This document shows positions 1 to 64,000 of a stretch of DNA of 64,000 nucleotides, piece by piece (position 1 is the first letter of the stretch; each line of letters begins with the position of its first letter). A program made the translations under genes and the position numbers. The DNA comes from Alicyclobacillus herbarius DSM 13609 (GTDB lineage: Bacteria; Bacillota; Bacilli; Alicyclobacillales; Alicyclobacillaceae). The notes beneath the pieces were generated by a model, which did no database searches, was not told the DNA's origin, and worked only from the letters and a program-made list of their open reading frames with translations. The DNA lies in assembly GCF_000430585.1 (NCBI RefSeq), contig NZ_AUMH01000003.1:124001-188000 (forward strand), in the 5' to 3' direction.

Positions 1-204
1 CTCCTCATGCACTTCCACGACCCGCGCCAACTCGTGATAGGCGCGCTTTTTATCGAGCACGGCCACCACCAAGGCGCCGGGACGGAGAGATTGTTTCGTC
101 ACATCTTTCAAAAGGTAACGGTCGGCGACAATCCGTTCCCCGGTGGAACTCAGGGCGTCTTCTGCCGTAAACGGCAGCATGCTTTGTTCAACCGTGCGAC
201 TCAT
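1..204 (-). CDS. nrdJ: Adenosylcobalamin-dependent (class II) ribonucleotide reductase, N-terminal part
   Basis: The first 68 codons of a gene that runs off the left edge. It starts at ATG 204 behind a GGGGG ribosome binding site. Residues about 22-36 (TGERIVADRYLLKD) look like the N-terminal segment of class II ribonucleotide reductases, where a conserved R-I/V-x-x-D-R-Y-x-L-K-D stretch precedes the catalytic barrel. The gene lies 31 bp downstream of nrdR on the same strand, a common arrangement for the repressor and its target. The product would reduce ribonucleotides using B12, which fits the B12 salvage genes later in the window. The family assignment rests on a short segment plus context; the catalytic cysteines are outside the window. 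Confidence 0.68.
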   Translation of the reverse strand, partial: MSRTVEQSMLPFTAEDALSSTGERIVADRYLLKDVTKQSLRPGALVVAVLDKKRAYHELARVVEVHEE

Positions 205-235
205 GTGTTCAACCCCCACGTTATGTATGATTCAA

Positions 236-760
236 TTAAAGATTTTCAGGGCTCCGGTTCTCCAACTTCTCCCGTTCCGCTCTGCTTGCCTGGCGTCTGG
301 ATGCATCGCTCAAGAGTCCAAGCACCTCTTGCGCCAACGTTTCCACATCGCGAAACTCCCGATACACACTGGCAAAGCGAACATAGGCCACGCCGTCCAG
401 TTGGCGCAGTTCCTCCATCACCCGCTCGCCAATGACGGAAGACGGCACCTCCCGCTCGTATTCCAACCGCAGGCTGCGCTCAATTCGGTGCACCACGTCC
501 TCCACGGCATCGGCAGGAATCGGGCGTTTTTCGCACGCCTTCATCAGTCCCCGGTAGAGCTTGTCCGCTGAAAATTCCTCCCGCTTTGCGTCCTTCTTAA
601 TGACCATCAACGGACGCTGTTCCACGCGCTCGTACGTGGTGAACCGCCGCCCGCAAGACGGATTGCTGCACTCACGGCGCCTGCGAATGATACTCCCATC
701 CTCGCCAGCCCGCGATTCGATGACGCGTGAATTGTCACTGCCGCAGTATGGACACCGCAC
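236..760 (-). CDS. nrdR: Transcriptional repressor NrdR
   Basis: NrdR represses ribonucleotide reductase genes in response to the ATP/dATP balance. The 174-residue protein has the expected N-terminal zinc ribbon (C3, C6, C31, C36) followed by an ATP-cone domain (about 46-136). The GTG at 760 is chosen because GGGAGG sits just upstream and the protein then begins MRCPYCGS, the usual NrdR N-terminus; longer in-frame extensions add unrelated sequence. The C-terminal tail is charged and slightly longer than usual. It is upstream of, and probably co-transcribed with, the class II reductase. Its own promoter carries two NrdR boxes, so autoregulation is likely. Confidence 0.95.
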   Translation of the reverse strand: MRCPYCGSDNSRVIESRAGEDGSIIRRRRECSNPSCGRRFTTYERVEQRPLMVIKKDAKREEFSADKLYRGLMKACEKRPIPADAVEDVVHRIERSLRLEYEREVPSSVIGERVMEELRQLDGVAYVRFASVYREFRDVETLAQEVLGLLSDASRRQASRAEREKLENRSPENL

Positions 761-828
761 CCCGTCTCCCTCCCGTCGACCGCGCATCGGTTGCCTATGC
801 GTTGGTTTACATAAGCATCCCGGTTTGA

Positions 829-844
829 ACCCTATATCTAGTGC
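829..844. promoter_or_regulatory. NrdR box 1
   Basis: The 16-bp sequence ACCCTATATCTAGTGC matches the known NrdR box consensus acaCwAtATaTwgtgt at most positions. It lies just downstream of the predicted nrdR transcription start, where bound repressor would block polymerase. Confidence 0.72.
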
Positions 845-864
845 ACATTGACCAGACAACAACG

Positions 865-893
865 ATTATACCCACTATATATATGGCAGGCAA
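865..893 (-). promoter_or_regulatory. nrdR promoter (sigma-A type)
   Basis: Read on the minus strand: -35 TTGCCT (893-888), 17-bp spacer, -10 TATAAT (870-865). The predicted start is near 858, about 100 bp upstream of the nrdR GTG. The spacer is largely occupied by NrdR box 2. Confidence 0.7.
872..887. promoter_or_regulatory. NrdR box 2
   Basis: CCACTATATATATGGC fits the NrdR box consensus and sits in the -35/-10 spacer of the predicted nrdR promoter. Its centre is 43 bp from that of box 1, about four helical turns, so both boxes face the same side of the helix, as is usual for paired NrdR sites. Confidence 0.72.
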
Positions 894-1000
894 GCGAAAG
901 AAAAGTCCGCCCGCTGCCCATTCCTTCAGATATCGCCATTCGCCGCGAGATTTTTTCTGAACTCGCCCGTTTGCGGACAACTCTATCATCTAGACGGCCT

Positions 1001-1801
1001 CTAATCGATTTCAGCGACCGATGGAAATGTATATTCCGGATAAACATCCATCTCGTCAGCTGGGTACTGAACCCCGCTTTGTACCCAAACCGTGGTCAGA
1101 CCGCATGCGCGTCCGGCTGCAATATCGGTACGCAGATTGTCTCCGACAATGAACGTCGCGCTGCGCGACAGTCCGTACCTCGATAAGGCGTAGTCAATGA
1201 ACTCGGGGGCAGGTTTCCCGACAACCACCGGCTCGACCCCGCTCGCTTCCGCAATTAAGCGGCCAACCGCGCCGTTTCCCGGATAGAACCCGTGCCCAAC
1301 CGGTAGACGAACATCCGGATTGGTCAAGACAAACCAGCCCAAATCCATCGCAAGCATCGCAAATGCCGCGTAGTCCAAATACCGTGCTTGCGTATCCAGT
1401 CCAAGCACAAGGGCGTCGACCTGCGGCAGCTGCGTTTCGGGCCACCCGCGCAGACCTACCGCAACCAACCCGACCGCCTCCAGCGCCTCCGTCACTCCAG
1501 CCGCACCAAGGAATCCTACGCGTCCCTTGCCAATCCGCCGCTTTACAAAGGCTGCGCTAGCCTCACTGGATGTCACCACTTCTTCAGCATGGGCACCAAT
1601 CCCCATGCCCTTCAGTTTCTCTGCCGTCTGCCGCGGGGTTCGGACCGAATTGTTGGTGAGAAAGACCGGCTGAATTCCCCGGTCACGCAATCGCTGAACA
1701 AACTCCGCCGCCCCCGGAATGACCGCGTCGCCCCGGTATAAGGTTCCGTCCAAATCAATTAACGCCGCTTGCCAGGCGTGCTCCAGCAGTTTCGTCGGCA
1801 T
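1001..1801 (-). CDS. HAD-IIA family sugar/nucleotide phosphatase (NagD-like)
   Basis: A 266-residue cytoplasmic phosphatase of the haloacid dehalogenase superfamily, subfamily IIA. Motif I is D16-L-D18-G-T (nucleophile and acid/base aspartates), motif II is the LTNNS segment typical of NagD/AraL-type enzymes, motif III is the lysine in VVVGKPAPEF, and motif IV is VGDNLRTDI. The C2-type cap lies between motifs II and III. Length matches the family. The substrate cannot be told from sequence; relatives hydrolyse nucleoside monophosphates, sugar phosphates or 4-nitrophenyl phosphate. It is transcribed toward nrdR but is separated from it by nrdR's own promoter. Confidence 0.9.
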   Translation of the reverse strand: MPTKLLEHAWQAALIDLDGTLYRGDAVIPGAAEFVQRLRDRGIQPVFLTNNSVRTPRQTAEKLKGMGIGAHAEEVVTSSEASAAFVKRRIGKGRVGFLGAAGVTEALEAVGLVAVGLRGWPETQLPQVDALVLGLDTQARYLDYAAFAMLAMDLGWFVLTNPDVRLPVGHGFYPGNGAVGRLIAEASGVEPVVVGKPAPEFIDYALSRYGLSRSATFIVGDNLRTDIAAGRACGLTTVWVQSGVQYPADEMDVYPEYTFPSVAEID

Positions 1802-2031
1802 CGGTCATCCACCTCCGTCATGCCCTGTCTGCAAACTCGGTTGCCTGGCTACCAGAGTACTTTACTCTACTTCACGCCACGACGCTATGGGCAGTGGATG
1901 GAGAGTGTGTGTCTGGACCGTGAAAGCGGCCTACAGTTTGCGGTAGAATCAAAAGGAGATACAATCGTGACGCCAGGTCCTTACAAGTGCGCATCTGAAC
2001 ACGCACCGGATGATAGGTAGGAGGGCGCTTT

Positions 2032-2892
2032 ATGCAGGCCGAGTACGCATGGACTCCGCAGCACGTGACGGATCATGTCTGGCAGATCCCCTTTCCCACA
2101 CCCACGCTCCCGCCGCTAGATCACACCAATACATACCTCGTTACCAACAGGAACAGAGGCCTGGTGATTGATGTCGGGACGGATAACCCGGAACATCTGA
2201 ACTGGCTGTCCACATTTCTGAAGAAAATAGGCGTCGCCCATCTGGAGCTCCTCGCCACGCATCACCATATCGACCACGTCGCCGGTCTGCCTAAGCTGGC
2301 CGCCGTTTGGCAGGCCCCGATATACATACATCCCGTTGATGCCAGACCGGCTTGTCGGCGACTGGGTCTGTCCCCGCTTTCCGTACACGCCCCGCCGACG
2401 GCGTTTGACCTGGCGGGCATCGCCGTCGAAGTGATGCATGCGCCCGGACACACCCACGGCCACCTCCACGTCAAGATTCCGCAAGACTGCATCCTCCTCG
2501 TCGGGGATAACCTCTCTGGAATCGGAACCGTCTGGGTTGGCCCACCAGACGGACATATGGAGGACTACCTGCGGACGCTTGACGCCGTCGCCGCGAATGA
2601 CGGTCTGCTCGCTGGGCCGGGGCACGGGGACATCCTACCGGACGCCCGAGCGGCCGCCGAGGCGACGAAACAACGCCGCCTCCGTCGCGAGCAGGAGATC
2701 CTCTCCTTCATCCAGCAGCGCCCGTACACGGTGGCAGAACTAAGAGACCAGATTTACGGCCCCAGTCTGGCCCAAGGCGCACAGACCGTGGCCATACGTA
2801 CACTCAAAGCCCATCTGCAACACCTGATGGAGAAGCGGCAGGCACGGCTGATATGGCGCGAGGGGAAATTTTACTACCAGGCCTGTCGCTAG
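2032..2892 (+). CDS. MBL-fold metallohydrolase with C-terminal winged-helix (LACTB2-like)
   Basis: A 286-residue metallo-beta-lactamase-fold hydrolase. The metal-binding signature HxHxDH is H77-H-H79-I-D81-H82, followed by a second histidine in the APGHTHGH segment and an aspartate in LLVGDNLSG. Residues about 215-286 form a small helical domain like the C-terminal winged helix of LACTB2/hydroxyacylglutathione hydrolase relatives. The start is ATG 2032, 7 bp after TAGGAGGG. It has no obvious partners: the upstream gene is divergent and the downstream one convergent. Family relatives include thioesterases and ribonucleases, so the substrate is unassigned. Confidence 0.88.
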   Translation: MQAEYAWTPQHVTDHVWQIPFPTPTLPPLDHTNTYLVTNRNRGLVIDVGTDNPEHLNWLSTFLKKIGVAHLELLATHHHIDHVAGLPKLAAVWQAPIYIHPVDARPACRRLGLSPLSVHAPPTAFDLAGIAVEVMHAPGHTHGHLHVKIPQDCILLVGDNLSGIGTVWVGPPDGHMEDYLRTLDAVAANDGLLAGPGHGDILPDARAAAEATKQRRLRREQEILSFIQQRPYTVAELRDQIYGPSLAQGAQTVAIRTLKAHLQHLMEKRQARLIWREGKFYYQACR

Positions 2893-2922
2893 GCCCCAGT
2901 GTCTGTGTATCCGTCCATCCGT

Positions 2923-2939
2923 TGCCGGCAGCGCCGGCA
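2923..2939. terminator. Small GC-rich hairpin between convergent genes
   Basis: A perfect 7-bp stem (TGCCGGC / GCCGGCA) with a 3-nt loop, 30 bp after the MBL hydrolase stop and just before the end of the convergent small gene. There is no clear T-run on either side, so it is at best a weak transcription end signal. Confidence 0.3.
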
Positions 2940-2948
2940 CCAGGCCGC

Positions 2949-3203
2949 CTAGAGACCTTGGAGATTGAGGTTCCCATTCGCTTTCATGTCCGGATCAAAG
3001 ACCGGAGAATCCAACCAATCCGGATCGATATACAGGTTGAACATGGATGGAGTAACGTTCCAATCCCCCATGTTGAACGCGCTGGCTAGTTTCGTCACCG
3101 AATGGGAGTCCCAGCCATTTTGCAGGTTCTGACCAAACCAAACGCCGGAATTATTGCTTTGCGCAGCGATTTTGATGCCGCCGAAGGCAATGAAAACGGC
3201 CAT
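2949..3203 (-). CDS. Small conserved spore-type protein (GerPF-like pattern)
   Basis: An 84-residue protein without signal peptide. Two patterns recall small Bacillales spore proteins: a central N-x-G-V-W-F-G-x-N-x-Q-N-G-W-D-S-H-S segment (about 18-35) and a following FNMGDWN turn that resembles the F-N-T-G-D-F motif of GerPF-like proteins, with D-P-D repeats near the C-terminus. Such proteins are involved in spore coat permeability and germination. The start at ATG 3203 follows a GGGGGCGGG stretch. The gene is monocistronic and convergent with the MBL hydrolase gene. The family call is by pattern only. Confidence 0.5.
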   Translation of the reverse strand: MAVFIAFGGIKIAAQSNNSGVWFGQNLQNGWDSHSVTKLASAFNMGDWNVTPSMFNLYIDPDWLDSPVFDPDMKANGNLNLQGL

Positions 3204-3296
3204 CTACCCGCCCCCTCACTCTTAGCTTAGATTATGCCAGAACCAAGAGGAGGGCGACTCGTTTCATCGATCCCTATTGGAGGGGAGGGATTTGTG

Positions 3297-3986
3297 ATGC
3301 CAAGCTCGGCCTGCTGGGACTTTTGGTCAACCTGCTTCCGGATGGCCCGCCGACCTCGCACCGTCATTGATACCTTATCCCTGCCGCTGGCAGCGGCGGT
3401 CCGCCGCTGTCGTTGGGCCACCGCCTGGTCCGTGACTCTATTGGCACTGGCAACTTGGCTGGCAGATCCAGGCTGGCCGACGACGACCGTTCGTCACCTC
3501 CTGTCCGCTCCCTGGGTTGGCCCAGACATCGCCAATTTGGCCTACGTTACGGCCGCCCTGCTCACCATGCCCACCGGGTACGGGATGGTACGTCTGTATA
3601 CGCTCATTCACCATACGCTGGCCGTCAATGTCTTTCACACCGCTGGTCTCCGATTGAAACTTCTGAACCTGGAGACAACCCTGCTGTCGCTCTCCTTCCC
3701 GTATGCCGTTTGTGAAGTGCTGGGGAAATGGATGCCGTGGATAGGCTCACTGGGATTCATTGTGGTGAGTGCCTTCGCCGTGTGGTTGGTCGGCGTGGGG
3801 TATGACATGATTTTCGTCCGGCGGCAACGACGCCGGTTGGGTCTGACAGGCGGAATCCTGCTGTGGATGGGCGCGACGGCACTGACGCTGTTTGTGCTTG
3901 TCGTCGGTGCCGCCACTGTGCTGGTTGCCTTGTCGGTTGTTGGTTTTTTTGTCGTGCTGGTGGCGCGCACGCAGCGGTTGTCCTGA
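3297..3986 (+). CDS. Multi-pass membrane protein of unknown function (Yip1-like)
   Basis: A 229-residue protein with a basic cytoplasmic N-terminus and about five hydrophobic segments (near residues 40-57, 78-95, 135-150, 152-172 and 190-222). The arrangement resembles the small Yip1/DUF1189-type membrane proteins of Bacillota, but no diagnostic motif is visible and I would not assign a role. The start at ATG 3297 is chosen for the GGAGGGGAGGG ribosome binding site 7-10 bp upstream; a longer frame from 3234 has no such site. The stop codon lies inside a 15-bp tandem duplication. Confidence 0.7.
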   Translation: MPSSACWDFWSTCFRMARRPRTVIDTLSLPLAAAVRRCRWATAWSVTLLALATWLADPGWPTTTVRHLLSAPWVGPDIANLAYVTAALLTMPTGYGMVRLYTLIHHTLAVNVFHTAGLRLKLLNLETTLLSLSFPYAVCEVLGKWMPWIGSLGFIVVSAFAVWLVGVGYDMIFVRRQRRRLGLTGGILLWMGATALTLFVLVVGAATVLVALSVVGFFVVLVARTQRLS

Positions 3987-4010
3987 ACTTAATCGTCCTG
4001 AACTTAAAGG
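3981..4010. repeat. 15-bp tandem duplication spanning a stop codon
   Basis: TCCTGAACTTAATCG is followed directly by TCCTGAACTTAAAGG. The first copy carries the TGA of the membrane-protein gene in frame, and the second copy repeats the same stop. Consistent with replication slippage. Confidence 0.8.
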
Positions 4011-4027
4011 GATGTCCGGACACGTAT

Positions 4028-4906
4028 CTAAATGGCGGGATGAACCTCCACTGCTTCAGAGGCCTGCGGCCAGACGAATTCCCCGGACATGACCTCCACC
4101 GCCTCGCCCGTCATCCATACCCGACCGTCCTGCACCTCAATGTCCAGGTCGCCGCCGAGCAGGTGGACACGCACGCAACTCGCAAGCCAGCCCTCGCGTA
4201 CGCCGGCTGCCACGCTCGCACAGGCTCCCGTTCCGCAGGCGTACGTAATGCCAGACCCGCGCTCCCATACGCGAAAGTCCAGCTCATCCCGACCGCGCGG
4301 GCTGACAAATTCGACATTGATTCGCTGCGGGAAATCTGGGTGGCGCTCAATGTACGGCCCCGCCTCCGCCACCGGCGCGGCCGTCGCGTCGGCGCAACGA
4401 ATCACAAAGTGCGGATTGCCCATGGAGACGAAACTCCCGACAAACTCCCCAGCCGGGGTTTGCACGCGGCCGCGGTACGGATCCTCCGCATCCGTGATAC
4501 CCGTAAAACCGACCGCCGACGCGCCGAAGCTGGCCTCCCCCATGTCGATGGTGACGCGCTCCACGCGGCCGACGGACCGATGTACAGCTGCCCACACCAC
4601 ACCCGTCTTTACCTCGATGGGAAACTCCTCCGAATCGGTATACCCATGTTCGTACACGTACTTTGCCACGCAGCGCAGGCCGTTTCCACACGTTTCTGCT
4701 TCAGATCCGTCCGCGTTGAAGATCCGCATGCGCACTGCGGCCGTTTGGCTTGGGCCGATGACGATAAGCCCGTCCGACCCGATGCCCCGCCGCACATCGC
4801 TGACGGCTCGCGCCAGCATCGGTAGCTCCGAATCCTTGAGCGGCTCCTGAAACGCATCCACGTAAATGTAATTGTTGCCCAGAGCGTGCATTTTCGTAAA
4901 GCGCAT
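4028..4906 (-). CDS. dapF: Diaminopimelate epimerase
   Basis: Converts LL- to meso-diaminopimelate, the precursor of lysine and of peptidoglycan cross-links. The 292-residue protein has both catalytic cysteines in their usual settings: C73 in ETCGNGLRC and the second in the ACGTGACAS segment near residue 226. The N-terminus MRFTKMHALGNNYIYVD is typical, which supports ATG 4906 with GGGGGG 7 bp upstream over the longer GTG at 4927. It lies 65 bp downstream of a MaoC-like gene on the same strand and may share its transcript, although the functions are unrelated. Confidence 0.96.
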   Translation of the reverse strand: MRFTKMHALGNNYIYVDAFQEPLKDSELPMLARAVSDVRRGIGSDGLIVIGPSQTAAVRMRIFNADGSEAETCGNGLRCVAKYVYEHGYTDSEEFPIEVKTGVVWAAVHRSVGRVERVTIDMGEASFGASAVGFTGITDAEDPYRGRVQTPAGEFVGSFVSMGNPHFVIRCADATAAPVAEAGPYIERHPDFPQRINVEFVSPRGRDELDFRVWERGSGITYACGTGACASVAAGVREGWLASCVRVHLLGGDLDIEVQDGRVWMTGEAVEVMSGEFVWPQASEAVEVHPAI

Positions 4907-4971
4907 TGGCTGTGCCCCCCAAACCACGATGCAATTTCAGTATAGCGCATTGGAGTCGGCACAGGACCGAA

Positions 4972-5391
4972 TCAGACAAGCATCGGTACACGAAATTGGG
5001 CGTTTCCTCGAACCACGCATCGCCCTTCGGCGACATCGGCCCAGACCTCGCAGTCAATCACTTGCCATTTCTCTTCGATCGCGACCTTCTCAATCCGTCC
5101 CTGGCAAGTCACAACATCCCCCGGCCGCACCATATCGGTGAAGCGCACGGAAAAACGCAGCAAGTCCCCCGTTTCCCCGATGGCCTGGGTCAGCATTTCC
5201 CCGACAAACGCCATAGTCAGCATGCCGTGGGCGATGACACCGCCCAGGCCCGCTTCCCGCGCGTATTCCTCCACCGTATGAATCGGGTTGAAGTCCCCAG
5301 AAGCGCCGGAGTACTTGACCAACTGAATCTTGGTCACCGGGGGCATGCTCACTGGGCCGATAGTTTGGCCAATCGAAAACTCCGTTGCCAC
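4972..5391 (-). CDS. MaoC-like hot-dog dehydratase
   Basis: A 139-residue single hot-dog-fold protein. The hydratase signature is clear: SGDFNPIHT with the catalytic Asp-His pair (D33, H38), then GGVIAHGMLTMAF. Related enzymes hydrate trans-2-enoyl-CoA to (R)-3-hydroxyacyl-CoA or dehydrate 3-hydroxyacyl chains. It is 13 bp downstream of a second, divergent hot-dog protein on the same strand; such pairs often form a heterodimer. The SDR reductase upstream fits a 3-oxoacyl/3-hydroxyacyl/enoyl route. Confidence 0.85.
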   Translation of the reverse strand: MATEFSIGQTIGPVSMPPVTKIQLVKYSGASGDFNPIHTVEEYAREAGLGGVIAHGMLTMAFVGEMLTQAIGETGDLLRFSVRFTDMVRPGDVVTCQGRIEKVAIEEKWQVIDCEVWADVAEGRCVVRGNAQFRVPMLV

Positions 5392-5404
5392 GCGCGTATC
5401 CCTC

Positions 5405-5842
5405 CTACCCCCTGCGAATCACCGTGGATTTGGACCTTTGCACCAGCTCGCCCCGGTCATTGACCACCTGATGCCGAAAGACAACGAACGTCATCCTTCC
5501 TGATTTTCCTTGCTTCTCCACGACGTCAGCCAATTCCATGGAACAGTACAGCACATCCCCAGCCAGAATCGGCAGGAAATACTCATACGCTTGCTCCCCA
5601 TGAATTAAGCCAGCCCGTGGAAAATCGAGGTCTGGAATGGTCCCGTAGTCAAATGTCCGACTGAACGTCGGGGGAGCCACCAAGCGGCCAAAGCGGCTGC
5701 TTGCCGCGTATTCCTCGTCGAGGTATAACGGATTGGTCGATCCGATGGCCTGCGCGAACTTGCGGATGGCCCCTTTCTCGACTTCATTCCGCACTGGTGC
5801 GGAAGACCTGCCGATGAATGCCCGTAAATCCGGTGCCGTCAT
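5405..5842 (-). CDS. MaoC N-terminal-domain (FAS1-type) dehydratase subunit
   Basis: A 145-residue hot-dog protein of the kind that forms the N-terminal half of two-domain MaoC dehydratases: IRKFAQAIGSTNPLYLDEEY followed by APPTFSRTF and HGEQAYEYFLPI. It lacks the full catalytic D-x-N-x-x-H, as expected for the partner subunit. The second ATG (5842) is chosen because GGGAGG lies 7 bp before it, whereas the first ATG at 5848 overlaps that site. It probably pairs with the neighbouring dehydratase at 4972-5391, like the mycobacterial HadAB type. Confidence 0.82.
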   Translation of the reverse strand: MTAPDLRAFIGRSSAPVRNEVEKGAIRKFAQAIGSTNPLYLDEEYAASSRFGRLVAPPTFSRTFDYGTIPDLDFPRAGLIHGEQAYEYFLPILAGDVLYCSMELADVVEKQGKSGRMTFVVFRHQVVNDRGELVQRSKSTVIRRG

Positions 5843-5876
5843 GTCCATTCCTCCCAGCTATGCGATAACCCCTTCA

Positions 5877-6017
5877 TCAAGCCTCCAGCTTCCGCGAACA
5901 TCGGACGAGCTTCGCCCCTGCTTCTGCGTAGCCCTGGGCAATCTGCGCCCCCAGTCCGCGCCCGCCGCCTGTAATCAGGGCCACCTTTCCATCCAAGCGA
6001 AACAAATCCAATACCAT
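5877..6017 (-). pseudogene. Truncated SDR: nucleotide-binding N-terminus only
   Basis: A 46-codon frame begins ATG GTA TTG and encodes a textbook SDR N-terminus: the segment [16 protein letters not shown] holds the TGxxxGxG dinucleotide-binding motif, followed by a helix and the end of the second strand ([12 protein letters not shown]), then TGA. Full-length SDRs are about 250 residues, so some 200 residues are missing. The intact SDR upstream is a different sequence, so this is not a simple duplicate end. The MaoC subunit's ribosome binding site begins directly after the stop. Interpreted as a remnant left by an internal deletion. Confidence 0.75.
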
Positions 6018-6082
6018 CACGCCGTCCACCCCGGCATTGCCGTGTCATAGAACCTGCCGCTGCCTTCGCTGCCCTTTCGAAG

Positions 6083-6847
6083 TCAGCCTTGCGGACGTGC
6101 CCCGTTGATGTAAATGACCTGTCCAGAAACATAGCTCGCCTCATCGCTCACCAGGAACGCAATCACGTTGGCCACGTCTTCCGGCTTCCCGGCTCTGCGC
6201 AGCGGAATCCGCTCTACGGCGGCACGCTCGAAATCTTCAAACGTCATGCCGACGCGCTCGGCAGTCGCTCGCGTCATATCAGTGACGATAAACCCCGGTG
6301 CCACTGCGTTTACGTTGATGTTAAACGGTCCAAGTTCGATGGCCAACGTACGCGTGAATCCTTGTAGCCCCGCTTTCGCCGCCGAATAGTTGGCCTGACC
6401 GCGGTTGCCCAAAGCCGATGTGCTGCTGGTATTGACAATCTTGCCGTAGCGCTGCTCGACCATATAGCGTTGAGCCGCCTTGCTGCACAGAAAGGTGCCC
6501 TTGAGATGCACGTTCATCACCGTGTCCCAATCATCCTCGCTCATCCGAAACAGCAGATTGTCACGAATCACTCCTGCATTGTTGACAAGAATGTCCAACC
6601 GGCCAAACGTGTTCACGGCGGTCTCCATCGCGTGCTCCACGGCCGCCGCGTTCGTCACATCGCAGCCAATCGCCAAAGCCTGCCCCCCAGCCTCCACAAT
6701 CGCTTTCACCGTATCTTCACAGGCATCCTCCCGTACATCCAACACAGCCACCTTGGCCCCATCGGCCGCCAGCCGCTTGGCTGTGGCCGCGCCAATGCCG
6801 CGAGCCGCCCCGGTAACCACCGCAACCCGATCCTGCAAACGCCCCAT
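6083..6847 (-). CDS. SDR family 3-oxoacyl-[acyl-carrier-protein] reductase-like protein
   Basis: A 254-residue short-chain dehydrogenase. It shows TGAARGIG (cofactor site, about 13-20), NNAG, the catalytic Ser in NTSSTSALG, the Y-x-x-x-K of NYSAAKAG, and a C-terminal SGQVIYINGARPQG typical of FabG relatives. It probably reduces 3-oxoacyl thioesters with NAD(P)H. The second ATG (6847) is preferred: GGAGGT lies 6 bp upstream, while the first ATG (6853) abuts it. It heads a minus-strand run with the SDR remnant, two MaoC proteins and perhaps dapF. Confidence 0.87.
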   Translation of the reverse strand: MGRLQDRVAVVTGAARGIGAATAKRLAADGAKVAVLDVREDACEDTVKAIVEAGGQALAIGCDVTNAAAVEHAMETAVNTFGRLDILVNNAGVIRDNLLFRMSEDDWDTVMNVHLKGTFLCSKAAQRYMVEQRYGKIVNTSSTSALGNRGQANYSAAKAGLQGFTRTLAIELGPFNINVNAVAPGFIVTDMTRATAERVGMTFEDFERAAVERIPLRRAGKPEDVANVIAFLVSDEASYVSGQVIYINGARPQG

Positions 6848-7080
6848 AGCCATACCTCCAAATCTTTATTTCATAATTGAAACGGTATTACAAACTATCC
6901 ATGTTCTGATCGTAGCGAAGAAAGGAAAGCGCTGTCAACCGTTGCTCTGGCGATTTTTGTGACAATCCGGTAGGATAGCGGACAGCGGGTCTTATGACGG
7001 AAAAAGTAGGTGTCCGGAAAGGAGATCGGTGCGACGCTCTGACCCCTTTCCAGACAACCTCGAATAAGGAGTGGAGATAC

Positions 7081-7932
7081 GTGTCCGAACCCACCATTCT
7101 TTACGGCAAGCCGGTGGTGAATCAAATTCATGAAGACATCCGTCGGCGACTGGAAACCTTAAAGAACAACGGCGTGACCCCCTGCCTGGCCACCATCTTG
7201 GTCGGGGACGATCCGGCTTCCGCCACGTATGTACGCATGAAAGGCAACGCCTGTCGTAGACTCGGGCTGACATCGCGCCCGATTCACCTGCCCAGCAGCA
7301 CCGATACCGAAACCCTCATCCGTACCATCCATGACCTAAATGACGATCCGTCTGTCCACGGCATCCTGTTGCAACACCCAGTTCCCGCAGGGATTGACGA
7401 ACGAGCCGCGTTTGATGCCATTCGCCTTGATAAGGACGTGGACGGCGTGACCAGCGCTGGATTCGGACTGACCGCGTTCGACCGTCCCGGACACCGGTCG
7501 TGCACACCCGAGGGTATCCTGCACATCTTGGACTTTTATCACATCCCGTTGCGCGGGAAACACGCCGTCGTCCTCGGACGAAGCGCCATCCTAGGCAAAC
7601 CGGTCGCGGCGATGCTGTTGAACCGCGACTGCACGGTGACCATCTGCCATTCCAAGACCGAGCAAGTGGCCGATCTCGTTCGCCAAGCGGACATCCTGAT
7701 TGCGGCCGTTGGGCGGCCCCGATACGTGCAGGGAAGCTGGCTTAAACCGGGCGCAGTGGTCATTGACGCGGGTTACAACGAAGGGAATATTGGCGATGTC
7801 GATTTCGATTCCTGCCTACCCCGCGCCGGAGCCATTACACCGGTGCCCGGCGGCGTGGGTCCGGTGACCATCGCGACGTTGCTCCAACACACCGTCCATG
7901 CTGCCGAGCAGGCATCGTTGTCCACGGTATGA
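7081..7932 (+). CDS. folD: Bifunctional methylenetetrahydrofolate dehydrogenase/cyclohydrolase
   Basis: FolD interconverts 5,10-methylene-, 5,10-methenyl- and 10-formyl-tetrahydrofolate in the cytoplasm, supplying formyl groups for purines. The 283-residue protein has the substrate loop with YVRMKGNACRRLG (normally Y-x-x-x-K), the conserved ILLQHPVP, the NADP-binding VVLGRSAILGKPVA and the C-terminal PVPGGVGPVTIATLLQHTV. The start is GTG 7081 after AAGGAGTGG; longer frames to 6994 have no ribosome binding site. The gene appears monocistronic. Confidence 0.96.
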   Translation: MSEPTILYGKPVVNQIHEDIRRRLETLKNNGVTPCLATILVGDDPASATYVRMKGNACRRLGLTSRPIHLPSSTDTETLIRTIHDLNDDPSVHGILLQHPVPAGIDERAAFDAIRLDKDVDGVTSAGFGLTAFDRPGHRSCTPEGILHILDFYHIPLRGKHAVVLGRSAILGKPVAAMLLNRDCTVTICHSKTEQVADLVRQADILIAAVGRPRYVQGSWLKPGAVVIDAGYNEGNIGDVDFDSCLPRAGAITPVPGGVGPVTIATLLQHTVHAAEQASLSTV

Positions 7933-7987
7933 CGAAGACAAGCAAATTCAGAGCGCAACGCACCGCTGGACTTTGCGAAAATGGGGC

Positions 7988-8016
7988 TTGCAAAACTATT
8001 CCGCGCCTGCTATAAT
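7988..8016 (+). promoter_or_regulatory. Promoter of tRNA-Leu copy 1
   Basis: -35 TTGCAA, 17-bp spacer, perfect -10 TATAAT (8011-8016). The predicted start is about 33 bp before the tRNA. Confidence 0.7.
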
Positions 8017-8055
8017 TCCTTTTGTCGCCGCGCTAAGCGGAACAAAAGAGAATAC

Positions 8056-8142
8056 GCGGTCGTGGCGGAATTGGCAGACGCGCAAGATTCAGGTTCTTGT
8101 GGGCGCAAGCTCGTGGAGGTTCAAGTCCTCTCGACCGCACCA
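8056..8142 (+). tRNA. tRNA-Leu (anticodon CAG), copy 1
   Basis: A class II tRNA of 87 nt with encoded CCA. The acceptor stem GCGGTCG/CGACCGC is fully paired. The anticodon arm is CAAGA-TTCAGGT-TCTTG with CAG in the loop, reading CUG. A long variable arm (GTGGGCGCAAGCTCGT) and the T-loop GGTTCAAGTCC are present. It has its own promoter and terminator. An identical gene follows at 8530. Confidence 0.97.
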
Positions 8143-8147
8143 ACACA

Positions 8148-8176
8148 AACTGCACTTATGAGTGCAGTTTTTTGTT
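8148..8176 (+). terminator. Terminator of tRNA-Leu copy 1
   Basis: Perfect 9-bp stem AACTGCACT/AGTGCAGTT with a 4-nt loop followed by a T-rich tract, 6 bp after the CCA end. Confidence 0.85.
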
Positions 8177-8253
8177 TACAGGCCTTTTGGTTACCTAGCG
8201 ATAGATGAGCATGACGTCCCCACCTTACCCACGCTTCAGGTTACCCTTCGAAG

Positions 8254-8291
8254 CAGAAACTGGCGCGGAGAAACCTCTGCGCCAGTTTCTG
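8254..8291. repeat. Strong inverted repeat in the tRNA spacer
   Basis: CAGAAACTGGCGC pairs perfectly with GCGCCAGTTTCTG across a short inner GAG/CTC stem. It forms a long hairpin but has no T-run on either side. It lies downstream of a possible 28-codon minus-strand frame. Confidence 0.6.
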
Positions 8292-8306
8292 TCGACATGC
8301 ACACCC

Positions 8307-8393
8307 TTACGAAAGCTTTTCCACAATCGTACCGGTGAGATCGACAATGGTCAATGCCAGCTCGGTCGGCGCGGTGGCATCGGTCTCAACCAT
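8307..8393 (-). other. Possible 28-codon open frame
   Basis: ATG 8393 to TAA 8307 encodes MVETDATAPTELALTIVD and then LTGTIVEKLS. There is no convincing ribosome binding site (GGCTGA only). Its composition is protein-like, and a strong hairpin follows. It may be a tiny gene or the end of a lost one. Confidence 0.22.
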
Positions 8394-8462
8394 AATTCAG
8401 CCAGCGTTTATGCGCTTATCGTTGCGTATTCGTTCAGATGATGTACGAGGCCCAATCGGCAC

Positions 8463-8490
8463 TTGAATCCCTGTTATTTCGTGTTATAAT
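8463..8490 (+). promoter_or_regulatory. Promoter of tRNA-Leu copy 2
   Basis: -35 TTGAAT, 16-bp spacer, perfect -10 TATAAT (8485-8490). The predicted start is about 33 bp before the tRNA, the same geometry as copy 1 but with different sequence. Confidence 0.7.
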
Positions 8491-8529
8491 AAAGACCGTT
8501 CGTACTCACGCGAATGCAATTCAATCTAT

Positions 8530-8616
8530 GCGGTCGTGGCGGAATTGGCAGACGCGCAAGATTCAGGTTCTTGTGGGCGCAAGCTCGTGGAGGTTCAAGT
8601 CCTCTCGACCGCACCA
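8530..8616 (+). tRNA. tRNA-Leu (anticodon CAG), copy 2
   Basis: Identical to the gene at 8056-8142 over all 87 nt including CCA. The flanks share no similarity, so only the gene body is duplicated. It has its own promoter and terminator. Confidence 0.97.
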
Positions 8617-8621
8617 AAAAA

Positions 8622-8666
8622 AAGCCAAGGGATGGATGCTTCGTATCCCTTGGCTTCTATTTTTCT
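8622..8666 (+). terminator. Terminator of tRNA-Leu copy 2
   Basis: A 12-bp stem AAGCCAAGGGAT/ATCCCTTGGCTT with an 11-nt loop, then CTATTTTTCTTG. It lies directly after the CCA end. Confidence 0.88.
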
Positions 8667-8709
8667 TGTTCTCGTGACACCGACCATGCTCTGAGACAAG
8701 GTATTTTGA

Positions 8710-8994
8710 TCATGCGCGATTGGACCACTGGATCTGGGCTGCCGTCTCCAACCCTCGCCGCAGGACGTCAGCCGCGATTTGAAAAGCAAACTCGGGTGGC
8801 ATGCCTTGCTGCATGCAACGGTCAATCAGGTCTGAAGTTCCAGAAACCAATTCCTCAAACCAAGGAGCCAGCTGGACGTGCAGGCGTTGCTCTGACGGAC
8901 TCGAGGTGCTGTCCCCGAACGTTTCCGGTTCTGTGTCACGACGATTCGAGTCTGTCCTGCTCCCTTGATTCTCACCTTTCTTTCCGTCCCCCAC
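8710..8994 (-). CDS. Hypothetical small acidic protein
   Basis: A 94-residue protein of unknown function. The first 40 residues are polar and probably disordered (many D, E, S, T, R). The C-terminal half is predicted helical, with a WFEELVSGTSDLIDRCMQQG segment. No signal peptide or membrane segment. The start at GTG 8994 follows AAGGAGG by 9 bp; longer frames upstream lack a site. The gene is monocistronic, facing the tRNA terminator. Confidence 0.5.
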   Translation of the reverse strand: MGDGKKGENQGSRTDSNRRDTEPETFGDSTSSPSEQRLHVQLAPWFEELVSGTSDLIDRCMQQGMPPEFAFQIAADVLRRGLETAAQIQWSNRA

Positions 8995-9213
8995 CGAACA
9001 AATCCTCCTTCCACATGTCCCTAGGACAGCTTTGTCACCGAAACGGATGTAAGTTTCTGCCACAGCAAACCGGGTATGCTCGCGTTCTTCCACCCCCTGG
9101 TTCTATCTGTATGGTCAGAACCGAGGGAGGCATAGGCTGGAGCGGATAGGCGGATGAACTGTCCTCGCAGGACACGTAAGCTCTCCCCGCATCCGGCCCA
9201 AAAAACGTACGGA

Positions 9214-10740
9214 TCAACCCACTTGCGACTGCTGCTCGAGGACTTTTTTATGGGACGGTAAGATGAAGGTTGTCACAAGGTTTGCAAGCGCGATGACAAA
9301 TAACACCATAAAAATGTTGTGCATACTATGCGCTAATGCCTCATCATACAGGTGCAGAACACCTTGGGGAATCTGGGCCGCTTGCGCTCCCGATAGCATC
9401 GACGCCACGTTCCCGTGCCACTTCAATCCGTGAGCCGTCGCATAGGCGCTGAGTGAGTTGTTGAACCACGTGCCGAAAGCGGCAATTCCCACCGTCTGCC
9501 CCAATGAACGAACAAACGTGTTGGAGGCCGTTGCGGCTCCGCGCATGCGCCAGCCTACGGCTGATTGAATCAGTACGGTTGTCGGTGTCATCGCGTATCC
9601 CATCCCCAAGCCAATCACAATCATGACCCCGACGAAGTACCAATACGGGGAAGATAACGAGATGGCCAATAACCAAGCGCTTCCGGCGGCAATCAATATA
9701 CCGCCAAACACAGTCGTCGCTTTCGATCCAATCCGATACATGTAGCGTCCGGCCACGGTTGCACCAATCGGCCAAGCAATGGACATCGGCATCAAGGTGA
9801 GACCGGAACTTGTCGCGGAATGGCCAAGAATCATCTGTATCCACATGGGAAGATACACGTTGGTACCGATAAGTACACAGCTGGCCAAAAAACCAATCAC
9901 GTTGGAGACCGCAATGACCGGAATCCGAAACAACGTAAGCGGCACCAATGGCTGACTAACCCTGGTCTCGACCACGAGAAAGGCGGCAAGGCTCACGGCT
10001 GAAAGCAAAAATAGCCCGATGGCCTCCCAGGACCCCCATGTGAACCATTGGCCAGCCCCTAACAGGGCATACAGCAAGGCGGTGATGCCCAGCGTAAATA
10101 AAACGGCTCCCCCATAGTCAATCTGCTGCTCTTTCCGACTGAACGATTCATGCAGGAACAGCCAGACAAGGACAAGCGACACCAATCCAACCGGCAGGTT
10201 AATATAAAAGATCCAACGCCAGCTGATTTTATCCACGAAGAGTCCGCCAACCAGCGGCCCCAACAGCCCGGCTATGCCCCAAACCGAAGAAAACAGTCCC
10301 TGCATACGCGCTCGTTTTTCGCCCGGAAATAAATCGCCAATAATGGTAAACGTGACGGGCATGACCGCCCCTGCTCCGATACCTTGGAACGCCCGAAACC
10401 AAATCAGCTGTGTCATCGTTTGCGAAGCCCCGGACAGCATAGAACCAAGCACAAACAGAATCACGCCCACGGAAAAGACCATTTTGCGGCCAAACAAGTC
10501 CGCTAATTTCCCATAAATTGGTGTTGTGACACAAGTTGTCAAAGTATACACAGCGAATACCCAGCTGGTCATGCTCAGACCGCTTAGGTCCTCGACAATT
10601 TTCGGCATCGCCGTACTGACCACCGTCACGTCAATAGCCACCAGCAGAATGGCCACCAACATGGCAAGGGTGACCATGGAACGATTCGTTTCTCGTTGTC
10701 GATGTTGCACTCGTCCCACTCCATCCATTATATTAGACAT
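9214..10740 (-). CDS. MFS exporter, DHA2 (EmrB/QacA) family, 14 TM
   Basis: A 508-residue drug/proton antiporter-type permease. The N-terminal helix carries DVTVVSTAMPKI (motif D1 region of the DHA2 family), followed by the loop 2-3 motif GKLADLFGRK and a motif C-like stretch in helix 5 (GPLVGGLF). About 14 hydrophobic helices are visible, as expected for this family. ATG 10740 follows AAGGAAAT by 5 bp. No regulator is adjacent, but a perfect 8-bp inverted repeat sits just upstream. The substrate is unknown; relatives export cationic drugs, bile salts or siderophores. Confidence 0.9.
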   Translation of the reverse strand: MSNIMDGVGRVQHRQRETNRSMVTLAMLVAILLVAIDVTVVSTAMPKIVEDLSGLSMTSWVFAVYTLTTCVTTPIYGKLADLFGRKMVFSVGVILFVLGSMLSGASQTMTQLIWFRAFQGIGAGAVMPVTFTIIGDLFPGEKRARMQGLFSSVWGIAGLLGPLVGGLFVDKISWRWIFYINLPVGLVSLVLVWLFLHESFSRKEQQIDYGGAVLFTLGITALLYALLGAGQWFTWGSWEAIGLFLLSAVSLAAFLVVETRVSQPLVPLTLFRIPVIAVSNVIGFLASCVLIGTNVYLPMWIQMILGHSATSSGLTLMPMSIAWPIGATVAGRYMYRIGSKATTVFGGILIAAGSAWLLAISLSSPYWYFVGVMIVIGLGMGYAMTPTTVLIQSAVGWRMRGAATASNTFVRSLGQTVGIAAFGTWFNNSLSAYATAHGLKWHGNVASMLSGAQAAQIPQGVLHLYDEALAHSMHNIFMVLFVIALANLVTTFILPSHKKVLEQQSQVG

Positions 10741-10753
10741 TATTTCCTTATTA

Positions 10754-10782
10754 TGCTGGACCTGGGCCACTTCCGTCCAGCA
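10754..10782. repeat. Inverted repeat upstream of the MFS gene
   Basis: TGCTGGAC and GTCCAGCA form a perfect 8-bp inverted repeat with a 13-nt spacer, 14 bp upstream of the MFS start codon. It could be an operator or a 5' UTR hairpin. Confidence 0.4.
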
Positions 10783-11019
10783 CACACCGTCAAACGGATA
10801 TGTGTATCCCCATCGTGACAATCCGTATCCTGGCCGTGACCGCATGTCTCGGGAGCCTGCGTAAAGCCTTCGTCGACCAGCGGCCTGCCCCGTGCCCATG
10901 TAAATCTATCCCCTACTAAACCAAATCTTGCACCCATTTGCAATCCGGACAACATCGGTAGAGTTTCTCATAACAGGGTGGAAAAATCGTCATACTGACC
11001 TTGGAAGGAGGACCAGCCC

Positions 11020-11214
11020 ATGCGTGAATCACAGCGAGTCCCGGGTTACCGCATGCGAAACTTCGATGAGCGTGAGTTTGTGAAGGAGTATCAGCGCAAT
11101 GTTCGGCGATATGAGGTTAAGGGTGGGGATTTAGCCGCAGAACCCAGACAGGCGCCGGCGGACGGCAAACATGAAAACCGGTTCGAAGGGGTGTCGAACG
11201 AGGCCGACGAATGA
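11020..11214 (+). CDS. Hypothetical small basic protein
   Basis: A 64-residue highly charged protein (R-, E- and K-rich) with no hydrophobic segment. AAGGAGGACC lies 6-8 bp before ATG 11020, a strong ribosome binding site that argues it is a real gene. The motif FVKEYQRNVRRYEVKGGD is not recognised. It may be one of the small hydrophilic spore-associated proteins common in this group, but nothing proves this. Confidence 0.5.
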   Translation: MRESQRVPGYRMRNFDEREFVKEYQRNVRRYEVKGGDLAAEPRQAPADGKHENRFEGVSNEADE

Positions 11215-11377
11215 CCGTATCAGCCAACGAAGTTCCGAGTCGGGATACACCCTCTCACTGGCCAATACGTCCCGCCGTTGTTAAGATGTAAGTATTGTTT
11301 GGCGCAGGGACAAGCCTGCTCGGCACAGCCACAGGCTTTCTCAGCGCCCGGCGTGAAATAACGGGGAGGGGAACGTT

Positions 11378-11869
11378 GTGCAACCTTTGGTCGGTGTCAT
11401 CATGGGTAGCCACTCGGATTGGCAAACCATGCAGCATACGTGTCAAATTCTCGACGAATTCGACATTCCCTATGAAAAAAAGGTCGTCTCCGCCCACCGT
11501 ACTCCCGACTGGATGTTCGAATACGCGGCATCGGCGGAAGGACGCGGTCTAAAGGTAATTGTCGCCGGCGCCGGCGGGGCGGCTCACTTGCCGGGCATGG
11601 TCGCGGCAAAAACAACGCTACCGGTCATCGGGGTTCCAGTACAAACTTCCAGCCTGTCCGGTTTAGACTCCCTGTTGTCGATTGTGCAAATGCCCGGCGG
11701 GGTGCCAGTCGCAACCGTAGCCATCGGGAAGGCAGGGGCCGTCAACGCCGGCTTACTGGCTGTTCAGATTCTGGGCCTTCTACAGCCGAGCGTACGGCAG
11801 CGGTTTATCGAACGCAGGCGACGGATCGAACAGGAAGTCTTGACAGGAGGGGATCCGGGTGAGCAATAA
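11378..11869 (+). CDS. purE: N5-carboxyaminoimidazole ribonucleotide mutase
   Basis: Catalyses N5-CAIR to CAIR in purine synthesis. The 163-residue protein has the class I PurE hallmarks: GSHSDW at 10-15, SAHRTPD, and the [11 protein letters not shown] loop with the active-site histidine. The start is GTG 11378, 6 bp after GGGGAGGGG. It overlaps purK by 11 bp, so the two are translationally coupled. No other purine genes are next to the pair. Confidence 0.97.
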
Positions 11870-13058
11870 TCCGCAGCACCCCCCAGTCATTTTGCCCGGG
11901 AGTACAGTCGGGATTTTAGGCGGCGGCCAGTTGGGCCGAATGATTGCAATTGCGGGCCGACGTATGGGATACCGATTTGTTTCGCTCGATCCAACCGAAG
12001 ACGCTCCAGCCGGTCAGGTGAGCGACCGGCAGATTGTCGCCTCGTATTCGGACCTTATAGCGGCACGGCAACTGGCAGAACTCAGTGATGTCATCACGTA
12101 CGAATTTGAGAACGTGGATGCAGGCGTGGCCGCCCTCCTAGAACGCGAAGCGTTCGTGCCACAAGGCAGTCAATTACTACGGATAACCCAGCACCGAGTC
12201 CGCGAAAAACGAGCCATTGAAGCCTGCGGCGCCCAGGTCGCCCCTTACCTGCCGGTACGCAGCCGCGAAGACCTGAAACAGGCTGGGGAGACCTTGGGCT
12301 ATCCCTACGTACTCAAAACCTCTACCGGGGGATACGACGGGAAGGGTCAGTGGCTGTGTCGCAGTCAGTCCGAGTTGGACCACATTTGGCAGGAAGCGGA
12401 ACACGCAGTACGGCATCATCTTCAAGATGAGGACGAGCCCTTGGTAGCCGAGAAGTACATTTCATTCACGAAAGAATTATCGGTCATTGTCGCACGGAGC
12501 CTGCGCGGTCAAATCCAATCATTTCCAGTGGCTGAAAACATTCACCGCGAACACATCTTGCATCTGTCAATTCTGCCGGCGCGCATCCCGGAAACAAAAG
12601 CGGCAGAAGCACAACGCTTGGCAGAAAAAGTCGCTACGGGATTGCAAATGGTCGGCCTCTTGGCGGTCGAAATGTTCTTGACGGAGGACGACCAACTCTA
12701 CATCAACGAACTCGCGCCACGCCCCCACAATTCCGGGCATTACACGGACGACGCGTGTACGGTATCGCAGTTTGAGCAACATTTGCGGGCGATTTGCAAC
12801 CTGCCTTTGGCCAACGCAAGGCTGACCACCCCCGTCGTTATGGTCAATGTTTTAGGTGAACACGTAGCTCCCCTCCTCAAAGCATTGCCCAACGTCGGTC
12901 CGGACATCAAAATTCATCTGTACGGAAAACATGAGGCGAAACCCAAGCGGAAAATGGGTCATCTCAACGTCCTCGCGCCGTTGCCGGAGGCCATACGGGC
13001 GCTCCGCCACCTGGAGGTTTGGCCACATGAAAGCTTAGAGGTCGGAAATTCCGACTAA
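11859..13058 (+). CDS. purK: N5-carboxyaminoimidazole ribonucleotide synthase
   Basis: ATP- and bicarbonate-dependent carboxylation of AIR to N5-CAIR, the step before PurE. The 399-residue ATP-grasp protein begins with [11 protein letters not shown] (preATP-grasp Rossmann fold), has the ATP-grasp [12 protein letters not shown] loop and [16 protein letters not shown], and ends with a C-terminal domain containing NVLG and HLYGK, as usual. It starts at GTG 11859 inside the 3' end of purE. A palindromic stem follows the stop without a T-run. Confidence 0.97.
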
Positions 13059-13206
13059 GAGTTTCGGAAAGGGGTTCGAACTCCCCTTCCCGGACACCCG
13101 CATTCAGTCGACGGAATATCGTCACATTCCCCGCACACTTTGCGATATATCGACACGGCTGCCGTGCTACACTGAGAGTAGGAAACGAAACAGCGAGGTG
13201 TAGCGA

Positions 13207-13347
13207 GTGAAAGGCAACCGCGAACCCGACAATCCTTTAGTCACATTCGAGCGTTTTTGGAGGGTTGCAGAAAAAATCACCGTGGTCTGTTCGTTCGTAC
13301 TTGTCATCGGTACGGCAGGGTATGTGTCCTTGCACGCTCTCGCCTGA
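13207..13347 (+). CDS. Small single-pass membrane protein
   Basis: A 46-residue frame from GTG 13207 to TGA 13347. GAGGTG lies 7 bp upstream of the start and a strong terminator follows the stop, so it looks like a complete transcription unit. The N-terminal half is charged (KGNREPDNP) and the C-terminal half is one hydrophobic helix (ITVVCSFVLVIGTAGYVSL). Function unknown; it resembles the many small stress- or spore-related membrane peptides of Bacillota. Confidence 0.5.
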   Translation: MKGNREPDNPLVTFERFWRVAEKITVVCSFVLVIGTAGYVSLHALA

Positions 13348-13373
13348 TTTTTGGAGATATCGCCTACCCTCTC

Positions 13374-13404
13374 CGCGGCCCCATTGGGCCGCGATTGTTT
13401 TTTT
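13374..13404 (+). terminator. Rho-independent terminator
   Basis: Perfect 8-bp GC stem CGCGGCCC/GGGCCGCG with a CATT loop, followed by ATTG and seven Ts. It ends the small membrane-protein unit. Confidence 0.9.
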
Positions 13405-13536
13405 CCAAAGGATCTGTCTTCACTCATCCCCGCACTCTCTCCCACCGATAGTCCATGTCTGAAACCGCTTGCAAAAAATCGCTCCCTATGCGGTAATGAA
13501 CGTGAGTCGTGAGTTTTCCGAGGGGAGGAGCGGATT

Positions 13537-14238
13537 TTGAATAAACTGTACGCTTCCGCCGCGGATGCTGTCCGTGATATTCCAGACGGAGCTACCTTGC
13601 TCGTCGGTGGGTTTGGCTTGGTGGGTATCCCCGAAAACCTGATTGAAGCGCTACGTAATCAGGGCACAAAAGGCCTCACCTGCGTGAGCAACAACTGCGG
13701 CGTGGATGACTGGGGACTCGGCTTGTTGTTGCAAACCCGCCAGATCCGAAAGATGGTCTCCTCCTATGTGGGCGAAAACAAGACCTTTGAGCGCCAGTTT
13801 CTCCAAGGAGATTTAGAAGTGGAGCTGGTCCCCCAAGGTACGCTCGCCGAGCGCATCCGGGCCGGAGGAGCCGGCATCCCCGCCTTCTACACCCCTACCG
13901 GTGTCGGTACTCCCGTGGCCGAAGGGAAAGAGACGCGTACGTTTGCTGGCCGAGAATACGTGTTGGAACGCGCGATTATCGGAGACTTTGCGCTGATTAA
14001 AGGTTGGAAAGCCGATACCTTGGGCAATGTGATCTACCGCAAAACGGCCCGGAACTTCAATCCGTTAATGGCTGCCGCCGGGCGCGTCACCATTGTCGAA
14101 GTCGAGGAGCTCGTAGCGCCCGGTGAGCTGGATCCGGACGCGATACACACCCCCAGCATCTACGTGCAGCGCATCGTCGTTGGCGCTCGCTATGAAAAAC
14201 GGATTGAACGGCGCACCGTTCGCGCAAGTGGTACATGA
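13537..14238 (+). CDS. scoA: 3-oxoacid (succinyl-CoA:acetoacetate) CoA-transferase subunit A
   Basis: The alpha subunit of a family I CoA-transferase, moving CoA between acyl groups such as succinyl and acetoacetyl. The 233-residue protein shows [16 protein letters not shown] (CoA-binding glycine loop), [12 protein letters not shown] and YTPTGVGT, as in ScoA. Start at TTG 13537, supported by a strong GGGGAGGAG site 6 bp upstream. The beta subunit follows 50 bp later with its own ribosome binding site. Confidence 0.93.
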
Positions 14239-14288
14239 CGCTACGCAGCGTACGGATAGAAACTGGTCAAGAACAGGAGGAGACGTCA

Positions 14289-14948
14289 ATGGCACTCACC
14301 CGCAATCAGATTGTCAGACGTGCCGCCGCCGAGTTAAGGGATGGCGACTATGTCAATCTCGGCATCGGCATGCCGACTTTGGTCGCCAACTACATCCCCG
14401 CGGACATTGAGGTGATTTTACACTCCGAGAACGGGTTGCTTGGCATCGGCCCTTATTCGGCCCCTGGCGAGGAAGACCCGGATCTGATTAATGCGGGCAA
14501 GGAGACGATCACTATTCGTAAAGGCGCTTGTTTCTTCGACAGCGCCGAATCCTTCGCCATGATTCGCGGCGGTCACATCGATGTTGCCATCCTCGGCGCA
14601 ATGGAAGTGTCGGAACGCGGTGACTTAGCCAATTGGATGATCCCAGGAAAAATGGTGAAAGGCATGGGCGGTGCGATGGACTTAGTGCATGGGGCGAAAC
14701 GAGTCATCGTCACGATGGAACACTGTAATAAACAAGGCGAACCGAAAATCCTGCGTCAATGCCGTCTTCCCTTGACCGGACAGCGAGTGGTCCAGCGTAT
14801 CATCACCGACCTGGCCGTGATTGATGTCAAAGACTGCGGCTTGTTCTTGCGAGAGATTGCCCCTGGCCATTCAGTAGACGAAATCGTGGCAAAAACCGGT
14901 GCACCCCTCGCCGTCGCGCCAGAAGGCGTTCGTCCCATCGCCATCTGA
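14289..14948 (+). CDS. scoB: 3-oxoacid CoA-transferase subunit B
   Basis: The 219-residue beta subunit, which carries the catalytic glutamate in SENGLLGIG (about 43-51) that forms the CoA thioester intermediate. [15 protein letters not shown] and [15 protein letters not shown] are also typical. ATG 14289 has AGGAGGAG 8 bp upstream. It pairs with scoA, and the pair would allow use of acetoacetate or ketone-type acids. Confidence 0.94.
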
Positions 14949-15060
14949 CGATCCGGTGATTTCCCTGTATTCTATGATACAATGGCCTTCATGGATGGCA
15001 GATTCCTGCACATCTGCGTATCTGCTGCGCGGCGTATTGCGCCAGAGGAGGTCAGCCAGA

Positions 15061-15549
15061 ATGTCAGTTCAACCGGATACGTTTCGCCGCGTCTTGGCTC
15101 GCTTTGCCAGCGGTGTTACCGTTGTGACCATGTCCGATGGAATACTGGCCACCGGTCTAACCGTATCGGCCTTCTGTTCGGTTTCCCTGAATCCCCCTTA
15201 CATCCTCGTTTGCATTAATAACACATCGACCGCTCTGGATCTGGTTCGGAAGAGCGGAGGCTTTGCAGTCCACATCCTGACGGAAGACCAAGCGGACTTA
15301 TCCAAGCGTTTTGCCAGCCAGGGGACAGATAAGTTGGCCGGTCTGACATACCAAAGCGGGCTGTACGGCGCGCCTGTATTGGACGGTGTGCTCGCTCATC
15401 TGGAATGCTCGCTGGTTCAGGAGATTCCAGCAGGAGACCACTTTATCCTGATTGGCCAGGTGGAGCGTGGAGACGTCCACCGGGATGCCCAACCGCTCCT
15501 CTATTTTACAAGCCAATACCGCCAACTCGCGTCGACTCCGATTATGTAG
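15061..15549 (+). CDS. Flavin reductase domain protein (HpaC-like)
   Basis: A 162-residue flavin-binding split-barrel protein. The pattern FASGVTVVTM, TGLTVSAFCSVSLNPP and CSLVQEIPAGDHFILIGQV is that of NAD(P)H:flavin reductases which deliver reduced FMN/FAD to two-component monooxygenases. ATG 15061 follows AGAGGAGG. No monooxygenase partner is adjacent. Its stop lies 3 bp from that of the convergent glycosyltransferase gene. Confidence 0.85.
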   Translation: MSVQPDTFRRVLARFASGVTVVTMSDGILATGLTVSAFCSVSLNPPYILVCINNTSTALDLVRKSGGFAVHILTEDQADLSKRFASQGTDKLAGLTYQSGLYGAPVLDGVLAHLECSLVQEIPAGDHFILIGQVERGDVHRDAQPLLYFTSQYRQLASTPIM

Positions 15550-15552
15550 ACT

Positions 15553-16656
15553 TCACCTGGATACGGCCATCGCTCGTTTTCGTTCCGCCTGCTGCAAGGC
15601 GTGCTCGACGACCGCCCACGCGGCGTCGGGTCGCGCCAACCGCTGGCATGCCGCACGCATCTGTTCGCGCGTCCCAGGTTGTCGTAAAACCCGCAACGCC
15701 CGGACAAACTCCGCCGGCGATGCAACCGTCTTGGCCGCGCCGTGTCGGCTTAAGAATTCCGCATTATCCGATTCCTGGCCAGGCTGTGGCCGGAAAATCA
15801 ACATGGGACACGTTGAGGCCAAGCATTCAGAGACCGTCACCCCGCCCGATTTCACCACGGAAAAGTCGGCTCCTTGCAGCCAATCGGCGACATGCTCGAC
15901 AAACGGCAGCGGGTGAATGTGCGGCCACTCCTCTGACCAACGCGCCACCTGCTGGTACATCTTGGAATTCCGGCCGCACATCACGTACACCGCGTGATCC
16001 GGAAACAACCGCCCCGTCCACCGTAACGCGGTCAAGAGATGGGGAAACACACCCCGCCCCCCCGTGGCATACAGAATATACGGCCGCTCAGCCCGAAGCC
16101 GACTCTGTGTCCGACAGAACAGAAACTGTTGTCGGATAGGAATCCCGGAAACCACCAACTCCTGGCCAGGCTGCAAAAACTCTTCCATCCCACCCGCAAG
16201 AGATGCATTCGCGATGAAGTATGTATCAATGTTGTGATGGAACCACCGACCATGCACCGTGAAGTCTGTAATGACCTCGCCGATATACGGACGCCAGCGG
16301 CTTGCGGATAAGGACGCCAGCGCATGGTCTGGAAACAGCTGTAGCACAATGTCCGGTTTTTGCTCCTCCAACTGTTGGAGCACCATTTGCCGTGAAAAGG
16401 CCGATAGCATTTTCCAAAACGTGTGATCCGGTCCAAAGCGAGCGGTCACCCGATAACTCATGCCATACATATGAGGTGCAAACCGAGTGGTCCACTCATA
16501 CGTTCGTTCGTTCAGTTTGGCAATCCGTGGGCTGGTCTCGCGATAAATGTCCAAGACAACGGTTTCGACACCGCGGGCGGTGAATGCGTCGTGCAAGGCG
16601 CGTGCCACCTGATGGTGGCCATCCCCGATGTGCGCGGTCAAGAGTAAAGCCTTCAC
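15553..16656 (-). CDS. GT28-family (MGDG synthase/UgtP-like) glycosyltransferase, paralogue 1
   Basis: A 367-residue enzyme of the group that adds glucose or galactose to diacylglycerol. It has the N-terminal acceptor signature AHIGDGHHQVARAL (about 8-21), the ITDFTVHGRWFHHNID segment of MGDG synthase-like proteins, and the C-terminal donor-binding FSVVKSGGVTVSECLA and PQPGQESDNA. GTG 16656, with GAGGTG 6 bp upstream, is preferred over longer frames. It is the last gene of a four-gene unit with a second GT28 paralogue, a polysaccharide deacetylase and a YkoP-like protein. Relatives make the glycolipid anchor for lipoteichoic acid; the exact sugar and acceptor are unknown. Confidence 0.82.
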   Translation of the reverse strand: MKALLLTAHIGDGHHQVARALHDAFTARGVETVVLDIYRETSPRIAKLNERTYEWTTRFAPHMYGMSYRVTARFGPDHTFWKMLSAFSRQMVLQQLEEQKPDIVLQLFPDHALASLSASRWRPYIGEVITDFTVHGRWFHHNIDTYFIANASLAGGMEEFLQPGQELVVSGIPIRQQFLFCRTQSRLRAERPYILYATGGRGVFPHLLTALRWTGRLFPDHAVYVMCGRNSKMYQQVARWSEEWPHIHPLPFVEHVADWLQGADFSVVKSGGVTVSECLASTCPMLIFRPQPGQESDNAEFLSRHGAAKTVASPAEFVRALRVLRQPGTREQMRAACQRLARPDAAWAVVEHALQQAERKRAMAVSR

Positions 16657-16666
16657 CCTCGACACC

Positions 16667-17275
16667 TCACGTTCGATTCGGTTTATCGTCGGACGCAGCC
16701 TTGATGGACTGCGCATCAACACCCGGTTTCCCATGCATCAGAATCAATCGTTTTTTGCTCGTCGCCACGAGTTTCGGTACAAACGCGTCCGGGTGCGCCT
16801 CTAGCAGCCGATTCGCGTCCGGATTGAACGCCCGCAGGACCTGACGCAGATACCAACGGGTGAGCGGAGCCAGAACCCGGTTGCGAATCGGCAAGGCCTC
16901 GAACCCCAACCGCTCAATCCCCCGATGGATGAACGTAATTCCGTAGAGAACCTGTACGTCCGCAAATTCCGGATGCGCCACCCGCTCAGCCAGCGCCGGC
17001 AAAGACTTACGCGCCAGTTGCAACAGCTTGACCGTAGAAGCCAAGATGTTTTTTTCCTCTCTCAACACACGGGCGACCAGGGTATTGTTCACGTGCAACT
17101 CAACGACCGGCTGTCCGCGGACGACGCGTACCCCGTCAATCTCAAACGGTTTACCTAAATAATGAGTCTTCGATAGATAGAATAAATCTTCCACGTCGGG
17201 GCGGATCGGCTGGACCTTAAACAATTTTCGAAATCCAGCTTCCCAAAGGTCCCAGAATCGTCCTTTGGCGTCCAT
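16667..17275 (-). CDS. YkoP-like protein of unknown function
   Basis: A 202-residue, basic, soluble protein without signal peptide. Its pattern (FWDLWEAGFRKLFKVQ near the N-terminus, KTHYLGKPFEIDGVRV, and LHVNN..LAR) recalls YkoP proteins, which occur beside or fused to polysaccharide deacetylases and glycosyltransferases in Bacillota. ATG 17275 follows AGGAGGGG by 7 bp and overlaps the deacetylase stop by 1 nt (TGATG), so the two are coupled. The phrase LHVNNTLVARVLREEKN suggests a small lipid- or sugar-handling domain, but no catalytic motif is visible. Confidence 0.6.
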   Translation of the reverse strand: MDAKGRFWDLWEAGFRKLFKVQPIRPDVEDLFYLSKTHYLGKPFEIDGVRVVRGQPVVELHVNNTLVARVLREEKNILASTVKLLQLARKSLPALAERVAHPEFADVQVLYGITFIHRGIERLGFEALPIRNRVLAPLTRWYLRQVLRAFNPDANRLLEAHPDAFVPKLVATSKKRLILMHGKPGVDAQSIKAASDDKPNRT

Positions 17276-17994
17276 CAACGCCCCTCCTTTCCGTACCACT
17301 CATTGAGCGTGCGAAACGAATACCCGGCTTCTCGGGCGCGTCGGCCCAACTCGGGTATGAGGGCAATCACCTGTTCAGGGGCCCCCGTCTCGGCGCCCAA
17401 CGTCTCATCGCTGTCGTGCAGGACGATGATGGCTCCTGGGTGTAGCCGGTTTACAATGCGCTCGAGCACCTGTCCGGGTCGCTGAACCCGCCAGTCACCC
17501 ACCATAATGGACCACGTCACCAAGCGGTGTGTGCGTGGGGCCGTCAATAACGTAACCAGGTTCAACGCGCCCCAGGTTGGCCGATAGAACCGGGGACGTA
17601 TGCCGAACCTCTGCACAAGGGCCGCGGTCGTTTTCCGGAATTGCCGGACGGCGGCTGCGGGTGGGAGCAGCGGCACAAAGGAATGGGTCCAGCCGTGTAT
17701 CTCCACCTGATGCCCGTCGGCCAACATGCGCAACACTAAGTCTGGATGCGCTAACGCTTTTCGGCCAATGACGAAAAACGTGGCTCGAATCTCGGCGTCC
17801 CGCAAAGCATCGAGCAGACGGTCCGTGTATTTCGGGTCTGGACCGTCGTCGAACGTCAGGGCCAGTTCGCGCCGCGTTGGCCCCTGACGAATGGCCCACA
17901 ACCGAAACCCCCGGGTCAACAAGTTCGGAATCAGGGAATACAGGCAGAGCAACAGCAAGAGAATCAGGCAACCCCATCGCCACACTTCGCTCAC
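17275..17994 (-). CDS. Membrane-anchored polysaccharide deacetylase (NodB domain)
   Basis: A 239-residue carbohydrate esterase 4 protein. After one N-terminal transmembrane segment (about 6-24) comes the NodB core: LALTFDDGPDPKYT (catalytic base and metal Asp pair), the HGWTHSF metal histidines, FYRPTWG and IIVLHDSD. The active domain would face outside and remove acetyl groups from a cell-wall or lipid-linked glycan. The start is GTG 17994, overlapping the upstream glycosyltransferase stop by 4 nt (GTGA). It is coupled to genes on both sides. Confidence 0.88.
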   Translation of the reverse strand: MSEVWRWGCLILLLLLCLYSLIPNLLTRGFRLWAIRQGPTRRELALTFDDGPDPKYTDRLLDALRDAEIRATFFVIGRKALAHPDLVLRMLADGHQVEIHGWTHSFVPLLPPAAAVRQFRKTTAALVQRFGIRPRFYRPTWGALNLVTLLTAPRTHRLVTWSIMVGDWRVQRPGQVLERIVNRLHPGAIIVLHDSDETLGAETGAPEQVIALIPELGRRAREAGYSFRTLNEWYGKEGR

Positions 17995-19154
17995 TCCCAA
18001 CCACCGGAGTCCCCGACCATCGGTAACGGATGGAGCGGCTTGTCCGCGAAGGTATGAATCAGCGTATCGGCGATACGCCCCGCCGCGCCCCGTCGATAAG
18101 CCGCCCGGGCCGCCGCCCGCATGGCGGCCAACGACTCCGGATGGGCCGCAAGACGGTTGAGTTCCTCGGCTGCGCCCTGAATGTCCTTAATCCATCGGGC
18201 AGCCCCGAGATCGACCACGTACTGCCCGTTACAGACCTCTTGGCCGGGAATGGGATGGTACAACAACATCGGCAGTTCCATCGCCAACGCCTCGGCGACG
18301 GTGATGCCACCCGGCTTGGTTACCACCACGTCTGCCATGGCCATCCACCGTTCCACTTCCGTAGTATAGCCGAGCACGCGAATCCGCTCCCCGTGCAACC
18401 CGTGCAGGCGTCGGTATAGTTTGTCGTTGCGGCCGCAAATCACGACAAACTGCAGGTCGCTGGCCTGCATGACCTCCTTCCAATCGGACACGTCCGCCAC
18501 CAATCCCGCACCGCCGCCCATCAAAAGAACAAGCGGTCTCTCAGGGTCCAGTCTTTCCGCGCTGCGAAGCTCCCGACGGCGTGCCGCCGACTGTCGGCTT
18601 CCCGCCTGTTCAAAGCGAGACCGTATTGGCATACCGCTCACGACAATGCGCTCCATCGGCACACCTAACGCGTGCAGCTCCTGCCCAACCGTTTCCGTGG
18701 CGACAAAATAGAGGTCGGTATGCTCTTGAACCCACTGCCCATGGGCAGTGTAATCCGTCAAGACCCCAACAATCGGAATGCTTGTGAATCCCTGCTCGCG
18801 CAGCTGGGCCATCACACCGTTGGGGGTCGGAAATGTGCTGACGACGACATCCGGCGCATACGCCTTAAGGCAGCGCTTAAATTTCGCCATCCCCAAACGG
18901 TTAATGCGGCGCTGTAACGACGAATCGGGATCCAACCTCGACATGGACCTATAAAAGGCTTCATAAAGCGCCGGAGCTAACTGGACACCCTGAATCAGAC
19001 TGAATTTCGCAAACGACCGCAGGGCCGGATTCAGCCATTCGGTGTAATCGACAAGCTTCACGGTCGCCCCACGACGACGCAAGGCTTCCCCGACCGCATT
19101 GGCCGCTTGTATGTGCCCGTCGCCAAAAGAGGCGCTCATGAGCAAGACTCTCAC
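17991..19154 (-). CDS. GT28-family (MGDG synthase/UgtP-like) glycosyltransferase, paralogue 2
   Basis: A 387-residue glycosyltransferase with the same layout as the one at 15553: SASFGDGHIQAANAVG at the N-terminus, GVLTDYTAHGQWVQEHTD in the acceptor domain, GGGAGLV and VVVTKPGGITVAEALA for UDP-sugar binding, then PIPGQEVCNG. This is the better match to processive diacylglycerol glycosyltransferases. Start GTG 19154 (CGAGGA 8 bp upstream); an ATG 9 bp earlier overlaps that site. It heads the four-gene minus-strand unit. Two paralogues in one unit suggest successive sugar additions. Confidence 0.85.
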   Translation of the reverse strand: MRVLLMSASFGDGHIQAANAVGEALRRRGATVKLVDYTEWLNPALRSFAKFSLIQGVQLAPALYEAFYRSMSRLDPDSSLQRRINRLGMAKFKRCLKAYAPDVVVSTFPTPNGVMAQLREQGFTSIPIVGVLTDYTAHGQWVQEHTDLYFVATETVGQELHALGVPMERIVVSGMPIRSRFEQAGSRQSAARRRELRSAERLDPERPLVLLMGGGAGLVADVSDWKEVMQASDLQFVVICGRNDKLYRRLHGLHGERIRVLGYTTEVERWMAMADVVVTKPGGITVAEALAMELPMLLYHPIPGQEVCNGQYVVDLGAARWIKDIQGAAEELNRLAAHPESLAAMRAAARAAYRRGAAGRIADTLIHTFADKPLHPLPMVGDSGGWE

Positions 19155-19421
19155 TGCAATCATCCTCGCTGCGTCATAAGAGTCGTACGGATTTCCGCAG
19201 GCAAACTGCACAGCGGAAGATACATGTACACAAGTACCAAAACAAGTATATCACCACCACCCACGATATACGATCCGCCTCACGCCAACTCCTCAGTCAT
19301 TCGAACATATCGTGTCCAACACGCCCCTAGGCCCCTATTGCCGACCTGTGAAACGTATAATAAACTGAGAAGGTACGGACGATTCAACCAACACCGTTTG
19401 TTCCGTGAATGGGGGTTGAGC

Positions 19422-20078
19422 ATGAAGCAACTATCACCTGCAGGCTTAACGGTCGTCGCTATCGGCGCTCTCGTGGCCATCGCGTTTTGGGTGGTCGGGT
19501 TTTTCGGTCTTCCGAACGACGTGACGCATCGTAACCTCGCGCAAAACCCCAAGTTGGCCGTTTCGGTTGCGACCACCAACGCGAACAAGGGTGGAGGCAC
19601 TTCGCCCAGCAGTCCTTCATCCCAGTCCGGCGCCGGGCAAACGGCTCCCATCGCCAAACTGGACAAAGCCGCCAAGACCATCGATCTCAACATCACGACG
19701 GATCAAGACATGGCGTTTAACGGGTACAGCAAAGGCGCTCTGAAAATCGCCGTGCCCACGGGCTGGACGGTCAAGGTCAAGTTCAGCGATACCTCAAACA
19801 TTCAACACAGTGTGGGCTTTACGGACTGGAGTCATCGTCAGGGGACGACGTTTCCCGCCGCGTTCTCCCATTCTCTCATGCCCGGCTTTCAAACGGGTAT
19901 CACTTCGAGCCATCCCCCAGTCGCGTTCCAGTTCAAGGCCGACAAGGCGGGTAAATACGCCATGGTCTGTGGGATTCCAGGACACGCATCCATGGGTATG
20001 TGGGACGAATTCGACGTTTCGAACAACCTGTCGTCCCCAACCATCACTACGGATAAAGGGACACAAAAGGCCTCGTAG
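19422..20078 (+). CDS. Sulfocyanin-like membrane-anchored blue copper protein
   Basis: A 218-residue electron carrier on the outer membrane face. Residues 9-30 form an N-terminal membrane anchor, 51-75 a Gly/Ser-rich linker, and 85-203 a cupredoxin domain. Type 1 copper ligands are visible as H129 (NIQHSVGF), C183, H188 and M193 in the segment CGIPGHASMGM. That C-G-x-P-G-H spacing is the sulfocyanin signature known from acidophilic archaea and some acidophilic Bacillota. ATG 19422 has GGGGG 7 bp upstream. No oxidase subunits are adjacent. It probably shuttles electrons to a terminal oxidase. Confidence 0.85.
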   Translation: MKQLSPAGLTVVAIGALVAIAFWVVGFFGLPNDVTHRNLAQNPKLAVSVATTNANKGGGTSPSSPSSQSGAGQTAPIAKLDKAAKTIDLNITTDQDMAFNGYSKGALKIAVPTGWTVKVKFSDTSNIQHSVGFTDWSHRQGTTFPAAFSHSLMPGFQTGITSSHPPVAFQFKADKAGKYAMVCGIPGHASMGMWDEFDVSNNLSSPTITTDKGTQKAS

Positions 20079-20093
20079 CCAACTGAGTCTCTG

Positions 20094-20171
20094 AACAAGG
20101 AGGCGCCGGGCGGAATGTCAACGGCCCTCATGGGAATGCATACAGGGGACGTGGGTCAAGAACTTGTGGGT
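20094..20171 (+). other. Possible truncated gene start after the sulfocyanin gene
   Basis: AAGGAGG at about 20096 is followed by ATG 20115 and a frame reading MSTALMGMHTGDVGQELVGQ before it runs into the convergent TlpA-like gene. The strong ribosome binding site without a free-standing gene suggests the start of a lost second gene, or chance. Confidence 0.25.
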
Positions 20172-20180
20172 CAGGAACTT
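20151..20180. repeat. 15-bp tandem duplication spanning a stop codon
   Basis: GTGGGTCAAGAACTT is followed by GTGGGTCAGGAACTT. On the minus strand each copy contains a TGA in the frame of the TlpA-like gene, so the stop and its context are duplicated. It has the same period as the repeat at 3981-4010. Confidence 0.8.
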
Positions 20181-20704
20181 TGGCCATCGGTCAACGCCAA
20201 CTTAACCATATGGCGAAGGTCCTGGCCATTTAATTCGCCCGTTTTCATCCATACGACTTGGCCGTTATGGTCAACCAGAAACGTCGTGGGGGAACCTTCA
20301 ATTTGATAGGCCTTAGCAAACGCGCCATCCGTGTCGGCCAGCAACAGGTATGGAATGTGATATTTCTTGGCGAAGCTGCGGGCGCTTGCCAGCTTGTCGT
20401 CAGCCGTCATGTTTATCCCGACCAACTGAATGCGGCCCCGATACTGCTCTGCCATCTGCACAAGCCGCGGCGTCTCCGCCGCACACGGTGGGCACCAGGA
20501 CGCCCAGGCGTTGATGACCACTGGCTCGCCATGCTTGAGGAGATCCGCCAACGATACGGTCCGATTGGGGTCATCTAGGGTCCCTAAGGTGAAGGATGGC
20601 GCAGCGTGGCCAGGCCTGGGCGCGGCGTTTGCGGGACCACACCCTACGAGGATTGTGATTCCGACTAGAGCACCGCACCAGGCAACGGCTTGACGTACGT
20701 TCAT
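20171..20704 (-). CDS. TlpA/ResA-like thiol-disulfide lipoprotein
   Basis: A 177-residue exported thioredoxin-fold protein. The N-terminus is a lipoprotein signal with the lipobox LVGC near residue 22. The thioredoxin-like AhpC/TSA-Redoxin domain follows, with the active site W-A-S-W-C-P-P-C (about 67-74) and the cis-proline in EGSPTTFLVD. Such proteins reduce apocytochrome c thiols or other extracytoplasmic cysteines. The start ATG 20704 is supported by GAGGGGG. It is 97 bp downstream of menH on the same strand. The neighbouring sulfocyanin has only the copper-ligand cysteine, so that is not an obvious client. Confidence 0.85.
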   Translation of the reverse strand: MNVRQAVAWCGALVGITILVGCGPANAAPRPGHAAPSFTLGTLDDPNRTVSLADLLKHGEPVVINAWASWCPPCAAETPRLVQMAEQYRGRIQLVGINMTADDKLASARSFAKKYHIPYLLLADTDGAFAKAYQIEGSPTTFLVDHNGQVVWMKTGELNGQDLRHMVKLALTDGQSS

Positions 20705-20800
20705 GCCACCATCCCCCTCATCGACATTTGACCCCCTGGATAATCCAGTTACCTCCCTGGCCCATCCCGTCACGGATTCCACCGTACCAATCCCAAACTC

Positions 20801-21646
20801 TCACGGCCAATCCGTCATGCTCACGGCTGATTCCGCCACTTCGGCGAGAAAACCACGCACCGACTCTGCAAAGGCGGTGGGCTGCTCCAGGTGCACCGTG
20901 TGCCCTGCCCCGTTTACAACCTCGACGTTCAAAGCCGGGTTTCGCGTTCGCATTGCCTCGGCAATCGCTCGATACTTGGTGTCCCATGCCCCGACGATAA
21001 GCCGCGTCGGCATCCGGAGCCGCCCCAGCTGCGGCCAATACGAGCATTGGCATCCGGTTCCCATCCCGCGCAAGCTGGCAGCTAGGCCTGCAGTCGCCTG
21101 CGCTAGCCGAACGGATCGTTGCCGGGCCAATACCCCCGCATCCAGCCGCCTCTGCGTGGAAAATAGTGGAATGGATTCCCAGCGTTGTACAAACGCCTCG
21201 ATTCCTTGCTGCTCGATGAACGAAGCTAGTTCCTCGTCTGTCTGTCTCCGCTGCGAACGCTCCGCGAACGCTGCGAGTCCGGGGGAGCTGCTTTCTAGGA
21301 TAAGCCCCAGGAGCCGATGCGGCCGCGTCACCGCTAACGCCAAAGCCACGCGCCCCCCCATCGAATAGCCGAGGCAGGCAAACCGGGAATGTCCGAGTGC
21401 ATCCATCACGTAAAGGAGGTCTTGCACCTGGTGCTCCATGGTGCACCGGCTAGGCGGCACCACCTGTGTATGCCCATGCCCGAGCAAATCCACCATTACT
21501 AGGCGCCACCCTGGCCACGCGGAGACAAACGGTTGCCACACCCGCCCGCTGCCGGTAAACCCATGCAGCAACAGCAGGGGCTTGCCTTCCCCCACTTCTT
21601 CCACATGATAGGTCACACCACGAACGGAGAGGGCCTGGGTGGTCAT
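20801..21646 (-). CDS. menH: 2-succinyl-6-hydroxy-2,4-cyclohexadiene-1-carboxylate synthase
   Basis: An alpha/beta hydrolase that eliminates pyruvate from SEPHCHC in menaquinone synthesis. The 281-residue protein has LLLLHGFTGSGRVW, the MVDLLGHGHT loop, the nucleophile elbow GYSMGGRVAL and a C-terminal GAGHTVHLEQP holding the histidine. The start codon overlaps the menD stop (ATGA), which fixes both position and role: menD-menH coupling is standard. Confidence 0.92.
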   Translation of the reverse strand: MTTQALSVRGVTYHVEEVGEGKPLLLLHGFTGSGRVWQPFVSAWPGWRLVMVDLLGHGHTQVVPPSRCTMEHQVQDLLYVMDALGHSRFACLGYSMGGRVALALAVTRPHRLLGLILESSSPGLAAFAERSQRRQTDEELASFIEQQGIEAFVQRWESIPLFSTQRRLDAGVLARQRSVRLAQATAGLAASLRGMGTGCQCSYWPQLGRLRMPTRLIVGAWDTKYRAIAEAMRTRNPALNVEVVNGAGHTVHLEQPTAFAESVRGFLAEVAESAVSMTDWP

Positions 21647-23421
21647 ACGCCTCCCCCCTCGCGCGGGTACATCCCCAACGCTGCGGCCACGGTCCGTGCC
21701 TTGGTGACCGCTGCGGTGATGGCATCTTCGTGCACGCGATGGTTTTCATCCGCATCAAAGCGCGCTTCGACCACCGTGAGCCCACCCTGACGCAGGTGCC
21801 TCGCGACCGCCTCCCGCAGTGCCTCGGGGTTGTCTACCGTATCCCAATGACCGCCGTACATCCGGACCGCCTCCGCAAAATCGAGCCCATGCGGGGTACG
21901 GAAATGTTCAAATGTATCCAAATGACCGGCTTGGGGCAAAAACGAAAAAATACCGCCCCCATCATTATGGATAACGAGCACAAAAAGGTCCAGCCTATGC
22001 CGCCCGACAGCCAACAGACCATTTAAATCATGATAAAACGAGACATCGCCAATGCAAAGAGCGGTCATTCCTTTCCCGGCTGCTGCAGCGCCCACTGCGG
22101 TGGAAACCACCCCGTCAATGCCGCTCACACCACGGTTGGCCAAAAACCGAAGCGACTTATCCCCACCGGGAAAGAACGCATCCAAGTCGCGGATGGGCAT
22201 GCTGTTGCCCACCACAATGGTCGATCCGTCTGGCACCGCGTCCACCAGTGCGAGCAGCGCGGACGCTTCCTGCCACTGGCTCTCGATCGCGCGAAACAAG
22301 GTATCTCCGCATGCCGCATCCAGGGTGCGCCACGCATTCAACCACGACACCCGCGTGGGAACGGCTTCATCACCCGCCGCCGTATGCTCCAGCAGGGCCT
22401 GTACGAACGGATCGACATCCGTTTCGATAGCCATGGCACCAGTGAAGAACGGATCGCGCCAAACCGGGGATTCGTCGATCACCACCGAGTTGGTATTCGC
22501 ATGACGGGTCAGGTATCTCCCCAACGATTTGGAGGTCGGCGTCTGGCCCATGCGCAGCACGAAATCCGCGTCCAGGGCTGTGGCAATCGTATCATCGCGA
22601 AGAAACACATCGTAGTGGCAAATGGTTGTCTCGCCGCTTGCGGTGCGGACTTGGGAAAGGGGATCGGCCAAGACCGGAATCTTCTGTGCCTTGGCAAACT
22701 GACAGAGCGCGGCGACATTCCAGGGACGTTCCATCGGTCCGAGCACCAAGAGAGGTCGCTGGCTTTCACGCAACCACTTGGCCATGTCTTCCAGCGCTGC
22801 GGGATGGGGCAGGCGCTGGCTCGGAAACACCTGCGCCCGCACAATGGGGGACCTGCCGCACGTGAACTCGTCCCATGCGGGCGGAATTAAGGGTTCCCGG
22901 AGCGGCACGTTCAAGTGCACCGGACCGCGCGGGAGCGAAACGGCCGCCAGGACCGCGCGGCGCGCTGTGTCCGCCAGGTACCGCCGCAAGGTATCGTTGT
23001 CGTCCGGGACGGCCAGGTCGTGTTGCCACTTGACGAACGGCCCGTACATACCACTCTGGCGGACCGTTTGGTTGCTCCCCACGTCGTGCAGCTCCGGCGG
23101 CCGGTCTGCGGTAAGGACGAGCAGGGGCAAGCGGGCCGTGTGCGCCTCCATGACAGCCGGAAGGTAATTTCCAGCCGCCGTACCCGAAGTGCAAATGAGC
23201 GCTACTGGTTCTGCCGACGCGCGCGCGATGCCCACGGCAAAGAATCCGGATGACCGTTCATCCAACTGTGACCAGACCTGAAATCGCCCGCAACGGACGA
23301 CGCTCATCGTGAGCGGAGTCGACCGTGAGCCCGGGGAAATCACGACGTGCCGAAGTCCCGCGTCACTGAGCGCAAGCATGAATTCGTAGAGTACAGACAG
23401 TGCAGGATTGATGCCACTCAT
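21643..23421 (-). CDS. menD: SEPHCHC synthase (menaquinone biosynthesis)
   Basis: A thiamin-diphosphate enzyme joining 2-oxoglutarate and isochorismate. The 592-residue protein has the family N-terminus VISPGSRSTPL, CTSGTAAGNYLPAVMEA and LTADRPPELHDVGSNQT, and the ThDP-binding region with CIGDVSFYHDLNGLL and VIHNDGGGIFSFLPQ. The ATG at 23421 overlaps the menF stop (ATGA) and has GGAGGTGAG 4-8 bp upstream. All of the domains expected for MenD are present and the length is normal. Confidence 0.96.
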   Translation of the reverse strand: MSGINPALSVLYEFMLALSDAGLRHVVISPGSRSTPLTMSVVRCGRFQVWSQLDERSSGFFAVGIARASAEPVALICTSGTAAGNYLPAVMEAHTARLPLLVLTADRPPELHDVGSNQTVRQSGMYGPFVKWQHDLAVPDDNDTLRRYLADTARRAVLAAVSLPRGPVHLNVPLREPLIPPAWDEFTCGRSPIVRAQVFPSQRLPHPAALEDMAKWLRESQRPLLVLGPMERPWNVAALCQFAKAQKIPVLADPLSQVRTASGETTICHYDVFLRDDTIATALDADFVLRMGQTPTSKSLGRYLTRHANTNSVVIDESPVWRDPFFTGAMAIETDVDPFVQALLEHTAAGDEAVPTRVSWLNAWRTLDAACGDTLFRAIESQWQEASALLALVDAVPDGSTIVVGNSMPIRDLDAFFPGGDKSLRFLANRGVSGIDGVVSTAVGAAAAGKGMTALCIGDVSFYHDLNGLLAVGRHRLDLFVLVIHNDGGGIFSFLPQAGHLDTFEHFRTPHGLDFAEAVRMYGGHWDTVDNPEALREAVARHLRQGGLTVVEARFDADENHRVHEDAITAAVTKARTVAAALGMYPREGGGV

Positions 23422-24806
23422 TCTCTCACCTCCAACGCACGCAACATCGGCTGAAACTTCCACTCAGTCTCCGTCCATTCCGCATCCGCATCGGAATCCC
23501 CCATGATGCCAGCCCCGGCAAACAAAGTGGAGGTGGACGCAGAGAGTAAACCAGACCGCAGCGCCACCGCAAATTCCCCGTCGCCGGCTAAGGTCATCCA
23601 TCCTACCGGTCCAGCGTACCAACCGCGGGAAAACCATTCCCGATGGGCAATCACGGACAAGGCCTTCGTTCTTGGAACCCCGGCCACTGCGGGAGTGGGA
23701 TGAAGCCGTTCCACCAAATCAAGCACGTTCATATTCGCTCGCAGGTAGCCGGTCACCGGCGTATATAGATGTTGAACATTCGCCAAGCGGCGGATCTGCG
23801 GTTCACGGGGAATCTGCATTTCCGCGACCGCGTCAGCGATGCTGGTTGCAATCCAGTCCACGACCGCCCGGTGTTCTTGTCGGTTTTTGGCACTGGCCAA
23901 CAATTCCGCCGCAAGTCGCCGGTCTTCGGCCTCGGTCTCGCCACGTGAGGTGGTCCCGGCCAGCCCATCGATGTGCACCTGACGTTCCCGTACCGAGACC
24001 AGGCGTTCCGGAGTGGCTCCAACAAACCATTCGCTTCCCTGCCGAACCGCGAACACATAAGCCTCGGGGTACATAGCCGAAAGCCGCTCGATGACCAAAG
24101 CCAGCTTTACAGCTCCGCCTTGAACGCGAACGGATCGGGCCAATACCGCCTTTTGGTACTCGCCGCTCTGGATCTCCAGAGCGGTCTGGGAGACGGCCGC
24201 CTGCCACTTGGCCAAGGCGTCGTCCTCATCCCAGATGACTCGACTCTCTGGACCGCCCGCCAGGTACACGGGCTGGACTGGCCTGTCGTTCTCCAGCCAC
24301 CGGCTGAGTTCCCGAGCCAGTTGATGCTCCAAATCGAAACGAGACGCCTCTTCCGCCGTCAGGGTCAAGGTCAACCACACCCTCTCCCCGGACCGTTCTA
24401 CGAGCCATCGGGGCAGGCGGAATTCACAGTCTGGCCATTCCCGCCAAGGTGCTCCATGCGGACCCGGGGCGAAGGAGAAGCCGCCCAACCAACGTGGCCG
24501 AGCATCGACCGTGAAGCCCAAATCCTGGATCACTCTCCGCAGTGAGGAACGGAGCCCCGCAAACCGTGTAGCGCCGTCTGCGCGCACGCGGACCGTGCGG
24601 CCGAAGCCCAGCAGCCCAAACTGGGCTTGGGGTTTCATGAAGAGAAAATCCGCCTCCGGAAGCGAAACCTGCCCGAAGCGGGCCAAGAATACGTCCCACT
24701 CCCATCCCCCCGTACAGGTGGCCGCGTACCAACCGGAATCCGGCTGATGGCATCGCGCCGTTTGAATGTCCTCCGTCAACCGCGCCACAATCTGTTGAAT
24801 CGTCAT
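23418..24806 (-). CDS. menF: Menaquinone-specific isochorismate synthase
   Basis: Converts chorismate to isochorismate, the entry to menaquinone synthesis. The 462-residue protein has a divergent N-terminal half and the conserved chorismate-binding core: GEYQKAVLARSVRV, FVGATPERLVSV, GLAGTTSRGET and LHPTPAVAGVP. The start ATG 24806 overlaps the menE stop (ATGA). The linkage to menD separates it from the siderophore (EntC/DhbC) and salicylate synthases. Confidence 0.93.
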   Translation of the reverse strand: MTIQQIVARLTEDIQTARCHQPDSGWYAATCTGGWEWDVFLARFGQVSLPEADFLFMKPQAQFGLLGFGRTVRVRADGATRFAGLRSSLRRVIQDLGFTVDARPRWLGGFSFAPGPHGAPWREWPDCEFRLPRWLVERSGERVWLTLTLTAEEASRFDLEHQLARELSRWLENDRPVQPVYLAGGPESRVIWDEDDALAKWQAAVSQTALEIQSGEYQKAVLARSVRVQGGAVKLALVIERLSAMYPEAYVFAVRQGSEWFVGATPERLVSVRERQVHIDGLAGTTSRGETEAEDRRLAAELLASAKNRQEHRAVVDWIATSIADAVAEMQIPREPQIRRLANVQHLYTPVTGYLRANMNVLDLVERLHPTPAVAGVPRTKALSVIAHREWFSRGWYAGPVGWMTLAGDGEFAVALRSGLLSASTSTLFAGAGIMGDSDADAEWTETEWKFQPMLRALEVRE

Positions 24807-26290
24807 TTTGCTTCCAGCCATTCCCGCAGTTTTCTTCGCAGCAGTTTCCCCGAAGCGTTTCGCGGCAACTCCGCCACGCGCTCGATTCGCCGCGGAATTT
24901 TATAGCCAGCCAAGGATTGGCGACAGAACTGGATGAGGTCTTCATCTTCGACGCTGCCGGAGAGAACGACACAAGCGACCGGGGACTGACCCCAGTAGGC
25001 ATCCGCCACGCCGACCACCGCCACGTCCTCAACCGCCGGATGACGAAGCAGAACCGATTCCACCTCAGCCGGATAAATGTTCTCGCCGCCGCTGACAATC
25101 AGGTCCTTGCGCCGGTCCAATACAAACAAATAACCGTCTTCATCCACGTACCCGATGTCACCTGTATGCAGCCACCCATCAACAATCGTCTCCCGTGTGG
25201 CGTCGGGGCGATTGAGGTACCCGGCCATGACCGTGGGTCCGCGGACAATGATTTCCCCTTCCTCTCGAGGTTTGGCCCGACGTCCGTCGACCTCAATCGC
25301 AATTTCCGTCGGCATCAGGGGTTTCCCGGACGACCCCAGTTTGCGCAAGGCATCTTCCGGACGCAACGTGCAGACTTGGGTGTTTGCTTCCGTCAGCCCG
25401 TAACTCTGGGCCACCGGGGCGCCCAGGGCCAAGGCCCGCTCAAGAAGCGGCCGCGGCGCACCACTGCCGCCAAGAAGAATGCAACGCAGGCTGGGCGGGT
25501 ACGGAACATCACCGCGGGCATCGACCATGCGCCGGAGCATCGTCGGCACCACCGACAAAAGGGTAACCCCCTCGTCATCGATGGCCTGGTGCACCGCGTC
25601 CACGTCGAATTTATCGTGCACCACGGCCGTGGTTCCATAGATGAGACTGCGCATGAGGACGGCCAGCCCGCCGACATGAAACAGCGGCATCGGCACCAGC
25701 CACCGGTCCGCCTCCGAGAGCCCAAGCTGCAGGGCGGATCCCATCGCGGACCACCAGTGATTGCCGTAGGTGATCATCGCCCCCTTCGGTTGTCCCGTAG
25801 TACCCGAAGTATAAATGATGGCATGTACGTCCTGAGTATGGATTTCCGTCCGTGCCAAAGGCCGAGCCTTTTCTCGTGCCAGATCCGTTAGCAGCACTAC
25901 GTCCGTCGCGGTTGTCTGCAGGCGCCCTACCTGCTGGGCTAAATCCATCCCCGCCTCATCGCACAAAATCCAGCGTACACCCGCATCCTGGATCTGCCAC
26001 GCGATTTCTGCGGCGGTTAAGCGCCAATTGATGGGGACCAATACGGCCTCGGCCTGCATGAGCGCGTGCACAGCAAGGGCAAACCATTCTCCATTAAAGG
26101 CAATCAAGGCTACCCGTTCACCCTTATCCACACCACGGCGCTGCAAGGCCCCCGCCATTTGTGTAGCCGCTTCGTAGAGTTCTTGGTATGACCAGGTGCG
26201 CTCCTGCGTCTTGAGCGCCGTCCGCTCGGCTCCGCTCGACACGCGCCGCCCCAGCCAATCGGGCAGCAATACGTCCGCGCCCGCCGTCAT
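24803..26290 (-). CDS. menE: o-Succinylbenzoate-CoA ligase
   Basis: An ANL-superfamily ligase activating OSB with ATP and CoA. The 495-residue protein has the AMP-binding signature IIYTSGTTGQPKGAMITYGN, SYGLTEANTQVC, GWLHTGDIGYVDEDGY and the C-terminal KIPRRIERVAELPRNASGK with the catalytic lysine. The second ATG (26290) is taken since GGGAG lies 9 bp upstream; the first abuts that site. Sequence alone cannot exclude another acid as substrate, but the men cluster makes MenE the natural call. Confidence 0.88.
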   Translation of the reverse strand: MTAGADVLLPDWLGRRVSSGAERTALKTQERTWSYQELYEAATQMAGALQRRGVDKGERVALIAFNGEWFALAVHALMQAEAVLVPINWRLTAAEIAWQIQDAGVRWILCDEAGMDLAQQVGRLQTTATDVVLLTDLAREKARPLARTEIHTQDVHAIIYTSGTTGQPKGAMITYGNHWWSAMGSALQLGLSEADRWLVPMPLFHVGGLAVLMRSLIYGTTAVVHDKFDVDAVHQAIDDEGVTLLSVVPTMLRRMVDARGDVPYPPSLRCILLGGSGAPRPLLERALALGAPVAQSYGLTEANTQVCTLRPEDALRKLGSSGKPLMPTEIAIEVDGRRAKPREEGEIIVRGPTVMAGYLNRPDATRETIVDGWLHTGDIGYVDEDGYLFVLDRRKDLIVSGGENIYPAEVESVLLRHPAVEDVAVVGVADAYWGQSPVACVVLSGSVEDEDLIQFCRQSLAGYKIPRRIERVAELPRNASGKLLRRKLREWLEAK

Positions 26291-26458
26291 GAACTTCATC
26301 TCCCATTGGTAAGTTGACTGTCCCGTGCATGTTGCTTAGGACATCCACACAAGGAAGCGGCGATCCAACGCTCGCGTCGGAACGCCGCCCCATTTTGTAA
26401 ATCGCCATTCGCTCAGTACACCGCACCTGTGGAATTCGTCTCGGGGCTCCACTAGATA

Positions 26459-27277
26459 TTATGGAAGGCGACGGAACTGCTTAAAGTTCGGCTTGCGCTT
26501 CTCCACGAACGCCCGGCTGCCTTCCTTCGCCTCATCGGTCATGTAGTACAGCATCGTCGCATCGCCGGCGAGCATCTGCAGACCAGCCAAGCCATCCGTA
26601 TCGGCGTTGAAGGCCATCTTCAGGAAACGAATGGCAATCGGACTCTTCTCCAAGATTTCCTTGGCCCATTTAATCGATTCCTCTTCGAGCTGATCCAACG
26701 GTACCACCGTGTTGACCAGCCCCATCTCCAAGGCCTCTTGGGCATTATATTGACGGCAGAGGAACCAAATCTCTTTAGCCTTCTTGTGACCGACAATGCG
26801 TCCCAGCAGGGCCGATCCGTACCCGGCATCGAAACTGCCTACGCGGGGACCAGCTTGTCCAAAAATCGCGTTGTCCGCCGCGATGGTCAGGTCGCAGCAC
26901 ACGTGCAGAACGTGCCCACCGCCAATCGCGTACCCGGCGACCACCGCAATCACGGGTTTCGGCAGGGCCCGAATCTGCCGCTGCAAATCCAGCACATTCA
27001 GGCGCGGCACATTGTCCTCACCAACGTAGCCGCCATGGCCACGGTGACGCTGGTCACCCCCCGAACAAAATGCCTTGTCGCCGGCGCCGCGCAGCAGGAC
27101 AACCCCTGTTGTCTCGTCATCCCGGATGTGATTGAACGCGTCAATCATCTCCTTGACCGTTTCCGGCCGAAACGCGTTATGTACCTCGGGACGGTTGATG
27201 GTGACGCGCGCAATCCCTTCCGCCCGTTCATAAATAATGTCTTCGTATGGTTTAACAATTTCCCATTTCAAGGTCAT
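26459..27277 (-). CDS. menB: 1,4-Dihydroxy-2-naphthoyl-CoA synthase
   Basis: A crotonase-fold ring-closing enzyme. The 272-residue protein has [36 protein letters not shown] (MenB-specific), [20 protein letters not shown] and the conserved aspartate region [13 protein letters not shown] 27277 follows GGAGGAGGAG by 6 bp. It is the first gene of the minus-strand men unit, 168 bp upstream of menE, so a secondary promoter in that gap is possible. Confidence 0.96.
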
Positions 27278-27328
27278 GAGATGCTCCTCCTCCAATGGCT
27301 TAGCGACGACCCGGTTCACATCTCTTTC

Positions 27329-27357
27329 AGTATAACACTCGACCTGTACACACCCAA
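27329..27357 (-). promoter_or_regulatory. Candidate menB promoter
   Basis: On the minus strand: -35 TTGGGT, 17-bp spacer, -10 TATACT. It is about 50 bp before menB. The -35 is weak. Confidence 0.42.
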
Positions 27358-27492
27358 ACCAACCGCAACCTCCCGTTGCCGCCATGTGGCGCGGTCTGCT
27401 ATGATTTCGACTGGAATCGTATCCACTCCTGGCATTCGGACGACTGGAGTTCTACTTACGGCATTCTTCCAGAGAGGCAGGTGGTAACCCAG

Positions 27493-28401
27493 ATGACCTG
27501 GAAACAACGGTTGGATATTGGTTGGCGGCTGGCCCGGCCGTTTACCCTGATGGCGTCTGTCGTCCCTGTCCTGGTGGGAACGGGTTTGGCGCTGACAAAG
27601 GCCAGCTTCCATACCTCCCTGTTTATCAGTTTCTTCCTGGCGTGTCTGCTGATTCAAGCGGCGACCAACATGTTCAATGAGTACTTTGATTTTCGCCGCG
27701 GCTTGGACTCAAAAGAGATGGTCGGCATTGCGGGCGCCATCGTCCGTGACGGAGTGCGCCCACGCACCGTATTGGGGTTAGCGTGGCTATTCATTCTCAT
27801 CGCCACCGGTCTCGGCGTCTATATTTGTATGATGACCACATGGTGGATTGCAGTGGTTGGCGCTGCCTGCATTGGCGTCGCGTATTTTTATTCGGGAGGT
27901 CCCAAGCCGTTGGCTTATACCCCGTTCGGGGAGTTGGCTGCATCCGTGGCGATGGGTCCAGTGATTGTTCTGTTAGCCTACTACATTCAAACGGACGAGA
28001 TCACAGCGCGAGCCACGATTGCCTCACTGCCCATTGGATTGTTGATTGGCGCACTGCTGCTTGGGAACAACATTCGCGACTTGGACCATGACATTGCGGG
28101 CGGACGTCGCACCATTGCCATCCTGCTGGGCAAAGCCGGTGGACGTATCCTGTTCGCGGTGGTCTATGCAATCACCTACCTGATTGTCCTCGCGTTGATT
28201 GCCATTGGACAACTGACCCCTTGGGCGCTGCTGGTCCTCCTCACCGTACCATCGGCATATTCCGTGGTGCGTCGTTGGTTTCAGAGCAGCGACGCCCAGC
28301 AAATGCAGCTCGCGTTTAAAGGAACGTCCATGCAGCTCCTGCGCTTCGGCGCGTTGATGTTCGTTGGGCTGTTAGTTTCGGTGTGGATACCGGTACGGTA
28401 G
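27493..28401 (+). CDS. menA: 1,4-Dihydroxy-2-naphthoate polyprenyltransferase
   Basis: A membrane prenyltransferase of the UbiA family making demethylmenaquinone. The 302-residue protein has eight or nine hydrophobic helices and both aspartate-rich motifs: NMFNEYFDFRRGLD (about 60-73) and NNIRDLDHDIAGGRRT. ATG 27493 follows AGGTGG at about 10 bp. It is divergent from menB. The late step would be methylation by an UbiE/MenG enzyme outside the window. Confidence 0.94.
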   Translation: MTWKQRLDIGWRLARPFTLMASVVPVLVGTGLALTKASFHTSLFISFFLACLLIQAATNMFNEYFDFRRGLDSKEMVGIAGAIVRDGVRPRTVLGLAWLFILIATGLGVYICMMTTWWIAVVGAACIGVAYFYSGGPKPLAYTPFGELAASVAMGPVIVLLAYYIQTDEITARATIASLPIGLLIGALLLGNNIRDLDHDIAGGRRTIAILLGKAGGRILFAVVYAITYLIVLALIAIGQLTPWALLVLLTVPSAYSVVRRWFQSSDAQQMQLAFKGTSMQLLRFGALMFVGLLVSVWIPVR

Positions 28402-28438
28402 TAAGCAGGTGCATGCTCGCTTGAATAGAATACATTCG

Positions 28439-28489
28439 GAAGGGCTGTCCCCCGTCTCACGACGGGTTTGGGACAGCCCCTTCATTTTT
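28439..28489 (+). terminator. Terminator after menA
   Basis: Long stem AAGGGCTGTCCC/GGGACAGCCCCTT with an inner CCGTC/GACGG arm, then CATTTTTG. Being nearly symmetrical, it may also act for the convergent hydrolase gene. Confidence 0.85.
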
Positions 28490-28547
28490 GGATACCAACG
28501 CGATTGACTACTGACCGATCCGGTCGCCAAAATGGTGATGGGGTGGC

Positions 28548-31160
28548 TCACCACGTGGACGGCGAACTGTCGTACGGAACCAGTTTATAGTGTGAATTAA
28601 TCGTGGTTTGCTTTGTCACGGCCTGATTCGATTTTGCACTCGAATTGTACTGTTGGACGCAATATTGCACTTGACTTGAGGTTTGGCTCGTTGCCACCAC
28701 CCAGTCGCCCGCGTGCAGCCCGTTGCCAATGTTGGCCAGGTTCGCGTAGTCTTTCGTATCCGACGGATTCACCGTAGGCACGACACGATACACGTTTAGC
28801 AGGTGCAGAGCACGGGCATCAATCCAATACCCATTCACCTTCAACTCGTCCGTGACCTGTCCACCCGCAAAACCGATCCGCATCGCTTGAACATTGACAG
28901 TCGAATAAGGAGACATGAGTGCTTTCCAGGTGGCCGCATCACAGATACCGTCCGTGCGCAGTTGTACAGAATCGTGATTTTTATTGTAATTCTGTTGAAA
29001 CTTCTGCAAGGCACCGGCTGTCGCGGGGCCAAAGACGCCGTCCGTCCCTTGACTACCTGTACCCCCAACATCATAATGCTGCATCATCAACAGCGCCTGT
29101 AGGACGCGTACATCGTTACCCGATATTCCCTGTTGGAGAGTCCTGTTCAGGTTGGTGACAGCCCACTGTGCCCTGGCGCCGCTGAAGACGTACTCCGGTT
29201 CTCCCTGCTCCTTCACGAATGATGCCGAAGGAACATTGGTATTGGCCGCAAAATGCACGTGCTCATCCGTCGTAAAATCGTCGACAATCGCCGCAATGTT
29301 CGGGGACCAATCGTGATCGCTCGCATAACTCTGATTCATTCCATCCAAATTCGGAGAGATGTAATGACTTGAAGATAAGCCGGTAATCGTCGGAGATTCT
29401 AAGTAACTCAAGCGTACCGTATAGGCTTGATAGTGAATGGCGTAATCCTCCGATGGAAATACACCGGCTAGATTCCCCGGGTCGCTGTCGTAAGCCCCGT
29501 ACCCATAAATATTGTTTTTGGCCAATGCAATGGAACTCCGTCCGCCCGCACTCTCTTCGACCGCGTGCGCCATGAGATAAATCGCGTTAACGCCATATCC
29601 TTTCTGCGCATCCAACATGGAACTCCCGAGCCCCTGCAGCGCATAGCCGCGAGTCTTCAACCAGTTGTCTATCTGACCTGCCGTGACGGACGCGTTCGAA
29701 CGCAGGTCGACGGTTCGAAACGGACTTTCCCAAGTCCCCATCTGTTGTCCACTGTAAATACGCACGGAACCTTGTTGGCTGGTGTGGTCACTCAAAAGGT
29801 AATAGTCCGCGTAGTGATGGAGAGAATGCGCACCGTCCGTCGCATAATAAAGCGCACCACTCTTCGCCCAGGACGGGGCCTTGCTGGCCTCCCAATACGT
29901 GTAGCCATTGACATACGCATACCATTGACCGTCCTGTTCAAAGTAATACCGTTTCGGCATATCGACGATGGCCTTGGTCGCAAGATCGACCACATAACCG
30001 CCTTCGGTATGATTCCGCACCGCCTGCGCGTTCAGCGTATCGTAGGCTGCATCCGCACTCGTCCGATCCGTAAACGATTGAGAGACAAGATTTCCATTCT
30101 GATCTGAAGAATAAAGCACGTATCGAGTCTTCTGAGTCGGTTTCGGCGCCGGATTCGTCGGCTTGCTCGCCTTCACAGCGTGACCAGAGAACAGTACACC
30201 CCACGTCTGCGGCCCGATAACACCGTCCGCGCCCAGGTGATTGGCACGTTGAAATGCCTTGACCGCGGCCAAGGTCTGCGGTCCGAAATCTCCATCGACC
30301 CCGTTCGCCGGCAGGTAACCCAGCTTGATTAACTGTTGCTGCGCCTGTTTGACGAGTGGACCCTTGTCGTTATATTGCAACATCACCTGGTTCGAGCTGC
30401 CGCTTGATTTTCCCGTCCCACTCGAGCCACTCGATCCGCTCGGTTTTTGTGGCTTTGACGGCGCCGTGTTGGGCTGGGTCACCTTGGTCGGCGGCGAGCC
30501 TCCGCGCGATGCCGGCGTATCCGCAGACTTGAGCGCCGCCTTCAGCGCCGCCCACGTTTTGCTGCCGACAATGCCGTCAGCGGTCAAGTGATGCTTCTTT
30601 TGAAAAGCTCGTACAGCACTCGCCGTGCGGCTCCCGAATACGCCGTCCGCTTTCCCGCACGCAAACCCCAACTGGTTCAACGCCGTTTGCAAGGTCTTTA
30701 CAGACGCCCCACTGCTGCCTGTGCGCAGGGTTGGCGTCGACGCGATTTTCACGCTCGCCGACGTCCCCGAGGAGCGATTTGCCGGCGCTTTCGAAGATGA
30801 TTTGGAGGACGTACGACTGGAGTGGCTCACAGGAGTAGAATGCGAGGAGCCCTTGGTCCCGTCCAACACGGTCCAAGTTTTTGGACCCACAATCCCGTCT
30901 ACGATAAGGTGGTGAGCCTCTTGAAACTTCTTCACGGCGGCCAGGGTTTTCAATCCAAAAACCCCGTCGACCTTTCCGCACGCGTATCCGAGGGAATTCA
31001 GTTTGCGCTGCAAATCGGAAACCGAGGCGCCATGAGCACCCATACGGAGGGTTGCTTGGCTTGAAGACGCATAGGCGGTCGTCGGGGTCACCGCTGCCAC
31101 CCCGGCCGATCCGAACAGGCCCGCCGCTGTCCAAATTGCCATAAATAATCTACGATTCAA
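28548..31160 (-). CDS. Modular secreted cell-wall hydrolase: four peptidoglycan-binding repeats and glucosaminidase
   Basis: An 870-residue exported protein. Signal peptide about 1-31 (cleavage after AYA); peptidoglycan-binding repeats at 36-100, 143-207 and 258-324, each with the D-G-x-F-G and D-G-I-V-G-x-x-T-W pattern; Ser/Gly/Pro-rich linkers between them; a central region (about 345-470) with a tandem Y/W-rich segment; a glucosaminidase domain (about 480-635) with the glutamate pair in LMAHAVEES and NNIYGYGAYDSDP; a fourth binding repeat at 675-750; and a C-terminal tail of about 110 residues resembling an SH3-like wall domain. It would cut GlcNAc linkages in peptidoglycan. Start TTG 31160 follows AAGGGGGTAAGG; an ATG 15 bp further in is a weaker alternative. 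The leader is over 100 bp long. Confidence 0.88.
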   Translation of the reverse strand: MNRRLFMAIWTAAGLFGSAGVAAVTPTTAYASSSQATLRMGAHGASVSDLQRKLNSLGYACGKVDGVFGLKTLAAVKKFQEAHHLIVDGIVGPKTWTVLDGTKGSSHSTPVSHSSRTSSKSSSKAPANRSSGTSASVKIASTPTLRTGSSGASVKTLQTALNQLGFACGKADGVFGSRTASAVRAFQKKHHLTADGIVGSKTWAALKAALKSADTPASRGGSPPTKVTQPNTAPSKPQKPSGSSGSSGTGKSSGSSNQVMLQYNDKGPLVKQAQQQLIKLGYLPANGVDGDFGPQTLAAVKAFQRANHLGADGVIGPQTWGVLFSGHAVKASKPTNPAPKPTQKTRYVLYSSDQNGNLVSQSFTDRTSADAAYDTLNAQAVRNHTEGGYVVDLATKAIVDMPKRYYFEQDGQWYAYVNGYTYWEASKAPSWAKSGALYYATDGAHSLHHYADYYLLSDHTSQQGSVRIYSGQQMGTWESPFRTVDLRSNASVTAGQIDNWLKTRGYALQGLGSSMLDAQKGYGVNAIYLMAHAVEESAGGRSSIALAKNNIYGYGAYDSDPGNLAGVFPSEDYAIHYQAYTVRLSYLESPTITGLSSSHYISPNLDGMNQSYASDHDWSPNIAAIVDDFTTDEHVHFAANTNVPSASFVKEQGEPEYVFSGARAQWAVTNLNRTLQQGISGNDVRVLQALLMMQHYDVGGTGSQGTDGVFGPATAGALQKFQQNYNKNHDSVQLRTDGICDAATWKALMSPYSTVNVQAMRIGFAGGQVTDELKVNGYWIDARALHLLNVYRVVPTVNPSDTKDYANLANIGNGLHAGDWVVATSQTSSQVQYCVQQYNSSAKSNQAVTKQTTINSHYKLVPYDSSPSTW

Positions 31161-31677
31161 ATCAACCTTACCCCCTTGTTGGACAATCGGCGTTGCCCAA
31201 CCCTGACAAGTCGTCCCTTTTCCCCGGAAGAAGCTACCGCCGCTACGAGCCCATCGCACCCCCGCCGTTACCAAACATGCATAAGACGAGACCCTTCATC
31301 CCGACATGCCACAGCATGCGGACAACGAACCGTTTCTAGCAGTGCCAATACGGATGAGATAAGAGATCTATGTATGTGAGGCGCGATGAAGATAAGAGTT
31401 CTACAAGATTTGCGGATTTCCTATCCAGTTCAACAAAAAATCTCGCTGGATTGGTCAGATAAACCAAACTTTGCGGATCGGAAAACGAGACTAACCCCCA
31501 TGCCGCCGGATCGACACCATCCGAAAGATGAAAATGCTCGCCTATAGCTGTTTTTCAGGCATGAGGGTGATTGAAGAAACCGTGCCTGAGCACGGCCTTG
31601 CATGCTGTAGCAAGACCGCCTCAGGCACGACTAAGGCTCAGACGTGGCCGAGGAAGATTCAACGTGACAAGGTCGCG
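31161..31677. other. 517-bp region without a gene
   Basis: Holds the leader of the hydrolase gene (about 31161-31400, minus strand) and a hairpin at 31582-31628. No coding frame with a ribosome binding site was found. I looked for a c-di-AMP riboswitch in the leader, since such switches often precede wall hydrolases, but the core sequence is not there. Confidence 0.5.
31582..31628 (-). terminator. Long interrupted hairpin, possibly the terminator of the yyaL remnant
   Basis: GTGCCTGAG pairs with CTCAGGCAC, then a small symmetric internal loop, then CGGcCTTGC pairs with GCAAGaCCG, with an 8-nt apical loop. On the minus strand it lies 50 bp after the yyaL remnant and is followed by GGTTTCTTC, a weak T-tract. 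Confidence 0.5.
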
Positions 31678-32730
31678 TCACTCCCTCCTGTCGAGAGCCT
31701 GGATAACCTGGTTGACGTCCGTCGTAGGGGCTTGACAGGCGTAATTTTGGCACAGGTAGAACGTGGGTTTGCCTTCTATCGGCTTATAGTCGGCCAGATA
31801 GGGGGCCAGGTTCTCCCATGGCCCGAGGGCGTGAAGCGGTCGTATCAAAACCACCGTATCTGGGAGAAATCGAGTTTTCAGCTCCCGCAATAACCGAGCC
31901 TCTTCGCTTCCGACTTTACCTGCGGATACATCCGGTGCATCGGTCAAGATGACGATCTCTCGACTTGGTTGGCTTGCATACTGAAACGCCATGGTGTAAA
32001 ACGTGTACCCGGCCGGATATCGGGTGACCTCCCCTGCAAAGGCCTCTAAAAATTTCCGCCCGGCCGCTATCCACTCTTCATCAGCCAACAGCCGGCCAAG
32101 TCGGAAGAGGTTAAGTGCCGCCACTGAGTTGCCAGACGGAGTCGCTCCGTCGTAGATTTCCTTCGGACGCATAATGAGGGCTTCCGCATCTCGGCCATAT
32201 AAGAAAAACCCTCCCTGGTCCGGATCCCAAAGCCGTTGCATCATTTGTCTTTGCCAATGCACGGCCTTCTTCAAGTAGATGGGGTCCCACGTGGCGTCGT
32301 ACAACTCCAACAACGCCCAGATGAAAAACGCGTAGTCATCCACGTAGCCCACTTGACCGCGCTCGCCGTCGCGAAAACGAGCACACAGGCGCCCGGCCTC
32401 GTCTACCGAATACTGCTCCAAAAACAGCAAGGCCCGTTGCGCCGCGCCCAGGAATGTACCGTTGTCAAACACGCGCGCCGCCTTGGCCAGGGCGGCCATC
32501 ATCAGCCCGTTCCACGCGGTGAGGATTTTATCGTCCCGATCCGGCCGTACGCGCTCTTCGCGTGCCTGTCGGAGGGTTTCGTTCCAGCCGCGCACCGTCT
32601 TCGCCGCGTCAGATTCGGGCCGTGCCCACAGCTCGTTAAGCTGCTCCTCGGGACACTGAAGAAGGTTGGGAATGCTGCGGCGGGCAAAGTTTCCTCCTTC
32701 AGATACGGCGTAAAGAAACCCCGCTTCCAT
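31678..32730 (-). pseudogene. 5'-truncated thioredoxin-domain protein YyaL (C-terminal half)
   Basis: An open frame of 350 codons that matches the C-terminal half of YyaL-type proteins (about 680 residues): GGNFARRSIPNLL, ERVRPDRDDKILTAWNGLMM, GYVDDYAFFIWALLELYDA, MRPKEIYDGATPSGNSVAAL and the C-terminal FYLCQNYACQAPTTD. The N-terminal thioredoxin-like domain (DUF255) and the first half of the (alpha/alpha) barrel are missing. No ribosome binding site precedes ATG 32730, and only about 90 bp separate the homologous region from the DUF1284 gene. Interpreted as a deletion remnant, though still open and possibly read through from DUF1284. Confidence 0.75.
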
Positions 32731-32822
32731 TGATTCAGAGCAACCATAAATGCGGCGCCGACTCCTCCAAAACCGGAGGTAAATCCCGGTCACATTGTTG
32801 ATGCTCCGTGGGCATCGCAGTC

Positions 32823-33257
32823 CTAGACCTCCCACAGCCCCTTGCCCATTCGTATCCGCTCAATTCCCTCCTCGCACACGCCATAGGCAAGCCAGGGACA
32901 AGTGGCACACAACCTAGGAATATCGTGAGCATGTAAAGACCTGGCCACTCTGGCCTCAACTTCCGACCAGGGCAAAACCTTGCCTGGGTGTAAGTCTAAA
33001 AACTCCAAAACCTGATCATCCCGCTCGTAGACCGTGCATCCGTCACAATGATAGGGTTGGTTGTCTGGAAACCATCTACACAAGTCGTCGGGTCCGCGGA
33101 CAATTTGTATTAACGTTTGCCTGTGCCGCCGCAGTTGACGGTGTACCTTCGTCATGTTCGCGACGTACGCATCCGAGTAGCCCATGCCCCGGTACCCGAG
33201 CAGACATAATAAGTGATGCCCGCGCAGTCGGATGGGGCGCCGTGCCCAAGTCGACAC
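32823..33257 (-). CDS. DUF1284 domain-containing protein
   Basis: A 144-residue protein. RLRGHHLLCLLGYRGMGYSDAYVANM is the DUF1284 hallmark, followed by a cysteine cluster (YHCDGCTVYE, RLCATCPWLAYGVC) that could bind metal or an Fe-S cluster. Function unknown. Start GTG 33257 with GGGGG 8-10 bp upstream; no better start exists in frame. It lies upstream of the yyaL remnant. Confidence 0.75.
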   Translation of the reverse strand: MSTWARRPIRLRGHHLLCLLGYRGMGYSDAYVANMTKVHRQLRRHRQTLIQIVRGPDDLCRWFPDNQPYHCDGCTVYERDDQVLEFLDLHPGKVLPWSEVEARVARSLHAHDIPRLCATCPWLAYGVCEEGIERIRMGKGLWEV

Positions 33258-33402
33258 TCCTTCTACTCCCCCTCACGTCCACGTCGACCGACTGCAGGCG
33301 AATGGGGCAGACTACTCGGCTATGCCAAAACTGGGCTACCTCTCCTATGCCGATCCGCCACCCGCATCGCCCGTATACGGCCTATACTCAGCCAACGAAA
33401 CG

Positions 33403-33432
33403 ATTATGCCAAGCATAACGCACCTGCGGCAA
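33403..33432 (-). promoter_or_regulatory. Candidate promoter of the DUF1284 gene
   Basis: On the minus strand: -35 TTGCCG (33432-33427), 18-bp spacer, -10 CATAAT. About 145 bp before the start codon. Confidence 0.4.
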
Positions 33433-33468
33433 CGGTTCACCCCTAAAATGGTTGGCCGGCCCCGAACC

Positions 33469-33645
33469 TTAAACACCGTCTTTCGGCCAGAAGCCGCCAA
33501 TTAAATCCGGAAACTCCCCGGTATAAAGGCTGTTCCTAAGTCCACTGTAATCGATTTCGCCGGCGCGCAAGCGAAGAATAAAACGGCGAACAAGATCACG
33601 TTCCTCATCGTTGAGAGATTCAATCAATTCATGCAACGAATCCAC
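33469..33645 (-). CDS. Hypothetical 58-residue protein
   Basis: GTG 33645 to TAA 33469, too short for usual gene cut-offs. AAGGGGGG lies 7 bp upstream. The first half is amphipathic helix with acidic and basic residues (MDSLHELIESLNDEERDLVR), the second ends YTGEFPDLIGGFWPKDGV. No membrane segment. It looks like a real small cytosolic protein, perhaps co-transcribed ahead of DUF1284. Confidence 0.5.
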   Translation of the reverse strand: MDSLHELIESLNDEERDLVRRFILRLRAGEIDYSGLRNSLYTGEFPDLIGGFWPKDGV

Positions 33646-33772
33646 ACAGGTGCCCCCCTTGATCTCCCTTGTAGCGTACGGATCTCCCCACTGGGATATA
33701 CCAGTCGGCCCGGGTTTGGTCCACGCTACCCACCTCAGATATCGTTAAAGCATCGAAACTTGTCGAAACGGA

Positions 33773-33801
33773 TTGGCTTACAACAGAGAATCCCGTATAC
33801 T
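33773..33801 (+). promoter_or_regulatory. Promoter of the L,D-transpeptidase gene
   Basis: -35 TTGGCT, 17-bp spacer, -10 TATACT (33796-33801). About 25 bp before the second ribosome binding site. Confidence 0.6.
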
Positions 33802-33832
33802 GAGAGGAGCCATGAGACAAGGAGAGACATTC

Positions 33833-34588
33833 ATGCAATCTGCCTTCTTCCGTCTCGCCGTGGCCATCTTGGTGTCCGGCGGACTCCTCACCGCCTGTGG
33901 CTCCACGGAATCCACAGGGACTTTGAGCCAGACCGATAGAAACAGTAGCTCCGCCGCACAAAGCGGGGAGACTTATGGCCATGCGGCGGGCGGCCAGAAT
34001 GTCCCAGTCCACCAGTCGTTCCCACCGCGTTCGCCGGATGGAGCAGACGCTGCACATGCATCGCCCACTGCACCTGAGGCTTCGTCATCCGCCTCGACCA
34101 CAGCAACCAAATCGCTTCCGGAAAAGGCGGTACAAAAGCCGGTCGTCCGATGGGACAAGCCTTCTGGTGGACCCTATCCCCACTTGCATCCGAATGAAGC
34201 GGTTTGGATTGACGTTTCCATTTCCAAGCAACGGATGTACATCAAGTCCGGTCAAAAAACGCTCTACACCATGGTCATTTCTTCTGGAATCGACGGAAGC
34301 AAGGCTACCTATACCCCACGTGGAACGTTTTACGTGCAGCCGGAACGCGGAACCTGGTTTTACACGCCACGCTTTCACGAAGGGGCCAAGTACTGGGTGT
34401 CGTGGATGAACCACGGACAGTATCTGTTTCACAGCATGCCAATGGACAAGAACGGGCACGTCATCCTAAAAGACGCCGAGAAGCTGGGCCGGGAAGACTC
34501 CCATGGATGCATTCACCTTACCGTCCCGGATGCAAAATGGGTCTATGAGCACATCCCGACTGGAACGAAAGTGGTCATCCACGACTGA
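33833..34588 (+). CDS. L,D-transpeptidase (YkuD) lipoprotein
   Basis: A 251-residue exported lipoprotein: hydrophobic signal with lipobox LTAC near residue 21, a Ser/Thr/Ala-rich linker to about 110, then a YkuD catalytic domain with HSMPMD and the catalytic motif SHGCIHL near residue 222 (His, Cys). Such enzymes form 3-3 cross-links in peptidoglycan or attach proteins to it, often in spores. The second ATG (33833) is taken, with AAGGAG 8 bp upstream; the first (33812) is only 2 nt from GAGGAG. Confidence 0.88.
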   Translation: MQSAFFRLAVAILVSGGLLTACGSTESTGTLSQTDRNSSSAAQSGETYGHAAGGQNVPVHQSFPPRSPDGADAAHASPTAPEASSSASTTATKSLPEKAVQKPVVRWDKPSGGPYPHLHPNEAVWIDVSISKQRMYIKSGQKTLYTMVISSGIDGSKATYTPRGTFYVQPERGTWFYTPRFHEGAKYWVSWMNHGQYLFHSMPMDKNGHVILKDAEKLGREDSHGCIHLTVPDAKWVYEHIPTGTKVVIHD

Positions 34589-34678
34589 CCACCAAGGTTC
34601 ACGTTGACAGGCGGGATTTCACGCAACACGGTGAGGGTTCTGTGTATTTTGAACTATTGATGAAGTAAGGATGGAATC

Positions 34679-34757
34679 AAGGCCAAGCCGCAAAGGTCAT
34701 GCCCACGACCGCATAACAAGTCCGGGCAAAGGTAAGGTACCTCTCAGGCTTGGCCTT
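34679..34757. other. Possible structured RNA or bidirectional terminator
   Basis: AAGGCCAAGCC (34679-34689) is a perfect reverse complement of GGCTTGGCCTT (34747-34757), enclosing 57 nt with further short complementary arms (TGCCC/GGGCA). It lies between the convergent transpeptidase and metI genes. Confidence 0.4.
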
Positions 34758-34771
34758 AGCTTAAAGGTCAT

Positions 34772-35428
34772 TTAGGCGCGACGAGCGTAATGCCTTACCA
34801 ACCTGTCTCCCAACATCTGCATGAATTGCACGATGACGACGAGAATCGCCGTCGTAACCAGCATAACCCCCGTCTCAAACCGCTCATACCCGTAACGCAC
34901 AGCGAGATCGCCAAGACCGCCTCCCCCAATGACGCCGGACATGGCCGAATAACTGACCAAAGTAACCGCGGTAATTGTGATCCCGGCAATCAAGCCTGGG
35001 CGCGCTTCCGGGAGCAGTACACGGAAAACAATCTGCCAGACGGAGGCCCCCATCGCTTGCGCCGCTTCAATCACACCCGAGTCGACCTCGCGCAGCGCCG
35101 TTTCGGCCACCCGAGCGTAAAACGGCGCCGCTCCCACCGTAAGCGGTACGATGGCGGCGTTCACACCGATGGAGGTGCCCACAATCCATTCTGTCAACGG
35201 AATGATGGCAATGAGTAGGATGATGAACGGTACAGACCGCACGATGTTGACGACGACCGCCAACGCCTGATATGCCCAACGGGTAGGAATCAAGGTTCGC
35301 GTTGAGAACAAGACCAAAAACACGCCCATTGGCAGCCCCAAGACCACAGCTAAAAATGTCGAAACGCCCACCATGTAGAGTGTTTGCCAGGTTGCTTGCA
35401 GGATTTCCGGCCACGCGATGCCACTCAT
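34772..35428 (-). CDS. metI: Methionine ABC transporter permease
   Basis: The permease of the MetNIQ importer for methionine. The 218-residue protein has five to six hydrophobic helices and the EAA loop EAAQAMGASVWQIVFRVLLPEA (about 138-159) that contacts MetN. ATG 35428 overlaps the metN stop (ATGA), showing coupling. The N-terminal segment LQATWQTLYMVGVST is typical of MetI. Confidence 0.95.
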   Translation of the reverse strand: MSGIAWPEILQATWQTLYMVGVSTFLAVVLGLPMGVFLVLFSTRTLIPTRWAYQALAVVVNIVRSVPFIILLIAIIPLTEWIVGTSIGVNAAIVPLTVGAAPFYARVAETALREVDSGVIEAAQAMGASVWQIVFRVLLPEARPGLIAGITITAVTLVSYSAMSGVIGGGGLGDLAVRYGYERFETGVMLVTTAILVVIVQFMQMLGDRLVRHYARRA

Positions 35429-36549
35429 CCCTCATCCCCTCCTGCCGTTGGATAGGTCGAAACTGTTGCTTGATTCCGAGCCGCTGACGGATCGACACCG
35501 CGCCTGGCGTGGACATACTCGCCGCTTTGTGGCCCAGTCAGGATGTCCACCCGGCATCCGCGCTCCTCCAATGCGGCCACAGCTTCTGCCACCGCCAATT
35601 CATCCCCGTACCAATGAACAAGCAGCCGCCCATAGGGTACATCCTTAATCGCATCCACGGTTCCTTGCAGGATGCTGAAGCGACCTTGGGTTTGGGCCGC
35701 GACCTCAGCCAGGATGGGACGATACACAGCATCGCCGCTGAACACCACCCGCAGGCGCTGACCTGGCCCCGGTACGGACGCACTCGCGCCGACCGCCAAC
35801 AACTCGCCACCCAGTTCACCCTCTCCATCCACAGCCAATAGGCGCTTTGTCAATGGATGCTGGGGTGACAAGAACGTCTCCACGACCGATCCGCTCTCCA
35901 CAATGCGACCGTCATCCATCACCGCCACGCGGTCACACAGCTGCCGAACCACGGCCATTTCATGCGTCACCACGACCACGGTGACCCCCAATTCCCGGTT
36001 GACGCGCAGAATGAGTTCTAAGATTTGCCGCGTCGTCTCCGGATCCAGTGCGGAAGTGGCCTCGTCACAGAGCAAGATCTTCGGGCGTGTGGCGAGCGCC
36101 CGCGCGATGGCCACGCGCTGTTTCTGGCCGCCGGAAAGCTCGGATGGGTATTTGTGGGCGTGATCGTTCAAACCGACCCAGGCTAACAACTCCTCGACTC
36201 GGTTGCGTTCCGCGTCCCCACGGACCCCTGCCAGCCGCAGCGGAAACGCCACGTTCTCCGCTACGGTCGCCGAGGAGAGCAGATGAAAGTGTTGGAATAT
36301 CATCCCGATTTGCCGTCGAACCGCCTGGAGTTGACGTTTGTTCATCCGGGTCAACTCTTGCCCATCGACCCAGACCTCCCCCGCCGTCGGCCGCTCCAAC
36401 AGGTTGATGCAGCGCAAAAGGGTGCTCTTGCCTGCGCCCGAATAACCAATCAATCCGAAGATTTCTCCCGCTTTGACCTCTAGGTCAATTTCATCCAAGG
36501 CCACAACGGGCCGCTTGGGAGAACCATAATCCTTGCGAATGCCGTGCAA
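35425..36549 (-). CDS. metN: Methionine ABC transporter ATP-binding protein with C-terminal NIL domain
   Basis: The ATPase of MetNIQ. It shows Walker A GYSGAGKST, Q-loop, signature SGGQKQRVAIARAL, Walker B ILLCDEATSALDP and H-loop THEMAV, followed by a C-terminal NIL domain (about 270-350) that senses methionine. The start is unusual. The ribosome binding site GGGGAGGG lies 7 bp before ACG 36558, which sits exactly where the family's ATG is expected (x-I-E-L-H-G-I-R-K-D-Y-G). The nearest ordinary start is TTG 36549, 16 bp after that site, and is the one I list. It is controlled by a SAM riboswitch just upstream. Confidence 0.9.
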   Translation of the reverse strand: MHGIRKDYGSPKRPVVALDEIDLEVKAGEIFGLIGYSGAGKSTLLRCINLLERPTAGEVWVDGQELTRMNKRQLQAVRRQIGMIFQHFHLLSSATVAENVAFPLRLAGVRGDAERNRVEELLAWVGLNDHAHKYPSELSGGQKQRVAIARALATRPKILLCDEATSALDPETTRQILELILRVNRELGVTVVVVTHEMAVVRQLCDRVAVMDDGRIVESGSVVETFLSPQHPLTKRLLAVDGEGELGGELLAVGASASVPGPGQRLRVVFSGDAVYRPILAEVAAQTQGRFSILQGTVDAIKDVPYGRLLVHWYGDELAVAEAVAALEERGCRVDILTGPQSGEYVHARRGVDPSAARNQATVSTYPTAGGDEG

Positions 36550-36592
36550 CTCTATCGTCGCGGTTCCCTCCCCGTGCTCAGATGCCCGCAGC

Positions 36593-36618
36593 AAAAAACG
36601 CGCCCCGAGAAGGGCGCG
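36593..36618 (-). terminator. Expression-platform terminator of the metN SAM riboswitch
   Basis: Minus-strand hairpin CGCGCCC/GGGGCGCG with a 5-nt loop followed by six Ts, between the riboswitch and the metN ribosome binding site. Confidence 0.88.
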
Positions 36619-36636
36619 CCGGTTGCGCACACACTT

Positions 36637-36744
36637 CTCATCTCTCGCAGACTTTAATCCGGTACAATCTGCGCAGGAATTGGCACCGAGTCGAACTCGG
36701 TTGCCGGGTTTCATCGGGCCCGTCCCTCAACCACTCTCGATGAG
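36637..36744 (-). promoter_or_regulatory. SAM-I riboswitch (S-box) controlling metN-metI
   Basis: Read on the minus strand: P1 CTCATCGAGAG pairs with GAGATGAG; the core has GAGGGACGGGCCCGATGAAA, CCCGGCAACC, the P3 arm GAGTTCGACTC and GGTGCCAATTCCTGC, which match the S-box consensus closely. High SAM should favour the following terminator and switch off the methionine importer. Confidence 0.95.
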
Positions 36745-36800
36745 AATCATAGTCCGTGAATTTTCACGTCAAGCACTGTCCGATGACGGCTCGAGTCTCT

Positions 36801-36829
36801 ATTCTAGTAAGATCCGCACCATTTGACAA
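36801..36829 (-). promoter_or_regulatory. Promoter of metN-metI
   Basis: On the minus strand: -35 TTGTCA (36829-36824), 17-bp spacer, -10 TAGAAT (36806-36801). It faces the riboswitch about 55 bp downstream. Confidence 0.8.
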
Positions 36830-36845
36830 GCTAAGATTTTGATGG

Positions 36846-36874
36846 TTGACAAGCATGGATGCGTCAAGTATAAA
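36846..36874 (+). promoter_or_regulatory. Promoter of metQ
   Basis: -35 TTGACA (36846-36851), 17-bp spacer, -10 TATAAA (36869-36874). The two divergent -35 elements are 16 bp apart. Confidence 0.85.
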
Positions 36875-36901
36875 AGGATTTGCAAACTGCATCTGTCTAA
36901 A

Positions 36902-36999
36902 CTCTTATCCAGAGTAGGCGGAGGGACTGGCCCTATGATGCCCGGCAACCGGCCACGTGCACGGTGCTAACTCCTGCGGATGATTCCGAGAGATAAGAG
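36902..36999 (+). promoter_or_regulatory. SAM-I riboswitch (S-box) controlling metQ
   Basis: P1 CTCTTATC (36902-36909) pairs with GATAAGAG (36992-36999). The core includes GGAGGGACTGGCCCTATGATG, CCCGGCAACC and a GGTGCTAACTCCTGC segment, as in S-box RNAs. The sequence is clearly different from the metN copy in P1 and P3. Confidence 0.94.
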
Positions 37000-37009
37000 G
37001 TGCACACCG

Positions 37010-37039
37010 CCTCTTTTCGCTTGGAAAAGAGGTTTTTTT
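37010..37039 (+). terminator. Expression-platform terminator of the metQ SAM riboswitch
   Basis: CCTCTTTT pairs with AAAAGAGG across a 7-nt loop and is followed by seven Ts. The 5' arm can pair alternatively with the P1 3' strand region. Confidence 0.88.
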
Positions 37040-37125
37040 GTGCCGAAGTGAGGAACACCAACGGGGTCACACGTTGTGTCCGGACGCAACAGACAGAGAG
37101 AATCGATTGCTAGGAGGAGATTCCT

Positions 37126-37998
37126 ATGAAAACTCGCAACATCCTTCGCTTCACTGCCGCTCTAGGCGTAGGCGCAGCCTTGGTTGCAGGCTGCGGTGGC
37201 AATCCCAATTCCGCGTCAGGGAACCAAACTGCCGGTTCTGGAAAGCAAGAGACGGTTCTGAAAGTGGGTGCCACGCCGGTCCCGCATGCCGAGATCTTGA
37301 ACTACGTGAAGCCCATTTTGGCGAAAGAGGGCGTGGACCTAAAGGTCGTAGAATTTAATGACTATGTCCAGCCTAATCGCGCACTGGCTTCCGGTCAGCT
37401 GGACGCGAACTACTTCCAGCACGTTCCGTATTTGCAGCAATACAACGAGAAAAACCATACCCACCTGGTGCCCACAGTCATGGTGCACTTTGAGCCCCTG
37501 GGCCTGTATCCGGGCAAGAGCAAGTCGCTCAAAGCCATCCCGGACGGGGCCACCGTCGCGGTTCCCAACGATACGACGAATGAGGGACGGGCATTGCTGT
37601 TGTTGGCGGATAATGGACTTCTCAAGTTGAAGGACCCGAACAGTCTGGCGGAGACCCCGCAAGACATTGTCTCGAATCCGCATCACCTCAAGATTGAGGA
37701 ACTGGATGCAGCGGCCATCCCCCGCGTCGTAAAGGATGTCAACTATGCGGTCATTAACGGCAACTACGCCATTCAGGCCGGATATCAGGTTTCGGACGCC
37801 TTGGCTGTGGAAAAGGCCGACTCCAAGGCGGCCAAGACCTATGCGAACGTGGTCGTCGTCCGGGACGGGGAACAAAATAATCCAGCCATTGAAAAGCTAG
37901 ACAAGGCCCTTAACTCCCCGAGCGTGAAGAAGTTTATTGATCAGCACTATCACGGTTCCGTGGTTGCGGAATTTGGAAAACCAATCGCGACAAAGTAA
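37126..37998 (+). CDS. metQ: Methionine-binding lipoprotein of the MetNIQ importer
   Basis: A 290-residue NlpA-family substrate-binding protein anchored outside the membrane. Lipobox LVAGC at about 19-23 follows a short signal. The mature domain has VGATPVPHAEIL, YFQHVPYLQQYN and VNYAVINGNYAIQAG, as in MetQ. ATG 37126 follows CTAGGAGGAG. It is divergent from metNI but under a matching SAM riboswitch, so the three parts respond to the same signal. Confidence 0.96.
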   Translation: MKTRNILRFTAALGVGAALVAGCGGNPNSASGNQTAGSGKQETVLKVGATPVPHAEILNYVKPILAKEGVDLKVVEFNDYVQPNRALASGQLDANYFQHVPYLQQYNEKNHTHLVPTVMVHFEPLGLYPGKSKSLKAIPDGATVAVPNDTTNEGRALLLLADNGLLKLKDPNSLAETPQDIVSNPHHLKIEELDAAAIPRVVKDVNYAVINGNYAIQAGYQVSDALAVEKADSKAAKTYANVVVVRDGEQNNPAIEKLDKALNSPSVKKFIDQHYHGSVVAEFGKPIATK

Positions 37999-38080
37999 GT
38001 TGACTACCCCATCAGGTTCTGTCCTCGATAAGGTTCATACCAAACCGAATCGAGTCGAACGAGCAATTTGACTCCGTGTT

Positions 38081-38119
38081 GGGCTGCCCCAAAGACCTGC
38101 TTGGGGCGGCCCCTTTTCT
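38081..38119 (+). terminator. Terminator after metQ
   Basis: GGGCTGCCCCAA pairs with TTGGGGCGGCCC over an 8-nt loop, followed by CTTTTCTT. Confidence 0.88.
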
Positions 38120-38138
38120 TGCCTCTGACTATTCCAAA

Positions 38139-39539
38139 CTACGTCATCCGTTCACGCCGGTAGGCACGGCACGCATCCAGCCATCGGTGCACCACGGCAG
38201 GATTGGAACCAAAATGAACGTGTATGTACGTGGCCAACAGGCGCCCATGGGCGTAACCTTCACTCCACTCGCGCTGCCCTGCCCGTACGGTATAAATATC
38301 TTCACTGCGGGGCCAGTGGCAGTCCATACGCGAGTAATGAAACTCATGACCGCGTAGAGACTCCCCGCTCTTAAGCAGCAGACAATCTCGGCGCGCGATT
38401 AACTCCCGATAACCCATCGCCGTGAGTCGCCGGGTCATGGATACGACACCAGGGATAACACCCACCATCGGCCACACGTGTCCTTCATCGTCTACCATGG
38501 CTTCACTCAAATACATATAGCCCCCGCACTCCGCCAAGGTGGGCAGCCCCTCCTGAATGCGGCTGCGAATACTCGCTCTGACCGCGTCCGCCTGACTCAG
38601 TCGAGCCACAAATTCCTCCGGATAACCGCCCCCAAGGTACAACCCATCTGCCTCCTGAGGCACAGGTTCCCCTTCCAACGGGCGAAATTCCCGAATCTCC
38701 GCACCGGATCGACGAAGCATATCCAAATTGTCTTCATAGTAGAAGTTAAACGCCGCGTCCCTGGCCACTACCATCACAACACGATCCGACCGACAAGCCG
38801 CCCGGTCTTCTTCCGGTACCGCAACGAACCCAGACATCGCCGGCGTGGACTGAGCTATCCGAATGAGCGCATTCAGGTCAACCTGCGCCTCCATCACATC
38901 TGCCAAATGCGCCAACAAGGGTTCAATATTTCCGCGTTCCATGGCGGGAACAAGCCCGAGGTGACGCTCTGGCAGTTCAAGGTCCGCATCCTCCGGCAGC
39001 CAGCCAATAACCGGGATTCCGCAGGCCGACTCTACCGCCGAGCGGATGATTTCGTAATGGCCAAAACCGCCGGCCCGGTTGGCAATAACTGCGGCGATCC
39101 GCACGTCCTTGCGAAAGTTTCTTAGCCCGTGTACAATCGCTGCGGCGGTGCGGGCCATCCGCGAGACGTCGAGCACCAACAGAACCGGAGCTCCTAAGAG
39201 CGCCGCGACCTCCGCCGTACTTCCCGTGTCGGACTCCCCCACCACGCCGTCAAATAGCCCCATCACTCCTTCAATGAGGCAGATGTCTGCGTCTTGGGAA
39301 GCCCGATAAAACGTCTGCTGCACGAAATCTCGAGTGAGCATCCAGGTATCTAAATTCCTCGCGGATCGTCCAGTAACCGTCGAATGGTAACTCGTATCAA
39401 TGTAGTCCGGCCCCACTTTGAAGCCCTGTACCTTCAGGCCTCGCCGCTTCAGCGCCGCCATCAGGCCTAAGGTTACGGTTGTCTTGCCACTGCCGCTCCA
39501 GGGCGCGGCGATGACCAAACGTGGTTTTATCGCAGCCAC
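38139..39539 (-). CDS. cbiA: Cobyrinate a,c-diamide synthase
   Basis: Amidates side chains a and c of cobyrinate with glutamine and ATP. The 466-residue protein has the N-terminal dethiobiotin-synthetase-like ATPase (WSGSGKTTVTLGLMAAL; KVGPDYIDTSYH) and a C-terminal class I glutamine amidotransferase domain (LYLGGGYPEEF, LAECGGYMYLSEA with the nucleophile Cys, and a late His). Start listed as GTG 39539, but this codon overlaps the GGGAGG ribosome binding site; ATA 39530 is at the ideal spacing and could be the real initiator. It stands alone here. No other corrin-ring genes are adjacent, so it may act on scavenged cobyrinate or with genes elsewhere. Confidence 0.92.
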   Translation of the reverse strand: MAAIKPRLVIAAPWSGSGKTTVTLGLMAALKRRGLKVQGFKVGPDYIDTSYHSTVTGRSARNLDTWMLTRDFVQQTFYRASQDADICLIEGVMGLFDGVVGESDTGSTAEVAALLGAPVLLVLDVSRMARTAAAIVHGLRNFRKDVRIAAVIANRAGGFGHYEIIRSAVESACGIPVIGWLPEDADLELPERHLGLVPAMERGNIEPLLAHLADVMEAQVDLNALIRIAQSTPAMSGFVAVPEEDRAACRSDRVVMVVARDAAFNFYYEDNLDMLRRSGAEIREFRPLEGEPVPQEADGLYLGGGYPEEFVARLSQADAVRASIRSRIQEGLPTLAECGGYMYLSEAMVDDEGHVWPMVGVIPGVVSMTRRLTAMGYRELIARRDCLLLKSGESLRGHEFHYSRMDCHWPRSEDIYTVRAGQREWSEGYAHGRLLATYIHVHFGSNPAVVHRWLDACRAYRRERMT

Positions 39540-39662
39540 CTCCCGGATTTAATGGGCTTGTCCCCCCAGACGGCCGCCATCGCTATCGCCCGACGGGAGT
39601 ACACCGCAAAATCTGTTCGGCCGTCTTCACGGTTACTCCGAGCCTTTTCTAATACCAAGCAA

Positions 39663-39688
39663 GCCGCAAGCGGGAACCCCCTTGCGGC
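39663..39688 (-). terminator. Hairpin after the YjcZ-like gene
   Basis: Perfect 8-bp stem GCCGCAAG/CTTGCGGC with a 10-nt loop, 70 bp downstream of the small gene on the minus strand. The following tract TTGCTTGG is only moderately T-rich. Confidence 0.45.
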
Positions 39689-39758
39689 CTGTTTGGCATC
39701 CTGGAACGCGACGATCGCGCTCCAAGATGACCAAGGCATGCCCTGTCGTCCATGTGTC

Positions 39759-39899
39759 TTAATACATAGCTCCCGGTGCCGCTGCGGCACCATCCATGCC
39801 ATAGGCACCGTAGGCGCCTGGGACCAAGAGGAAGAACAACACGAAGATAATCAGAAACACAACCGCCCAACGGGTGTACCCTCCAAAGACTCCGTACAA
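39759..39899 (-). CDS. Small YjcZ-like sporulation-type membrane peptide
   Basis: A 46-residue peptide beginning MYGVFGGYTRWAVVFLIIFV, a single hydrophobic helix with a glycine/tyrosine-rich N-terminus and an A/G/Y-rich tail. This is the YjcZ pattern of small spore-associated peptides. The TTG start at 39899 is chosen because GAGGGGG lies 8 bp upstream and the peptide then begins MYG; the preceding GTG is too close. Confidence 0.6.
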   Translation of the reverse strand: MYGVFGGYTRWAVVFLIIFVLFFLLVPGAYGAYGMDGAAAAPGAMY

Positions 39900-39987
39900 C
39901 GCACACACCCCCTCTTTAGAGATGATGTATGGTATGTATGGAGGGATGATGGAGTAAGGACAAATCACACGGCCTGATCGCCCGAAA

Positions 39988-40203
39988 TCACCCTGAAATC
40001 ACAAGGGTCCACCCTTGTTCAAACGAATAGACACCTGGACGCAAAAGCCCCAGATGACCTAGGTATGCCCCGAGAGCCCCGTTAGCTGTCCCGGTGTGCG
40101 GGTCTTCGAGGACACCGACAGCCGGGGCAAAGTCCCTTGTATGCACGTGTGAACCCGCCAGTATGGGGTCAAAACAAAACAGGTGGATGGTCGCGGCCCC
40201 CAA
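39988..40203 (-). pseudogene. PhzF-family epimerase/isomerase remnant
   Basis: A 71-codon open frame with the PhzF-type segment VHTRDFAPAVGVLEDPHTG then TANGALGAYL, which is the strand-loop with the conserved E-D-P-x-T-G-x-A-N-G motif from the C-terminal half of PhzF proteins (about 280-300 residues when whole). Both ends are missing and no start signal is seen. Interpreted as a remnant. Confidence 0.7.
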
Positions 40204-40328
40204 GGATTGACAGAGACGAGCCTGCCTGGATTCTCAATTCGTTGGCTATCGACAGAACATGGGCACAACTCTCACAATGATTCCATCGGGTAGGTATAGT
40301 ATGCAGCACCATCTTAAAATTAGAAAGA

Positions 40329-40928
40329 TCAGCGGGAGGCCGTTCGTCGATACACCCGCCACCCGATAAAGCAGATGACTAACACCCCAGCGACGACCAA
40401 CACCAGGTATAAATGCCGGTCAACCCATACATGATACCGTGCCCACTCAAGGCCCAGAGTCCGCCCAAGGATGATAAACACGCCGGACCAAATGCACGCC
40501 CCCAGCACGTTATACATACTGAATCGGGGCATGGACATTCGCTCAATCCCCGCTACATACGGAACCAAGACCCGAATACCGGCAAGAAACTTCGAACCAA
40601 GCACAATCCATCCTTGATACCGGTTGAATTGCTCTCCAGCTGCATTCAAACGGTCTTGGGTGATGCCGACATAACGACCATAACGTAAAATGACCGGCCG
40701 ACCCAGGTAACGGCCAAGCCCGTACGCTACACTTGACCCGACAATATTCCCTGCCGCCGCCGACGTCCATAGCGGCAACAGACGAAATACCCCGTGGGTC
40801 CACTCGATGCCAGCGACAGTAAGTGTCGTTTCGGCGGGAAAAGGGATGCCAATCGGCTCGAATAATAAGATGAAAAAGACCCCGAAATAGCCGTACTGGT
40901 GCAACCAGCCTTGAATATCAATGTGCAC
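40329..40928 (-). CDS. DedA family membrane protein
   Basis: A 199-residue membrane protein of the DedA/VTT family, related to undecaprenyl-phosphate and lipid flippases. It shows the FEPIGIPFPAETTL re-entrant segment with conserved E and P, GSSVAYGLGRYLGRP, and the FLAGIRVLVPYVAG motif (usually F-x-R-x-x-P-x-x-x-G-x). GTG 40928 has CAGGAGAG 7 bp upstream. Monocistronic. Confidence 0.9.
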   Translation of the reverse strand: MHIDIQGWLHQYGYFGVFFILLFEPIGIPFPAETTLTVAGIEWTHGVFRLLPLWTSAAAGNIVGSSVAYGLGRYLGRPVILRYGRYVGITQDRLNAAGEQFNRYQGWIVLGSKFLAGIRVLVPYVAGIERMSMPRFSMYNVLGACIWSGVFIILGRTLGLEWARYHVWVDRHLYLVLVVAGVLVICFIGWRVYRRTASR

Positions 40929-41083
40929 GTGAACTCTCCTGAAATTTTATCGCTTGGATGCAAAGCCCTTATCAGTCTGACGCGAAAACGGATAGGCCAT
41001 ACCTGAGCGGATAATTCTCGATTCTTCACCCATGCTAAGGGTGGCATGAGGTTCATGCCGCACAAACCAAAGGAGGGATTCAG

Positions 41084-41287
41084 ATGCCACAACTCAGCGC
41101 ACAGCAGCAACAGCAACTACAGCAGCTACAACAGGCGGTTCAACAGGCCCAACAAGCTGTCCAGCAGGCCCAGCAAAACACCAATCCGCAACAACTCCAA
41201 CAGGCTCAGCAGCGGCTGCAACAAGCCCAGCAGGCAATGCAACAGGCGCAAGCGACGGCCAAGCAACAAAATCACATGTTTGAATAA
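41084..41287 (+). CDS. Glutamine-rich coiled-coil small protein
   Basis: A 67-residue protein in which 33 residues are glutamine. The core is made of short Q-Q-A-V/L-Q-Q-A units, giving an apolar residue every three or four positions, as in a coiled coil. There is no signal peptide or membrane segment, and only the last few residues (KQQNHMFE) break the pattern. ATG 41084 has AAAGGAGGG 7 bp upstream. Similar small Gln-rich proteins occur in spore formers, but I cannot name a family. Confidence 0.75.
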   Translation: MPQLSAQQQQQLQQLQQAVQQAQQAVQQAQQNTNPQQLQQAQQRLQQAQQAMQQAQATAKQQNHMFE

Positions 41288-41464
41288 ATCGGTGACACGG
41301 TCACTTACTTTCATTTCAAAAACCGTTGAGCCGGAGGTGCTGCCGATGTCGCAGGGCAGACTCACGTCGCGGCTGTGCAGACCCCATTTGCATGAGACAG
41401 TCTGTGATCCGCCATGCTAAGACCCATACGTCCCTGTTCTAGAACAAGTGGACACCCGGAAATT

Positions 41465-41653
41465 ATGAAGGAATCACCGAATACTCGTCGATCCGATGGC
41501 GACACCAAGAAACCCCGGCCATCCAAGCCTTCGATGGCCCCAGGAGATACGGACGCTTTAGAAGCGGACGCCACACGAGAAGAAGTGGTGCGCGGGAATT
41601 ACACGCCGGTCACCAAACTGGTCTGGGACGAATACGATGAAAGCCCCCGCTAA
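41465..41653 (+). CDS. Hypothetical small hydrophilic protein
   Basis: A 62-residue protein, basic in the first half (SPNTRRSDGDTKKPRPSKPS) and acidic in the second, ending TKLVWDEYDESPR. No membrane segment. The start is uncertain: ATG 41465 has CCGGAAATT upstream, and an ATG at 41414 has no site. Probably a small spore or stress protein. Confidence 0.42.
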   Translation: MKESPNTRRSDGDTKKPRPSKPSMAPGDTDALEADATREEVVRGNYTPVTKLVWDEYDESPR

Positions 41654-41698
41654 ATGGCTGCGGCTAGGCAGCTATGGTATCGGCAAAACACGGGTGCG

Positions 41699-42016
41699 CT
41701 AGTGGCGCACCCGTCCCGCCTGGTCCACCGGACACCACCTGCCGCCGATGAGGAAACCGCCGGTTTCCTCGATATACGACAAAAATTCGGGATGCTCCTC
41801 GCGAATCCGGTTCAATACATCGGCCTCAATGGTATACGAGTCCGACGTGCGAAAGGCCCCAAAACCGAAATCTTTGCGATGCCCATTATACAGAAGGTAC
41901 CCTTGTCGAGGCACCTCCTCTACCCTTTCTCTGCCTTCGAAATCCGTGTCCACGAAATCCTTGAACTCAAAATGGACCAATTTCTCCAACACTTCCTGTG
42001 GGTCCTGCGCCTGCAT
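41699..42016 (-). CDS. Hypothetical protein, 105 aa
   Basis: A cytosolic protein of unknown function with many acidic and aromatic residues (FEFKDFVDTDFEGRERVEEV; GHRKDFGFGAFRTSDSYTI; HPEFLSYIEETGGFLIGGRW). The sequence looks conserved in character, with mixed alpha/beta, and the end is intact. ATG 42016 follows AAGGAGGCGG by 10 bp. Monocistronic and convergent with 41465-41653. Confidence 0.6.
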   Translation of the reverse strand: MQAQDPQEVLEKLVHFEFKDFVDTDFEGRERVEEVPRQGYLLYNGHRKDFGFGAFRTSDSYTIEADVLNRIREEHPEFLSYIEETGGFLIGGRWCPVDQAGRVRH

Positions 42017-42163
42017 CAGTACGCCGCCTCCTTGTTTGATCCCGGTCTGTTGGCACCCCCTATTGGACATTTGCCAACAACCCTGCATCCCACAGATGAA
42101 TACCGTTGATGATATACACCTCTTGTGCTTGGTGTTCAGATCGACCGAGAAAGGTGGATAGAG

Positions 42164-42376
42164 ATGAAACTGGACACCTTCATCAAATTGGGGTCACTCG
42201 CTTTCCATGTGGCACAAGACGAAAAGGTACGTGAGCTGGTGAAGATTGCTCACCAAGGAGCGAAGCGCCGCGGACTCTTTGCACCACCACCCCCTCCCCC
42301 TACGCCAGCACAACGCCCGCATATTCCGTTTGCGCCCATAAGCCTCCATGACCACTCCCTCTACTGGCGTCCTTAA
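42164..42376 (+). CDS. Hypothetical small protein with proline-rich tail
   Basis: A 70-residue protein. Residues 1-36 are helical (MKLDTFIKLGSLAFHVAQDE), followed by a run of proline residues and a tail rich in P, H and Y. GAAAGGTGG lies about 7 bp before ATG 42164. The pattern is seen in small spore-coat type proteins, but no name can be given. Confidence 0.5.
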   Translation: MKLDTFIKLGSLAFHVAQDEKVRELVKIAHQGAKRRGLFAPPPPPPTPAQRPHIPFAPISLHDHSLYWRP

Positions 42377-42416
42377 ACGAGGTGCCGGAAACAGAACGGG
42401 CCGTTAGACAGCCTAC

Positions 42417-42601
42417 CCCTTAGCGGCCCGTCGTCGCAAACGCCTCGTCCGCAACTTCATCCAGCGTCCACCCCTTCCCCCGCACGTCTTTGTAGACCAC
42501 GTAGTCAGGTCGGAACTCAGCCGGAAATTCCCGGTTCCACCCTCACCCCCATCCACCGTGATAAAATCGGGCCGCATCCCTGTAACAAGTACAATGTTCA
42601 C
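42417..42601 (-). pseudogene. Fragment of an FMN-binding glutamate synthase-like gene
   Basis: The frame from about 42601 reads GMRPDFITVDGGEGGTG, the conserved FMN/loop motif of glutamate synthase-type barrels (normally followed by A-A-P-x-x-F). Here homology stops after GGTG. In the adjacent frame the following codons read WNREFPAEFRPDYVVYKDVR and DEVADEAFATTGR before TAA, an unrelated conserved-looking tail. So this is a junction of two gene ends, both partial. Confidence 0.6.
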
Positions 42602-42721
42602 GAAACGCCCACGCCTTATGCCTGGCTGTAAGGACTGACGGGGAACCTATGAGAAAATCCATGCGGGGTTTCGTGATAGAATGAAGCTCGACGATACCGA
42701 CCAAGGGGAGAAAAGGATACG

Positions 42722-43660
42722 ATGCCGATTATGCCCAGCGACGATTGGGAACTTCTGAATGTGACTGCAGCTCCGGCCGTGGAGTCCCTGGCAGCTCGCT
42801 TGGGATGGGCGTTCCGCCGTCAACAAACCGTCTCCCTGCTCCAGGCGGGCTGGGTGATTGGCCTTCGCCGCAACACCCAACTCCTGGCGACCGCAGCCGT
42901 CTTCCATTACGATGAAGCCTGGGCCTCCCTGGGTATGGTCATGGTCGATCCGGACGTACAAAGGCAGGGGATTGGTCGGCGTTTGGTCTCTGCATGCCTG
43001 GAACGGGTACGAGACCATACCCAGTGTATATCGCTGGTCTCCACGGCGGCCGGCTACCCGCTCTATCAATCCCTCGGGTTTGAAACGCTGGATACGGTGT
43101 ATCGATACCAGCTGCGTCTGGAGAAGGTCACGGAGAACGGGGCTGGGTCTACCGCCCGTCACCGGCTCGGTACCGCACCCCATGCGGACCACGCACGCCA
43201 CACGACTCGCTGTGTCTGTCTTCGTGAGGAACAGTGGACCGACTTGGTCGACCTCGACCGTATCGCAGTCGGCGCGAATCGGTCGCGCCTGTATATCTCG
43301 TCCATAGAGGCAACCCCTGATTCCACACCGACGCGGTCGCAGACGGCCCTCGGTTCCTTCGCTCCCGACGGCAGGCTCTCCGGAGTCGCACTCGTCACAG
43401 CCAAACCAGGCGCCCTGGCCGTTGGCCCGCTCATCGCCGCCTCCCTGCCCGAGGCCTTGGCCCTGCTGAGTGCGGTTCAGCGCGTGACCCATGGGGTGCT
43501 CCGCATCGACGTGCCCGGTAGTCAAACGGCGTTCCGACACGCGCTTGAACAGACTGGGTGGCAACTAGTCATGCACTCGCCCTTGATGACCTGGCATGGC
43601 ACTCCCTTACCCGGACAGCGGCACCTGCTCTACGGATTGCTCGATCCCGCCCTCGGCTAG
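42722..43660 (+). CDS. GNAT family N-acetyltransferase, two-domain
   Basis: A 312-residue protein. The N-terminal GNAT domain (about 1-145) has the acetyl-CoA loop VDPDVQRQGIGRRLV and YPLYQSLGFE. The C-terminal half (about 160-312) resembles a second, degenerate GNAT-like domain often fused to such N-termini. ATG 42722 has AAGGGGAGAAAAGGA upstream. Likely an acetyltransferase; the substrate is unknown. Confidence 0.82.
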   Translation: MPIMPSDDWELLNVTAAPAVESLAARLGWAFRRQQTVSLLQAGWVIGLRRNTQLLATAAVFHYDEAWASLGMVMVDPDVQRQGIGRRLVSACLERVRDHTQCISLVSTAAGYPLYQSLGFETLDTVYRYQLRLEKVTENGAGSTARHRLGTAPHADHARHTTRCVCLREEQWTDLVDLDRIAVGANRSRLYISSIEATPDSTPTRSQTALGSFAPDGRLSGVALVTAKPGALAVGPLIAASLPEALALLSAVQRVTHGVLRIDVPGSQTAFRHALEQTGWQLVMHSPLMTWHGTPLPGQRHLLYGLLDPALG

Positions 43661-43752
43661 GCGGGCAGCCTGGAGCTTCTGCGGCAAACATATACGGATG
43701 CAAAACACCCGTTGCACAAAGGGTTGCGCGTTGGGACATGTTGTCGCGGTGA

Positions 43753-45228
43753 TTACGGGAGAAATTGGGGATTACCCACGTATTCCTGCTCGAACAAACG
43801 CCGCAAATCCGGAACGTGGTGCCTGTCGGAGAGGATCAACAGATGGTCGTTCGCCTTAAGGCGGGTCGCCCCACGCGGAACAAGCACGCTCTCTCCCCGA
43901 ACGACGGCATAGCAGAGGGTGTTCGGTGGAAATGGAACCTCGACCATCTTCTTGTTCACCAGCTGGGAATCCGGCGTAATCTCTACCGGCAGTACAATCG
44001 CGTTCTCACGGGCGATGGCGACGAGCTCAAACAGACCTTCGGAGGGAGACGGATCGAACAAATCCAGGCGCTTAGCAAACGGAACCACCGTCAAGCCCTG
44101 CACCAAGGTGGATGCTAGTACGACAAAGAAGACCGCATCGAACATCGTTTCCGGAGTATAGACCGGCGCCAGCATCGCGGTCAAGATGAGGACAATGGGC
44201 ACCGCTCCGCGCAGGCCAGCCCAACTGAGGAACACCTTTTCCCGCCAATCGAGCCCCATGCCGAGCGTGGACAACCAGACTGCGGTGGGCCTTGCCACAA
44301 ACAGCGCCCCGACCGCCAGACCCAATCCAGGCAGGACAATGTGCGCCACACCCGCTGGATGAAGCTGCAGGCCCAAAACGACAAACATCAGGATGTGCAT
44401 GGTCCACGATACGCCTTCGTGGAAGCGGAGGATGCTGTAACGGTGCTCCAAACGGTGATTGGCCATCCAGACAGACGCCGCGTAGACGGCTAAAAAACCG
44501 CTGCCGTGGGCCAAATCGGCCACCGCGAAGGCCAGCAAGGCAAACGCTAAGGACAAGGTCGGATAGAGCCCACCCGTATCCAGTTTGATGCGCTGGTTGA
44601 CGAACGAGCCCACATACCCCATCGCAATGCCAGCCGCTAAGCCCACCAGCATCTGCAAACTGAACAGGACGATGACGTGCAAGGTCGCCTGACCGACCGA
44701 TCCGATGCCGCTTTCCGCCCATTGAATCAGGATGATGGTGAGAAAGAACGCCATCGGGTCGTTCGTACCCGATTCCACCTCCAGGATATCGACCAAACGG
44801 CGCCGGAGTGCCGCCCCGCCAAGAATCGAAAACACAGAGGCGGCGTCGGTCGAACTGACCGCAACCCCCACCAAGGCGGCGGCATAAAACGGCAGATGGA
44901 GCAAGCCTGCGGCCAGTACGGTCATAATGGCCGAGCTGATGATCACGCCCAGTGTCGCCAGCGAGAGGGACGGAGCCCAAGCATTACGGATACGGTTCCA
45001 CGAGGTGTGCAGACCCCCCTCAAACAAGATGAGAATCAGTGCGACATAACCGAGGTACTGAGCGAGGTGTGCGCTAATCCGCGGGGCAATGTCGAATCCA
45101 TGCGGACCGATGAGGACCCCAATCAACACGAAGCCAATCAACGCGGGAAACCCGATGCGCGCGTTCACGCGGGCTGAACATACGCCTGCAACCAGAACCA
45201 ATGCCAAAACAAGTAATCCGACTTCCAT
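43753..45228 (-). CDS. CPA1-type K+/H+ or Na+/H+ antiporter with RCK_C domain
   Basis: A 491-residue antiporter of the NhaP2/CvrA type. About 12 hydrophobic helices (1-395) carry VSSTDAASVFSIL and the key ESGTNDPMAFFLT ion-binding motif, and SWAGLRGAVPIVL. Residues about 405-490 form a TrkA-C/RCK_C domain that would bind a nucleotide or K+. ATG 45228 follows GGAGGTGG. It likely expels monovalent cations in exchange for protons, relevant to pH homeostasis. Confidence 0.92.
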   Translation of the reverse strand: MEVGLLVLALVLVAGVCSARVNARIGFPALIGFVLIGVLIGPHGFDIAPRISAHLAQYLGYVALILILFEGGLHTSWNRIRNAWAPSLSLATLGVIISSAIMTVLAAGLLHLPFYAAALVGVAVSSTDAASVFSILGGAALRRRLVDILEVESGTNDPMAFFLTIILIQWAESGIGSVGQATLHVIVLFSLQMLVGLAAGIAMGYVGSFVNQRIKLDTGGLYPTLSLAFALLAFAVADLAHGSGFLAVYAASVWMANHRLEHRYSILRFHEGVSWTMHILMFVVLGLQLHPAGVAHIVLPGLGLAVGALFVARPTAVWLSTLGMGLDWREKVFLSWAGLRGAVPIVLILTAMLAPVYTPETMFDAVFFVVLASTLVQGLTVVPFAKRLDLFDPSPSEGLFELVAIARENAIVLPVEITPDSQLVNKKMVEVPFPPNTLCYAVVRGESVLVPRGATRLKANDHLLILSDRHHVPDLRRLFEQEYVGNPQFLP

Positions 45229-45307
45229 ATTCCACCTCCTCAAAGGCAGTGAACGCCACACCACGTCTAGATTGTCCAATTACGTCTACAACGGCAAGTC
45301 CCGATGT

Positions 45308-47044
45308 TTACCGTAAACATTGATAAATCAAGTCCATACGAATGTGTCTCCGCACCACCGCGGCCAGCCGATTCAGCGCCGCCTCCCGCGCCTCGTCGAC
45401 CGTGACCGAGGCAGGGGTGTATGGGATACCCTGAGCAGCGCAGATTTCGCGCAGCCATGCCCGCCGAAACTCGTCGTTGTGCAGGATGCCGTGCAAATAC
45501 GTGCCAATCACACGCCCATCCAGTGTGATGCAACCTTCCTCCTTGCGATGCGCATCGTCTCGAACCCACGTCTGGGCAAACGGCCGCACCGCCCCATCCC
45601 GAGTCTGGTTCGCTTCGTCGTCCACCTGGCTTTGACCCATATGAATCTCATACCCGCGCACCCGAATGCCGGCAAACCGCCCCAACAATTCCCCGGACAC
45701 CTGCACGGTCCGCTTGCTTTGTCCGATTTGTGTCGTCATGGGGAGTACGCCGAGTCCCGGCTCACAAACCGTACCACCCTCGATGCGGTGCGGATCGGCC
45801 ACTTGCGTCCCCAGCATTTGAAATCCACCGCAAATCCCCAGCAGCCATCCGCCCGCCTCGACATGACGCCGAAGCGCCGAGAAGAACCCCTGCTCGCGGA
45901 GCCAAGCCAAATCCAATAGCGTGCTCTTCGTTCCAGGTAACACCACCGCCGCCGCATCCGCCAATTCCGATGCGTGTCGGCAATAGCACACCTCCACCTG
46001 CGGTTCGAGAAACAAGGGGTCAAAGTCCGTAAAATTCGCGATGTGTGGAAGCTGGATGATGGCCACCCGTACACGCCTGACCCCATCCGTGGAGTCATCT
46101 CCCGTCTGGCTGCGATAGCGGGGTGAAGTCAAGGACACCGAATCCTCTTCATCAATGGTGAGGTCTTCGATGTAAGGGATAACGCCGACGACCGGGATGC
46201 CGGTGTGTTGTTCCAACCAGCGCACCCCCTCTTCAAATAAACCAGGGTTGCCGCGGAAACGGTTGATAAGGATGCCCTTCACCCGCGCACGCTCGGACGG
46301 GTCGAGCAGCTGTAGTGTCCCGACAATCGCGGCAAAGACGCCGCCGCGATCAATATCCGCCACCAACAGCACATCCGCATCCGCCATGGCGGCGGTGCGA
46401 AAGTTTGCGATGTCGCGCGACTTGAGATTGACTTCCACCGGACTCCCCGCGCCCTCAATGACAATCACCTGGTGGCGCTCGGCCAGGTACGCATAGCTCT
46501 CCTCTACGGCTTGCCACAAGGCGGTTTTCTCATCCGTGAAGTACGCCCGGGCGCTTACCGAGCCATAGACCTGTCCCTGCAGGACAATTTGGCTGGCCTG
46601 GCTTCCGGTCGGCTTGAGTAACACCGGGTTCATGTGTTCGTTGGCTGGGATGCCGCACGCCTCGGCCTGAACCGCCTGCGCCCTGCCGATTTCCCGCCCA
46701 GACGGGGTGACCGCCGAGTTGAGCGCCATGTTCTGCGCCTTGAAGGGAGCCACGTCCCAACCGTCCTGACGCAAAATCCGACACAGCGCCGTCGCCAATA
46801 CACTCTTGCCGACGTTGGACGCGGTGCCGACCAACATCAGGCTCTTCGCTCGCCCTCGAGCAGGTTGGGCACTGGAAACGGTTTTGGGCTCTCGCAAACC
46901 ATGCTCCAAGACACCCATCGCAGCCTGCCACAGGCGTTCATTGTCGTCACGCCTACGGATGGCGCTAAAGTCGATGATATCCTCGGGATGCAGCCCGGTT
47001 TGCTCAAGGTAGTCCAACAGGCGCCCCCCATGTTCATCCTGCAT
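45308..47044 (-). CDS. cobQ: Cobyric acid synthase with an extra CobD-like N-terminal leader
   Basis: Amidates four side chains of adenosylcobyrinate a,c-diamide. Of 578 residues, the CobQ enzyme begins near residue 70 with LVGTASNVGKSVLATALC (P-loop), then FKAQNMALNSAVTPSG, VIEGAGSPVEVNL, ICGGFQMLG (nucleophile Cys) and a late GTYLHGILHN His. Residues 1-30 (DEHGGRLLDYLEQTGLHPED, then IIDFSA) match the N-terminus of L-threonine-phosphate decarboxylase CobD, HGG...DFSAN. So a CobD stub is fused in front. ATG 47044 has GGGGAGGG 6 bp upstream. Last gene of the riboswitch-controlled operon. Confidence 0.93.
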   Translation of the reverse strand: MQDEHGGRLLDYLEQTGLHPEDIIDFSAIRRRDDNERLWQAAMGVLEHGLREPKTVSSAQPARGRAKSLMLVGTASNVGKSVLATALCRILRQDGWDVAPFKAQNMALNSAVTPSGREIGRAQAVQAEACGIPANEHMNPVLLKPTGSQASQIVLQGQVYGSVSARAYFTDEKTALWQAVEESYAYLAERHQVIVIEGAGSPVEVNLKSRDIANFRTAAMADADVLLVADIDRGGVFAAIVGTLQLLDPSERARVKGILINRFRGNPGLFEEGVRWLEQHTGIPVVGVIPYIEDLTIDEEDSVSLTSPRYRSQTGDDSTDGVRRVRVAIIQLPHIANFTDFDPLFLEPQVEVCYCRHASELADAAAVVLPGTKSTLLDLAWLREQGFFSALRRHVEAGGWLLGICGGFQMLGTQVADPHRIEGGTVCEPGLGVLPMTTQIGQSKRTVQVSGELLGRFAGIRVRGYEIHMGQSQVDDEANQTRDGAVRPFAQTWVRDDAHRKEEGCITLDGRVIGTYLHGILHNDEFRRAWLREICAAQGIPYTPASVTVDEAREAALNRLAAVVRRHIRMDLIYQCLR

Positions 47045-47046
47045 CT

Positions 47047-47925
47047 TCAGCCCTCCCCGGCCAACAGCGCCACTGCCATCAACCACAGAAGTGTTTCGGT
47101 GATTTCGTGTAGCGCACCGTATGTATCTCCCGTCATTCCGCCAAAGCGTCGGCGCATCCAGGCGCTGAACCCCGCGGCAATGAACAATGTCCATATGGCC
47201 GCCAACAACACCTGCCCTACGGGCAATACCGCCACACCCAAGGTCAACGTGCAGACACTCCCCAACAACAGCACCCCGATTGGCACGCGCCCGGCAAACA
47301 CTGCGCCAAGGCCCTGACCTGGCTGAGCCGGTGGCGCCATACGCATCGACCAGATCATCCCTAGGCGCGAGAGCATGGGCGCCCAGCACAACCACGCCGC
47401 TTGAGACCAGGCCAACGGGTTATGAATGTGAAACGACGCGGGCACGGAACTGAGGCAGGTGAACTTTATGAGCAGCAAGCAGACCCCAAACACCACGCCA
47501 ACGGCTCCCGATCGGCTGTCCTTCATGATGGCCAACGCCTCCTTCTGCGGACGGCGGGAGGCAAGACCATCCACCGTATCCATCCAGCCGTCGACGTGCA
47601 GAGCGCCGGTGCTTGCCGTGTACAAGGCGAGTGCCACGCCCGCACTGGGGCCTGTAGGCAGCCAGGCCTCTAAGCCCGCGTCGACCATCCAGAGGAACAC
47701 ACCGAGGACGAACCCAACCAAGGGTACAAACGCCATACTCCAGTGAATCTCGGTTTCCTGTACATCGCGAATGCGCGGTGCAGGCCAAACCGTGGCAAAC
47801 TGCCAGGCAAGAATCAGACAGCGTAGAACCACCAACAGACTGCGCCCCCAAACATAACAAGGCCGCGAGCACATTCGTCGCCCCATCCAGATGCCGTAGT
47901 TGCCACCCACGCGTTTCCGGTCCAT
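47047..47925 (-). CDS. cobS: Adenosylcobinamide-GDP ribazoletransferase (cobalamin synthase)
   Basis: A membrane enzyme that joins adenosylcobinamide-GDP with alpha-ribazole. The protein is about 276-292 residues with six or more hydrophobic helices and the family motif TGALHVDGWMDTVDGL followed by MKDSRSGAVGVV. The start is uncertain: ATG 47925 gives a basic 17-residue leader without a ribosome binding site, while an internal ATG (MCSRP) has GGGG 6 bp upstream. It is close behind cobU. Confidence 0.9.
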   Translation of the reverse strand: MDRKRVGGNYGIWMGRRMCSRPCYVWGRSLLVVLRCLILAWQFATVWPAPRIRDVQETEIHWSMAFVPLVGFVLGVFLWMVDAGLEAWLPTGPSAGVALALYTASTGALHVDGWMDTVDGLASRRPQKEALAIMKDSRSGAVGVVFGVCLLLIKFTCLSSVPASFHIHNPLAWSQAAWLCWAPMLSRLGMIWSMRMAPPAQPGQGLGAVFAGRVPIGVLLLGSVCTLTLGVAVLPVGQVLLAAIWTLFIAAGFSAWMRRRFGGMTGDTYGALHEITETLLWLMAVALLAGEG

Positions 47926-47929
47926 GGCC

Positions 47930-48475
47930 CTAGCGTGGCGCGTCCGTGGCCCCTTTGACGGGCACAGGGATGCCGGCGACCATCCAAACGACTTCATCCG
48001 CAACCGCAGCGACGTTTTGATTCAGCCAGCCTAGCCAATCTCGATACAACCGTGATAAGTGATCCCCGGGCACAATCCCTGCCCCCACCTCATTGCTAAC
48101 CAAAATCGCCCTTCCTTCCCCACGCTTCAGTGCATCCGTCAACGCCGTCACTCTCTGCAGGTAGGTGTCTTCGCTGCAGCCGACGTAGAGCCAGTTGTTC
48201 AGGAGTAGCGAGAGGCAATCGACGAGAATCAAATCATGGGCTGTGGCGCGGGCTAACACAGGGGCTATATCCATCGGTTCCTCAAGGGTACGCCAGGCGG
48301 ACGGTCGCGCCTCTCGGTGGCGACGAATCCGATCCGCCATCTCGTCATCGGTGACCTCTGCCGTCGCCACGTACGTAACCGAAAGCTCGTGAGTGGCCGC
48401 GAGTTGACGGGCCCGTGTTTCGGCGTAGCCGCTCTTGCCGCTGCGTGCCCCGCCGAGCACAAACACGGATTTCAT
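47930..48475 (-). CDS. cobU: Bifunctional adenosylcobinamide kinase/guanylyltransferase
   Basis: Phosphorylates adenosylcobinamide and adds GMP. The 181-residue protein has Walker A GGARSGKSGYAE at 8-19, TYVATAE, the RRHREARPSAW signature and ILVSNEVGAGIVP. Its ATG overlaps the stop of the upstream ATPase (ATGA). Cobalamin assembly genes cobU-cobS-cobQ therefore follow the B12 import genes in one transcript. Confidence 0.96.
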   Translation of the reverse strand: MKSVFVLGGARSGKSGYAETRARQLAATHELSVTYVATAEVTDDEMADRIRRHREARPSAWRTLEEPMDIAPVLARATAHDLILVDCLSLLLNNWLYVGCSEDTYLQRVTALTDALKRGEGRAILVSNEVGAGIVPGDHLSRLYRDWLGWLNQNVAAVADEVVWMVAGIPVPVKGATDAPR

Positions 48476-49305
48476 ACGCCCCCCCCTTTTGATATCCCGG
48501 CATTGACGCCAGACCGTGCGAAGTCCCCGGCCAGGGACCGGTGATAGGTGAAACGGAGATGCTGCGAATGCGGGTCGGCAAACACGTCGGCTTCCACGCG
48601 GAAGACGTCACGGAGAGCATCCGGGGTGAGGACCTCGATTGGATGCCCCGTCGCATACACACGCCCTTCCCATAAAATCATCAATTCCGTGCAATAGCGG
48701 GCTGCAAACTCCAGGTGATGAATGGCCAGGATGACGAGTCGCCCGTCTGCGGCCAATTCCCGCAGTCGCTCGAGCATATCCAGCTGGTAATACACGTCCA
48801 GATTGGAGATGGGTTCATCCAGCACAAGAATCGGGCTTTCCTGGGCCAGACAACGGGCCACGCCCGCCCGCTGCCGTTCCCCCCCGGACAGTCGAAAGAG
48901 CGGGACGCACTCGTATTCGGTGAGGCCCATGCGCTGGATGGATGCGTGGACGACTCGCCAGCCGTGCGCCCCCAAACCGCCAAACGGGCTGCGGTGGGCG
49001 TAGCGGCCCATCTCCACAAATTCACGCACCGTGAACGGACAGTCCTCCGGTTGCTGCTGCGGCAGGTAAGCCAAGTACCTGGCGCGCTCTTTGGCTGTGA
49101 ATGTGGATAACGACCTGCCGTTCAAGACCACACCGCCCCTGGAAGCCGGCCAGATCCCTGCTAACAGCCGCAGCAGGGTGGACTTGCCGGCCCCGTTGGG
49201 GCCGACGATGCCAACCACCTGACCTCCCCGCCAAGTGGCCGATACACCGGAGAGCACCGGTTGAAAACCGAGGTTCTTCAGCTCCAGACGTACTTCCTGG
49301 TTCAC
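48472..49305 (-). CDS. btuD: Vitamin B12/iron-siderophore-type ABC transporter ATPase
   Basis: The ATPase of a BtuCD-type importer. The 277-residue protein has Walker A VGPNGAGKSTLL, Q-loop LPQQQPE, signature LSGGERQRAGVARCL, Walker B ILVLDEPISNLD and H-loop HHL. The start is GTG 49305, overlapping the btuC stop by 4 nt (GTGA). The cobalamin riboswitch and the cob genes mark the substrate as a corrinoid; sequence alone would not separate it from a siderophore system. Confidence 0.9.
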   Translation of the reverse strand: MNQEVRLELKNLGFQPVLSGVSATWRGGQVVGIVGPNGAGKSTLLRLLAGIWPASRGGVVLNGRSLSTFTAKERARYLAYLPQQQPEDCPFTVREFVEMGRYAHRSPFGGLGAHGWRVVHASIQRMGLTEYECVPLFRLSGGERQRAGVARCLAQESPILVLDEPISNLDVYYQLDMLERLRELAADGRLVILAIHHLEFAARYCTELMILWEGRVYATGHPIEVLTPDALRDVFRVEADVFADPHSQHLRFTYHRSLAGDFARSGVNAGISKGGGV

Positions 49306-50327
49306 TGTCTGGACCCCCGTTCAAACGCTTTATAGTGGCGGCGCAGCAGGTAAAGAAAAAACGGCGCCCCCAGACACGATGTCACCACGCCCACGTTCAA
49401 TTCCACCGGCTGCAAGGCCATGCGTCCCAAAAGATCCGCCAGCGCCAGCAAAATTCCGCCGCCCAGGGCAGAGGCCGGCAAGAGCACGCGGTGCCGAGGT
49501 CCTACCCACATGCGGATTAAGTGCGGGACAATCAACCCGACAAACGCAATGACCCCGCTGACACTGACACACGCCCCGACGACCAGGGCGGACATCGCAA
49601 ACAAAATCTGCTTGATGGTCTGAATGGGGACGCCAAGCCCTTCCGCTTGCTCTTCCCCGATGGAGAGAATATCGAGCGCCTGGGCCTGCCACCCGTAAAC
49701 CGCGAGTCCAGCGAAGACGAACACGAGGACCATCCATACGCTCGTCCAGGTGGTGCCGTCCAGTCCCCCCATGAGCCAGAACATCATCTCCTGCATGGTT
49801 TGCAACGGAACTAGAGATAACAGCAGCATCACCATCGCGCTGCAGAATGAACTGACGGCCACCCCCGCCAACAGTAATGCGTAGATGGCCGTCCTTCCTT
49901 GCAGGGTCGCGAGACGATAGATGACATACACGACAACCAGCCCGCTGAGAAAGGCCCCAACGGGCGTCGCCCAGACGTTCAGCTTGGCCAGTCCGACTTG
50001 AATCGTCAACACGGCGCCCAGCGAAGCGCCGCTGGAGACCCCAATGACGGCCGGATCGGCCATCGAATTGCGAAACACCGCCTGCAGGACCGCGCCGGTC
50101 GAGGCGAGACCCGCCCCGACCAGTATCGCCACCAGGGCGCGCGGCCAGCGAATCGCGCCCATCACCACCGCGTCCCCGCTGCGAACCCCGTGCAAATAGG
50201 CGAGCGTATCCGGAATGAGCTTAGCGACCGGAATCGACATTGGCCCAATGGAAACCTCCATGGCTGTGGCTATCACCAAGGCGGCAGCCAGTGCGCACAA
50301 GGCCAGGCGGGTGGAAGGGTGCCTCAT
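49302..50327 (-). CDS. btuC: Vitamin B12-type ABC transporter permease
   Basis: A 341-residue FecCD-family permease with about ten helices. Family marks include GAIRWPRALVAILVGAGLASTG, FRNSMADPAVIGVSSGASLG and IAFVGLIVPHLIRMWVGPRHR near the C-terminus. ATG 50327 overlaps the btuF stop (ATGA), so btuF-btuC-btuD are coupled in the usual order. Confidence 0.92.
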   Translation of the reverse strand: MRHPSTRLALCALAAALVIATAMEVSIGPMSIPVAKLIPDTLAYLHGVRSGDAVVMGAIRWPRALVAILVGAGLASTGAVLQAVFRNSMADPAVIGVSSGASLGAVLTIQVGLAKLNVWATPVGAFLSGLVVVYVIYRLATLQGRTAIYALLLAGVAVSSFCSAMVMLLLSLVPLQTMQEMMFWLMGGLDGTTWTSVWMVLVFVFAGLAVYGWQAQALDILSIGEEQAEGLGVPIQTIKQILFAMSALVVGACVSVSGVIAFVGLIVPHLIRMWVGPRHRVLLPASALGGGILLALADLLGRMALQPVELNVGVVTSCLGAPFFLYLLRRHYKAFERGSRQ

Positions 50328-51325
50328 GGCGTCGGCAGCGTGACCTGGGGCAGGTTCGCGTCCGGATACATCGCGTGGGCCACGTCCCAAACCCCTTTCA
50401 CCACGTATTGCGAAACACTCGAAAGGTCCGCCCCATTAATCGCGTACACACGATGATTTTTGACGGCCGAGACAGTCTGCAGCTTAGGATCGTGGAGAAT
50501 TTTTTGTATGAACGCTTTATCATCCGAAGAGTCGATGATGACGTCCGGGTTCATCTTGACGATTTCTTCATCGGTCACTTTCGCCCACCCGTTCAGCTTC
50601 GCGGCCGCGTTGATGCCGCCGGCATCCACAATCATATCATTCACTGTGGTTTGGTTGCCCGCCGCAAAGCCGTAGGAGCTGTAGTCGAGTACACTGAGCT
50701 TCTTTTCGTTCTTAACCGCCTGGTGAATCCCGGACAAGTTCTGCTTCATCGCGCTGACCAAACGGTTGGCCTTCGCCGGCTCGCCGACCAGTTTGCCGAC
50801 GACCCCAATGTTGCGCTCAATGTCGGCTATCGAATTGAAATTGTTAAATTCGTAGGCTGGAACGCTTGCTTGTTCAATCTGCTGGACCGCCCCCGGCTTC
50901 GTGTAAGAAGCCAACAGCACGAGGTCGGGCTTCGCCGCCAAAATCTTTTCCACGTCGCTCGCGGCATCGGAAATCGCCGGAATGCCTTTTACCTGCGCAC
51001 GGACATTCGAGTAATTCGGATTGCTCGCCTGAGACGTCACCATCGCAATCCGCTTTTTCGGGACCAGTGCCGTCAGAATTTCATCCGTACCTTCGGTGGC
51101 GGAAACAATGTGCTGAGGCTGCTTGGCAAGGGTCAATTTATGTCCCGCATCGTCGGTCAAGGTGAGTGGATAATGGACCGTGGTCGATCCGCCCGTGGAT
51201 GACGGAGTCGTTGGCTTCGCAGTGGAATGGTCTTTTGCGGTGTTGGATGCACTTTGCGTGCCGCACGCTGCGGTCAACAAGGCGACCGCCGTCACGGCAG
51301 AAATCCAAACCAGCTTTTGTTTCAT
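50324..51325 (-). CDS. btuF: Cobalamin-binding ABC transporter lipoprotein
   Basis: A 333-residue substrate-binding protein. The N-terminal signal ends LLTAAC (lipobox, slightly atypical), followed by a Ser/Thr/Lys-rich linker and the BtuF-like domain with RIVSATEGTDEIL-type start, LVLLASYTKP and DMIVDAGGINAA. ATG 51325 follows GGAGGGTTCC. It is the first gene after the cobalamin riboswitch. Confidence 0.9.
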   Translation of the reverse strand: MKQKLVWISAVTAVALLTAACGTQSASNTAKDHSTAKPTTPSSTGGSTTVHYPLTLTDDAGHKLTLAKQPQHIVSATEGTDEILTALVPKKRIAMVTSQASNPNYSNVRAQVKGIPAISDAASDVEKILAAKPDLVLLASYTKPGAVQQIEQASVPAYEFNNFNSIADIERNIGVVGKLVGEPAKANRLVSAMKQNLSGIHQAVKNEKKLSVLDYSSYGFAAGNQTTVNDMIVDAGGINAAAKLNGWAKVTDEEIVKMNPDVIIDSSDDKAFIQKILHDPKLQTVSAVKNHRVYAINGADLSSVSQYVVKGVWDVAHAMYPDANLPQVTLPTP

Positions 51326-51387
51326 TGTGGAACCCTCCATCCGTATCGTCTGGAGCGTCCCCTTCTGAGTCGTTTGCGAGTGGGCAT

Positions 51388-51413
51388 AGAAAAACTCCGC
51401 CTCTCGGCAGAGT
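51388..51413 (-). terminator. Terminator in the btuF leader
   Basis: On the minus strand AACTCTGCC pairs with GGCGGAGTT around a GAGA loop (one mismatch) and is followed by TTTTC. It lies between the cobalamin riboswitch and btuF, so it is the likely expression platform. Confidence 0.78.
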
Positions 51414-51470
51414 TCACGCACGAGGTCTACGAGACCCTGTCGGCGCACTCAACCTCTCCTCGAAGGTTCA

Positions 51471-51650
51471 GCTCGCATGCCCTTGGGCAGGTCTCCTGGC
51501 TTTCAGCAACCTACGGTGGACGCCTTCCCGCGAAACCATCGCAGTGGCGCCCACCCCATAACACTGATTACAGTGGCGGGACCGCACCGGACTTACACCG
51601 GTTTCCCTATTCTCCCTGCGTGATGGCAGGGCACCCAAGGCGCAAGGTGA
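51471..51650 (-). promoter_or_regulatory. Cobalamin (AdoCbl) riboswitch controlling btuF-C-D-cobU-S-Q
   Basis: Read on the minus strand: GGGAAACCGGTGTAAGTCCG, then GGTCCCGCCACTGTAA, and later the B12 box AGCCAGGAGACCTGCC. These are the invariant blocks of cobalamin riboswitches in the right order. The ends are approximate, from CCTTGGG pairing with CCCAAGG. Confidence 0.95.
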
Positions 51651-51666
51651 TAGTTTGTTCTTCGGA

Positions 51667-51696
51667 ATTGTACCGAACCGGCCGATAAGGTGTCAA
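51667..51696 (-). promoter_or_regulatory. Promoter of the cobalamin-riboswitch operon
   Basis: On the minus strand: -35 TTGACA (51696-51691), 18-bp spacer, -10 TACAAT (51672-51667). The -35 overlaps the adenosyltransferase stop. Confidence 0.8.
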
Positions 51697-52355
51697 TTCT
51701 CAGCTGCGGCGGAAGACGCGCCCCCTGGACCGGCCGATTTCTCGGACGGGGTGGCCGGTTTGTCGGTTGAACGCGCGGCCGATTTCTCGGGCGAATGGAA
51801 GACGTGTCCACTGTGCTCATACACCACATCCTGCACATGCCGTCTCGCATTGACCGCGCGCGCAAGGACAAACAGCAAATCGGAGAGCCGATTGAGGTAG
51901 CGGAGGGCAGGCTGATGAATCTCCTCCTGCTGCATGAGCGCGACTGCGCGGCGCTCCGCCCGGCGAACCACCGTGCAGGCCACATGCAAGGCGGCCGCGG
52001 CCGTGTCGCCGCCGCGAATGATAAACTGTGTGAGTTTTTCGGCCTCCGCTTGATAGTGGTCAATCGCAGGCTCCAAGTCAGCCGCCGCGGTATCCGGGGT
52101 CCGGTAGGCAAAACCCGCATCCGCAGGCGCCGCCAAGTCCGCTCCCACATCCCACAGACGCTGCTGCACCCCGGCCAAAAGATCGAGGATATCCTGCTCT
52201 TGCTCGGGCCGTAGATAGCTAGCGGCCAGGCCAAGAAAGGCACCCGCTTCATCGACGGCCCCGTAGGCCTCCACGCGCACGTCGGACTTGAACCGGCGCC
52301 TGCGGCCAATCAAGGTGGTCTGTCCCCTATCCCCACCGCGCGTGTAAATTCGCAT
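51693..52355 (-). CDS. PduO-type ATP:cob(I)alamin adenosyltransferase
   Basis: Adds the 5'-deoxyadenosyl group to cob(I)alamin, making coenzyme B12 for the ribonucleotide reductase. The 220-residue protein begins MRIYTRGGDRGQTTLIGRRR, has EAYGAVDEAGAFLG and the R-R-A-E-R-R signature with LNRLSDLLFVLAR, all typical of the MMAB/PduO family. The last 35 residues are a Ser/Ala/Pro-rich tail. Start ATG 52355. It lies just upstream of the riboswitch and has a separate transcript. Confidence 0.93.
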   Translation of the reverse strand: MRIYTRGGDRGQTTLIGRRRRFKSDVRVEAYGAVDEAGAFLGLAASYLRPEQEQDILDLLAGVQQRLWDVGADLAAPADAGFAYRTPDTAAADLEPAIDHYQAEAEKLTQFIIRGGDTAAAALHVACTVVRRAERRAVALMQQEEIHQPALRYLNRLSDLLFVLARAVNARRHVQDVVYEHSGHVFHSPEKSAARSTDKPATPSEKSAGPGGASSAAAEN

Positions 52356-52388
52356 GGGTGTGAAATCCTCCCGCTGTGTGGTGGGGTG

Positions 52389-52865
52389 TCAACCGCCGTA
52401 GAATAACCCCAACTCGCCGAGGGTCAACGGCTTGCCCTCGCGATGGACACCGGCGTCGATGACCTCCCCAACCACCAGGACATGATCTCCGCGGTCGTTA
52501 TGATCGACCACCTTGCACTCAAACCAGGACAAGGCGTCCTTGAGGATGGGACTGCCGGTGGTCGCCGTATAAAACTCGATATCGCCAAACTTATTGCCCA
52601 CGCGGGAAACCGGTTTGAAGAACGTGAACGCCAGGTCTTTCTGGCCACTCTCCAGCACATTGACCGAAAACACCCCGCTTTGCAGGATGCCATCGCATGA
52701 GCTGGTGCCCTTTTTCACGCCGAGAGCTACGAGCGGCGGAGTAAACGAGGTCTGGGTTAACCAGTTGCCCGTAAACGCATTCACATCATCGCCAACCTTC
52801 GTGCCAATCACGTACAATCCGTAGGTAATCCCTCGCAGGGCCGTCTTCTTGGCTTGCTCGTCCAT
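52389..52865 (-). CDS. Flavin reductase-like FMN-binding protein
   Basis: A 158-residue FMN-binding split-barrel protein (TYGLYVIGTKVGDDVNAFTG, NWLTQTSFTPPLVALGVKK and FSVNVLESGQ). Relatives in anaerobes reduce flavin or serve as flavoredoxins. In this position, beside the adenosyltransferase, it could supply reduced flavin for cob(II)alamin reduction; that is inference. ATG 52865 has AAGGTG 8 bp upstream. Confidence 0.82.
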   Translation of the reverse strand: MDEQAKKTALRGITYGLYVIGTKVGDDVNAFTGNWLTQTSFTPPLVALGVKKGTSSCDGILQSGVFSVNVLESGQKDLAFTFFKPVSRVGNKFGDIEFYTATTGSPILKDALSWFECKVVDHNDRGDHVLVVGEVIDAGVHREGKPLTLGELGLFYGG

Positions 52866-53061
52866 ACCTGATTCACCTTCTCCCAGTTTTTGAGCTGCAG
52901 AAAACCACATCCCCATCTTCGCGCGGATGCCGGAAAATTGCAAGCGCCGCCCGAAGCCCGGGTGGCGCCGCAACTGTAGACCACATCTCTCATGATAGCT
53001 CACGGTCCCAAGTCTTTCACGTGAATCGGCGGCTTTATATGCCTCTCACGAAATCAACCAC

Positions 53062-53304
53062 TCAATCGTCAAACCCGTGTGGTTCCGGTTCCGTCGGACG
53101 CGGGGGACGGAACGACGCCACGAGAAACAGGACGCCGACAATGAGTACCAGCAAGCCCCACCAAAGATCCAGGTTCAGTGGAACATCTGCAAGTTTCGGA
53201 TGCGCCACGAGACCGTAGACGGTGATGATGAGGCCATCGAACGTCAGGAGAACGCCAATCAGTCGACGTAAATCGAGAAACCCGGTCTGGGACGATTTCT
53301 CCAT
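53062..53304 (-). CDS. Small two-helix membrane protein linked to a symporter
   Basis: An 80-residue protein with two hydrophobic helices (about 14-33 and 48-65) joined by VAHPKLADVPLNLDLWW, ending in a Pro-rich acidic tail. It starts at ATG 53304, after AAGGGGTGACAGG, and lies 13 bp downstream of the symporter gene. Probably an accessory subunit, as seen for several sodium:solute symporters. Not assigned to a named family. Confidence 0.65.
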   Translation of the reverse strand: MEKSSQTGFLDLRRLIGVLLTFDGLIITVYGLVAHPKLADVPLNLDLWWGLLVLIVGVLFLVASFRPPRPTEPEPHGFDD

Positions 53305-53317
53305 TCCCTGTCACCCC

Positions 53318-54925
53318 TTACCAGAAGATGATATCGAGCACGATGAACATCGCCAGCGAAATGCACCCCAGAACACCTGGGCGTTTATACCACGGGTAGC
53401 CCTTGTAGGAACGATACTTGGTGACCCCATAGACCAACCCTTTGAGTTCTTCCTCCGATTTGGGCTTCGTGATAAGGCTGACCAAGACGCAGACGACCGT
53501 CGTTACCACCCACACCCACCAGGCGCGCCAGAAGTTGCCGGCGTTCGGCGTGGCGAAGTGGAACGGCAGGAAGAAGTAAAAGATGAACGCGAACGCAATC
53601 CCGGACACCAAGCCCCAGAATGCACCCCATCCGGTTGTCCGTTTCCAGAACATGCCGAGCAAAAACACGCCAAAAATCGGGGCGTTAAAGAACGAGAACA
53701 AGGTCTGCATGTAGTCCATAATGCTCGGAAAACCAGCCGCGATGTACGAGGTGGCAATCGAAATCAGCACACCGGCGACCGTTGCCATACGCCCCATCCA
53801 CAGATAGTGGGCGTCGGACGCGTCTTTCTTGAAGTAGGCCTGGTAGATGTCATAAGTCCAAACCGTGGAGAACGCCGTGATGTTACCGGCCTGACCACTC
53901 ATAAAGCTGGCCATCATAGCCGTAATGCCAAGACCAATCATGCCCACCGGATAGTACTTCGCCATCAAGAGCGGGAAAGCCAGGTTATAGCTAGTCCCGT
54001 CGTGGCCAATGTGTGGGAAGACCGCCAAGGCAATCAGACCCACGACGACGCTGATGAACGGGATGAACATTTTGATGAACGACGCGTAAATCGGTGTCAC
54101 CTGAGCGGCACGCATACTGTTGGCCGCAAATGTCCGTTGGACAACCAGAAAGTCGGTGGTCCAATAGGCAAACGAAGTGACGAAACCAAGCCCGAGCACG
54201 ACCGCAACCCAGTTCGCACCCAAAGAGTTATGCGCGGTGCCAAGCCCTGCCCAGACGTGCGCAAAATCGCTCGGCACGCGCTGGACGATGCCGTTCCATC
54301 CGCCCAGGTTGTGCATGCCAATCAGCGTAACCGGTAACAGTCCTAAGACAATTAAGAAAAACTGCGTAACTTCGTTGAAAATCGAAGAGGTCAGGCCGCC
54401 GAGAAACACGTACACAAGGACAATCGCCGCGGATACCCAAATGCTTGTGTTGAGGGACCACCCAACCAGCGTCTGGAACAAAATCGCCATCGAATACAAA
54501 CCGATACCAGAGACGAGAATCGTCATCACCGCGAAGGCGGCTGCGTTGACGCCCCGCGTAGCCTCGTTAAAGCGCAGCTTCAGGTATTCCGGCACCGAAC
54601 GCGCGCGAGACGCGTAATAAAACGGCATCATGTACAGGCCCATGAAGACCATCGCCGGAATCGCACCAATCCAATAAAAGTGCGTCTGTGTCATCCCGTA
54701 CTCGGCACCGCCGGCGCTCATGCCGATAATTTCGGTCGAGCCCAGGTTCGCAGACATAAACGCAATACCGGTAATCCATGCCGGCAGAGATCGTCCGGAC
54801 AGAAAGAAGTCCTCGCCCGTAACCGTCTGTCGACGCAGTAAGAAGCCAACCGCAATCACAAAAACAAAGTAGGCCACGACGATAATGTAATCGATCCCGG
54901 ATGGATGAAAGAGGGCGTGGCTCAT
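53318..54925 (-). CDS. Sodium:solute symporter (SSS family), sugar type
   Basis: A 535-residue transporter with about 13 helices. The N-terminus YFVFVIAVGFLLRRQTVTGE and the TM1-2 segment AFMSANLGSTEIIGMSAGGAEYG are typical of the SglT/SGLT sugar branch. The ending with an extra helix also fits SGLT-like proteins. ATG 54925 is about 11 bp after AGGAG. The promoter is flanked by two AraR-like operators, hinting at arabinose or a related sugar as inducer. A small membrane protein follows. Confidence 0.88.
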   Translation of the reverse strand: MSHALFHPSGIDYIIVVAYFVFVIAVGFLLRRQTVTGEDFFLSGRSLPAWITGIAFMSANLGSTEIIGMSAGGAEYGMTQTHFYWIGAIPAMVFMGLYMMPFYYASRARSVPEYLKLRFNEATRGVNAAAFAVMTILVSGIGLYSMAILFQTLVGWSLNTSIWVSAAIVLVYVFLGGLTSSIFNEVTQFFLIVLGLLPVTLIGMHNLGGWNGIVQRVPSDFAHVWAGLGTAHNSLGANWVAVVLGLGFVTSFAYWTTDFLVVQRTFAANSMRAAQVTPIYASFIKMFIPFISVVVGLIALAVFPHIGHDGTSYNLAFPLLMAKYYPVGMIGLGITAMMASFMSGQAGNITAFSTVWTYDIYQAYFKKDASDAHYLWMGRMATVAGVLISIATSYIAAGFPSIMDYMQTLFSFFNAPIFGVFLLGMFWKRTTGWGAFWGLVSGIAFAFIFYFFLPFHFATPNAGNFWRAWWVWVVTTVVCVLVSLITKPKSEEELKGLVYGVTKYRSYKGYPWYKRPGVLGCISLAMFIVLDIIFW

Positions 54926-54970
54926 CGTGTCATCACACTCCTATCTTCACTGGACATAGCTATCGAAGCG

Positions 54971-54986
54971 ATTTGTACGTACATCC
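54971..54986. promoter_or_regulatory. AraR-like operator, downstream copy
   Basis: ATTTGTACGTACATCC contains the perfect palindrome TGTACGTACA and resembles the operator of the GntR-family arabinose repressor AraR (ATTTGTACGTACAAAT). It lies about 85 bp after the predicted start of the symporter transcript. Confidence 0.6.
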
Positions 54987-55004
54987 AATTAATACCCTTA
55001 ACTC

Positions 55005-55030
55005 CATTTATAAGGATTTTTCCTCCTCCT
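55005..55030 (-). other. Orphan ribosome binding site and possible leader peptide
   Basis: AGGAGGAGGA (55030-55021) is followed 13 nt later by ATG 55007, opening a 15-codon frame MELRVLIGCTYKSLR that ends over the downstream operator. The spacing is longer than usual. There is no start codon at the ideal distance. Confidence 0.3.
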
Positions 55031-55069
55031 TTTTCCAATAAACCATCGAAACATCGCGAAACAATTGTT

Positions 55070-55098
55070 ATTGTAACGGATTCATCAACCGCTTTCAA
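55070..55098 (-). promoter_or_regulatory. Promoter of the symporter gene
   Basis: On the minus strand: -35 TTGAAA (55098-55093), 17-bp spacer, -10 TACAAT (55075-55070). Predicted start near 55063. Confidence 0.75.
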
Positions 55099-55155
55099 CA
55101 TAAATCAACACGCCGGCTGCGAATTCAGTCGGCGCGCCTCTAATCTTCCTTAATT

Positions 55156-55171
55156 ATTTGTACGTACATTT
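55156..55171. promoter_or_regulatory. AraR-like operator, upstream copy
   Basis: ATTTGTACGTACATTT shares its first 14 bases with the copy at 54971, including TGTACGTACA. It is about 60 bp upstream of the symporter -35. Centres of the two sites are 185 bp apart, a distance compatible with looping. Confidence 0.6.
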
Positions 55172-55188
55172 CCCAAGAAAGTTTGGTT

Positions 55189-56250
55189 TCACCACTCTAC
55201 CGATGGCCCACTCACTCCGGCGCTGCTGAATGTGGCAGTGTTTCGAAACACGCTGAGCGCACTTTCGATGAGCGGCCAGGCCAACAGCCCACCTGAAGCC
55301 TCTCCCAGGCGCAGATTGAGGTCCAACAACGGTTCAATTCCGAGCCTCTGAAGAACGAGACGGTGTCCCGGCTCTGCGGAAACGTGGGATGCAATCAAAT
55401 AATCCCGGGTATGTGGGGCGAGCCTGCAAGCCCATAACGCGGCCACACCGGTCATTAACCCATCCAACAGGATGGGCATGCGTTGGGCCGCGGCCGCCAG
55501 TATGGCGCCAGACAACGCGGCGATTTCGAACCCCCCAAAACAAGCCAGAATCTCCCACGGGTCGGAAGCCGACTGGTTGGCGGCAATCGCCCGCTCAATC
55601 ACCTTAACCTTATGCGCGCGTTGCGCATCCGAGATGCCCGTACCGGCCCCCGTCACCTCTGCGGGCGTCCACTCCCCCAGCACAGCCGCCATTGCCGCTG
55701 CAGCGGTCGTATTGGCAATCCCCATCTCACCCACCAGCAGAAACCTTCTTCCCGCTTGGGAGGCCGCCATCACTCGCTCGATCCCTACCCGCACGGCTGC
55801 CTCCGCGTCGGCTTTCGTCATGGCAGGTCCATGGACAAAGTTGTTTGTTCCCGGGCGCACCTTGCACGACACCACGCGCGGATGTCGAATGGTTTGCTTG
55901 ACCCCGACATCCACGACCTCCAGGGGAATGCCGTGCTGACGGGCCAAGACGCTACTTACCGCCCCGCCTTCAGCGATATTTATGACCATTTGCTCCGTGA
56001 CCTCCTGTGGGTAGGCGGAGACCCCTTCGGCAGCCACCCCGTGGTCCGCTGCAAACAGCAGGCAGACCGGCGACAAATCGGCGACATCCAGCGACCCCAT
56101 GACCGCAGCCAAGCGGATCGTCAGCGCCTCCAGTCGCCCCAGGCTGCCAGGCGGTTTGGTCAACAACTCCAGATGCGTCTCCACCCGCTGCGCCGCCGCC
56201 TCGGAACCTGGCGCAACAGCGGCCACCACGTCGGCGATTGCAAAGCTCAT
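55189..56250 (-). CDS. cobT: Nicotinate-nucleotide-dimethylbenzimidazole phosphoribosyltransferase
   Basis: Makes alpha-ribazole phosphate, the lower ligand of B12. The 353-residue protein has LTKPPGSLGRLE, ADHGVAAEGVSAYPQEVT, NIAEGGAVSSVLA, GEMGIANTTAAAA and ALSGAILAAAAQRMPILLDG, all diagnostic for CobT. ATG 56250 has GGAGG 6 bp upstream. It is not part of the riboswitch operon and is separated from it by the symporter. It sits 23 bp downstream of the oxidase-like gene at 56274, so the two are probably co-transcribed. Confidence 0.94.
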   Translation of the reverse strand: MSFAIADVVAAVAPGSEAAAQRVETHLELLTKPPGSLGRLEALTIRLAAVMGSLDVADLSPVCLLFAADHGVAAEGVSAYPQEVTEQMVINIAEGGAVSSVLARQHGIPLEVVDVGVKQTIRHPRVVSCKVRPGTNNFVHGPAMTKADAEAAVRVGIERVMAASQAGRRFLLVGEMGIANTTAAAAMAAVLGEWTPAEVTGAGTGISDAQRAHKVKVIERAIAANQSASDPWEILACFGGFEIAALSGAILAAAAQRMPILLDGLMTGVAALWACRLAPHTRDYLIASHVSAEPGHRLVLQRLGIEPLLDLNLRLGEASGGLLAWPLIESALSVFRNTATFSSAGVSGPSVEW

Positions 56251-56273
56251 CTCTCTACCTCCAGGGACGCTCC

Positions 56274-57017
56274 TCACGCCTGCTTGAGCGCCAGCATTTC
56301 TTCGTGTAGTCCTTGATACATTTTGGCCTCCGATAAAGCAATCTCGCGGCCAACCTGGAACATCTCCCGCAGTTCCTCCGGCTCTTGGTACTGTACCAAG
56401 ATGTCCCGACACAGCTGGTAGTGGCGTGGCTCATGCTCGTCGGCATGGATTTCCCAAAACCGTACATCAATTTTTCGATCCCGATTGTACACCGGATGGC
56501 TGAATCCCTCTCCGATGGCCTGCATCACACGCCCGGCAAACATCTCCGAACCGAGACCGACTGCGGCCATCGCCGCGAGCGGAGAAGCATCGCGAAAGAA
56601 GTCAATGAACGTATCGATGGCCCGTTTGACGACCGCCGACATCGGTTCCTGCGGGATGCCGCGCTCGTCCAAAGCGACGTCCGGATCGACCGAGAGCAAA
56701 AACGTCTTGTACAACTGCTCGTGGGAATGGCCTGGCCGCCCGCGTCCGGCTTCATCCCACAAGTTGTCTGCCAGCGGCACCCACCACGTGTCCAACGGCT
56801 CCATAGCCGAAATCGCGGCTCCCAGCACGCGTGGAAAATGGCGGGAGTAATAGCTGTATTGAATCGCGAAATGCCGAAGTTGATAGGAGTGGTAGCGCCC
56901 ATCCCGCAGCCACGTCAAGAACGGCGCGGCAAAAAACGCCTCCGTCACCACGTCGTCGATTGCCTGTTCGACATCCTGATAGCTCGTCAAACGCTCGAGC
57001 ACGCGTTCCACTTGCAT
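56274..57017 (-). CDS. Heme-oxygenase-fold iron-dependent oxidase-like protein (PqqC/TenA/CADD type)
   Basis: A 247-residue all-helical protein of the heme-oxygenase-like diiron/iron oxidase superfamily. Segments with probable metal ligands are visible: LWDEAGRGRPGHSHEQLYK in the middle and EIHADEHEPRHYQLC near the C-terminus, with the Y-R-H-F-x-Q-Y-S pattern of the N-terminal helices. Relatives include PqqC, thiaminase TenA and the chlamydial CADD enzyme that makes para-aminobenzoate. Upstream of cobT on the same strand, it may serve lower-ligand or folate metabolism, but this is inference. ATG 57017 is preferred; GTG alternatives lie within 15 bp on either side. Confidence 0.72.
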   Translation of the reverse strand: MQVERVLERLTSYQDVEQAIDDVVTEAFFAAPFLTWLRDGRYHSYQLRHFAIQYSYYSRHFPRVLGAAISAMEPLDTWWVPLADNLWDEAGRGRPGHSHEQLYKTFLLSVDPDVALDERGIPQEPMSAVVKRAIDTFIDFFRDASPLAAMAAVGLGSEMFAGRVMQAIGEGFSHPVYNRDRKIDVRFWEIHADEHEPRHYQLCRDILVQYQEPEELREMFQVGREIALSEAKMYQGLHEEMLALKQA

Positions 57018-57371
57018 TTCTCCTGTCACTCCCCATTCTTCGCCAAGCTTGATCCTTGCTGTGGGATAGATACGCTCCCCCCACCTCGTCCTTTACTCTA
57101 CACCACGTAGACGGCGAGACACCAACGCGGGTGTAACGCCGGCATAATCTTAGGCGAATTGGGAAACATTTTCCTTACGAAAATCCAATTCTTGGCATGG
57201 AACTAGAAAACCCAAATGCCGTCCATCCGAATGGCGCAGATTGAGCAGTCCGCGTACATCCTGCCGAAGACGGCAGGATTTTGGCGTAGCAACGTCGAAA
57301 TATCTTCTGTTTTCAAGCTCGAGACGATATCCTTGGTATCCCAGTTGCAGTTACAAGGGGAGTCATGGTGA
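57018..57371. other. 354-bp region without a clear gene
   Basis: Divergent upstream region of the cobT/oxidase unit and of the molybdenum cofactor genes. It contains a hairpin at 57258-57283. No molybdenum cofactor riboswitch core was recognised. A 46-codon frame (57231-57371) without a ribosome binding site abuts the next start codon. Confidence 0.45.
57258..57283 (+). terminator. Hairpin upstream of the molybdenum cofactor genes
   Basis: ATCCTGCCG pairs with CGGCAGGAT around AAGA, followed by TTTTGG. It may be a weak attenuator in the mobB leader. Confidence 0.4.
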
Positions 57372-57578
57372 ATGAAGAAAAAGAGTTCGTTTCTCCGTTC
57401 CGGAGTCCTGACAGCGTTAGCTGCGTGCTTATTGACCGTCGGCCGCGGCGCCGCCAGCAAGCAGGGGACGAACGGAACCGGAGGCGCTGCATCCACCTTT
57501 CAGGTGGGGCTCGGGGCGGATACGGTCGGGCTGAACGTGTGGCGGTTGCGCTATCTCGGGGTCATCCTCCAGCGATGA
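57372..57578 (+). CDS. Small predicted secreted protein overlapping mobB
   Basis: A 68-residue frame with a clear Sec signal: MKKKSSFLRSG, then a hydrophobic stretch VLTALAACLL, then G/T/S-rich sequence. AAGGGGAG lies 9 bp upstream, and its stop overlaps the mobB start (ATGA), which argues for real, coupled translation. The C-terminal half (STFQVGLGADTVGLNVWRLR) has no known match by eye. It may instead be the remnant of a longer exported protein. Confidence 0.45.
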   Translation: MKKKSSFLRSGVLTALAACLLTVGRGAASKQGTNGTGGAASTFQVGLGADTVGLNVWRLRYLGVILQR

Positions 57579-58219
57579 CGACAGAGCCGCTCATCCTCGC
57601 CCTCGTCGGCCCTCAGGGCAGTGGCAAGACACACCTCGCCGCCCAATTAATTGCGGCCTGGACACGCCGTGGTTTGCACGTGGTGGCCATCAAACACGAT
57701 GGCCACCTGCAGCCCCGCGCGCCGGACGACTGGGAGAAGGCCGAATCCGATACGGCCACGTATGTTCAACACGGGGCCGTCGGGACGCTGTTGACCGGCG
57801 GCGGGCGCACGCTGTGGCGCGATATGCGCGATCCGGCCGCCGACGACCTGTGGTCGCTTTGTCGACGCCTCATCGCAAGGACGAGAGAGCACCGGCAGCC
57901 TCTGGATGTCATCCTGGTCGAAGGGTTTAAGTTCACACCGGTACCGAAAGTGGTGGTTTTACGTCGCCCGGCGGACGTCGACTGGTTCCGTGGCGTCTCC
58001 TTGGCCAATCTGCGGGCCATCGTGGCGCCGAATCATCTCAACCTCTCGGCCCTAGGGATAGGGGGACCTGTGTATCGCGACGGAGAAGCGGAAAAACTCG
58101 CCGCCGACGTCGTGTCCGGCCGTCTAGGCAACCTGCGGTTGTCTCGGGTTCTCGACACATTCGGAAACACGAATGAAGACGAAGGGGGGCTGCACCATGC
58201 CGAAGATGTTGACACTTGA
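57575..58219 (+). CDS. mobB: Molybdopterin-guanine dinucleotide biosynthesis adapter protein
   Basis: A GTP-binding P-loop protein that helps MobA form the guanine dinucleotide cofactor. The 214-residue protein begins near LALVGPQGSGKTHLAAQLI (Walker A), has the substrate segment VVAIKHDGHLQP and DVILVEGFKFTPVPKVVVLR (typical V-E-G-F/Y-K). The start is ATG 57575, overlapping the small upstream frame. It overlaps moeA by 23 bp. Confidence 0.92.
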   Translation: MTTEPLILALVGPQGSGKTHLAAQLIAAWTRRGLHVVAIKHDGHLQPRAPDDWEKAESDTATYVQHGAVGTLLTGGGRTLWRDMRDPAADDLWSLCRRLIARTREHRQPLDVILVEGFKFTPVPKVVVLRRPADVDWFRGVSLANLRAIVAPNHLNLSALGIGGPVYRDGEAEKLAADVVSGRLGNLRLSRVLDTFGNTNEDEGGLHHAEDVDT

Positions 58220-59450
58220 CGAGGCTTTTCTTCACTTGCGGGACATGGGTCGCCCCGTGTGCATAGAATCGGTTGCGATTGATCAAGCAATCGGGCGTGT
58301 CACCTCCCAAGCGGTGAGGGCGCGTACGTCGGTGCCCCCGTTTGCCCGCGCCATGATGGACGGATACGCCGTGAAGGCCGCGGACGCCGCTCGTCGTGGA
58401 AACCGTCTGCAGCGCATCGGTGTGGTCATGGCCGGACAAGGGGCAGATTTTGCATTGCAGGAGGGGCAGGCGGTACGCATTATGACCGGCGCTCCTCTGC
58501 CGCCAGGAGCAGACAGCGTGCTGCGGTTTGAATGGTGCGAAGAACAAGGGGACGTGATTACCGTCTTGCGCCCGATTGAAAAAGGAGAATCGGTGCAGCC
58601 GGCCGGGGACGATGCGGCCGCCGGCGAGGTCATCGTCCCCTCGGGCACGCGCCTAAGTGGCCGACACCTGGCCGCTTGCCGGGGCTTTGGGGTAACCACG
58701 GTGCCGGCCGCGGTTCCCCCGACCGTGGCCGTCCTTGTCACCGGGAGTGAACTGATGGATAACCCTCTGCAACCCCTGGGTCCCGGACAGATTTACTCGA
58801 GTAACGACGCCTTTCTGCGCGCTGCCCTTGCAGAGGACGGGGCCAAGGTCGTTTGGGTACGCACCATCCGGGACGATCCTCGTGTGCTAAAACAAGCCAT
58901 TCAGGACGCGCTCGGAATCGACTACCTCGTGCTCAGCGGGGGTGTCTCCAAGGGAGACGCGGATTTTGTCCCGAATATCCTCGCCGAACTGGGACTCGAG
59001 CCCATCCTCGAGAAAGTCTGGATGCGCCCGGGCACCCCACTCGTGGCCGGACGACTTGAGAACACATGCGTATTTGCACTATCTGGAAACCCTGCCGCCT
59101 GCTTTATCCAATTCGAAGTCCTCGTCCGGCCTGCCATTCGCCACACCCTCGGCTGGGAGGATAGACCCTTCCCAGCATCCGGTATACTCACGCACCCACT
59201 TCACCTCAAACCGGTGAAACACACACGTGTCCTGCGGGCGCATGCCTGGATTGACGCTGGACGTGTGCAAGTCGATGCACAAACCGCACAGTCCCCGGGC
59301 GTCCTGTCCACCCTCGCCCAGGCCAACTGTCTCATCCGCATGGACGACGCAGACGCAGCCCCAGGAACCTGCGTTCCCCTACGCTGGCTCGATAGCCCAG
59401 TCCCAAGTCAAGCAAACGGTTACATTCATCCACTGTGTAAGGATTCCTGA
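58197..59450 (+). CDS. moeA: Molybdopterin molybdenumtransferase
   Basis: Inserts molybdate into adenylylated molybdopterin. The 417-residue protein has the four-domain MoeA pattern: PPFARAMMDGYAV, GAPLPPGADSVLRFEW, VTGSELMD, LSGGVSKGDADFVPNIL and LSGNPAACFIQFE. ATG 58197 has AAGGGGGG 7-9 bp upstream. Lies in one transcript with mobB. No molybdoenzyme gene is in the window. Confidence 0.95.
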   Translation: MPKMLTLDEAFLHLRDMGRPVCIESVAIDQAIGRVTSQAVRARTSVPPFARAMMDGYAVKAADAARRGNRLQRIGVVMAGQGADFALQEGQAVRIMTGAPLPPGADSVLRFEWCEEQGDVITVLRPIEKGESVQPAGDDAAAGEVIVPSGTRLSGRHLAACRGFGVTTVPAAVPPTVAVLVTGSELMDNPLQPLGPGQIYSSNDAFLRAALAEDGAKVVWVRTIRDDPRVLKQAIQDALGIDYLVLSGGVSKGDADFVPNILAELGLEPILEKVWMRPGTPLVAGRLENTCVFALSGNPAACFIQFEVLVRPAIRHTLGWEDRPFPASGILTHPLHLKPVKHTRVLRAHAWIDAGRVQVDAQTAQSPGVLSTLAQANCLIRMDDADAAPGTCVPLRWLDSPVPSQANGYIHPLCKDS

Positions 59451-59517
59451 CAAAACCCCTTCTCATCTCGGACACCTCCGCCCATAATCATAATAAAGAA
59501 AAACCTGGAGGGTGGAG

Positions 59518-60843
59518 ATGTCGATGGGGAACTCCTTGGTGATGGGCCTCAACACGGTCTGGGTTGTGCTGACCGCCTCCATGATTTTCTTCATGGAAGG
59601 CGGCTTTGCCCTCCTGGAAGCCGGACTGATTCGCTCCAAGAACCATGTATCCATCATCATGAAGGTCTTCGTCGACCTCATCTTCGGCGTACTCGCGTAT
59701 TTTGTCGTCGGCTTCGGTCTAATGTTCGGCCGTGATGCGGCAGGACTCGTGGGCACCAGCGGATTCTCGCTCACCGGCACGCTGTTACACCTGCCGACAA
59801 CCATTCCTCATGACACCTTTTGGCTGTTTCAAGCCGCGTTCGCCGTTGCCGCCGTCAGCATCGTCAGTGGCGCCGTCGCTGAACGCATGAATTTCAAAGC
59901 CTACCTCCTGCTTGCCGTCCTAATGACGGCGGTCATCTATCCGGTCTCCGGACACTGGGTCTGGGGAGCCGGGGGTTGGCTCAACCAACTGGGGATGCGC
60001 GACTTTGCCGGTTCGGCCACCATTCACGCTATGGCCGGGTGTTCCGCCCTCGTCGCGGCGCGCGCCATTGGCCCACGGGTCGGTAAGTTTGATGAACAGG
60101 GACGGGCGAATTCGTTCCACGCCAGCAGCATTCCGTTGGCCGCGATTGGCACGTTCGTCCTTTGGTTTGGCTGGTTTGGCTTTAACGCGGGCAGCACGTT
60201 AAACGCGGAGGCTTCCGATATCTCGCAGATTGCCGTCAACACCTTGCTCGCCTCCATCGCCGGGGGCGCCAGCGCTCTGTTGTACAGCCTGTTTGTATCC
60301 GACAAGGCGGACGTCCTCGCCACCATCAATGGTGTGCTCGCTGGGCTGGTCGCCATCACCGCTGGATGCGCCTACGTCGGATCCGGAGCGGCGCTGTTGA
60401 TTGGCGGTTGTGCTGGCATCCTGATGCTCTGGGCCACCCAATGGGTCGATGGTCTCCATGTGGACGATCCGGTCGGTGCAGTCGCTGTTCATGGGGCCGG
60501 CGGAATCTTTGGCACGCTCATGGTGGGCTTGTTTGCAGAGCACGGCGGCTTGCTCTACGGCGGGGGATTGCGGCTGTTCGCGGTGCAAGCCCTTGGTGCG
60601 GCAGCGGTCTGCGTCTGGGGAGCCGTTTCCACCTTTGGCGCCTTAAAGCTTGTCGCGCGCGTCGTGCCGCTTCGAGTCAGCCTCGCGGAGGAAGAATTGG
60701 GACTCGACCTGAGTCATCACGGGATTTCCGCCACCCATGTCGACTGGGGCCATGCTGCGGCGCGGCAGGTCAAGGGCGGACCGAGGTCGTACGTGGCATC
60801 ACCTGCGGCCCCCCTTGTCCATCCGGCAGGTAGGGAATCGTAA
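59518..60843 (+). CDS. amt: Ammonium transporter
   Basis: A 441-residue Amt/MEP channel with eleven helices. The N-terminal segment FFMEGGFALLEAGLIRSKN is typical, and both conserved pore histidines are present in ATIHAMAGC and VAVHGAGGIFG. The ATG at 59518 follows GGAGG by 6 bp; an upstream GTG (59512) overlaps that site. No glnB/glnK gene follows, which is unusual since PII often accompanies amt. Confidence 0.94.
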   Translation: MSMGNSLVMGLNTVWVVLTASMIFFMEGGFALLEAGLIRSKNHVSIIMKVFVDLIFGVLAYFVVGFGLMFGRDAAGLVGTSGFSLTGTLLHLPTTIPHDTFWLFQAAFAVAAVSIVSGAVAERMNFKAYLLLAVLMTAVIYPVSGHWVWGAGGWLNQLGMRDFAGSATIHAMAGCSALVAARAIGPRVGKFDEQGRANSFHASSIPLAAIGTFVLWFGWFGFNAGSTLNAEASDISQIAVNTLLASIAGGASALLYSLFVSDKADVLATINGVLAGLVAITAGCAYVGSGAALLIGGCAGILMLWATQWVDGLHVDDPVGAVAVHGAGGIFGTLMVGLFAEHGGLLYGGGLRLFAVQALGAAAVCVWGAVSTFGALKLVARVVPLRVSLAEEELGLDLSHHGISATHVDWGHAAARQVKGGPRSYVASPAAPLVHPAGRES

Positions 60844-60894
60844 TCCGCGGTGCCTGCCGAACGCGCGCAGCGCTCGCGCCGCGAGGTCATCCCC

Positions 60895-62343
60895 TCAACG
60901 ATTCCCATGCACGCTGGCAGCCTCTAACGAATCCACGGGCGGATCGCGCCGGGCCACGCCCGTTTGTACCGCCGCCTCGGCAACCGCCTTGCGCACCGAC
61001 TCAACCACATGCGGATTGAAAACGCTCGGGATAATGTACTGTTCGTTCAGCTGTTCCTCCGGCACACACGCCGCAATCGCACGCGCCGCAGCCAGTTTCA
61101 TCTCCTCATTGATTTCCCGCGCCCGCACATCGAGCGCCCCGCGGAAAATCCCTGGAAAGCACAACACGTTGTTAATCTGATTCGGATAGTCCGATCTCCC
61201 TGTGGCCATCACCCGGACATACGGCTCGGCTTCTTCCGGCAGAATCTCAGGAATCGGATTGGCCATGGCAAAGACAATTGGGTTCTCGGCCATCGTCTTC
61301 AGGTGGTCCACCGTTAACACGCCCGGCCCGGACACCCCGATGAACACATCGGCTCCACGAATGGCGTCGGCCAAGGTGCCGGACATCCCCCGTCGGTTGG
61401 TATTTTCCGCGTACCACTGTTTGATGGGGTTGTCATAAGTGTGCCCGGGTTCAATGATGCCACTGCGATCGCAGCCAATGACGTCGCATACACCCGAGGC
61501 CAACAGAATCTTGGTACAGGCCACGCCAGCCGCACCCACCCCGCTCATCACCACGTGCAGGTCCGCCATCCGTTTTCCCACAATCTTCAGGGCGTTCAGC
61601 AGACCAGCCAGCATCACCACGGCCGTACCGTGTTGATCATCGTGAAAGACGGGAATATCGAGTTCCTGCCGCAGCCGTTCTTCGATTTCAAAACACCGCG
61701 GCGAGGAAATGTCCTCGAGGTTAATGCCTCCAAATACCGGAGCGATGCCTTTCACCATGCGGATAATTTCTTCCGTGTCCTGAGTATCCAGGCAAATCGG
61801 GAACGCGTCCACATCAGCAAACTGCTTGAACAGCATCGCCTTGCCTTCCATCACGGGCAGCGCCGCGCGTGGGCCAATATTGCCAAGCCCCAACACGGCC
61901 GATCCGTCCGTTACCACAGCGATGGTATTGCGTTTGATGGTGAGCTGGAACGCCTTGCTCGGGTCTTGGTGGATGGCTTGACAAACCCGTGCCACCCCCG
62001 GCGTGTAGACCATCGATAGGTCATCCCGGTTTTTCACCGGCACCTTCAGGTGCGTGCCGATTTTACCCCCAAGGTGAACCAGAAACGTCCGGTCGGAAGC
62101 GTGCACAATCTCGATTCCGTCCAGATCCCGTAAAGCCTGAATCACCCGCTGCCCATCCTCGTCGCTGCGGACGCTGACCGTAACATCTCGCACCGTATAT
62201 TCTTTGGCCACGTGGTGAACGTCCATGGCGACAATGTCTCCGCCTGCCTCACTCATCGCCGTATAGGCGTCGCTGAAACGAACGCCCCGGGCGATGCGCA
62301 GGCGAAGCACAAGCCGCAACTCATTTCCGCCTGAATGAGCCAC
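60895..62343 (-). CDS. NAD(P)-dependent malic enzyme with N-terminal ACT domain
   Basis: Decarboxylates malate to pyruvate. The 482-residue protein has an N-terminal ACT domain (about 6-80), the malic enzyme core with MVYTPGVARVC, TDGSAVLGLGNIGPRAALPV and VFHDDQHGTAVVMLAGLLN, and the NAD-binding VVMSGVGAAGVACTKILLASG. The ACT domain suggests allosteric control by a small molecule such as an amino acid. GTG 62343 has GAGGGG 6 bp upstream. A longer frame to 62727 has no site. Monocistronic and convergent with amt. Confidence 0.93.
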   Translation of the reverse strand: MAHSGGNELRLVLRLRIARGVRFSDAYTAMSEAGGDIVAMDVHHVAKEYTVRDVTVSVRSDEDGQRVIQALRDLDGIEIVHASDRTFLVHLGGKIGTHLKVPVKNRDDLSMVYTPGVARVCQAIHQDPSKAFQLTIKRNTIAVVTDGSAVLGLGNIGPRAALPVMEGKAMLFKQFADVDAFPICLDTQDTEEIIRMVKGIAPVFGGINLEDISSPRCFEIEERLRQELDIPVFHDDQHGTAVVMLAGLLNALKIVGKRMADLHVVMSGVGAAGVACTKILLASGVCDVIGCDRSGIIEPGHTYDNPIKQWYAENTNRRGMSGTLADAIRGADVFIGVSGPGVLTVDHLKTMAENPIVFAMANPIPEILPEEAEPYVRVMATGRSDYPNQINNVLCFPGIFRGALDVRAREINEEMKLAAARAIAACVPEEQLNEQYIIPSVFNPHVVESVRKAVAEAAVQTGVARRDPPVDSLEAASVHGNR

Positions 62344-62465
62344 ATCGTCCCCTCCCAGCATAACTATCTGAATTCTAATAATCCTTATACTACCATGGAT
62401 TGATGAAGAAGTGTTATCCGGAGGGACAATGTATGTCAACGGACGGTGCAGTTTCTTTAGCCCTG

Positions 62466-63551
62466 TTAACGGGACGCAGCCCGGACCAGGGTGCGCAGCG
62501 TGGCCGCAGCGTCTTCCAGGACCTGCTGGACCAGCGCCCCCGCCGGATGGGACGCAGCCAAGGCATGTGCCTGTCCGGCCCATAACGACATAAATTCGAC
62601 ATTGCCGGTCTCCGCTGCAGCCCGGCGAATGTCCTGGGTCAGCGCGTTCTGTATCGGATACGGGGGAATCTCCCCGGGATACTGGGCCATTCGCTCCATA
62701 AAAGTGGTCCGCAGGCCGCGCGCCCACTTCCCTGAGTAGGCTCGCGTCAGCTCCGTCTCATCTTCATCGCTGGCTTGTAGCCGCTGTTTGTACGCCTGGT
62801 GCACCCCGCTCTCCAGACAGGTCAGGAACGCGGTTCCCATCTGGACCGCGCTGGCGCCGAGCGCCAAGGCCGCGACCAAGCCTCGCCCATCCATGATGCC
62901 ACCAGACGCAATCACCGGGATTTGCACCTTATCGACAACTTGTGGGACCAAGGCCATGGTTCCGATGAGGGCCCGGTTTACGTCGTCCTCAGCAAATGTG
63001 CCGCGGTGCCCACCCGCTTCGCTTCCCTGCGCGACAACCGCATCCACTCCCGCCTGTTCCAGCAACACGGCTTCCCGAACCGTCGTCGCGGTTCCAATAA
63101 TCACGGCGTGTTCTTTCAACCGCTGCAGGGTTTTTTCCCCCGGGATGCCAAACGTGAAGCTGAATACGGGGACCTTCTCCTCGACCACAACCTCGACCTG
63201 CTCCTCAAAATCCACCTCCACGGCGGGCGTCCCAGTCCGTTGCGACAGCCCCAAGTCTTCCCGAATCTCGTTGAGGTACGCGTTCATGTCCTCCACAACC
63301 GCCGCCTCGATGTCCGGGACGGTTTCCAGCGCAAACAAGTTGACGGCAAACGGCCTCTCCGTCAGTTCACGAACCCGGCGGATCTGGTCGCGAAGTGCAT
63401 CCGGCCGCAGGTAACCGCCGCCGATGGTGCCCAAACCGCCTTGATTGGATACGGCGGCTACGAGCTCCGGCGTCGTCGGTCCGCCGGCCATCCCGGCCTG
63501 AATCAGCGGGTAGCGAATCTTCAGCAACTCGGTGATGCGCGTGTTCAACAC
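62466..63551 (-). CDS. Nitronate monooxygenase / FMN-dependent oxidoreductase family protein
   Basis: A 361-residue TIM-barrel flavoprotein (2-nitropropane dioxygenase family). It has YPLIQAGMAGGPTTPELVAAV, the FMN phosphate site GSEAGGHRG, IPVIASGGIMDGRGLVAALALGA and QMGTAFLT. Start GTG 63551, 9 bp after AAAGGAG. Annotations of such proteins vary between nitronate monooxygenase and enoyl-ACP reductase II (FabK); without a substrate-specific motif, the former is a general label. Confidence 0.85.
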   Translation of the reverse strand: MLNTRITELLKIRYPLIQAGMAGGPTTPELVAAVSNQGGLGTIGGGYLRPDALRDQIRRVRELTERPFAVNLFALETVPDIEAAVVEDMNAYLNEIREDLGLSQRTGTPAVEVDFEEQVEVVVEEKVPVFSFTFGIPGEKTLQRLKEHAVIIGTATTVREAVLLEQAGVDAVVAQGSEAGGHRGTFAEDDVNRALIGTMALVPQVVDKVQIPVIASGGIMDGRGLVAALALGASAVQMGTAFLTCLESGVHQAYKQRLQASDEDETELTRAYSGKWARGLRTTFMERMAQYPGEIPPYPIQNALTQDIRRAAAETGNVEFMSLWAGQAHALAASHPAGALVQQVLEDAAATLRTLVRAASR

Positions 63552-63641
63552 CCGAATCTTCTCCTTTCCCAGAAACAAGGTCAGGCAGAGCCGGTCACAG
63601 TCAAGTCGCCCGAACCGGCCTGCCTGAACGAATCATCCAGA

Positions 63642-64000
63642 TTATACCTTGGAGGCCCACTCCCCATGGCGGAGAACCGGCACCCACCGTCCGGACGCGT
63701 CCAACCCGTTAATATTCAACTCCGCTGAGCCAATCATGAAGTCCACGTGCATCAAGCTCGTGTTAAGTCCCCGCCTTTTCAACTCATCCCGGTTCATCCG
63801 TACCCCATCCTTGAGATTCAGGGGATAGGCCGACCCGATGGCCAGGTGGCAAGACGCGTTTTCATCGAACAAGGTATGATGGAACAGAACACCGGCCTGA
63901 GAGACAGGAGAACTGTTCGGAACCAGTGCCACTTCGCCAAGGTAATGGGAGCCTTCATCCGTTTCGATGATCGACGCGAGCACGTCCTCTCCGACGCGCG
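63642..64000 (-). CDS. M29-family aminopeptidase, C-terminal part
   Basis: The last 118 codons of an aminopeptidase that runs off the right edge. LGEVALVPNSSPVSQAG, LFDENASCHLAIGSAYP and SLMHVDFMIGS are conserved blocks near the C-terminus of AmpS/aminopeptidase T (clan MQ) with metal-binding Glu, His and Asp residues. The N-terminal domain lies outside. It is followed at about 90 bp by the convergent-free nitronate monooxygenase gene on the same strand. Confidence 0.9.
   Translation of the reverse strand, partial: RVGEDVLASIIETDEGSHYLGEVALVPNSSPVSQAGVLFHHTLFDENASCHLAIGSAYPLNLKDGVRMNRDELKRRGLNTSLMHVDFMIGSAELNINGLDASGRWVPVLRHGEWASKV

Follow-up and report, generated by a model that had tools for sequence, protein, structure and literature searches.

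Organization and conservation of the four-gene cassette

The window analyzed here, a stretch of 64,000 nucleotides from the acid-loving soil bacterium Alicyclobacillus herbarius DSM 13609, carries four coupled genes on the minus strand at 15553-19154, in the order GTa, PDA, YkoP and GTb:

17991..19154, minus strand: GTa, MGDG/UgtP-type glycosyltransferase, 387 aa, GTG start (PF06925 and Glyco_tran_28_C)
17275..17994, minus strand: PDA, membrane-anchored polysaccharide-deacetylase-family protein, 239 aa (PF01522)
16667..17275, minus strand: YkoP, 202 aa (PF22790)
15553..16656, minus strand: GTb, second MGDG/UgtP-type glycosyltransferase, 367 aa (PF06925)

As the preliminary description had reported, GTa and PDA overlap by 4 bases (GTGA) and PDA and YkoP by 1 base (TGATG). 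The small gap that it placed between YkoP and GTb was also present, but measured 10 bases rather than 11 with GTG 16656 as the GTb start. An alternative GTb start is possible at GTG 16665, and the GTa reading frame stays open upstream as far as 19211. No promoter-like site was found.

Both glycosyltransferases matched MGDG_synth (PF06925; E 5.5e-28 for GTa and 5.8e-22 for GTb). The PF06925/Glyco_tran_28_C scores were 98.6/38.3 bits for GTa and 79/24 bits for GTb against curated cut-offs of 25/22, indicating MGDG_synth/GT28-type enzymes. Judged from their sequences the two are paralogues, and the Pfam matches and gene order agree with the earlier claim that two such enzymes flank the deacetylase and YkoP. 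In a tree of 62 rows (rows shorter than 340 aa and part of the loci were left out), GTa formed a clade of its own whose sister group is the GTa of form II, and GTb grouped apart from GTa with longer end branches, indicating faster evolution. UgtP/YpfP diglucosyl-diacylglycerol synthase shares family and domain layout with GTa and GTb, but both score far under the equivalog cut-offs. The best NCBIfam model for GTa, PRK13609 diglucosyl-DAG synthase, gave 274 bits against a cut-off of 500, and neither protein reached the UgtP equivalog score (cut-off 500 or 557 bits; PRK13609 274 and 226 bits). The named models nearest to the two proteins are glucosyl transferases; the donor and acceptor specificity of the two is not readable from sequence.

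The full four-gene block was present in 27 of 41 Alicyclobacillaceae genomes, showing that the genes, whose independent occurrence in relatives would have counted against a common system, stay together in most of the family. The one-strand gene order was identical in 27 of the 29 examined loci with a cassette, and contig ends cut the remaining two; because of this recurrence the arrangement is beyond chance. The flanking genes are partly conserved as well (flavin reductase in 23/29 loci, 8 genera), so the conservation within the family is in part plain inherited synteny. A scan of named genomes, with alignment A2 as a query narrower than the wide alignment A1, gave 12 named Alicyclobacillaceae loci. 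The genome assigned to A. acidocaldarius 104-IA has the full cassette (locus L124); GTa and GTb account for both of its PF06925 proteins.

The deacetylase PDA and its partner YkoP

PDA matched Polysacc_deac_1 (PF01522) over the cut-off (E 2.7e-28, 98.9 bits), a family found at only 7 places in the window's genome. The motifs TFDDG, HxxxH, RPTWG and LHD were all present, and TFDDG, HxxxH and LHD together occurred in the PDA of 28/28 form I loci tested, which places the protein among CE4/NodB-type deacetylases. The PdaB and NodB models matched at about 1e-30 (NodB 5.9e-30), under their equivalog cut-offs (106 vs 237 and 104 vs 240 bits). PDA has one hydrophobic helix, at its N-terminus, with a charge of +4 after the helix versus 0 before it. 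For counting charges, near-identical rows were dropped, and 28 separate and 26 fused proteins remained. By the charge pattern around the anchor, 26 of the 28 distinct separate PDAs would have their catalytic domain inside, a result that depends on the start codons, taken from the longest ORF. Because of this pattern, the separate PDA is suggested to be a cytosolic enzyme. The fusion form showed no net charge bias (8/26 more positive after the helix, 9/26 before), and in form II loci an MFS transporter gene lies between GTa and the fused deacetylase; the charge argument covers separate PDAs only.

YkoP belongs to PF22790 (E 5.1e-44, 150 bits versus a Pfam gathering score of 27), a family present in 67 of 398 sampled Bacillota genomes. 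Neighborhoods were compared in the best 30 loci, taken from the best-scoring of these 67 genomes. YkoP and a deacetylase formed one ORF in 15 of them and the deacetylase was the next gene in 7 more (22/30), which does not fit the view of YkoP as a mere accessory. In the other 8 of the best 30 no deacetylase lay within 1.5 kb of YkoP, one of several points against acyl exchange, the reading set out below. The single-ORF form was also seen in 27 loci read in relatives. In Thermomicrobium roseum the genes before YkoP encode a DUF2334 deacetylase and two GT2 enzymes; this locus is an independent assembly, in which the type of glycosyltransferase differs but the YkoP-deacetylase pairing is kept. 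A Bacillus velezensis YkoP adjoins MarR and LigD/Ku genes, which also speaks against that reading. B. subtilis YkoP, described as of unknown function in PMC6212828, shares the PF22790 family in a control search, which also found PF22790 in Thermus composti. Three YkoP queries against PLSDB each returned the same three records, with no Thermus or Deinococcus record among them, and no viral relative appeared by scan or by fold (no E <0.001). In the alignment, H61 and G124 were invariant in 46/46 YkoP rows and E59 was kept in 43/46; the three rows with K in its place (L088, L092 and L106) have no deacetylase beside YkoP. At locus L110 the YkoP frame is overlapped by a longer frame on the opposite strand.

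The AF2 model of the window's YkoP (P0003; pLDDT 90.8) matched GNAT-type transferases in the PDB, with a best Foldseek E of 0.04. A second model, from a 29%-identical YkoP domain, also gave a GNAT-type list. Its Foldseek rank 1 was 4mfz, an acyltransferase with decanoyl-CoA (E 0.014, prob 0.96), which was also VIA-align rank 2 (Z 7.9, 3.0 Å over 126), and 4q36 (octanoyl-CoA and teicoplanin) and 6iix (named orf11*) had Z 7.5; teicoplanin glucosamine N-acyltransferase entries took VIA-align ranks second to sixth. The structural rows listed for the two models we take to be GNAT-type, except 7kys in the VIA-align list of the second; in each VIA-align list the first place goes to a toxin and not to an enzyme of lipids. 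Two independent AlphaFold models of YkoP resemble GNAT-type acyltransferases in a weak match, with no Foldseek E <0.001 and with Z about 8 or less, a range in which matches may reflect common arrangements; this weakness counts against the acyl-exchange reading. No sequence relative was found in the PDB beyond one chance-level row (E 0.51). The canonical GNAT motif A, [QR]xxGx[GA], of the CoA loop after beta 4, followed the invariant H in 0/46 rows of alignment A1 and 0/34 of A5.

Teicoplanin Orf11* (PDB 4mfz, 4mfk, 4q36, 6iix), the best Foldseek match to the replicate model, acylates a glucosamine at N2', the reaction class proposed for YkoP; this is a known step for teicoplanin-type lipoglycopeptides (PMC7567792). 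Orf11* differs in that it is about 10-12% identical to YkoP, is matched only over the C-terminal half of its 320 residues and acts on a soluble antibiotic.

Proposed acyl exchange on a glycolipid and its alternatives

Gene content and order, conservation, PDA-YkoP fusion or adjacency, the deacetylase motifs, the charge bias at the anchor and the fold resemblance were observed. From these we infer all substrates, the way and sequence in which the steps run and a catalytic role of YkoP, and with moderate confidence we read the cassette as making an N-acylglucosaminyl glycolipid by acyl exchange. All steps would take place on the inner membrane face. GTa is proposed to use a UDP-sugar to attach GlcNAc, or a different HexNAc, to a lipid acceptor, diacylglycerol, and the membrane-anchored PDA would then remove the acetyl group to give GlcN-DAG. 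YkoP, with its GNAT-like fold, is proposed to be an N-acyltransferase that would place a long acyl chain, donated by acyl-CoA or acyl-ACP, on the freed amine, giving a three-chain lipid. GTb, proposed to transfer the second hexose, would attach it as the outer sugar. The end product would be a hexosyl-(N-acyl)glucosaminyl-diacylglycerol of the "glucosamidyl glycolipid" kind.

A deacetylase paired with an N-acyltransferase is sensible only with acyl exchange, which supports this reading, and so does the predicted cytosolic position of the PDA domain (26/28), since acyl donors are cytosolic. NodB followed by NodA, deacetylation and then N-acylation, has the same logic. The NodC-NodB-NodA series performs GlcNAc transfer, deacetylation and N-acylation as proposed for the cassette, and PDA matches the NodB model, though under its cut-off. 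On the other hand, the proposed cassette acceptor is a lipid, its glycosyltransferases are of GT28/MGDG type whereas Nod's is GT2, and Pfam gives YkoP no NodA match.

The preliminary description had the lipid-anchored sugar deacetylated outside, adding positive charge to the envelope. Spelled out as a rival model, the glycolipid made by the two glycosyltransferases would be flipped and lose its acetyl group outside, so that the amine stays free and positively charged, and YkoP would be an accessory. PdaB/PgdA-type deacetylases do act outside, PDA has a single N-terminal helix, and the MFS gene of form II loci could flip the lipid first. We nevertheless consider this model unlikely: the charge bias places the catalytic domain inside in nearly all separate PDAs, and YkoP is fused to the deacetylase and has a predicted structure resembling acyltransferases that need cytosolic donors. 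Because the YkoP model is GNAT-like and YkoP keeps company with deacetylases, re-acylation of the amine is more likely than a free amine, and an added positive charge is the less likely outcome. Supported of the lipid-linked sugar operon is a glycolipid-type operon whose four genes stay together in relatives, with two glycosyltransferases and a deacetylase working on the same product; deacetylation outside and the added charge are not supported.

The same acyl exchange might instead use a hopanoid acceptor, the product being the N-acylglucosaminyl tetrahydroxypentane-hopane of A. acidocaldarius. That hopanoid is reported from the species in PMC8537080, and squalene-hopene cyclase (PF13243) occurs in 34/41 family genomes, including the window's. 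However, the best models for GTa are of diacylglycerol type, and three genomes of good quality (G008, G016 and G021; loci L034, L045 and L043; completeness 97-100%) have the full cassette and no PF13243 match, ruling out a hopanoid as the required acceptor. This alternative appears quite improbable, although the cassette enzymes could serve both acceptors.

Moreover, YkoP might be a dead or otherwise used GNAT-like protein (a regulator, a scaffold or an enzyme of other group transfer), with the deacetylase alone altering the glycolipid. The absent canonical CoA-loop motif would fit, as would the Bacillus-type YkoPs that stand alone with K replacing E59. This seems very unlikely given the conservation of H61, G124 and E59, with K only where no deacetylase is adjacent; in addition, the conserved polar residues sit on a predicted beta strand and so suggest an active site.

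Ordinary UgtP-type synthesis of a glucolipid or lipoteichoic-acid anchor, in an operon that also holds a peptidoglycan or sporulation deacetylase of unrelated function, would suit the best NCBIfam models (diglucosyl-DAG synthase and PdaB) but is highly improbable, since all scores are well under the model cut-offs, GTa and GTb are linked to a deacetylase and YkoP, unlike UgtP/YpfP, deacetylase and YkoP are also paired in other families and in another phylum, and no LtaS (PF00884) was found in the 57-contig assembly. That assembly has only three PF00884 places, in one cluster, and they were rejected as LtaS: the Pfam-scanned L148 matched sulfatase/SGSH models, and the next place was read as an open frame only.

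Relation to known lipids and implications

"Glucosamidyl glycolipids" were reportedly described from Bacillus acidocaldarius (A. acidocaldarius) under a 1976 title. They belong to the predicted product class and come from the genus that carries the cassette, and a match between them and the cassette product is our best reading. Thermus glycolipids likewise carry an N-acyl-hexosaminyl unit, according to PMC3035268; the Thermus/Meiothermus lipids are of the predicted class too, and Thermus composti has PF22790. These Alicyclobacillus and Thermus/Meiothermus lipids are known as chemistry, and a literature search found no published genes for either group.

If the acyl-exchange reading is true, the cassette would be the gene set for lipids that have been known for decades while their genes have not: a four-gene candidate with one testable step per gene, present in A. 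acidocaldarius. It would give a function to PF22790, a domain of unknown function, and a route to three-tailed membrane lipids, perhaps for heat and acid tolerance. More tentatively, PF22790 may be a widespread, unrecognized family of enzymes that N-acylate sugar-lipids, with the PDA-YkoP fusion as a bifunctional acyl-exchange enzyme. In that case three-chain N-acyl aminoglycolipids would be common in Bacillota and beyond, and not only in a few thermophiles.

Gene order and conservation of the cassette

The preliminary description placed four minus-strand genes in the window, and both coordinates and Pfam matches confirmed them at those places. Two glycosyltransferases of the MGDG/UgtP type (GTa and GTb) enclose a polysaccharide deacetylase (PDA) and YkoP (protein P0003).

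Genes of the cassette (window coordinates)
17991-19154, minus strand, GTa, MGDG_synth (Pfam)
17275-17994, minus strand, PDA, Polysacc_deac_1 (Pfam)
16667-17275, minus strand, YkoP, YkoP PF22790 (Pfam)
15553-16656, minus strand, GTb, MGDG_synth (Pfam)

The genes overlap by 4 and 1 bases, and the final gap is 10 bases, with GTG at 16656. Scores against the NCBIfam equivalogs diglucosyl-DAG synthase, PdaB and NodB were all well under the cut-offs, so these names were dropped as not assignable as such. The contig that contains the window is 206,881 bases long and belongs to a 3.3 Mb genome. A sulfocyanin-like blue copper protein (SoxE, PF06525) is encoded just upstream on the opposite strand (19107-20078, plus). 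On the other side, 13537-15549 (plus) encodes two subunits of coenzyme A transferase, together with a flavin reductase whose gene stops 3 bases short of the end of GTb. The genome also has a cluster of sulfatase-family genes (G000:C23:432-5111).

Scanned with an alignment of close YkoP sequences, the named genomes gave matches in Alicyclobacillaceae only; at 80% identity, A. kakegawensis and A. shizuokensis came nearest. PF22790 was present in 40 of the 41 genomes of this family. The complete order GTa-PDA-YkoP-GTb was found on one strand in 27 of the family's genomes, two further loci being interrupted by contig ends, and a genome that is probably A. acidocaldarius 104-IA carries the complete block. 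Exactly two PF06925 proteins were found in 13/15 genomes of genus group g4 and 3/3 of g1; in A. acidocaldarius, these two places are GTa and GTb. A flavin reductase flanks the cassette in 23 of 29 loci. Because the flanks are also common to relatives, conservation of the block within the family is not independent evidence.

Predicted side of deacetylation and YkoP fold

The chemistry that we infer for the cassette is an acyl exchange, toward which we lean modestly: GlcNAc would be put on a lipid, deacetylated, re-acylated with a fatty acid by YkoP and extended with a second sugar by GTb. The preliminary description had proposed a lipid-anchored sugar made in two steps and deacetylated outside, giving positive charge. 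However, 26 of 28 separate PDAs carried more positive charge after the helix than ahead of it (means +3.5 versus +0.5). Under the positive-inside rule, this pattern suggests that the separate PDA is a cytosolic enzyme. It contradicts deacetylation outside, leaving the earlier interpretation only partly right. A cytosolic PDA would fit with acyl-CoA, acyl-ACP or a similar acyl donor. The PDA-YkoP fusions of relatives (n=26) showed a neutral charge bias (8 versus 9).

Among the 46 rows of the YkoP alignment, H61 and G124 were present in all 46, N64 in 45 and E59 in 43. AlphaFold gave a confident model both for P0003 (pLDDT 90.8) and for a fusion-derived YkoP domain that shares 29% identity with P0003 (pLDDT 90.6). 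PDB structure searches with both models returned GNAT-type acetyl- and acyltransferases, with weak matches (Z about 8 or less). For the fusion domain, Foldseek row 1 was 4mfz, an acyltransferase with decanoyl-CoA, and 4q36 (octanoyl-CoA and teicoplanin) and 6iix (named orf11*) were matched at Z 7.5; we take all three entries to be one enzyme. The top VIA row for both models was a toxin, and another match, 7kys, is not a transferase by title. The usual GNAT CoA-loop motif was absent from the YkoP alignment rows checked. In lipoglycopeptides, as mentioned in PMC7567792, acyl chains are attached to N2' of a glucosamine. Given the weak fold match and the missing motif, YkoP may be said to work like a GNAT N-acyltransferase, rather than to be a classical GNAT.

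Other arrangements of YkoP

PDA and YkoP, separate genes in form I, are fused in one ORF in form II, which occurs mostly in the sister family (27 loci read). In 23 of these 27 loci, GTa was no more than about 6 kb away. In 22 of the 23, GTa was separated from the fusion by an MFS-family gene (Pfam name checked in L055 only), the locus without it being L075. In the tree, the GTa of forms I and II made two well-supported sister clades and GTb a third, faster-evolving group; both forms co-occur in several genomes. A YkoP-GTb pair without PDA was found in some genera (L044, L046, L047, L053, L140), preceded at L046 by a gene whose product, a membrane protein with a VTT (DedA-like) domain, may be a lipid scramblase. 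Across the phylum, PF22790 was present in 67 of 398 sampled genomes, and the 30 loci read comprised 15 PDA fusions, 7 with PDA as the next gene and 8 without PDA within 1.5 kb. Thermomicrobium roseum, from another phylum, carries a parallel cassette on its megaplasmid (L143:3783-6525), with DUF2334 deacetylase, GT2, GT2 and YkoP consecutive in that order. From the fusions, the adjacency and the T. roseum order, the stable core is deacetylase plus YkoP, paired with a glycosyltransferase of varying type. The membrane lipids of T. roseum are described as diol-based (PMC2615216).

YkoP also occurs in other settings. On Bacillus velezensis plasmid pDMB05-1 (L145:5977-6531), a lone YkoP follows a MarR gene beside DNA ligase D and Ku; in this and similar lone copies (L088, L092, L106, L111), K replaces the conserved E59. 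Genes resembling, by eye, slipin/stomatin and signal peptide peptidase SppA lie near YkoP at L098, L099, L103 and L110, and two genomes (G024, G444) hold additional copies with no GTa or PDA nearby (L040, L049, L132, L133).

Proposed lipid product and known pathways

The product that we predict would match the glucosamidyl glycolipids reported in 1976 from A. acidocaldarius (then Bacillus acidocaldarius), whose structure in detail is Glc-(N-acyl)GlcN-DAG. Thermus composti carries PF22790 (control search), and the glycolipids of Thermus and Meiothermus are described as having three aliphatic chains along with an N-acyl-hexosaminyl unit (PMC3035268). A search of the window's genome for an LtaS-like protein found none, a result that speaks against a role in anchoring lipoteichoic acid. 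An N-acylglucosaminyl hopanoid is mentioned for A. acidocaldarius (PMC8537080); however, three cassette-bearing genomes lack squalene-hopene cyclase, so a hopanoid is ruled out as required acceptor. YkoP is called a protein of unknown function in PMC6212828, and no gene assignment was found in the available portions of the open-licence literature on YkoP/YkoN, these lipids and Alicyclobacillus/Thermus glycolipids. The exact product of the acyl-exchange pathway would be less certain than the pathway itself. NodC-NodB-NodA follow the same enzymatic logic as that proposed here, and the cassette would therefore be a variant on known enzymatic logic and not a wholly new kind.
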